A program made the position numbers and the translations under genes. From NCBI GenBank assembly GCA_030266385.1, contig JAJDHY010000002.1:1-39354 (forward strand): 39,354 nt of DNA. Reading direction: 5' to 3'. Below, piece after piece: positions 1-39,354 of the stretch. Under the pieces are notes generated by a model. The model was not told where the DNA came from. It worked only from the letters and a program-made list of their open reading frames with translations, and did no database searches. Position 1 is the stretch's first letter. The number at the start of each line of letters is the position of its first letter. This stretch comes from Desulfovibrio sp. OttesenSCG-928-I05. GTDB taxonomy: Bacteria > Desulfobacterota > Desulfovibrionia > Desulfovibrionales > Desulfovibrionaceae.

Positions 1-960
1 GGCACGTCCAAACTGCTGTCGCTCTATGACTTTCGGCTGAAACGCCTGTACGAGGCGGAAAACGGCAGACCCGGCGAAGGCAGCCAGCGCCACGGCAGAA
101 ACGGCAAAGACCTTGTCGTGGAACTGCCGCTCGGCACCCAGCTGTATGAGGTGACGGAAGAAGGGGAAAGACCCTTTGCCGACCTTTCGGACCCGGACGC
201 GGAAATCGTGGTCGCCATGGGCGGACGGGGCGGTAAGGGGAACGAATTCTTCAAGAGTTCGACCATGCGTGCCCCGCGCTTTTCCCAACCGGGAGAAGAG
301 GGCGAAGCCAGAACGCTGCGCCTTGAACTCAAGATTCTTGCCGACTGCGGCTTGCTGGGCTTGCCCAACGCGGGAAAATCGACCTTTATCAGCAAGGTTT
401 CCGCAGCCAAGCCGAAAATCGCGGCCTATCCTTTCACCACAATCATACCCAATCTGGGCGTCATGCTGGATGACGGGGATTATGACCGGCGCATGGTCAT
501 CGCGGATATCCCCGGCCTGATTGAAGGCGCTGCCAGCGGGGCCGGACTGGGGCACCGTTTTTTGCGGCATGTGGAACGCACCCGTTTTCTGCTGCACCTG
601 TTGAGCATTGAAGATGTGAACGAAGACGACCCCTTTGCCGGGTTTGACATGATCAATACGGAACTGGAGCTGTTTGACGAAGCGCTCGCGGAGCGGCGGC
701 AAATTGAAGTTATCAACAAGATCGATTTGGCCTCCCCGGAACGGGTGGAAGAAGTGCGTGCTCTGGCTGAAGAGGAAGGGCGGGATATCTTCTTCATTTC
801 CGCGTTGACGGGCGAAGGGGTGGATGAACTGGTGGACGCCATGTGGGCGTTGCAGCGCGAACTGGCCATGAACGACCCGCTGATCAGGGTACGTGAACTG
901 GAACGTGAAGACGACAGCGACGACGATGACGCGACGGAAGTCGTCTGGACACGCGAATAA
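1..960 (+). CDS. obgE: GTPase ObgE/CgtA, 5' end outside window
   Basis: Frame is open from base 1. Gly-rich Obg fold (GGRGGKGNEFFKSSTMRAPRFSQPGEEGE), then G1 GLPNAGKST, G3 DIPGLIEGA, G4 NKID. Confidence 0.95.
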   Translation, partial: GTSKLLSLYDFRLKRLYEAENGRPGEGSQRHGRNGKDLVVELPLGTQLYEVTEEGERPFADLSDPDAEIVVAMGGRGGKGNEFFKSSTMRAPRFSQPGEEGEARTLRLELKILADCGLLGLPNAGKSTFISKVSAAKPKIAAYPFTTIIPNLGVMLDDGDYDRRMVIADIPGLIEGAASGAGLGHRFLRHVERTRFLLHLLSIEDVNEDDPFAGFDMINTELELFDEALAERRQIEVINKIDLASPERVEEVRALAEEEGRDIFFISALTGEGVDELVDAMWALQRELAMNDPLIRVRELEREDDSDDDDATEVVWTRE

Positions 961-991
961 TTTCCGGCTTCGGCAAGGAAGGATGGGTGGT

Positions 992-2212
992 ATGAGCGAT
1001 CCAGTGCACAGCGCGCCAGACCGCGACAACGGCTCTTTTTACCGGTCGCTTCTTCCGGTGCTTTTTGTGTCCCTGGTCTTTTTCAGCAACTACACGGACC
1101 GGGCCATTCTTGGCCCGCTTCTGGTGCATATGGAAAAGGATCTGGGTATCGACCATGTGACGTCGACATCGCTTCTGCTTTTTCTTTCTTCCGGGTTCTG
1201 TGTGGGCATCCTGTTTTCGGGATTCGCCACCGCGTTGATCAAACCCGGACGGGTCATCAGCTTTTCCGCCATGGGCTGCGGCGCTACCTTGCTGTTCCTG
1301 TCGCGCCTGACGACCATTGGTGAGGCGCGTATCCTCTTTGCCATCCTCGGCCTTTTCGGCGGCTTTTATCTGACGGCCGCCATGGCGACGCTGCGCAGTC
1401 TGGTACGTCCGGAAGACTGGAGCAGGGCCATTGCCGTGCACGAACTGGCTCCGGCTCTCAGTTTTATCCTGTCGCCCCTTATCGCGGAAACGGCCTACGC
1501 TTTCTGGGGATGGCAGGGGGCCATGCAGGGAATGGGCATGGTGTCGCTCGCCATAGGCGGATCGTTCCTGCTGTTCGGAAAAGGCGGTTCGGAAACGACG
1601 GATAAACCGTCGCTTTCCGGGGTTATCGCGGGGCTCAGGAATCCCGTTCTCTGGGTCTTCATGTGGATGTTCGCCCTGGCTGTCGGGGGAGAATTCGCGC
1701 CGTACAGCGTGTTGCCGCTTTCCCTGACGGCGGAGCAGGGTTTTGACAGCGCGGAAGCGTCCCGGCTTTTATCCCTCTCCCGTCTAGCCTGCCCGTTTGG
1801 CGTGCTGTTTGGCGGCTGGGCGGCCATGCGGCTCGGCGCGAAGCGGACCATCGCCTCTTTTTTGCTGGTGCACGGGCTTTCTCTTGCGGCGCTGTCGCTT
1901 CCTGTTTCACTTGTCGGGAAAAGCGGCCTTTTTCTGGCCATGACCGCGCAGGGCGCTGCTTCGGCCTTTGTGTTTCCGGCGTTGTTCACCCTGTTTGCCC
2001 GCTCTTTTCCCTATGGGCAGCAAGCCATGCTGCTTGCTATCGCCGTTCCGGCCGCGACGTACCTCGGGACCGGGTGCGCGCCGTTCCTTCTGGGCACAGC
2101 GGGGGAATACTGGGGCTTTTCGTACGGCTATCTGGCGTTCGGAATTATCTGTCTGGCGACGTTGCCCGTACTGCTCGTCAGTGAGCGCAACGTGAATAAT
2201 GACACGGCGTGA
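992..2212 (+). CDS. MFS-type transporter
   Basis: Multi-TM protein with MFS-like N-terminal half; AAGGAAGGA upstream of ATG 992 (983 also possible). Confidence 0.8.
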   Translation: MSDPVHSAPDRDNGSFYRSLLPVLFVSLVFFSNYTDRAILGPLLVHMEKDLGIDHVTSTSLLLFLSSGFCVGILFSGFATALIKPGRVISFSAMGCGATLLFLSRLTTIGEARILFAILGLFGGFYLTAAMATLRSLVRPEDWSRAIAVHELAPALSFILSPLIAETAYAFWGWQGAMQGMGMVSLAIGGSFLLFGKGGSETTDKPSLSGVIAGLRNPVLWVFMWMFALAVGGEFAPYSVLPLSLTAEQGFDSAEASRLLSLSRLACPFGVLFGGWAAMRLGAKRTIASFLLVHGLSLAALSLPVSLVGKSGLFLAMTAQGAASAFVFPALFTLFARSFPYGQQAMLLAIAVPAATYLGTGCAPFLLGTAGEYWGFSYGYLAFGIICLATLPVLLVSERNVNNDTA

Positions 2213-2239
2213 CCCGTCTGCGCTAAACGTCCCGAATGT

Positions 2240-2276
2240 AAACAGGGCACACGGCGCTATGCCGCGTGCCCTGTTT
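2240..2276. terminator. Hairpin between convergent genes, possibly a bidirectional terminator
   Basis: AAACAGGGCAC ... GTGCCCTGTTT, 11-bp perfect stem between two convergent stop codons. Confidence 0.7.
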
Positions 2277-2300
2277 GTATAATCGGGATGACAGTACGAT

Positions 2301-3056
2301 TTATTGCCGTTCAAAGAATTCCAGGAACTTTCGGAAATCCTTGCCGTGCTGCTCAAGGAACAGCAGCACGTTTTCAGGCGAGGTGTTAATAATGTGTTCA
2401 ATCGGAAAGTGCGCCGCTTCAACGATTTTGAGCGCTTCGTCAAAATGGCCCATGCTGTGGGTGTGGTGCGCGTCTGACCCGAGGGTTACGAGGCCTCCGG
2501 CCTTTCCATGTTCCCTGATCAGGGCGATGCAGTTTTCAAAGCTGCCCTTACGGGTGAACTTGAACGAGGCGTTGTTCACTTCCAGCGCGACGTTATGCTT
2601 CACCGCCGCCGCCGCGACGGCTTCCGGATCCACAGGGAATTCCGGGTTGCCGGGGTGGGAGATAATATGCACCTTGCCGCTTTCAATAGTGCGGATCATC
2701 AGTTCGGTATTTTTCTCGCAGCTTTGCGGCTCTATGCAAGGCTGGTGGAATCCCGCGAGCACGATATCCAGTTCATCCAGAATGTCATCCGGGCAATCCA
2801 GGCCGTCTTCCAGAATATTTGCCTCAATACCGCGCAGAATCCCTACGCCATAGAGCACATGGGGGATAACCCGCAGGTTTTTGAAGTGCCAGGGGTGCGG
2901 GGCGGCGGGCAATGCGGGGCCGTGGTCCGTCATGGCGAAAAGGCGTATCCCCAGTGTCTTGGCGTGCTGGGCGTATTCGTTGACCGTGCTGTAGGCGTGG
3001 GCGCTGGCAACGGTATGGACGTGCAGGTCTGCGGAATACAGAGCTTTACGGGGCAT
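2301..3056 (-). CDS. PHP-domain phosphoesterase, YcdX-like
   Basis: YSADLHVHTVAS, AMTDHGPALP, GIEANI, ISHPGNPEFP, GSDAHHTHSMG motifs. Confidence 0.88.
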   Translation of the reverse strand: MPRKALYSADLHVHTVASAHAYSTVNEYAQHAKTLGIRLFAMTDHGPALPAAPHPWHFKNLRVIPHVLYGVGILRGIEANILEDGLDCPDDILDELDIVLAGFHQPCIEPQSCEKNTELMIRTIESGKVHIISHPGNPEFPVDPEAVAAAAVKHNVALEVNNASFKFTRKGSFENCIALIREHGKAGGLVTLGSDAHHTHSMGHFDEALKIVEAAHFPIEHIINTSPENVLLFLEQHGKDFRKFLEFFERQ

Positions 3057-3097
3057 GGTGTTTCCTCACATGCAGTATGGTTGCAGCCGCGACGATG

Positions 3098-6832
<3,735 letters not shown>

Positions 6833-7073
6833 TTCATTCCTTCAAACCGTTACCTGAAGCAGATGAAACGTTACAATATGTCATCCGCACTGTGCAAGGA
6901 TTTGTCCTCACAGCTTGCCGACAAAGGGGGGGGGCGGTTTGCCGGCCGCCGAACACCCGTCCGCAAGCGGGACTCCTCCAGAGTATGCGCAGAGGTATTA
7001 GCACAGAATGAAAAAAATAAACATGCTTTTCCTACATAGTAAGGGAAAAAATGATAATTCCGGTTGTGCGGCG

Positions 7074-7973
7074 TTACAACGCGTTACCGAATGCGAATAG
7101 CGCCCCGTTGGGGACATTGGCAAAAACTTTTGTGCCGTACGCGATGGTTTCCCTCTCCAGAACCATGGCGGGCCACGGACCGAATTCGGCACTGAACGCC
7201 TTGAGCAGCGCGATGCCGGTGGGCGTCACGGTTTCGCCGCTGGCGGCAAAGCCGGTGACGGGCACGCCGTGCAGCATACGCAAAACAGCCGGGGCGGGCG
7301 AAGGAATTTCACCGTGGGCGCAGCGGATGACGCCGTCACATACGGGGAGCGGCCCGCAGATGAACCGGACGGGGGCCAGCGTGACAAACAGAGACGCGGC
7401 AAGGCAGATATCCAGAATACTGTCCAGCGCGCCAACCTCATGGAAGGTGACGGAGGCCGCGTCTTTCGCGTGTACCGCGCCTTCGGCTTCCGCGATAATA
7501 CGGAACGCCTCCACCGCCAGTTCTTTGGCTTCAGGGGCCATGGCGCCTGCCTGGATGAGCGCACGAATATCCGTGAAACTGCGGTGGGCGTGCTCGTGCG
7601 GAAGGGAAACCGCACCGCCCAGGCCGCTGACGGCGTTGACCATGCGCTTTTCCAGGCTGAAAGACCCCGGACCAAGTTCCTTTATGCCAATTGCGGCGGT
7701 CAGGTCATCCAGCAGCTTTTGATCGGCATCGAGCAGCCCCGCAAGACCGGCGACCATGATATCACCGGCGATGCCGCTGTACGGACGGAGCACGAGAACA
7801 GGCGCGCCGTGCGGGATGTCATGGCTGTGATGTCCATGATCGTGCCCGTGATGGTGTCCCGCGTGGTCGTGGTGATGGTCATGGCTGTGTCCGTGTGTAT
7901 GATCGTGCCCATGCTCATGATCGTGTTCGTGCGTATGGGCGTGATGTTCCGTATGGGATGATTCTTTATGCAT
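7074..7973 (-). CDS. LarC-family (DUF111) N-terminal-domain-only protein with His-rich N-terminus
   Basis: 27 His among first 55 residues, then LarC-like YSGIAGDIMVAGLAGLL, HRSFTDIRALI, VTFHEVGALDSILDI, RCAHGEIPSPAPAVLRML, ETVTPTGIALL. Stops after IAYGTKVFANVPNGALFAFGNAL. Confidence 0.85.
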   Translation of the reverse strand: MHKESSHTEHHAHTHEHDHEHGHDHTHGHSHDHHHDHAGHHHGHDHGHHSHDIPHGAPVLVLRPYSGIAGDIMVAGLAGLLDADQKLLDDLTAAIGIKELGPGSFSLEKRMVNAVSGLGGAVSLPHEHAHRSFTDIRALIQAGAMAPEAKELAVEAFRIIAEAEGAVHAKDAASVTFHEVGALDSILDICLAASLFVTLAPVRFICGPLPVCDGVIRCAHGEIPSPAPAVLRMLHGVPVTGFAASGETVTPTGIALLKAFSAEFGPWPAMVLERETIAYGTKVFANVPNGALFAFGNAL

Positions 7974-7992
7974 TGTATTTCTCCGCTACGTG

Positions 7993-9045
7993 CTAGTCGA
8001 TAAACAGGCTGGTCCGGCTCCCGGCAGGTACGACTTCGCCGACAATACAGGCGAGGTCGCCGCCGTCTTCAAGGCGGGATCGGGCTTCCACAATCGCGCC
8101 CGGCGGTACCGCCAGAATGAGGCCACCGGATGTCTGGGCGTCAAAGATAAGGTCAACGGCGCTCTGCGCGACGCCCGCCGCGATATGGGTTTGTTGTTCC
8201 ATATGCAGACGGTTGGCGTGGCTGCCCTGCGGCACAAGCCCCATGGCGGCAAGCTCGCGCGCACCCTTCATGGAGGGGATGGCGGAAGAATCCAGCCGGA
8301 TGGAGACGCCGGAAGCTTCGGCCATTTCCAGCAGGTGGCCGCCAAGCCCGAACCCCGTCACGTCGGTGGCCGCTTTCAGGGAAAGGGCTTCGACCACGCC
8401 CCCGGCGTTCCGGTTGAGCCGGGAACACCAGCTGGTGATTTCGCGTTCAAAGGCGTCGCAGCCTTCCCAGCGGGCTTTCAGGGCCGTGGCCAGAATGCCG
8501 CTGCCCAGCGCCTTGGTAAGGATGAGGGTGTCGCCCGTGTTCAGGCCCGCATTGGTCGCGAAATTGTCAGGGTCAACCAGTCCGGTGACGGAAAGGCCGA
8601 ATTTCAGTTCGTCGTCCTGAACGCTGTGTCCTCCGGCAAGAACCGCTCCGGCTTCGCCGACCGCGTCCGCCCCGCCTTGCAGGATGGCGGCGAATACTTC
8701 CTCCGGCAGCGCACAGACCGGGAAACAGGCTATGTTCATCGCCGTCCAGGGGGTGCCGCCCATGGCGTAGACATCGGAGAGGGCGTTGGCCGCCGCGATG
8801 CGCCCGAACATATACGGATCATTAACGATGGGCGTGAGAAAGTCCACCGTCTGAACCAGCGCCTTGCCCGAAGGCACGCGCACGATGGCGGCGTCTTCGT
8901 TATGGCTCATGGAACTCAGAAGGCGATTATCTGTATCCGCAGGGCGGCGCAGGCCGCCCAGAAAGCGCTCCAGGTCCCCCGGAGCAACCTTGGCGGCTCA
9001 ACCGGCGGTTTTGGCTATATCAACAAGCCTGCGATCCTGGATCAT
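7993..9045 (-). CDS. selD: Selenide, water dikinase SelD, selenocysteine-containing (UGA recoded at 8998..9000)
   Basis: ATG 9045, TGA at 9000-8998 and the ORF-track ATG 8910 are all in one frame, giving MIQDRRLVDIAKTAG-U-AAKVAPGDLERFLGG...SHNEDAAIV...TVDFLTPIVNDPYMFGRIAAANALSDVYAMGG. Sec aligns with the SelD catalytic Cys/Sec in a G-[CU]-x-x-K context. Confidence 0.93.
8967..8985 (-). promoter_or_regulatory. Candidate bacterial SECIS apical hairpin
   Basis: 12 nt after UGA: GCTCC-GGGGGACCT-GGAGC, G-rich loop start; possible outer AAG/CTT pairing across an internal loop. Confidence 0.6.
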
Positions 9046-9186
9046 TATATTTCCCGTTGCATAAAATGTTGCCCTTTCGGAATACCCGAAAAGGATATCC
9101 AATGAATTTACGGCGAAAGAGCAGGACTGGCAAGCCCGCTTTCTCGCTCGCTTGACTTCGGGGGCGATCAAGGCAATTGTGCCCAC

Positions 9187-9867
9187 ATGTGTGGATTCTT
9201 ATTGCCGCGTGGCGTTTTGATTTGTTGCGTGCTGCTGCTGGCGGCCTCGTGCGTGCCTTCGGGCGTTCGTTTATATCCTGGCGTACCAGTCCCGGCTGTG
9301 GTGTATGATGGCGCGTCGCTGGAGTATTTTTACGCTCTCACGCCCATACCCGCTCCTGCCGTCCGCGTTCGCGTAACGGAAAACGGGCTGGTGGAGCCGG
9401 GCGGTCCGACGGTTCCGGGGGATTATCTGCCGGAATCCTTCAGCCGGGAGATCGCGGCGCGTCTTGATTTGCGTTCCTTTCCTTCCCTGCTCGCGCTCCC
9501 CGCGGGTTTCGGTGCTTTGACGCATCAGGGGCGGGGATGGGATGCGGAATACCGGGATGAGCGATCCTGCTCCTTTGCTTCCGGAATCGGCACCTGTACG
9601 TATACATTTGTCGCTTCTTTTGATTATACGGGCGACGGGTTGCGTGACTGGCTTTTTGTCTCGTCCCAGCAGGTCCCGGCGGAAGACGCCCCCATGCTGA
9701 TTCTCTGGCTGCTGGCTGAATCCCCCATGCCGGGAGATGATCTGCTTGCCGTGCGGCTTCTCGGATTTGAAGAACGCTACGGTATCGGCGGGAGCAGGGC
9801 TGTTATGAACGCCGCCGAAGTGCCGCATCACATTGCCGCACTGCGCGGGAAACTGGGGTTGCAGTAG
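9187..9867 (+). CDS. Putative lipoprotein of unknown function
   Basis: Signal sequence with lipobox-like LLAASC; divergent from selD. Confidence 0.65.
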   Translation: MCGFLLPRGVLICCVLLLAASCVPSGVRLYPGVPVPAVVYDGASLEYFYALTPIPAPAVRVRVTENGLVEPGGPTVPGDYLPESFSREIAARLDLRSFPSLLALPAGFGALTHQGRGWDAEYRDERSCSFASGIGTCTYTFVASFDYTGDGLRDWLFVSSQQVPAEDAPMLILWLLAESPMPGDDLLAVRLLGFEERYGIGGSRAVMNAAEVPHHIAALRGKLGLQ

Positions 9868-9944
9868 ATTTTCCTCCGCCCGCGCCCCTGGCGGCATGCT
9901 CCGCTCGGGGCTACTGTGTTTCATAAACCGGAGACGGGCGTTTT

Positions 9945-12110
9945 TTACCGGAAGTCCGCCCCAGTGGCTTTGGGCGAGAGGCACGAACCGAGTGTTTTGT
10001 ACAGCATGTCCGCGTCAATCGGCTTCCCGATATGGCTGTTCATACCTGCCGCCAGACAGCGTTCCACATCCTCTCTGAATACATTGGCCGTCATGGCGAC
10101 AATGGGAACCGTTTTCGCCGCCGCGCAATCGGATGACCGGATGATGCGCGTCGCTTCATAACCGTCCATTTCAGGCATTTGAATGTCCATAAGGATCAGA
10201 TCGTACTTGTCCGGCTGCTCCGCGAACATGGTAACGGCTTCCCGGCCGTCTTCGGCAAACACAATCGCCGCGCCCGTACCTTCTAGTATTTCTTTGATAA
10301 TTTCCCTGTTTATTTCAACGTCTTCAGCGACCATGAAGGTTTGCCCATGGTAGTTGCGATTGTTCTGTAATATCGCCGTTTGCTGCAATCCGGTCTCTTC
10401 AAGGGAAGGGGTTGTGCATTCGTTTATACAGTTCTGCAGTATGGAGGGAAAGAGCGGCTTGGAAATAAAACGATCTACGCCCGCTTGTGTCGCCTCAGCT
10501 TCGATATCACTCCATTCCGCGACGGAAATCATTATGATAATCGCGTTATCCATTGTAATCTTTTTTATTTCCCTGGTCAGCTCTATGCCGTTCATATGCG
10601 GCATTTGCCAATCAATAAAAAAGATAGTGTATGGATTATTGCTTTGATTTTGCAGAAGATGCAGGGCTTCGTATCCGTCCGCTGCGACATCACAGGGCAG
10701 GCCGAGCGAGGGCATAATGTCGGTGAAATACTCGCGAACTTCCGGTGAATCATCAACAGCAAGAATGCGTACACCGTCTTTGCTTACAACTCGTTTCACC
10801 CGTGGTTTCGCGTCGCCCGGTTCATAGCGTATCGTAAATATGAACCGCGCGCCGTGCCCAAGCTCCGACTCTATCCATATCTTTCCGCCCATCAGTTCAA
10901 CGATTCGTCTGGAAATGGCGAGCCCCAGCCCGGTGCCGCCGTACTTGCGGGCAGTTCCCCCGTCCGCCTGTTCAAAGGATGTGAACAGGCGCGATTGTTG
11001 TTCAGGCGAGATGCCTATTCCGGTATCAGCGACCTCGATTTGAAGCATGGGGCCGTTTTCCGGATCCGGTATGTTTTTCGCGTGGAGCGTGATGGTTCCG
11101 CCTTCGGGAGTAAACTTGGTGGCGTTCGTCAGGAGGTTGGTGATAACCTGTGCGAGGCGTAGTTCGTCGCCGTGGATATGCTCGGGGATTGTATCATCCA
11201 GGGTGACGACAAATGTCTGGTTCTTTTCCTCGACACGGAAATTTATGACGTTTGTGACATCCATCAACATGTTTTCAAATACAAACGTATCAGAAGACAA
11301 CTCCAGTTTATTCGCCTCAATTTTTGACATATCGAGTATGTCGTTAATAACGCCAAGCAAATGTCTGGAAGCGCCAGCTATCTTATCAAGGCAATATTCC
11401 TTCTTTTCCGCGTCGTGTGAGTTTTTCGCTATGTTGGTCATACCGATGATGGCGTTCATCGGCGTTCTCATTTCATGGCTCATACGGGACAGGAATTCGC
11501 CTTTTGCAATGCTGGCCTGTTCCGCTATTTCTTTTGACCGCATCAACTCTGTAATATCATGCATAATGACAAGGACTCCGGCAAATTCACCGTCATCTTT
11601 ATCAAAAGGCAGAATGGTTACCTGATATTTGCTGGTCTCTGTCGAGACTTCAATATATTTTTTTCCCTTTGTGCCACTTTCGGAAAATATACTTTCTTTT
11701 ACCAGGGATGTTAGTTCTTCCGTAAAGACGGGCGGGCAGTACCTTTCAACAATACTGTCAAGTTTTCTTCCCTGTAAAATAGAAATATCGTCAATGCCGA
11801 TAATACTGCGTGTAGAGCGGGTGCCCAGCAAAAAATTTGCGGCATCATCAAATATAAACATTGGGTCCGGGCATGATTCCAAAAGAAGGCGGACGTACAT
11901 TTCCTGCTTCTGCTTTTCCCCGGTAATTATTTTGTTAAGCGCCGCGTGCGTCTCGATATTCAGTTTGTCTATTTCATTGCGCTTGATAATAGTCCGGAGT
12001 TCCCGTGCGAGCTTGTTTTTTTCAACCTCGGCGGCCTTCAGTTTTTGCAGTAGCTCGTCATATTCGTCTTTTGGAATATTCACATATTCATGGCTGACGT
12101 CAAATGCCAC
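9945..12110 (-). CDS. Soluble hybrid histidine kinase (coiled coil-PAS-HisKA-HATPase-REC-REC)
   Basis: No TM seen; MSHEMRTPMNAIIGMT, GGTGLGLAIS, receivers ILAVDDSPEVRE...FFIDWQMP and MVAEDVEINRE...LILMDIQMP. Confidence 0.92.
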   Translation of the reverse strand: MAFDVSHEYVNIPKDEYDELLQKLKAAEVEKNKLARELRTIIKRNEIDKLNIETHAALNKIITGEKQKQEMYVRLLLESCPDPMFIFDDAANFLLGTRSTRSIIGIDDISILQGRKLDSIVERYCPPVFTEELTSLVKESIFSESGTKGKKYIEVSTETSKYQVTILPFDKDDGEFAGVLVIMHDITELMRSKEIAEQASIAKGEFLSRMSHEMRTPMNAIIGMTNIAKNSHDAEKKEYCLDKIAGASRHLLGVINDILDMSKIEANKLELSSDTFVFENMLMDVTNVINFRVEEKNQTFVVTLDDTIPEHIHGDELRLAQVITNLLTNATKFTPEGGTITLHAKNIPDPENGPMLQIEVADTGIGISPEQQSRLFTSFEQADGGTARKYGGTGLGLAISRRIVELMGGKIWIESELGHGARFIFTIRYEPGDAKPRVKRVVSKDGVRILAVDDSPEVREYFTDIMPSLGLPCDVAADGYEALHLLQNQSNNPYTIFFIDWQMPHMNGIELTREIKKITMDNAIIIMISVAEWSDIEAEATQAGVDRFISKPLFPSILQNCINECTTPSLEETGLQQTAILQNNRNYHGQTFMVAEDVEINREIIKEILEGTGAAIVFAEDGREAVTMFAEQPDKYDLILMDIQMPEMDGYEATRIIRSSDCAAAKTVPIVAMTANVFREDVERCLAAGMNSHIGKPIDADMLYKTLGSCLSPKATGADFR

Positions 12111-12140
12111 AGCGCCTCCGCATGTTACTTTACGTGACCA

Positions 12141-13316
12141 TCAGACAATAAGGATGACCAGCGAATAGTTGTGAAATCTGTTTGCCGGGCCGGACTCCTT
12201 AAAGGATGTCGGGCATATTTCACCACCGGAATACCCCGCCATAAAGGGAATTGACGGGTCTATCGCATCTTTTGCAGTCTCCAGTTCTATTACAGGATGT
12301 ACCCGCTGCGTTAACAGACGCCGCACAATGCAGGGGAATATCAGAACGCCGTTTATATCGGGCAATGTGTTGATATGCTCAATTGCCTGACGGGTTGTTG
12401 ATAAAACGCCTTCCGGGGTGCAGGTAAGCAGTGAGAAGGTCGATCCTTCATACACATCCCCGCGAAAAATCGCTGTTCCGTCATCCGTAAAGGAAACATG
12501 ACCGCGCACAACGGGAATACCGTCATAATCGTCACGTTTTTTCTGATCTATGACAAAGGGCATGAACAAATAGCTTTCGGCCAGTGTACCGTTATTTGCG
12601 AACCCTATACTTTCAAAGTATGTGTACGCGTTCATATTGTTTATTTCCTGCACGAACGGTCCGGTTGCTTTTGTCACCTCTCCCTTGTATGGCAAAACGT
12701 TCTCTTCCGGGAGCGTGCCGACAAGAAAACGGGGATTTATGTTTCCGTAGCACAGGACAAAGGATACAGCCGATTTGTAATTGACGCCGTTATATATGGT
12801 TTCGCTCGTATCAAACGTAAGCGTATCGTCTATTGCGATTGATCCAAAGACAGGAACCCCGGGCAGTACTTTTTCCCAGGCATAGATATAGGCGTCTCCG
12901 GCGTACTGTAAAAGAAGCGGGGGGAACGTGATGACCAGTTTGGGCGTTTCTGTGGTTCCGGCGGATGCGATGGTGAAGGCGTCGTGAACCGGTCCGTCAA
13001 TGCCGTCATCCACATCGGCGGTTACCCCGGTTCTGAAATGGACGTCACTGGACGTCATGACAAAAAGCGTCAGTATAAGCTCGCCAACCCCGCCATTGAC
13101 AGCCTGGGAGGATGTCGTCATCCCCACACATTCAAAGGGCAGGTTTTCACTGAGATGTTTTACAACTCCGGATTCAATAAATTCCGGGTGGCATAGTATG
13201 ATTCCAACCGAATGCTCAAGAAACGTGATTTTTTCTTCAAGCTGTTCCCGGATTTCTTTGAGGGCTCGCTCCGGATCGTCAATTTCGTAAGTAAAAACAC
13301 TCACGCAGTGCAACAT
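12141..13316 (-). CDS. FIST-domain (FIST_N/FIST_C) sensory protein
   Basis: FIST-like layout (VGIILCHPEF, FECVGMTTSSQAVNGG, FGSIAIDDTLTFDTSETIYNG, C-terminal FMAGYSGGEICP). SD AAGGAG; same strand as the kinase, about 30 nt upstream of it. Confidence 0.82.
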   Translation of the reverse strand: MLHCVSVFTYEIDDPERALKEIREQLEEKITFLEHSVGIILCHPEFIESGVVKHLSENLPFECVGMTTSSQAVNGGVGELILTLFVMTSSDVHFRTGVTADVDDGIDGPVHDAFTIASAGTTETPKLVITFPPLLLQYAGDAYIYAWEKVLPGVPVFGSIAIDDTLTFDTSETIYNGVNYKSAVSFVLCYGNINPRFLVGTLPEENVLPYKGEVTKATGPFVQEINNMNAYTYFESIGFANNGTLAESYLFMPFVIDQKKRDDYDGIPVVRGHVSFTDDGTAIFRGDVYEGSTFSLLTCTPEGVLSTTRQAIEHINTLPDINGVLIFPCIVRRLLTQRVHPVIELETAKDAIDPSIPFMAGYSGGEICPTSFKESGPANRFHNYSLVILIV

Positions 13317-13386
13317 ATATACTCCTTCCGGTATCCGGCCATGGGGGGATACGGGGTATTGGAATTGTTTTTTGAGCTACGCAAGA

Positions 13387-13400
13387 GTGATAACAATCAC
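13387..13400. promoter_or_regulatory. CRP/FNR-superfamily-like palindrome upstream of the FIST gene
   Basis: GTGATAACAATCAC = GTGA-N6-TCAC, about 70-85 nt upstream of the FIST start. Confidence 0.35.
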
Positions 13401-13794
13401 GCTTCTACTTTTTATCGGTAGAGTGACACAAAATTACAATTCCGACAATATGATGGCTTTTTCTGTTATCGCGCAGAGGGTTACGGTAAGACGTAGGGAG
13501 TCCATGCGCCTGTGCCGCGTATGTTTGTACGCCTGCGCCATGCATGTATTCTGTTCGCTTTCGTGGGGCATGCTTCAAGATAGAGTCGGCATTGACTCGT
13601 CATCTGTCAATGCGCCCGGCTTTTCGCCTGCCTGGGTTTGCGCCTGAGGCTGCATGGTCGGGAAGGGATATCCGGGAATATAGAGGCGCCACAGCCCCGG
13701 CGTGTCACGCCGGAACACGCTGCACAGCGTTTGTGAACCGCCGGTGGAATGCGCGGTGAAGCGCCTCTGCCGTGTGCCGTGCTTTGTCTCCATA

Positions 13795-13837
13795 AAAGAA
13801 ACTCCCCGAATCCGGCCTGCGCCGGGTTCGGGGAGTT
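13795..13837 (-). terminator. Rho-independent terminator
   Basis: On minus: AACTCCCCGAA...TTCGGGGAGTT followed by TCTTTT. Confidence 0.8.
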
Positions 13838-13915
13838 GTCGTTCTTTTTCCTCTGCTGCCCGTTTGAAACATGGCTATCAAAGGAGCAGAGAGCGCGGTA
13901 AGCGCGTGGGGAAAT

Positions 13916-13950
13916 CGCTCGAAGGAGAAAGAGACGTTCTCCTTCGAGCG
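13916..13950 (-). other. 14-bp perfect hairpin just after the HD-GYP-like stop codon
   Basis: CGCTCGAAGGAGAA-(7 nt)-TTCTCCTTCGAGCG; no strong T-tract. Confidence 0.75.
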
Positions 13951-13955
13951 GGGTG

Positions 13956-16088
13956 TTACTCGGCGCGGGATGCGGCCGCCTGGGCCACAATGCGTTCGCC
14001 GGAAGGTGTCTTGAGCACGGCCTCAAGGGCGCGTACAACCTGCGGATCGTAGGCTTCCTGCTCCTTGGCCAGAATGCTGACGGCCTGGGCCACGGGCATT
14101 GCGGGACGGTAGGAACGGGGGCGGGCCATGGCGGTAAAGGCGTTGGCCACGGCGAGAATACGCGCCGCCATGCCAATCTCGTCACCCTTGAGGTGCGCGG
14201 GATAGCCCTTGCCGTCCAGACGTTCGTTCATCTGGGTCACGGCTTCCAGCACCGGCAGTTCGAACTCGATGTCCTTGAGCGCGTCACGGGAATATTCCAC
14301 ATGCTGCTCCATCTGGCGCTTTTCTTCCGGAGTCAGGGCGCCGGGCTTGGTCACCACTTCACGCGGCACGAACATTTTGCCCACCTGGGAAAGCGAGGCC
14401 GCTGTTTCAATGGTGGACACTTCACGTTCGGGCAGGCTCATGGTTCTGGCAATAAGCGACGCTATGCGGCCCATGATGCGTGAATGCCCGCCCAGGAACG
14501 GATCCACGGCTTCAATGGCGCGGACCAGCGCTTCAATAGTCTGCTGGACCATGCGGTTGCCGCGCTCCTGCGCTTCGACCTGCTTGGTGATGTCGCGGAA
14601 CACGGACACGATGCCGCTGATGACGCCGTTTTCACCGCGCAGGGGCGCTATGGATATCTGGAAGTGATGCCGCTTGGACTGCAACCAGATGATTTCATCC
14701 ACAGTCGTTGATTCGCCAGTCAGGAGAACGCGCTGGTTCGTCGCTTCCAGGCGTTTCGCCGTATCAAAGCCGAACACGGCGGCAATATCCAGCCCCGGAA
14801 TTTCCTCGGTGCTGCGTCCCACGGCTTCGGCAAAGGCGCGGTTCACATAATGGTAAACCCCCTTGTCGTCCGTCAGGGCCACCGGGTCGGTCATGGTGCT
14901 GTTGATGCCGTCAAGCAGGACTTTCTGCTCGTTAATCAGCTCGTTCAGGTCGCGCAGTTGGGAAGCCACTTCCTGCTGTTCTTTGCCCACGAGACGCCAC
15001 CAGATGACGCTGACCAGCAGGCCGAGAGCGACGATGCCGAGGGCCGCGAGGGTCAGAATGCTGCGTACGGTAGCGGTATAGTCCACACGGGAGTTCGCAT
15101 AATCGCGTTCCTGGGTGATCCACCAGGCGGTGCCGGGAATACGGCGGCCCATGGAATAGACCTGACCGCTGCCGTCGGCCGCGCTGCGTACGCCAAAGGG
15201 CAGGACATCGGCATCAATGCTTTCCGGCGATGCGATGGGCCGGAGCGACGCGCCAACGCCGAGGCCGACTTCCTGGAACCCTTCCGGCGTGCTCTGGAGC
15301 AGGCGGGTAATGAAGCCTTCCGCGCTGACGGACGAGGCGGTCACGATTTCGCTCAGGTTGTTTTTCCCCGTGATGGCCTTGACCAGCATGAGGGCGGAAA
15401 CAGCCTTGTCGTGCTGCGCGTCGAATTCCGGCGGGAATATGGGCATGATAAGCCCGTGCACCAGACCGAAGGGCCCCGCGTAAATTCCCGTCACAAGCGG
15501 CTGGCCGCTTTCCAGCACCCGCTTGACCTCGGCTTCTTCGGCCGTGGTGAGCGCGGGCGGTGTGGAGTGCGTGGAAATGTACGTATCAGCCCGCCGGTTG
15601 ACGATGCGGGCGGAAACAAATCCTTCCCGCAGGACGAAATCCCGGAGGTTGACGATCATGAGGGGAAGCTGCTCGGACAGCTTTTCCATCGGGTCGCTGC
15701 TTTCCGTGGCGGGCTCTTCCGACATGGGGCGCGTCGAAGGCGGCGCGATCAGCATGCTCACGTCGCCGGGAAGCTGGTCGACTTCCGCGGCAAAGAAGCT
15801 GAACACTTCCGATTCGATCAGGCGGGATGCCGCGCCCATCATGTTCTTGAGCTGCGTGTCGATAGCGTCGACCCTGCCGTCCACGATAAGACTGGCCCGC
15901 AAACGGAGCCCATCCTCAAGTTTCTGTTCGGCCGATTCTATCTCTTTGTACGCCCAGAAAGAGACGGCCCCGACGGCAATCGCCATGATGGTCAGTCCGA
16001 AGACGAAGAGCCGTGAGCGGCGGCCGGTGGACTGGGTGGAGGCGCCGGGCGCCTGCGTTACTGTTGTCTCTGCCATGTTGTTCTCCAC
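13956..16088 (-). CDS. Membrane sensor with extracytoplasmic domain, PAS and degenerate HD-GYP domain
   Basis: Two TM segments, PAS (LLDGINSTMTDPVALTDDKGVYHYVNRAF), then HD-GYP-like AASLSQVGKMFVPREVVTKPGALTPEEKRQMEQHVEYS...MNERLDGKGYPAHLKGDEIGMAARILAVANAF. Confidence 0.87.
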   Translation of the reverse strand: MENNMAETTVTQAPGASTQSTGRRSRLFVFGLTIMAIAVGAVSFWAYKEIESAEQKLEDGLRLRASLIVDGRVDAIDTQLKNMMGAASRLIESEVFSFFAAEVDQLPGDVSMLIAPPSTRPMSEEPATESSDPMEKLSEQLPLMIVNLRDFVLREGFVSARIVNRRADTYISTHSTPPALTTAEEAEVKRVLESGQPLVTGIYAGPFGLVHGLIMPIFPPEFDAQHDKAVSALMLVKAITGKNNLSEIVTASSVSAEGFITRLLQSTPEGFQEVGLGVGASLRPIASPESIDADVLPFGVRSAADGSGQVYSMGRRIPGTAWWITQERDYANSRVDYTATVRSILTLAALGIVALGLLVSVIWWRLVGKEQQEVASQLRDLNELINEQKVLLDGINSTMTDPVALTDDKGVYHYVNRAFAEAVGRSTEEIPGLDIAAVFGFDTAKRLEATNQRVLLTGESTTVDEIIWLQSKRHHFQISIAPLRGENGVISGIVSVFRDITKQVEAQERGNRMVQQTIEALVRAIEAVDPFLGGHSRIMGRIASLIARTMSLPEREVSTIETAASLSQVGKMFVPREVVTKPGALTPEEKRQMEQHVEYSRDALKDIEFELPVLEAVTQMNERLDGKGYPAHLKGDEIGMAARILAVANAFTAMARPRSYRPAMPVAQAVSILAKEQEAYDPQVVRALEAVLKTPSGERIVAQAAASRAE

Positions 16089-16169
16089 AGTCGGGTTGTC
16101 TGGTCTACGGTTCGTATAACCCGCCGCGTGCGCGGCATGATCTGTTTGCGGCGTATCCGCCTGTATCCG

Positions 16170-16898
16170 CTACTTCTTTTTTGGCACAACGTGCGCCCAG
16201 CGGTACACCTGGTTTAACGAATATTGCGGCGCATACTGCTTGTAACGAGTGTGCGTCATTACCATATCGGTCAAGTTATCAAGAATATAAGCGTCACCTT
16301 CTGTATATACAGCAAGTACCGCGTGGCCGAGGTTGCGTATGGTATCCTTGAGCGCAACGATCCGCATGGTTGACGGATCCACCCCCAGCTTGATCAGGGC
16401 GTAAAACTTTGTGATGGCGTAGTCTTCGCAGTCGCCCGATTTTTTCATAAACTCCGCCGGGGTCGCCCAGTAGTCCTCAATCTTGTACAGCGAGTTGTCC
16501 GTCCTGTACGGCCATCGGTTGAAAAACGCGTTGACCGCAACGGCCTTTTCCCGGGTTGTGCTGCCGCTCATCCGCGCCACCAGTTCCGTCCATTGCTTGG
16601 CGAAAGCGGGCGTCATGAACTGGCTGAGATCCTTGTCAAAGGTCGGCGATTTCGCTTCGGCCTTGACCACCCGTTCCCATTTGGGCATGTTTTTCAACTC
16701 GCCGCGAAATTCCACCGTACCGAAGAGCTTGATGGGCTCGGCGGCATGCCCGGTAAGCGGCAGAACGCAGAGCGCCAGTAAGCAGCACAGGATGCAATAG
16801 CGAACCGGACGCCGGACGGAGAACAGCGGAAGAGGGCGGCGGGAGCCACCCCCGCCGTTCAGGGTGCGCCCGATGAGCCAGGGTGCTCTTGCTGTCAC
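16170..16898 (-). CDS. LapG-like periplasmic transglutaminase-like cysteine protease
   Basis: SGDCEDYAITKFYAL, GHAVLAVYTEGDAYILDN (Cys/His/Asp); signal sequence. GTG start overlaps the upstream stop. Confidence 0.88.
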   Translation of the reverse strand: MTARAPWLIGRTLNGGGGSRRPLPLFSVRRPVRYCILCCLLALCVLPLTGHAAEPIKLFGTVEFRGELKNMPKWERVVKAEAKSPTFDKDLSQFMTPAFAKQWTELVARMSGSTTREKAVAVNAFFNRWPYRTDNSLYKIEDYWATPAEFMKKSGDCEDYAITKFYALIKLGVDPSTMRIVALKDTIRNLGHAVLAVYTEGDAYILDNLTDMVMTHTRYKQYAPQYSLNQVYRWAHVVPKKK

Positions 16899-18250
16899 CG
16901 TTCGGTCATCGCATTCTGGCTGGCCTTGATGATCGGCTTCAGCAAATAGGCCAGCACTGTTTTTTCACCGGTTATGATATCCACGGAAGCCTGCATGCCG
17001 GGAATGATCGGCAGCGGGTCGCCGGTGCGGGAGAGCAGCGTGCTGTTCTGGGTACGCAGCTTGACGACGTAATACGGATCCCCGCGCTTGTCTTCAATGG
17101 TATCGCCGCTGATATCTTCCACAAAGCCTTCCAGACCGCCGTAAATGGAGAAGTCATAGGCCGTGATCTTGATGACGGCCTTTTGCTGCGGCTGGATGAA
17201 CGCAATATCGGTAGGACGGATTCTGGCCTCGACCATCAGGGTATCATCCAGAGGCACCAGTTCAAGAATGGTGTCACCGGGGCGGATAACACCGCCGATG
17301 GTGTTGATCATGATCCTGTTGACCTTGCCGCGCACAGGGGAGGAAATCTCGGTACGGCGCAACCGGTCGCTGGTGGCCGCGATATTTTGCAGAATACTGT
17401 TCAGTTCACTTCTGCGCTTGTTGAGTTCCTCGGTAACCTGGGAACGCCACTCGTTTTCACGGTTGGCAAGACGCTGCTCCGCGCCGCGCACGGCGGTGCG
17501 GTTCTGGTTGATGGATTGCAAAACCGTGTTCAGTTCGCCGTCAAGCTGGGATTTTTGCTGGAGTATTTTCAGATACTCAAGCCGGGGGTACGTGCCCTTG
17601 TCCACCAGCGGGCGGATCATATTGATCTGCTCAATGGTGAAGCGCAGGTTTTCCCGGATGCTTTGCTCGCGGCTCTGGGCGACTTCCACTTCCTGCTTGC
17701 GCTGTTCGATTTCACTTTCCAGGGCCAGGGCTTCCCCTTCAAACTGCGCCCGGCGGGCCACAAAGGCGGCCAGCTGGTCGGAAACGATCTGCGGGTATTC
17801 TATTTCCATGGTGGAAGGGAACACGGGGTCATTGCCCGCAAGTTCGGCTTCCATCCGGATGATGGACGCTTCGGCTTCCACTTTTTTCGTCTGGGCGTCC
17901 CGGACGGTCGCTTCCAGAATGTTGGGCGAAAGCCGGAGCAGCGCCTGGCCGGGCTCAACTATTTCACCTTCCCGCACCAGCATGCTTTCAAGGATACCGC
18001 CTTCAAGGTTCTGGATTTCCTGCGTACGCTGGGACGGAATAACCTGCCCCATACCGCGTGTGATTTCATCGAGCTTGGCGTAGGAAGCCCACACGAGGAA
18101 ACAGGCGAAAAAAAGCAGCACCGCAAGCGACAGGATAAAGGCCAGCGGGTGTCCCCGGCTGTGCAGGGCTACATCCACTTCGCTCATATATTGAAGATCT
18201 TCAGGGTTCGCCCCTTTGGGAACAAACCAGTGGAACAGGCGTTTAAACAT
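16895..18250 (-). CDS. HlyD-family type I secretion membrane fusion protein (LapC-like)
   Basis: Single N-terminal TM, GMGQVIPSQRTQEIQNLEGGIL, long coiled coil, C-terminal PGMQASVDIITGEKTVLAYLLKPI. Confidence 0.93.
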   Translation of the reverse strand: MFKRLFHWFVPKGANPEDLQYMSEVDVALHSRGHPLAFILSLAVLLFFACFLVWASYAKLDEITRGMGQVIPSQRTQEIQNLEGGILESMLVREGEIVEPGQALLRLSPNILEATVRDAQTKKVEAEASIIRMEAELAGNDPVFPSTMEIEYPQIVSDQLAAFVARRAQFEGEALALESEIEQRKQEVEVAQSREQSIRENLRFTIEQINMIRPLVDKGTYPRLEYLKILQQKSQLDGELNTVLQSINQNRTAVRGAEQRLANRENEWRSQVTEELNKRRSELNSILQNIAATSDRLRRTEISSPVRGKVNRIMINTIGGVIRPGDTILELVPLDDTLMVEARIRPTDIAFIQPQQKAVIKITAYDFSIYGGLEGFVEDISGDTIEDKRGDPYYVVKLRTQNSTLLSRTGDPLPIIPGMQASVDIITGEKTVLAYLLKPIIKASQNAMTER

Positions 18251-18275
18251 TCAGACTCTCCTGGCCGAAACGCAA

Positions 18276-20789
18276 TCAGGCGGTAGCGGGTTTACTCTGT
18301 GCGGCCGCAGCAGGTGCCGGAGCTTTTCCGGCAGCAGGAATGGCACCGCCCTTGGCGGGCGCTCCCTTCTGCTTGGACTGCTCGCCTCTGAGAGCGCTGA
18401 GCACGGCGTTTTTCGGACCGTCCGCCATAATGCGTCCGGCATCCATGACCACAAGGCGGTCAACAATATCAAGCATGGAAAGACGGTGGGTAATCAGGAT
18501 GAGGGTTTTGTTGCCCAGCGACGCGCCAAGACGTTGGCGGAACATGTATTCGGAACTGTTGTCCATGTTGCTGGTCGGCTCGTCCATGATCAGAATATCC
18601 GGGTCTTGCAGCAGCGCGCGCGCAATGGCGACGGACTGGCGCTGACCGCCGGAAAGGGACATGCCCCGTTCTCCCACCGGCATGCCGAAGCCCGCCGGGT
18701 GCGCCCGCACAAAATCCGTTACCCCGGCGAGATGCGCGGCCCTGAGTATCATGCGGTCGTCCGTGATCATGGACCCGAAGGCGATATTTTCGCGCACCGT
18801 CCCGTAGAACAGGTAGTTATCCTGCGAAACGTAGCCGATGCGGGATCGCAGATCCGTGGGATCCATCTGGCGGATATCCACGCCGCCCATTTTGACCGCG
18901 CCGTCGGCGGGCTGATACAGCCCGAGGCAGAAGCGGCCGAACGTGCTTTTTCCGGAACCCATACGGCCGATAATACCGACTTTTTCGCCGGGGCGGATGT
19001 GAATGTTCACACCGTCAAGGGCAAGCCGTTCGGAGTTGGGGTACTTGAACGCGACGCCTTCAAAGGTCAGCGAATGCTCAAGCCGTCCGAATTCGACATA
19101 GTTGCTGTCTTCCGGGCGTTCCACGGGCATGTTCATCAGCGCGTCCAGCGACTTGAGCGCCATGCGGGATTGCTGGAGCCGCGAAAGCATGCCGGAAACC
19201 TGGGAAAGCGGCGCCATGGCCCGGCCGGCCAGCATGTTACAGGCGATAAGCCCGCCCATACTGAGGAATTCGGGAATACGGTACACGCCCCAGATGATGA
19301 TGCCGACGCTGACAAGCTGCGTCGCAAGCAGGGTGACCGTGACGGAAAGGCTGGACATGCGCTTGCTGTGGTTGTTGGAAAGCGCGCTCTGTCCCACCAC
19401 CTGTTCCCAGGTGTGCTGCACCTTGCCTTCGGCCATGCTGGTCTTGATGGTTTCAAGACCGTTGATGATTTCCACCAGCAGGGCGTTTTTCTGCATGTTT
19501 TCCTTGAAGCCCTTTTCAGCGGTACGCTGCATGGGCAACTGCAGGAAAAGGCCGACGCCGATGATGATGGGCACCGCGATCAGCGGAATGACCACCAGCG
19601 GGCCGCCGAGCAGGCCGATAATGACGATAAAGATGAACAGGAAGGGCAGGTCCACAAGGGCCAGCAGGGTGGTTGAACCGAAAAAGTCCCGCAGGGATTC
19701 AAATTCCCTCAGGTTATTGGCGAGGGAGCCTGTGGAATCCGGCTTGGCGTCCAGACGGAGGCCGAGCAGATGGGTCATGAGCCGGCTGGCCAGGATGACG
19801 TCCGCGTTTTTGCCGGCCGCATCCACAAAGTAGCTGCGCAGGTTCCGCAGCAGAAAGTCGAACAGATAGGCGATACCTATGCCCGCCGCGAGCACCCAGA
19901 GGGTATCCGTGGCCTGGTTGGGAACCACCCGGTCATAGACGTTCATGAAGAAAAGCGGACCGCACAGGGCCAGCATGTTGACCACGATACTGGCCCCCAC
20001 CACGTGCCGGTAAATCGGCAGATAGTAGAGCAGAGTATCCCAGAACCAGCGCTTGGCCTTGAGCAGTTTGATTTCGCTGGCGCGTTTATCCAGCTTTTCC
20101 ACCGGTTTGCCGAAAATGGCATAGCCGAGGTATTCTTCCTGCAATCCTTTGCGTTCCACCGTGGTGGGCGTCTGGCCGGATTCGGGGAATATGACTTCCG
20201 CTTTCAGTTCTTCAATGCGGGTCAGCACGCAGCAGCGGTCGTTACGCAGCAGCAGGATGCAGGGAAGCGTCAGGGGCGATATATTTTCCAGTTGCGGCCG
20301 GTGCACCGTGGATGCGTTCATTCCGGCGGCGCGGGCGGCCCGGATGGCGGCTGCGGGGTGAACCGTGCCGTCACCCGCGGGCAGATGCGCCATGAGCAGG
20401 TTTGTGGATACGGGGCGGCCGTGCAGACGGAAGAGCGCCGCCATGCTGTCAATGAGAGGGGGCGCGAAGTTCACGTCCGCCGGGTCGGGCACTGTCGTAC
20501 TCTGGGGGCCGGAAGCCTCCGGAGCGGCCGCGGCATGCCCGGCCTGTGGCGCACCGTGCGCCGCCTGTGAAGGCTGTGGAGCACTTGGGGACGGCTGTGT
20601 TGCGGGGCCGCCCGTTACGCTGGTGTGCACTCCTGCCGGGGCGGCTTGCTGTGCCAATCCGGCAAGCGGGCCGCTTTTCAGAGCGCCTGAAGTCGCCTGC
20701 CCCACTGGAGCATTCTGTCCGCCGGAGTTGGCGCCAGGGGTAGTCGCAGCAGCCTGTTCCTGATCATTTTTTTGAGGAATATCAGACAC
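18276..20789 (-). CDS. Type I secretion ABC transporter with C39-like domain (LapB-like)
   Basis: Pro/Ala-rich N-terminus, C39-like domain without evident catalytic Cys, Walker A GRMGSGKST, LSGGQRQ, ILIMDEPTSNMD. GTG start with GGGAGG SD. Confidence 0.93.
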   Translation of the reverse strand: MSDIPQKNDQEQAAATTPGANSGGQNAPVGQATSGALKSGPLAGLAQQAAPAGVHTSVTGGPATQPSPSAPQPSQAAHGAPQAGHAAAAPEASGPQSTTVPDPADVNFAPPLIDSMAALFRLHGRPVSTNLLMAHLPAGDGTVHPAAAIRAARAAGMNASTVHRPQLENISPLTLPCILLLRNDRCCVLTRIEELKAEVIFPESGQTPTTVERKGLQEEYLGYAIFGKPVEKLDKRASEIKLLKAKRWFWDTLLYYLPIYRHVVGASIVVNMLALCGPLFFMNVYDRVVPNQATDTLWVLAAGIGIAYLFDFLLRNLRSYFVDAAGKNADVILASRLMTHLLGLRLDAKPDSTGSLANNLREFESLRDFFGSTTLLALVDLPFLFIFIVIIGLLGGPLVVIPLIAVPIIIGVGLFLQLPMQRTAEKGFKENMQKNALLVEIINGLETIKTSMAEGKVQHTWEQVVGQSALSNNHSKRMSSLSVTVTLLATQLVSVGIIIWGVYRIPEFLSMGGLIACNMLAGRAMAPLSQVSGMLSRLQQSRMALKSLDALMNMPVERPEDSNYVEFGRLEHSLTFEGVAFKYPNSERLALDGVNIHIRPGEKVGIIGRMGSGKSTFGRFCLGLYQPADGAVKMGGVDIRQMDPTDLRSRIGYVSQDNYLFYGTVRENIAFGSMITDDRMILRAAHLAGVTDFVRAHPAGFGMPVGERGMSLSGGQRQSVAIARALLQDPDILIMDEPTSNMDNSSEYMFRQRLGASLGNKTLILITHRLSMLDIVDRLVVMDAGRIMADGPKNAVLSALRGEQSKQKGAPAKGGAIPAAGKAPAPAAAAQSKPATA

Positions 20790-21150
20790 GTAAAAACCTC
20801 CCTCAAGGGGGACTTATACAGATCATCCGGAAAAACCGGGAATATACTATAAAGAGAACCGAGAACAGTAAATACGGCACGATGGCCCTTTTCCCCAACC
20901 ATCGCGCGCGCCGCCAAGCTTTTCATACCAAAAAGCTTTACGATACAGAGCAGTAATGTATGCTGTGGGGGCGTTTCGGTCAATAGACTTGAAGAACTTT
21001 TGTCTTTCTTTTCCGAGTGGCATGTTGTGATATGGGGAGGCGGTTGGAAAAAAGTATGGAAAGCATATAGGGCGACAATATTTTCATCCCTCTTGCCAAT
21101 TTCCATCGGGAACTTATCTTTTATGAAAGACCTTGGGCATGGAGGACGTT

Positions 21151-21261
21151 ATGATGTTTACAACAGCCGCCGCACTGTTAAGCGCACTTCTGGCGACAGG
21201 AGCAATGACTGCCCGGCTGGCGCGCGGCGCATATTCCCCGTTGCGGATACGCCGTTTTTGA
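21151..21261 (+). CDS. Candidate 36-aa small hydrophobic protein
   Basis: GGAGG 5 nt before ATGATG; MMFTTAAALLSALLATGAMTARLARGAYSPLRIRRF; terminator about 30 nt downstream. Confidence 0.5.
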   Translation: MMFTTAAALLSALLATGAMTARLARGAYSPLRIRRF

Positions 21262-21291
21262 TCCATCCGGATTCACTATATGACAGGCAAC

Positions 21292-21328
21292 CGGCCCGTC
21301 GTCCTTGCGGACGCGGGCCGTATTTTTT
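21292..21328 (+). terminator. Rho-independent terminator of the small + strand unit
   Basis: CGGCCCG-T-CGTCC-TTGC-GGACG-CGGGCCG then TATTTTTTA. Confidence 0.82.
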
Positions 21329-21381
21329 ATGTTTTATGCGTCCGTAACCGGCGCTGTCGGCGATGCGCGTCGCTGGAACCT

Positions 21382-22710
21382 TTAAACTTCTTCAAAGGTG
21401 CGCTGCTCAAGATACGCCGGGTACATGCTGAAAAACTGTCCCAGCAGATAGAGTGAACCGCAGAACAGCACGGGATGGAGTTTGGCGTCGGTGAGCGCTT
21501 CATCGCCCGATGTGCCGAAGCGTTCGGCATAGACCGCTGCCGCCTGTTCCAGCGCTTCGCTCAGGGAGGCAACTGCATGCGCCCCGCCACCTATGGCGCG
21601 GGCCAGGTCTTCCGGGTTCATGGCGCGGGGGTTGTCTTCAATGGGCGGGATGAAAAGCGGGCCTGTCGCCATGATCCGCAGGTGCGGAATAATGCTTGAG
21701 ACGTCCTTGTCCGCCAGGCAGGAAAAAATGACGGCGCAGGGGGCGATTTCCTGTTCGGCCAGGGTTTTGCCGAGGCCGGCAAGACCGTGCGGGTTGTGTG
21801 CGCCGTCAAGGAGCATGGCCGGAAGGCCCGATTGGGCTCTGGCGGGAATGAACTGCAACCGGCCGGGAATAAAGGCCGTTGTCAGGCCACGCAGTTCCGC
21901 TTCCGGGTTGGCGGGCACATGCAGCCGTTCTGCCGCATAGCGCCAGGCGTTCAGGGCCAGGGCCGCGTTTCCGCCCTGATAGGAGCCGTCAATACCGAGC
22001 CGGGCCGAGCCGTTTCTGATGGCTTCCGGCAAATCATCCATGCCGCCGGTGATATGGAAGGGCGCATGCCGGGCGCTGGAGGCGGCGCGCAGTTCCGCTT
22101 CCGCTTCCGGGCTTTGCTTCGCGGTGAAAACGGGTGTTTTTTCCCGTATCGCCCCGGCTTTGTCCCTGGCTATGTCGTGTATAGTCGTGCCGAGTACGCC
22201 CGCGTGGTCGATATCAATGGGCGCGAACAGGTTCATGTCCGAGCGGATGGCGGTCGTCGCATCCCATGAACCGCCCAGTCCCGCTTCCATCACGGCCAGA
22301 TCCACTCCGGCCTTTTGAAAAGCCAGAACAGCCACCGCCGTGGTGAACTCGAAATAGGTAAGATCCGGGCAGGCGCTGACCGCTTCATTGCCTAGTGCTA
22401 CCCATTCGTCCTCACTGAGCATGGCACCGTTTATCCGGACGCGTTCGCGTATGGAAACGAAATGGGGCGAGGTGTAGAGCCCTGTCTTCAGCCCGTGCGC
22501 TCTGGCAATGGAGGCGAGGAAGGTTGAAGTCGACCCCTTGCCGTTCGTGCCGACCACCTGGGCCATGAAAAACGGCGGGTTTTCAAGACCGAAACGGGAA
22601 AGCGCCATGCTGATGCGCTCAAGCCCCGGTTCAATACGAAAAAATCCTCTCTCGTCCAGATGGCGGGAGAGGTCCTCAAAACTGCGGAAGTATGGTGTTT
22701 CAGTGTGCAT
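21382..22710 (-). CDS. folC: Folylpolyglutamate synthase / dihydrofolate synthase
   Basis: VVGTNGKGSTSTFLASI, YTSPHF, LLDGAHNPHG. Start likely ATG 22710 (MHTETPYF). Confidence 0.93.
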   Translation of the reverse strand: MHTETPYFRSFEDLSRHLDERGFFRIEPGLERISMALSRFGLENPPFFMAQVVGTNGKGSTSTFLASIARAHGLKTGLYTSPHFVSIRERVRINGAMLSEDEWVALGNEAVSACPDLTYFEFTTAVAVLAFQKAGVDLAVMEAGLGGSWDATTAIRSDMNLFAPIDIDHAGVLGTTIHDIARDKAGAIREKTPVFTAKQSPEAEAELRAASSARHAPFHITGGMDDLPEAIRNGSARLGIDGSYQGGNAALALNAWRYAAERLHVPANPEAELRGLTTAFIPGRLQFIPARAQSGLPAMLLDGAHNPHGLAGLGKTLAEQEIAPCAVIFSCLADKDVSSIIPHLRIMATGPLFIPPIEDNPRAMNPEDLARAIGGGAHAVASLSEALEQAAAVYAERFGTSGDEALTDAKLHPVLFCGSLYLLGQFFSMYPAYLEQRTFEEV

Positions 22711-22782
22711 GCCCCGGTGTACTGCCAACGCCCGCCGCTGGCAAGCGGGTTTTTGCGGCACAGCCGGAAGGGCGTGAACATG

Positions 22783-23418
22783 CTATTGCAGATGCTGCAT
22801 TTCTTCTTTAGCCAGTGTTCTGACCGCGTCGGGAACACCGCTGTCTGAGAGCAGCGACTCAAGAAGTGGAATCGCCCGGTCGGGGGCGTGCATGTAGCGG
22901 CTGTACAGAATCGCCAGACTGTAGGCCACAGACGGGTTGTTTCCCCGCTCGAGCGCCGCTTCAAAGGAGGCGGCCGCCGCCGGGTAGTCGCCCTTGCGGG
23001 TGTGGTTGATGCCGAGCATGTGCAGGGGGCGGATGTCGGAAGGCGCGGCCTTCGCGGCCCGCAGCAAAAAGGCCTCCACCCTGTCCCAATCCTGATGGCG
23101 GGCGAAGATATCCGCAATGGCCAGCAAGCTTTCCGCGTCGTTGGGAGCCGCCTGAATGCGTGCCATGAGGCTGCCGAGCGCCGTCGCATCTTCCGGGGGC
23201 AGAACGCCCGGCGTCTGCCAGGCCGCGCTGGATGCATCCCCGCTTCCGGCTGTGCCTTGGGTGCTATTACCCGTTTCGGCGAGTTCCTCCGGATGGTTGT
23301 GCCGGGCCGGAAGAACCAGCCCCGGCCCCTGCACCCGCTGGTACAGGGAAACGGAAAACATGGTGAGCAGGCTGACCGCGAGCACGGCAAGCACAAAGGG
23401 CGCTGCCTTATTTGTCAT
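22783..23418 (-). CDS. Membrane-anchored TPR protein, CcmH/CycH-like
   Basis: [25 protein letters not shown] then TPR-like repeats. Confidence 0.75.
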   Translation of the reverse strand: MTNKAAPFVLAVLAVSLLTMFSVSLYQRVQGPGLVLPARHNHPEELAETGNSTQGTAGSGDASSAAWQTPGVLPPEDATALGSLMARIQAAPNDAESLLAIADIFARHQDWDRVEAFLLRAAKAAPSDIRPLHMLGINHTRKGDYPAAAASFEAALERGNNPSVAYSLAILYSRYMHAPDRAIPLLESLLSDSGVPDAVRTLAKEEMQHLQ

Positions 23419-23641
23419 CGCGTTCGGCGTCCGGGAGGGGAGAGGAGACGGTTTCCACAAAGCTCTGCCGGTCCGGCGTGCTGCGTCCGGGGATGCCGGG
23501 GGCCGCTGTATCCGCTTCTTCTTCAAGATCGCGCAGACGTGCCTCAAGAGCAGCGGTCCGGCGGGCAAGGTGCAGCAGGTACGCGCCTATCCCCAGCCAG
23601 GCCACGGCGCAGGCTGTCATGAGCCATGCGGCATCGCTCAT
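23408..23641 (-). CDS. Small single-TM protein, CcmD-like
   Basis: 77 aa, one N-terminal TM followed by [17 protein letters not shown]; overlaps both neighbours. Confidence 0.55.
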
Positions 23642-24381
23642 TGCGCGCTCTCCTGTTCGGCAATCCAGGCCATGGCTTCGGCCAGATTGAGCGTGCCCTC
23701 GTAAAGCGCCCTGCCTGAAATAGCGCCGGAGAAGGAAGAATTTTGCGACAGCGGGTACAGCGCCTTGACGTCGTCCAGAGTGGCAACCCCGCCCGCCGCG
23801 ATAACAGGAACCGGGCTTTTGGCCGACAAGGCCGCCAGCGCCGCGACATTGACGCCGCTCTGCATGCCGTCCCGTTCAATATCCGTATAGATGATGAACG
23901 CCGTTCCGGCATCCAGCAGACGGGGCAAGGCCGCATCCAGCGTCAGACCGGAATCCGCAACCCAGCCCTTTGTTTTGAGTCTGCCGCCTTCGGCATCAAG
24001 GGATACGCCCACTGCGCCCGGCAATGCGGCACAGAGCTTTTCATATTCCTCGGGCGCTTCCAGCGCCATGGTACCGATGATGATGCGGTCCGCTCCGGCA
24101 TCCAGATAGCGCCTGGCCGTATCATAATCACGGATGCCGCCGCCTATCTGCATGGGGATAGATATGGCGTCCCGTATGGCCCGGACTATGGAAAAACTGA
24201 CGCCGCTTCCGGCGAACGCGCCATCCAGATCAACCACGTGCAGATAGCGCGCGCCTTCGCGTTCCCATTCGGCGGCCATGGCGGCGGGATCGGAAGAAAA
24301 AACCGTCTCTTCGTCCGCTCGGCCCCGTTTCAGCCGGACAGCCTTGCCGCCCTTGATATCAACAGCAGGGAAAATGATCAC
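23638..24381 (-). CDS. hisA: Phosphoribosylformimino-5-aminoimidazole carboxamide ribotide isomerase
   Basis: [68 protein letters not shown]. Confidence 0.96.
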
Positions 24382-25037
24382 AGGCCCAGTTCCTCAATGG
24401 CTTTGAGCATGCCTTCTCCGGCCAGTTCCACAGCCGTTACCCAGCGTCCGCCACGGGATATGAACTTTCCGGCTTCCAGCAGGTTGTTGGAAAGGCTGGT
24501 CTGTACTTCATCAAAATGCGAGCGGGCAACGAGGCGGCTTTCGTTGACGTCGATGAGGAAAATATCCATGGTCACAGCGGCGGGGGAAATCACGCCCGCG
24601 TCGGAACCATCCCGCTCGCGCATGGCGATAACTTGCGGCACAAGCAGGTAATCGACCTTCATGCAGCGCCCGACGGCTGTCCAGTAGTGCAGGGCCGCCG
24701 TGCGGTTGGAGGCGCTTTTGCCGGGCACCGTCACTTTGATGCAGTCCGCGTATTCAGCGGGGAACACGTAGGCGCGTTTGGTGTTGGCGCGCAGGACGTC
24801 GCCAAGGGTCATATCCAGCTGGCCAAGCTCTTTGGATTCTATGCGGGGAGCGCCGTCGGGCAGGAAACCTGCCAGAAGATCCGCCGTCTGCGCCGGTTGG
24901 GTGAACCAGGCGACGCCCATGTTCACGGGCGGCAGTGACGGCGCTTTTTTCGGGCTTGAGCAGGAAGCCAGAAGGATGGACGCGCATACAAGAGCCAGGA
25001 CAAGGGCGAAAGGCCGCATACGGAATATTCGGTTCAT
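24378..25037 (-). CDS. Putative lipoprotein within the his cluster
   Basis: Signal with lipobox LLASC; start and stop overlap hisB and hisA. Confidence 0.75.
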
Positions 25038-25627
25038 CAGTCTAAACTTCCTTTGGTGCTGAGTATGGTTTGTCGGGTGGCGGCGACAGCGTCGCGCAGG
25101 GCCAGCCCCAGCCCTTTGCAGGCCGATTCGAGCAAGTGGTGGCCGTTTTCGCCGTAGAGCAGGGAAATATGCAGGTTCATGCGGGCTCCGGCGGCCAGTG
25201 ATTTAAAAAATTCCCGCCACAGGTCTTTTTCTTCGCCGGCGATAACGGGCGGCAACAGTTCGCCGCCGCGAAACACAAGATACGAGCGGCCTGAAAGATC
25301 AAGGCTGACATCCGTCAACGCTTCGTCCATGGGCACTCTGGCGTTGCCGACCCTTGCTATGCCTTTACGGTCGCCAAGCGCTTCCCGCAGGGCTTCGCCA
25401 AGACAGAGCCCGCAATCTTCCACCGTATGGTGCGCGTCCACGTGTGTGTCGCCGGTACAGGCAAGCGTCAGGTCAAAGCCCGCCCAGAAGGCCATGAGGG
25501 TAAGCATGTGATCCGCCATGCCGAAGCCGGTCTGCACGTCGACACAGCCGCTTCCCTCCAGTGTGAGGGTCAGGGCAATGGATGTTTCGGATGTTTTCCG
25601 GGTAACGGATGCGGTGCGCGGCGGCAT
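25037..25627 (-). CDS. hisB: Imidazoleglycerol-phosphate dehydratase
   Basis: R-x-T-x-ET-x-I start, [57 protein letters not shown]. Confidence 0.96.
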
Positions 25628-25774
25628 AACGGCTCCCTGTCTTCTCTATTTCCTTATATTCCGCCTGTATGATGCCCTTTTGCCTGCCGTATAGCAAGAG
25701 GAAGCAGCATACTTTGTCAGCGTCGGGGAGATTCGCCCCCACTGCGCTTGGCGAGGGGCTGTGCTACGCGTGGC

Positions 25775-27034
25775 TCAGGGCTTCTCCGGGGTTGCCGTTT
25801 CTTCCGGCGTTTCCGGCAACGGTTCATCCGTTTCCGTCTGTTCTTCTTCGGCGCGTTTTTTTCTGTCTTTTTTGCCGAAAAGAGCAACAATCAAAATGGA
25901 TACTTCATACAGAAGAACCAGCGGCCCCACCATGAGTAGTTGCGAATAGACATCCGGCGGTGTGAGCAGCGCCGCGAGAATGAAGCAGCCAAGAATGGAA
26001 TAGGGTCGCCATTTCCTGAGGTGGGCGGCTTTCAGAATACCCAGGCGGCCCAGGAAAAAACAGAAAAGGGGCAGTTCGAACACCAGACCGAAGGCCAGAA
26101 GAAGCTGGGTGACAAAACTCAGATACTGCGCAACGGAAGGCGCGGCCTTAATTTTGCCGGTGGAATAGCTCATGAAAAATTCAAAGGCGACGGGAAAGAC
26201 AAAGAAATAGCAGAACAGCGCGCCGCAAATGAAAAAGAATGCCGAGGTCAAGGCCACGGGAATGACGAAACGCCGTTCTTCTTTATACAGGCCGGGCGCG
26301 ACAAAGGACCATATCTGGTAGAAAATGAGCGGAGACGTCAGAAAAATCGCCGCGAAAAACGCGACACGCACTTCAACAAGAAAGCCTTCGGGAAGGCCCG
26401 TGAAAATCATGAAACTGTCGGCGGGGAGCACGGATTCGAGAGGAGCCGTCAGAAAGGAATAAATCGTTTTGGCAAAGCCGAAACAGACGAAAAATCCCAC
26501 AACAATGCAAAGCGCTGCCCGGAGCAGACGGGTTCTGAGTTCCACCAGATGCTCGCGAAGGCTCATGCCCGAGAGTTCTTCGGAATCGTCGTTCTCGTCT
26601 TTTTTTTCGGCTTCTTCTTCGGTGGCCTCTTCTGCCGCCTTGTCCGCGTCGGGCTGCCCGCCGTCTATGCTTGCCGTGTCGTCAGCAGGAACGGGCGGCG
26701 TGTCTTCGCGTGCTTCTTCCGGGGCTGCCGTCTCTTCGGAAGCGGACGCTTCCGCTTCGGAGCCAGATTCTTCTGTTTCCGGAATACTTTCGTCAGGTGA
26801 GGCGTCCGTTTCGGGCAAGGAGGGAGCGGGATGCTCCGTAAGCCCGGAAGCGGGAACGGTATCCTGCTCAGGAGCGGGGGGCAGCTGTGCGGACGCGTCA
26901 TCCAGCGCTTCGTCCGATGGCCCGGACAGCGGGAGATCAGCGATTTCCAGCGTTTCAAGGGGACGGCGGCGCAACGCGGAAGCGTGCATCCTCCGGTGTT
27001 TTCGGGCTGCCGGGCGCAGAGGGGCACGCGTCAT
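25775..27034 (-). CDS. tatC: Twin-arginine translocase TatC with long acidic N-terminal extension
   Basis: Core MSLREHLVELRTRLLRAAL, FYQIWSFVAPGLYKEER, SYSTGKIKAAPSVAQYLSFV; overlaps tatB stop. Confidence 0.92.
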   Translation of the reverse strand: MTRAPLRPAARKHRRMHASALRRRPLETLEIADLPLSGPSDEALDDASAQLPPAPEQDTVPASGLTEHPAPSLPETDASPDESIPETEESGSEAEASASEETAAPEEAREDTPPVPADDTASIDGGQPDADKAAEEATEEEAEKKDENDDSEELSGMSLREHLVELRTRLLRAALCIVVGFFVCFGFAKTIYSFLTAPLESVLPADSFMIFTGLPEGFLVEVRVAFFAAIFLTSPLIFYQIWSFVAPGLYKEERRFVIPVALTSAFFFICGALFCYFFVFPVAFEFFMSYSTGKIKAAPSVAQYLSFVTQLLLAFGLVFELPLFCFFLGRLGILKAAHLRKWRPYSILGCFILAALLTPPDVYSQLLMVGPLVLLYEVSILIVALFGKKDRKKRAEEEQTETDEPLPETPEETATPEKP

Positions 27035-27633
27035 GAACCAGCCTCGCCGCTATTTTTGCCTCCGGGGCGTGTGCGCAACGCGGGCCTGGGGTTCCCGGCG
27101 GCACGGCGCGGCCGCCGTTTTTCACGGGATGCCATAGGATTCGCTTCAGGCGGGGCGGTTGCGCCAATAAATTCGCTGCTGCCCTTGATGGCCTGCAAGC
27201 GTTCATCCACCGGGGTATCCCGGGAAACGGATTGTTCCCCGCTGATCCCGGCAGAGGAAGACGCGGGGGATTTTACCGCGTCTTCCGGGCTATCGGCCCG
27301 GTCGATGTGTTTTTTCTTTTTTATCCCGGCCCGCCGTACTGTTCTGGCTTTTTCAGTCCGTTGGGCGCTGTTCTGCGTCCCGGCGGCAGGGCTGGAAAGA
27401 GGGGGCGTATCCGCCGTTGTTTCTTCCGGCTGCTTGGCCGCCACTTTTTGCGGTTGCTCCTCAAGAGCGAGCTCCACATTCATGGTGCGCTGAAATTCCG
27501 TCGACATCCGGCGTAATTGCCCCACGGTTTTACCCGCCGTGCGCATAAAGCGCGGCAGGTGATCCGGGCCGAGGACCAGAAGGGCCACGACCAGGATCAC
27601 CAGAATTTCAAGACCACCTATGCTGCTGAACAT
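27031..27633 (-). CDS. tatB: Sec-independent translocase TatB-like
   Basis: MFSSIGGLEILVILVVALLVLGPDHLPRFMRTAGK, amphipathic helix, extended tail; coupled to tatC. Confidence 0.88.
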   Translation of the reverse strand: MFSSIGGLEILVILVVALLVLGPDHLPRFMRTAGKTVGQLRRMSTEFQRTMNVELALEEQPQKVAAKQPEETTADTPPLSSPAAGTQNSAQRTEKARTVRRAGIKKKKHIDRADSPEDAVKSPASSSAGISGEQSVSRDTPVDERLQAIKGSSEFIGATAPPEANPMASREKRRPRRAAGNPRPALRTRPGGKNSGEAGS

Positions 27634-27651
27634 GGTTGTGCCGCGTATTCC

Positions 27652-29193
27652 TTATTCCCATTCAATGGTGCTGGGGGGCTTGGAGGAAATGTCGTAGACC
27701 ACCCGGTTGATACCCTTGACCTCGTTGATGATACGGCGGGAAATGGTGCCGAGCACATCATGCGGCAGCGGCGTCCAGTCCGCCGTCATGGCGTCGACGG
27801 AATCCACGATACGCAGTGCCACCACGTGCTCGTAGGTGCGGTTATCGCCCATCACCCCCACTGTTTTCAAGGGGAGCAGCACGGCAAAGCCTTGCCATAC
27901 CTTGCGATACCAGCCGGTAGCGCGCAGTTCTTCCTGCACAATGGCGTCGGCTTCGCGCAGGATATCCAGCCTGTCCTTGGTCAGTTCGCCCAGCAGACGG
28001 ACCGCCAGCCCCGGACCGGGGAAGGGATGACGCCAGATGAGTTCTTCGGGCAGGCCGAGTTCAGCGCCAACCCGGCGCACTTCATCCTTGAAGAGTTCAC
28101 GCACGGGCTCGATGAGCTTCAGGTTCATCTTTTCAGGCAGCCCGCCCACGTTGTGGTGGCTCTTGATGACCGTGCCCTTGGGCGTGCGGGATTCGATGAC
28201 GTCCGGGTACACCGTGCCCTGTCCCAGGAAGGAGACGTTTTCAATTTTCTTGGCTTCACGCTCGAACACTTCGATGAAGGTCACGCCGATGATCTTGCGT
28301 TTCTGCTCGGGATCCGTCACCCCGGCCAGTTTGCCGAGGAAAAGATCCTGCGCCTCAATATAATGCAGGTTCAGGCCGGGCATATGCCGCAGCAGCGCGG
28401 CTTTGACTTCCGCCCCTTCATTTTTGCGCATCAGGCCGTGGTCGACGAAAATGCAGTGCAGTCTGTCGCCAATGGCCCGGTGCAGCAGGGCCGCCACCAC
28501 CGTGGAATCCACGCCGCCGGAAAGACCCAGCACGACTTTTTTGTCACCCACTTTGGCCCGGCAATCAGCGATGCAGGTATCCACAAAAGACGTCATGTTC
28601 CAGTCGGCCTTGAGGCCCGCGACTGCGAACAGGAAGTTATGCAGCACCGCCGTGCCGTTCTGGGAATGCTGTACTTCGGGGTGGAACTGAACGGCGTACA
28701 GTTTGCGGGATTCATCCGCCATGGCTGCGATGGGCAGGGTGGGGGTATCCGCGATAACGCTGAACCCTTGGGGCGCTTTGGAAACATGGTTGCCGTGGCT
28801 CATCCAGACGGTGCACTCTTTGTCGCTGATGCCTTTCCACAGTGTGGAATCGCCGGATAAACGGAGCGACGCGGGGCCGTATTCCCGGTTTTCCGCGCAG
28901 GTCAGTTCCCCGCCGAGATTATGCGCCAGCAGTTGCATGCCGTAACAAATGCCCAGCACGGGCAGGCCCAGTTCAAGCAGCCCCATATCCAGCGTCGGCG
29001 CGCCGGGTTCACCCACGTCATCCGGTCCGCCGGACAGAATAATGGCGGCCGGGTTTGCCGCCTTTACTTCATCAAGTGAAGCGGTGAACGGAAGAATTTC
29101 GGAATACACCCCGGCCTCGCGCACACGGCGGGCGATCAACTGGGTGTACTGTGCCCCGTAGTCAATAATGATAACGGTACTATGGCTGCTCAT
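27652..29193 (-). CDS. guaA: GMP synthase (glutamine-hydrolysing)
   Basis: [49 protein letters not shown]-terminal [10 protein letters not shown]. Confidence 0.97.
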
Positions 29194-29298
29194 GGATGTC
29201 CTTGTCTGTAGAAGATGAAAATATGAACCGTGCGCCTGTGGCGGCTTTTCGGAGAGTGCCGCCGACGGCCCGGGGATTTGTCCCCGGCTCCCCGGCAG

Positions 29299-29335
29299 GG
29301 GGAGGGAAGCCGTGTATGCCGTGACTTCCCTCCCC
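29299..29335 (-). terminator. Stable hairpin downstream of guaB (terminator or attenuator-like)
   Basis: GGGGAGGGAAG...CTTCCCTCCCC 11-bp stem; second hairpin CCGGGGA-TTTG-TCCCCGG at 29270..29287. Confidence 0.5.
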
Positions 29336-29361
29336 GAATCTGTCCGGGGCGCGTGTAAACC

Positions 29362-30816
29362 CTATTCCATTCTGTAGTTGGGGGCTTCTTTGGTAATGAT
29401 GACGTCGTGCACGTGACTTTCGCGCAGACCGGCGGAGGATATTTCAACGAGCTGGGCTTTTTCGCGCAGATCGTTGATGGAAGCCGCACCGACGTAGCCC
29501 ATGCCGGAACGGAGCCCGCCGATGAGCTGGTAGATGTTATCCGCCACGGAACCCTTGTAGGGAACGCGGCCGACAATGCCTTCAGGCACGAGCTTCTTGG
29601 ATTTCTCCTGGAAGTAGCGGTCGGAACTGCCGTCTTTCATGGCGTCAATGGATCCCATACCGCGATACAGTTTGTAGGTCCGGCCCTGATAGAGCACGGT
29701 TTCGCCAGGGCTTTCCTCGGTGCCCGCGAACAGGCTGCCGATCATGACGGAATTCGCGCCAACGGCCAGTGATTTGACGATATCGCCGGAATACTTGATG
29801 CCGCCGTCGGCGATGAGGCAGCGATCCATCTCTCTGGCGGCCTTTGAGGCTTCGATGACGGCGGTTACCTGGGGCACGCCGATACCGGCCACGATGCGGG
29901 TGGTGCAGATGGAACCGGGGCCGATACCGACCTTGACGGTATCCGCGCCCGCTTCAAGAATGGCCTTGGCCCCTTCGTAGGTGGCGATGTTCCCGGCAAT
30001 GAGCTGGCAATTGGGGAACGCGGCCTTTACTTCGCGAATGGCTTTGAGCACGTTGGCGGAATGGCCGTGGGCGGAATCGAGGACGAGCACGTCAACCCCG
30101 GCGGCAAGAAGAGCTTCGGAACGGGGCAGGCAATCCTTGCCGATACCGATGGCCCCGCCGACGCGCAGACGGCCCACATCATCCTTGCAGGAATCCGGGT
30201 ATTTCCGGATTTTTTCGATGTCTTTCATGGTGATGAGGCCGCGCAGGCGTTTTTCATCATCCACCACGAGCAGTTTCTCAATGCGGTTTCTGTGCAGGTG
30301 TTCCTTGGCTTCTTCCAGCGTGGTGCCGACGGGTACGGTGATCAGGCGGCGGCTGGTCATGACTTCTTTGACCCTGGTGTTCTCCAGGTCTTTCACGAAG
30401 CGCACGTCGCGGTTGGTGAGAATGCCGACCAATTTGACGCCGCGAACCACGGGCAGGCCGGAAACCCGGTAATCCCGCATCAGGGTAAGGGCTTCGGCAA
30501 CGGTGCTGTTGGGGGATACGGTCACCGGATCGGTAATCATACCGCTTTCCGATTTTTTGACCTTTTCCACTTCGGTCCGCTGGCAGGCAATGCTCATGTT
30601 CTTGTGTACGATTCCGATACCGCCGTTACGGGCCATGGAAATGGCCATGTCGGCTTCGGTCACGGTATCCATGGCGGCGGAAAGCAGGGGGATATTCAGA
30701 CGGATGGTTGGGGTGAGGTAGGTGGAAACGTTGACTTGATCGGGGGTGACTTCGGAATATGAAGGCACCAGAAGGACATCGTCAAAGGTCAGGCCCTTGC
30801 GAATGGATATACTCAT
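29362..30816 (-). CDS. guaB: IMP dehydrogenase
   Basis: [19 protein letters not shown] pair, [20 protein letters not shown], catalytic Cys loop. Confidence 0.97.
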
Positions 30817-30950
30817 AATGAACTCCCGGAAGGAAGATATCGGAGAAGGATGACCTGATCAAATCGATGGCACACCCTCGAGCCTCAATAAAGATCAGCC
30901 TTTACTAAATCCCGCCTGTGAGCTTGTCAAGGAACGGTTTTGGGGCGGGG

Positions 30951-30993
30951 AAAAAAGGAAGCCGCCCTATCTGCGTGTGATATGGCGGCTTCC
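30951..30993 (-). terminator. Rho-independent terminator of the chemoreceptor gene
   Basis: On minus: GGAAGCCGCC...GGCGGCTTCC then TTTTTT. Confidence 0.88.
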
Positions 30994-31012
30994 GGCATTA
31001 CTGTGATAGTAT

Positions 31013-33694
31013 CTACCAGGTCGGACTGTTCTGATTCACCATGTGCGAGAGCGATTCCGCGTCAATGGCAAGCTTCTGCGCAAATTCGATACCGCAGAAT
31101 GAACCGTCCCGCCAGACGACGTGCCCCTGAACGCCGTTAAGCACGCTGTCCAGCGGCGCTTTATCCGCCACAAGCTGGATAAGGACGGTCGGGGGAATTT
31201 CCGCATTGGCGGCACTGGGCGCTTCAATACGGACGCCGTTGAAGCTGATATCGAGAACCCGGCAGGGGCCGGTAAAGGCTTTGTGTCCCTGTACGGTCAC
31301 GGAATAGGGGAAATCAAGGATGTGGCGGTCGTCACGACGGCGGTCCGAACCCATGGCGTCGATGAGTTCCTTGAGTTCCACGGAATGCTTGGACAGTTCA
31401 TCGACGAATTCGGCGGATTCCTGCATGTTCCGTGACGTTTCCCGCGCCATGTCACTGATGCGGTTCATGGCACCGGATATCCGTGCGCCACTGCTGGCCT
31501 GTTCCGTGGCTTCTTCAGATATGGAGAGCACCTCGTCCACGGCGTGTTCGGCAATGGAGACGATGCTGTTCAGCGTGTTGCCGGATTTTTCCGCCAGCGC
31601 GGTCGATTCACCGCTAAGCTGCACCGTCTGCCGGGTGAGTTCCATGTTGGCGTCAACTTCGCGCTGCAAGGCGGAAACGGATTTGTTGACGTCTTCGGTG
31701 GCGTGCATCGTCTTTTCCGCCAGCTTGCGCACTTCGTCCGCGACCACGGCGAAACCGCGTCCGCTTTCTCCCGCCCGTGCGGCTTCAATGGCGGCGTTGA
31801 GCGCCAGCAGGTTTGTCTGGTCGGCAATATCCTTGATCAGTTCGACGATGCTGTTAATGCCCGCAGCCTGTTCACCGAGGGCCTGCATGCCTTTTTCCGT
31901 ACGCTGGGCAAAGCTGGCCACCTTGTTGATGCATTCGACGGTTTCCCCGACGATGCGGCTGCCGTTTTCCGCCTCGTCGCGCGTGGCCCTGGTGCCGTCC
32001 GTCGTCTGCTTGGCTTTTTCCGCCAGCAGTTCCAGCGTGGTGGTCATGACGGAGACGTTTTCAACCGTACTGATGGATGCTTCTTCCTGGACGGCGGCGT
32101 ATTCGGATGTTTTATGCAGCTGGTCGGTCAGCCGGGCAAAGGCTTCCGCCTGACGTTGCGATATTTCGTGCGCGTCCTTGACGGAAACGGTGATGCGCTC
32201 GTTCAGGGCCAGAATTCTGTTTTGCTGTTCCCGTATTTCGGTTTCATCCGTCATCAGCATGCAGGCGCCGAGCATGTGGTCATCCAGATCCCAGAGGGGG
32301 GAGACCGTGACGCGCATGAATTTCTTTTCCTCGGTGGCGTTGACGCGCGCAACCGGAACGTTCAGCAGGAGTTTTTTGCTGGAAAGCACCTGATCCAGCG
32401 GGGTGGAGCCGCCCGCCTTGCCGTTGAAGAGTTCCCCTGATTTTTGTCCGTAGTAATCTTCCGGCTTGCCGCGCAGCCCCCAGTAATCAAGTATCTGCTG
32501 GTTCAGGTAGGTGATTTTCCCGGCGGTATCCACCACCACAAAGGGAATGACAATGCCTTTCATTATGCCCTGCGCAAAGCCGAGGCGCTCTTTCAACTGG
32601 ACGATCATGGCCCGGAAACTGTCGGCGAGTTGCCCCAGTTCATCTTTGCGTTTGACCGTAATATCCGCGTTGAAGTCGCCCCCGGCGACGCGTTCGGACC
32701 CTTTGGCCAGGCGGAGTATGGGGGCGGAAAGGTTGCGGGCGAACGTGACGCCCAGAAGAAGGCAGATGACGGCAAGGCCCAGCGTGACCAGGGCCAGTTT
32801 CATGATAATGCTGTTACTGGCGCTGTTGACTTCGCTTTTATCCATGATGAAGACGAAGCGCCAGTCGTGAAACCCTTTGATCAGCGTGAAAAGGCGTTCC
32901 TCACCGCCGATGTCGCGGGTGTAGGTTCCGGGTTCCAGACTGAGCAGATCTTCAAGACCGGGGATTTTCCCTTCGGAGACGTTGGTGAAGGGGCTGTCGG
33001 TAAACTGCCCGCCGGTGACGACCATGCCCGTATCCTCGACAAGAACCACCCGGCCGGACTTGGCGAAGTGCATGGCCGAAATCATTTCAGTCAGGGTATC
33101 GAGCTTGATGTCGATGTAGCTGGAACCGATCACCTTCCCGTTCGCATCCAGAATCTTGGACATGGCCGTACAGACCGGCGTGCCCTGGGATGCGCGGTAC
33201 AGTTCGCTGATGGAATCCTTGCCGGAAGCCGCGACAGCCGTTTTGTACCAGCCCCGGGAACGGGGGTCATACTTGGCGGAACGGGCGGAGCGCGGGAAGT
33301 TCATGAACCCGCCGTCTTCCGTGCCGAGGCCTATTCCCTCATACATGGCATTGGCGTTTTTCAGCTGTTCAAGCCGGGAATCCACGGCCCTGGCTTCGGG
33401 GCTCATGGTTTCGCGGGAAGGCTGCGTCCTTTCGGTAGTTTCGACGTAGTTGGGCAGTTTGCCCTTCGCCGCGAGCACTTCCGGCATATCGGCGATATAG
33501 CGGGCGTTATTCGCTGCGTTGTCAAAAAAGAGCTGAATGTAGTTGTTTGCTCTTTCCATTTGCGCTTTTGAAGATTCCGCAAAGTCGTTGATGCCGTCAA
33601 CGCGCATTTGCCAGCCGGACACAAGCATGACAAGGCAGGGTCCGACAAAAGCGAAAAGGGAAAAAACAAGCAAGAGTTTCGAACGGATAGACAT
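31013..33694 (-). CDS. Methyl-accepting chemotaxis protein (Cache-HAMP-PAS-MCP signal) with C-terminal PilZ domain
   Basis: Cache-type sensor region, HAMP, PAS, MCP hairpin [40 protein letters not shown], then [18 protein letters not shown]...[17 protein letters not shown]. Confidence 0.92.
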
Positions 33695-33995
33695 GCATGC
33701 TCCTTTGCAGACAGATGACCATGTGCGTGTTCAGCCTGTCGCACCGCATATGCCGGGACAACAGGCAAAACTGTATGACTGGAAAACGTATATGTCTAAA
33801 AAAAGAGATCGTGCTGTTACTTTTCTATACACTGAACCGGTATAGTATCGCGTTATAGAATTATGCCGCGAAAATCAAGAAAATAGAAGGATAAGGGGCG
33901 GGCTGTCGTGAAAATGTCACGGATGGGATGCAGTCGAATGACAGGCACAGGAAAATAGTTACATAATTTCAGTAATCAACAGAAAGTAACCGGAA

Positions 33996-34901
33996 TCACC
34001 CTGCACGGCGGGCTTCAAGGACGCGGTCGTGCCCGGCAAGGTCGCTGTGGACGGTCACGTCCCGCCAGATCTGCGACGGGAGGAGGGCGCTATACGCTTC
34101 CCCCTGGTTCCAGCCCATTTCCATGAGCAGCAGACCGCCGGGCGCAAGGACTCGTGCGGCCTCTTGCGCCACGCAACGGGCCAGTTCGGTCCCGTCCGGT
34201 CCGGGTACCAGAGCGCTTTTGGGCTCAAAGAGGCGGACGTCATCGTCAAGGGCGGCGTATTCGTGTTCAGGGATATACGGGGGATTGGAAAGGATCATGT
34301 CATATGAAGCGTCGGGCAACAGATCCGTCAGCGGGCGGGAAAAATCAGCATGGGCAAAACACAGTGTCGCAGCGCCAAGCCGGGCGGCGTTGGCGGCAGC
34401 CGTTGCAAGGGCCTGCTCACTGATATCGATGGCAAGGCCTTCCCAGCCGGGAAGTTCCAGAGCTACCGTAATCGCTATGGCCCCCGATCCGGTGCCGAAA
34501 TCCGCGAAACGTCCGTTGTGTATTCCCCCGTGCATCCCGCTGTCCCGTGCGTACTCCAGCGCTTTTTCCACCAGAAGTTCCGTATCGGGCCGGGGAATCA
34601 GCGTGGCGGGGGTCACGGCAAAGGGGCGTCCGAAAAACTCTTTGTCGCCCAGTATATAAGCCATGGGTTCCCGCTTTTCCCGCCGGGCGCAATGGGCCAT
34701 GGCGCAATCAATGACAGCGGGGGGCAGTTCCCGGTCCGGGGCAAGGATGCGTTCCTTGAGCAAAGCGTGCCGTTCAATCCCCATGGCTCCGGCTGCGATC
34801 AGTTCCGCGTCGAGCGCCGGGGATTCGCTTCCGGCGTCGGCAAGGGCCTGCGTCATGGAGCGGATGAACCGGTCAAGTGTACGGGGGGCGTTTGTGCTCA
34901 T
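33996..34901 (-). CDS. prmC: Peptide chain release factor glutamine N5-methyltransferase
   Basis: FADFGTGSGAIAITVALELP, DMILSNPPYIPEHEY. Confidence 0.95.
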   Translation of the reverse strand: MSTNAPRTLDRFIRSMTQALADAGSESPALDAELIAAGAMGIERHALLKERILAPDRELPPAVIDCAMAHCARREKREPMAYILGDKEFFGRPFAVTPATLIPRPDTELLVEKALEYARDSGMHGGIHNGRFADFGTGSGAIAITVALELPGWEGLAIDISEQALATAAANAARLGAATLCFAHADFSRPLTDLLPDASYDMILSNPPYIPEHEYAALDDDVRLFEPKSALVPGPDGTELARCVAQEAARVLAPGGLLLMEMGWNQGEAYSALLPSQIWRDVTVHSDLAGHDRVLEARRAG

Positions 34902-34950
34902 GGGGTATCCCGCGTCGTCGGCAGGGTGATCGCAGGGGAGGTGCCGATCA

Positions 34951-34998
34951 ATGCGGCATTCCGTCCGGACAGTTCGCAGTCCGGACGGAATGCCGCAT
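34951..34998. other. 20-bp perfect hairpin between prfA and prmC
   Basis: ATGCGGCATTCCGTCCGGAC-AGTTCGCA-GTCCGGACGGAATGCCGCAT; no T-tract on either side. Confidence 0.9.
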
Positions 34999-35003
34999 GG
35001 TCA

Positions 35004-36074
35004 TTATATGTCGGATTGCGCCTTGAGTATTTCCGCCTGCGCGGCCGTGGTCAGCGCGTCGACCAGTTCCTGAATGTCGCCTTCCATGACGGAATCGAGC
35101 TTGTACAGGGTCAGGTTGACCCGGTGGTCGGTCACCCGCCCCTGCGGGAAATTGTAGGTGCGGATACGTTCGGAACGGTCGCCGGAACCAACCTGTGAGC
35201 GCCGGTTTTCCGCCTGTTCGGCCTGAACGCGTTCCTGCTCGGCCTGCAGCAGGCGGGAGTAGAGCACCTTGAGTGCCTGCGCCTTGTTCTTGTGCTGGGA
35301 TTTTTCATCCTGACAGGAAGCCACAATGCCGGTGGGGATGTGCGTCACGCGCACGGCGGAGTCGGTGGTGTTGACCGACTGCCCGCCGGGACCGGAGGAA
35401 CGGTACACGTCAAAGCGCAGTTCTTCCGGGCGGATGGTGATATCCGTTTCTTCCGCTTCGGGCATGATGGCGACAGTGGCCGCCGAGGTGTGGATGCGCC
35501 CCTGGGATTCGGTGACGGGAACGCGCTGAACGCGGTGGGTGCCCGCTTCAAACTTGAGGTTGCTGTACGCCTTGTGTCCCTTGAGCAGGGCGATGATTTC
35601 CTTGTACCCGCCGGTTCCCGTATCGCTGGCGGAAAGAATTTCAACTTTCCAGCCTCGCGTTTCGGCATAGCGGCTGTACATGCGGAAAAGATCCGCCGCG
35701 AAAAGGGCTGCTTCATCGCCGCCGGTTCCGGCCCGTATTTCCAGGATGATGTTTTTATCATCCATGGGATCCTTGGGCAGCAGCATGATTTTCAGCTCCT
35801 GCTCAATGGCGGGCATTTCCGTTTCCAGTTCTTTTATTTCCTCTTGCGCCATGGAGCGCATGTCGGGATCAGGATCGGAAAGCATGGCTTTGCTTTCGGC
35901 AAGCTGGTTCCGCAAATCCTTGTACCGGCGGAATAGCGAGACAACCTGACCGAGTTCCGCGTGGGCTTTGGTCAGTTTGACGTAGCGTTCCTGATCGGCG
36001 AGAACGTCGGGGGAAGAGAGCTGCTGCTCCAGGTCCTCAAAGCGTCGTTCTAGATTTTCCAGCTTGGCGAACAT
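35004..36074 (-). CDS. prfA: Peptide chain release factor 1
   Basis: GGQ motif in [25 protein letters not shown]; start at ATG 36074 ([19 protein letters not shown]). Confidence 0.96.
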
Positions 36075-37119
36075 CGGGGAGCTCCAGAATTGTATACGCC
36101 GGGGCGCGGACGGGGACGGTGGCTTCAGTGCCGAGGGCCTCGTGCAGCGCCACAATGGCGACTTCAAGTTGTGATTCGTCGGGTTCTCGGGTCGTCAGCC
36201 TCTGCAAGAGCATGCCCGGCGCACGCAGCAGGGTGGCGATGATACCGCCTTCCAGTCCCGCCGCGAACTTGATGGCTTCATACGCGAGTGCACTGATGGG
36301 CATCATGAGCAGAAGCTTGAAGCACACGATGACGCTGTGCTTGATAACAACGTTATCAGGCCGCCAGAACAGCAGCACCAGCGGAACAAGCACCGCGTGC
36401 AGAATAATGGAAATGGCCAGCACGAACAGCATGAAGGTCGTGCCGCAGCGCGGGTGCAAACGGCTTTGTCTGGCCGCGCTTTCCGCGCTGACTTCGTCTT
36501 CGCGGTTTTCGTAAGCCCATATGGTTTTGTGCTCGGCACCGTGATACTCGAACACCCGGCGGATGTCGGGAAGGCGCGAGATAATCAATATATACAGAAG
36601 GAAGATGCTGGCTTTGAAAATGCCGTCCCAGACGTGGAAGCTCAAGCCTTCCATACCGCCTGCGAGGCCCAGTAAGCCCATGCCCACGGTAATGAAGTGC
36701 GGCAGCACCACGAACAGAAGAACGGCAAAGCCGATGGCGGTAATCAGCGTCAGGGCGAGTTGCCAGGGTTTGAGTTCCTCGCCTTCGCCTTCCACGGCGA
36801 TTTCCGCGGAAAAATTAAGCGCCTTGATGCCGTTGATGAGGGTTTCCATAAGGACGGGAAAGCCCCGGATGAAGGGCTTGCGGAGCACGTCAAAAACAGC
36901 CAGCGTAAACCAGGGGCGCACTTGCGCGATGATGGAGCCATCCGCCCTTCTGACGGCAATGGCAAGCTTGGACGCGTTGCGCATCATGACGCCTTCCATA
37001 ACGGCCTGTCCGCCCACAGCGAGACTTTCGCACTCCTCCTGAGAAGAGAGCAAAAGGGGCATGCTGTGCAGCGTGCGGGAAATCAGGGCAGAAAGGGATG
37101 GGGTATGATGCGTAGGCAC
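36037..37119 (-). CDS. DUF1385 membrane protein (YqhQ-like)
   Basis: [53 protein letters not shown]; 3' end overlaps prfA by 38 nt. Confidence 0.9.
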
Positions 37120-37192
37120 CGTTGCTCCTTTGCAGCCTCAGCGCCGTTCCGGTGACGGGACGTGCAAGACTGCGCGTACAGAGAAAGAAACG

Positions 37193-37227
37193 ATAAAAGC
37201 CCCCCGGGATTTTGCGACCCCGGGGAG
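37193..37227 (-). terminator. Candidate rho-independent terminator of rpmE
   Basis: On minus: CTCCCCGGGGTCGCAAAATCCCGGGGGGCTTTTAT. Confidence 0.7.
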
Positions 37228-37327
37228 CGAGCGTTACATGCGCAACAGGCGCAAGTTGGCGCGGACGGACGCACGCGGCTCGGCGCATACGCCGGGCCTG
37301 GGCCGGGAACGGCTGAGACGTCCAGCG

Positions 37328-37540
37328 CTACTTTTTCTCGAGATTCGCGTACTTCCGGCGGAAGCGGTCGATACGTCCGGCGGTATCCACGAAGCGCTGC
37401 TTGCCCGTGTAGAAGGGGTGGCAGTTGGAGCAGATTTCCACGTGCACGCTTTCGCCCTTGGTGGAACCCGCTTCAATTTCATTGCCGCAGGCGCAGGAAA
37501 TTTTGGCCTGATATGTCGTCGGATGGATATTGTCTTTCAT
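37328..37540 (-). CDS. rpmE: 50S ribosomal protein L31, Cys-containing type
   Basis: [28 protein letters not shown]...[30 protein letters not shown]. Confidence 0.96.
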
Positions 37541-37729
37541 GGGAAACTCCTCTAGTACAATGCTCTCGAAAGGAACGTGTTTGCTTTTTGTCGGCGGCGG
37601 CATGTATTCTCATGCGCCGAGCGGGAATAGGTATCCTGATGCGCGAGCTTTGGCAAGCGAAATATAGCGGGATACGCCAAAGCCGTGTCACGATGCCATA
37701 TATAAGCAGTCTGTCGGGAAAGGGAAGGG

Positions 37730-38476
37730 ATGGCGAAAAAGGAACGGGCGGATCAGCTCCTCGCGGGGCTGGGACTCGCGGAAAGCCGGGAAAAGGCGAA
37801 ACGGCTCATCATGGCCGGGTTGGTCGGGTATACGCTTCCTTCGGGAAGCTGGATGCGGGTGGATAAACCCGGGCAGCAACTGCCCGGCGATACGCCGCTG
37901 GAAATCAAGGGACAGGACCCCTACGTCAGTCGGGGAGCCTATAAACTGCTGCCCGCTCTGACCGCGTTCTCCCTGCCGGTGGAAGGCGCTGTGGCGCTGG
38001 ATGCCGGAGCATCCACGGGCGGTTTTACCGATTGCCTTCTGCAGCACGGCGCTGCCAGAGTCTACGCCGTTGACGTGGGGCACAGCCAGCTGCACGAAAA
38101 ACTGCGGCAAGATCCGCGCGTTATCAGCATGGAAAAAACAAACCTGCGCCATGCGCCGGCAGATCTGCTGCCGGAAGCGGTGGATATCGTGGTCGCGGAC
38201 CTTTCCTTTATATCACTTACCGTCGTGCTGCCCGCACTGGTCCGTTACCTGAAAGACGGCGGATACATGGCGGCCCTCGTCAAACCGCAGTTTGAACTGG
38301 GACCGCAAGCCGCCCCCAAGGGCGTCGTGCGGGATGAAGCGCTCCGGCAGGAAGCCGTGGATAAAGTGCTGCATGCCGCCGAGGGGCTGGGGCTTAGCCC
38401 GCTGGGGGTCCTGCCTGCCGCGGTCAAAGGCCCGAAAGGCAACCAGGAATACATGGCGGTCTGGCGAAAGTCATAA
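37730..38476 (+). CDS. tlyA: TlyA-family rRNA methyltransferase
   Basis: S4-like N-terminus, SRGAYKLLPAL, ALDAGASTGGFTDCLLQHGA, VADLSFISL, ALVKPQFELG. Confidence 0.92.
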   Translation: MAKKERADQLLAGLGLAESREKAKRLIMAGLVGYTLPSGSWMRVDKPGQQLPGDTPLEIKGQDPYVSRGAYKLLPALTAFSLPVEGAVALDAGASTGGFTDCLLQHGAARVYAVDVGHSQLHEKLRQDPRVISMEKTNLRHAPADLLPEAVDIVVADLSFISLTVVLPALVRYLKDGGYMAALVKPQFELGPQAAPKGVVRDEALRQEAVDKVLHAAEGLGLSPLGVLPAAVKGPKGNQEYMAVWRKS

Positions 38477-38540
38477 TTTTGTTTCCTTCTCTCCCAATCA
38501 TTTCACATAGTTCCTCGAGTAAACAGCGTCTTTCCTCATT

Positions 38541-38678
38541 GACAGCATACTGCCGTTCTGGCAGGAGTGCAGCGGCACGCTTTGACAGTATACTGACAAA
38601 ACGGCAGGGGGCTGTCATTTTTTATTGACAGCATGCTGCCGATATGACACGAGACTGTCAAATGGGCAGCATGCTGTC
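38541..38678. promoter_or_regulatory. Array of about 7 phased 14-bp inverted-repeat operators
   Basis: Starts 38541, 38560, 38584, 38603, 38627, 38646, 38665: GACAGCATACTGCC, GGCAGGAGTGCAGC (weak), GACAGTATACTGAC, GGCAGGGGGCTGTC, GACAGCATGCTGCC, GACACGAGACTGTC (imperfect), GGCAGCATGCTGTC. Confidence 0.85.
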
Positions 38679-38695
38679 GTTTTGGAGGCGATGTT

Positions 38696-39262
38696 ATGGA
38701 TTCACGGTTGTATAGTCCCGAAGGCAGGTTGGTTGCGGAGATCAACTTTGAGATATTTAAAATAAACGGTCTGTTATTACAGGGCGGCGATCAGATGATC
38801 AAAAGCACGTCCCTGACCATTGCCCGGTGGCTCATGCTGCTGGCGCTGGAAGAAATGCCCATCACGGTGGCGCAGGCCTCGCGGCTTGTCGGGATACGCA
38901 GGCAAAGCGCGCAGCGGCTGGTGGATGCCCTGGTGGAAATGGATCTTGTGGAATTCAAGCCGAACCGGAACCACAGACGGGCCATGCTGGCCTGCCTGAC
39001 GGAAGCCGGGAAGGAAAAGCTTTGCCAGGCGCAGAGCGTTCATTCGGCGGCCGCGAATTCTCTGGCTGATGGTATGGAACCGGAAATGCTGCAACAGGCG
39101 CTTTCCGTTCTTCAGAATATCCATCTCCGGCTGCGGGAAAAGGCCCGTGAAAAGCTGGGTTCCGGTGAACGGGAGTTGAACAAGACAATTATGTATCACC
39201 CCGTTTCCGAAGATTTGGAAAACAAGCTGCGGCAGCGAAGTAAAAGCTGCGGTATTTCATAA
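38696..39262 (+). CDS. MarR-like winged-helix transcriptional regulator
   Basis: wHTH-like ITVAQASRLVGIRRQSAQRLVDALVEMDLVEFKPNRNHRRAMLACLTEAGKEKL; SD GGAGG. Confidence 0.78.
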   Translation: MDSRLYSPEGRLVAEINFEIFKINGLLLQGGDQMIKSTSLTIARWLMLLALEEMPITVAQASRLVGIRRQSAQRLVDALVEMDLVEFKPNRNHRRAMLACLTEAGKEKLCQAQSVHSAAANSLADGMEPEMLQQALSVLQNIHLRLREKAREKLGSGERELNKTIMYHPVSEDLENKLRQRSKSCGIS

Positions 39263-39311
39263 GTGTAACACGGGTGGTGCGGCATCACATGACGCATTGC
39301 CTGGAGGGTTT

Positions 39312-39354
39312 ATGACCTATCCCACAAGAATACGATACGGCTTACGGCTGCTTG
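39312..39354 (+). CDS. Start of a probable Rrf2-family regulator, 3' end outside window
   Basis: SD GGAGG then MTYPTRIRYGLRLL, similar to Rrf2 N-termini; only 14 residues visible. Confidence 0.45.
   Translation, partial: MTYPTRIRYGLRLL

Follow-up and report, generated by a model that had tools for sequence, protein, structure and literature searches.

An array of palindromic operator-like sites upstream of a marR-type gene in Desulfovibrionaceae

MexR of Pseudomonas aeruginosa is a MarR-family repressor of itself and of mexAB-oprM, which codes for an RND pump of the AcrAB/MexAB type, and the two transcription units are arranged divergently with two sites. The locus described here differs in that the sister species carries marR, rrf2 and the pump genes in one direction, and the genus has four to six sites. 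In operators of the ZitR/AdcR type, palindromes placed over the -35 and -10 are recognized by a dimeric repressor of the MarR superfamily (PMC6372160). Two palindromes likewise overlap the -35/-10 boxes in homologues of the present regulator, but ZitR/AdcR-type repressors are zinc sensors with a TTAACYRGTTAA motif and just one or two sites (PMC6372160), a number exceeded both here (six) and in the sister species (four). NadR of Neisseria meningitidis is a MarR-family protein with three operators in one promoter region; however, these lie far apart around a repeat tract, with possible looping by IHF, and form no packed array (PMC2791445). Pseudopalindromic operators also occur upstream of the MarR gene SCO3205 of Streptomyces coelicolor, where a comparison of upstream regions predicted them and SPR then proved them, but there are two sites and the consensus is TTnAAnnnTCAA (PMC3737563). 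A limited search of open-access papers turned up no MarR promoter having six or more sites.

The window, i.e., the whole stretch of DNA analyzed, is an entire contig (C85; 39,354 nt) of a draft genome that is 54% complete. The features of the region are listed below, with ranks referring to a scoring matrix applied across the window.

37730..38476, + strand: tlyA-like rRNA methyltransferase gene (S4 and FtsJ), the upstream neighbor, as it is by sequence in the sister species
38541..38554: operator site 1, strong; GACAGCATACTGCC; no mismatches; rank 2; TTGACA at 38539
38560..38573: degenerate copy, left half-site only; GGCAGGAGTGCAGC; rank 4,712
38584..38597: operator site 3, strong; GACAGTATACTGAC; rank 1; TTGACA at 38582
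38603..38616: operator site 4, weak; GGCAGGGGGCTGTC; arms perfect against the consensus, core atypical; rank 12; followed by a T run
38627..38640: operator site 5, strong; GACAGCATGCTGCC; rank 4, score tied with rank 3; TTGACA at 38625
38646..38659: operator site 6, weak; GACACGAGACTGTC; one mismatch; rank 8; overlapped by the -35-like ATGACA
38665..38678: operator site 7, strong; GGCAGCATGCTGTC; rank 3; overlapped by the -10-like CAGCAT
38644..38672, + strand: inferred promoter, ATGACA (38644-38649), 17 bp, CAGCAT (38667-38672), at sites 6 and 7
38684..38688, + strand: Shine-Dalgarno sequence GGAGG of marR, read from the sequence
38696..39262, + strand: gene for a marR-like putative repressor of 188 aa (Pfam MarR_2), the presumed array binder
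39312..39354, + strand: start of an rrf2-family gene, MTYPTRIRYGLRLL..., comprising the first 14 codons before the contig end and matching the start of rrf2 in the sister species

Between 38541 and 38678 there are six 14-bp palindromic sites of the form GRCAG-N4-CTGYC and one degenerate half-site. The six show no more than one mismatch to this pattern (starts at 38541, 38584, 38603, 38627, 38646 and 38665), and when the copy at 38560 is included the start spacings are 19-24-19-24-19-19, as given in the preliminary description. The about seven copies counted there come down to six, since the seventh (38560) is without its right half, and with a matrix rank of 4,712 that copy is probably not a functional site. 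The array consists of four strong and two weak sites, the strong ones being 43, 43 and 38 bp apart, where 43 bp corresponds to 4.1 helical turns. Two further details of the preliminary description were borne out: TTGACA precedes or overlaps several copies (sites 1, 3 and 5), and the last copy stands just before the Shine-Dalgarno sequence, with 5 bp from the end of site 7 to GGAGG. The sites are far above chance, as none of 20,000 dinucleotide-shuffled versions of the intergenic region (219 bp) reached four perfect or six near-perfect copies (means 0.001 and 0.03). A strand-symmetric matrix, built from 25 sites that stand before MarR homologues, all of them in other genera, placed 38584, 38541, 38665 and 38627 at ranks 1, 2, 3 and 4 in the 39-kb window (18.0-19.6 bits, against 12.2 for the best match elsewhere in it); because the training sites were chosen by motif resemblance, the matrix arms are not independent of the motif, while the location of the sites before marR and their pairing at 19 bp are. 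The 43-bp tandem unit proposed earlier holds as a spacing pattern, with a triplet (19-19) as its third block, but not as a recent tandem duplication, which is ruled out because the units agree outside the sites at only 2-4 of 15 positions, no more than expected by chance.

The assignment of the downstream gene as MarR-like was confirmed by a PF12802 (MarR_2) match of 45.5 bits (cut-off 27), and its product also gave profile matches to solved MarR/SlyA/TcaR structures. None of the NCBIfam equivalogs SlyA, TcaR, MprA and BilQ reached its cut-off (best 35.6 vs 120). The protein is 51% identical to that of the sister species, and some 30-40 residues at its C-terminal end (window 39150..39259) form a tail absent from homologues.

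The sister species (G011), the only other genome of the genus compared, has four sites before marR at a spacing of 19-26-19, the distal pair with perfect arms. In several other genera the same palindrome stands in the same position before genes for divergent MarR homologues, and this conservation ties the sites to the regulator, so that those of the array are very probably binding sites of the 38696..39262 protein. Elsewhere there is one site in genera g10 and g28, two in several genera, and two plus a distal third 83-84 bp upstream in G138 and G155. The array had been described as far denser than usual, and this agrees with one to three sites in relatives vs six here and four in the sister species. 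Among 348 genomes of the order, at least three close-packed exact sites were found in two, both from the genus of the window (a reversed-pattern control gave one match, in one other genome), although this search demanded exact arms and could overlook arrays of weaker sites elsewhere. One regulator family that uses the same motif with one to six natural operators provides a comparative set for the effect of extra operators on dose response. In L053 and L058, from two species of genus g5, the third palindrome is perfect and lies 83 and 84 bp, respectively, upstream of the pair (about 8 helical turns), and it is possibly a looping operator.

Homologues from other genera usually carry a site pair, with the palindromes exactly 19 bp apart; the first carries TTGACA (-35) and the second a -10-like hexamer, with a 17-bp spacer between them. 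Each homologous pair lies over a sigma-70-type promoter, and the 19-bp step is therefore best read as promoter geometry, namely the -35/-10 distance, which would explain the operator spacing; a special oligomer geometry was rejected on the same ground. Some bases of the hexamers belong to the palindrome itself, so the overlay does not count as independent proof of promoters. In most paired homologues the ATG follows 6 bp after the -10-like hexamer, which suggests that most of these other-genus marR messages are leaderless, whereas in the genus of the window a Shine-Dalgarno sequence sits in a short leader instead. The 6-bp distance is seen in L090, L091, L093, L094, L095, L098, L104 and others. 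The inferred window promoter keeps the -35/17/-10 register of the homologues but is a poor match to consensus (ATGACA/CAGCAT), and a generic promoter scan found none. The distal site pairs have no good -10.

Most probably, the array is the enlarged operator and promoter region of a MarR-type repressor that regulates its own gene. The 38696..39262 product would bind palindromes of the GACAG-N4-CTGTC type as a homodimer, and at the proximal pair (38646 and 38665), over the -35/-10 of the putative marR promoter, it would block RNA polymerase. Farther upstream, the sites in their blocks of some 43 bp (4.1 helical turns) would supply auxiliary operators for higher occupancy and a sharper switch; cooperative or multimeric binding of MarR to the array, as suggested in the preliminary description, is plausible. 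An inducer would bind MarR and cause it to leave the DNA, allowing expression of marR and rrf2 and, judging by synteny with the sister species, transcription of genes for an AcrA-AcrB-OprM-type RND pump from the array promoter. A bolder version is that an efflux switch built on several cooperating operators has arisen in the genus, in which MarR dimers fill the helically phased array as one nucleoprotein complex with an unusually steep or multi-step response to inducer, perhaps with added input from Rrf2; this is put forward tentatively, and the odds are against it.

Repeated palindromes could also act as transcript hairpins, either an attenuator or the tlyA terminator, and not as DNA operators. 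The predicted transcript does fold unusually well (z -6.3), with a stem at 38540..38617 followed by TTTTTTATT, and a scan flags site 4 as terminator-like. However, when the sites were kept and the spacers were shuffled, or the sites flipped and permuted, 18-32% of the controls folded at least as well (24-38% for the sister species, hence 18-38% over the two genomes); the folding thus follows from the repeated palindromes, and the z-score loses its meaning. In the promoter register of the relatives the sites precede the ATG, where the transcript likely starts, and an Rfam search returned only a chance miRNA match. With an RNA element rejected by the site-keeping null and by Rfam, the hairpin reading is very improbable. 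The stem and the TTTTTTATT after it (window 38540..38625) could serve as the tlyA terminator, but were not seen in the sister species.

Another regulator might bind the array in place of MarR or together with it, and the adjacent Rrf2-family protein would be one candidate, as rrf2 comes after marR in both species of the genus. Against this, the same sites occur upstream of marR homologues that have other neighbors and no adjoining rrf2, while close rrf2 homologues elsewhere are found in different gene contexts with no such sites upstream. Rrf2 is accordingly rejected as the general binder, and there is very little chance that another regulator accounts for the array. A sub-case of the autoregulatory reading accepts MarR as the binder and holds that only the proximal pair matters, the extra upstream sites being functionless remnants of operator duplication. 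In its favor, the array already includes one degenerate and two weak copies, and the distal pairs lack a convincing -10, yet three strong distal sites persist among spacers that have diverged to chance level, and the sister species keeps a distal pair with perfect arms. Such remnants are, on balance, unlikely. Under the autoregulatory reading as set out above, the distal sites would retain a role as auxiliary operators.

The likely target of the regulator can be read from the sister species, where the gene order is tlyA, marR, rrf2, RND adaptor, RND permease and outer-membrane channel (AcrA-AcrB-OprM type). The permease matches ACR_tran with 1,282 bits, rrf2 is assigned to Rrf2 by both Pfam and NCBIfam, and the intergenic gaps of 109, 151 and 189 bp leave room for separate or internal promoters. 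The window carries tlyA, marR and the start of rrf2 and then ends before any pump genes, so that the downstream pump is drawn from one sister genome; with that basis, the target of the window MarR probably includes an RND efflux locus. This predicts MarR-controlled RND efflux in a little-studied genus of Desulfovibrionaceae. A search for AcrA in the window's own genome (54% complete) returned only a distant adaptor (29% identity) located elsewhere, as expected for an assembly that is half complete or for a true absence of the pump. The genome scan proposed earlier as a means of defining a regulon, carried out with patterns and not the matrix, revealed none beyond the local gene cluster: outside the array there were 13 exact motif matches vs 8 for a reversed-pattern control, in a genome about half complete, from which regulon targets may therefore be missing. 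Eleven of the 13 were inspected (C153 and C168 fall outside this count); ten fall within predicted reading frames, a mechanical call set in which some frames may be antisense, and one within an intergenic hairpin that is likely a terminator, and a wider regulon was rejected on these grounds. A search for plasmid carriage gave no near match.

The rrf2 gene of the sister species (L088 8592..9119), between marR and the RND pump genes, encodes a protein with three cysteines in the arrangement C-x6-C-x5-C, which is compatible with an Fe-S sensor. Its closest relatives elsewhere adjoin metA-like or cysteine-desulfurase-like genes (named by eye from the sequence). Site pairs of the same geometry but with arms of the GGCAA-N4-TTGCC type were found at L071 (G141:C4:10931) and at G150:C7:109293, and may be operators for a paralogue of the regulator whose specificity has changed.
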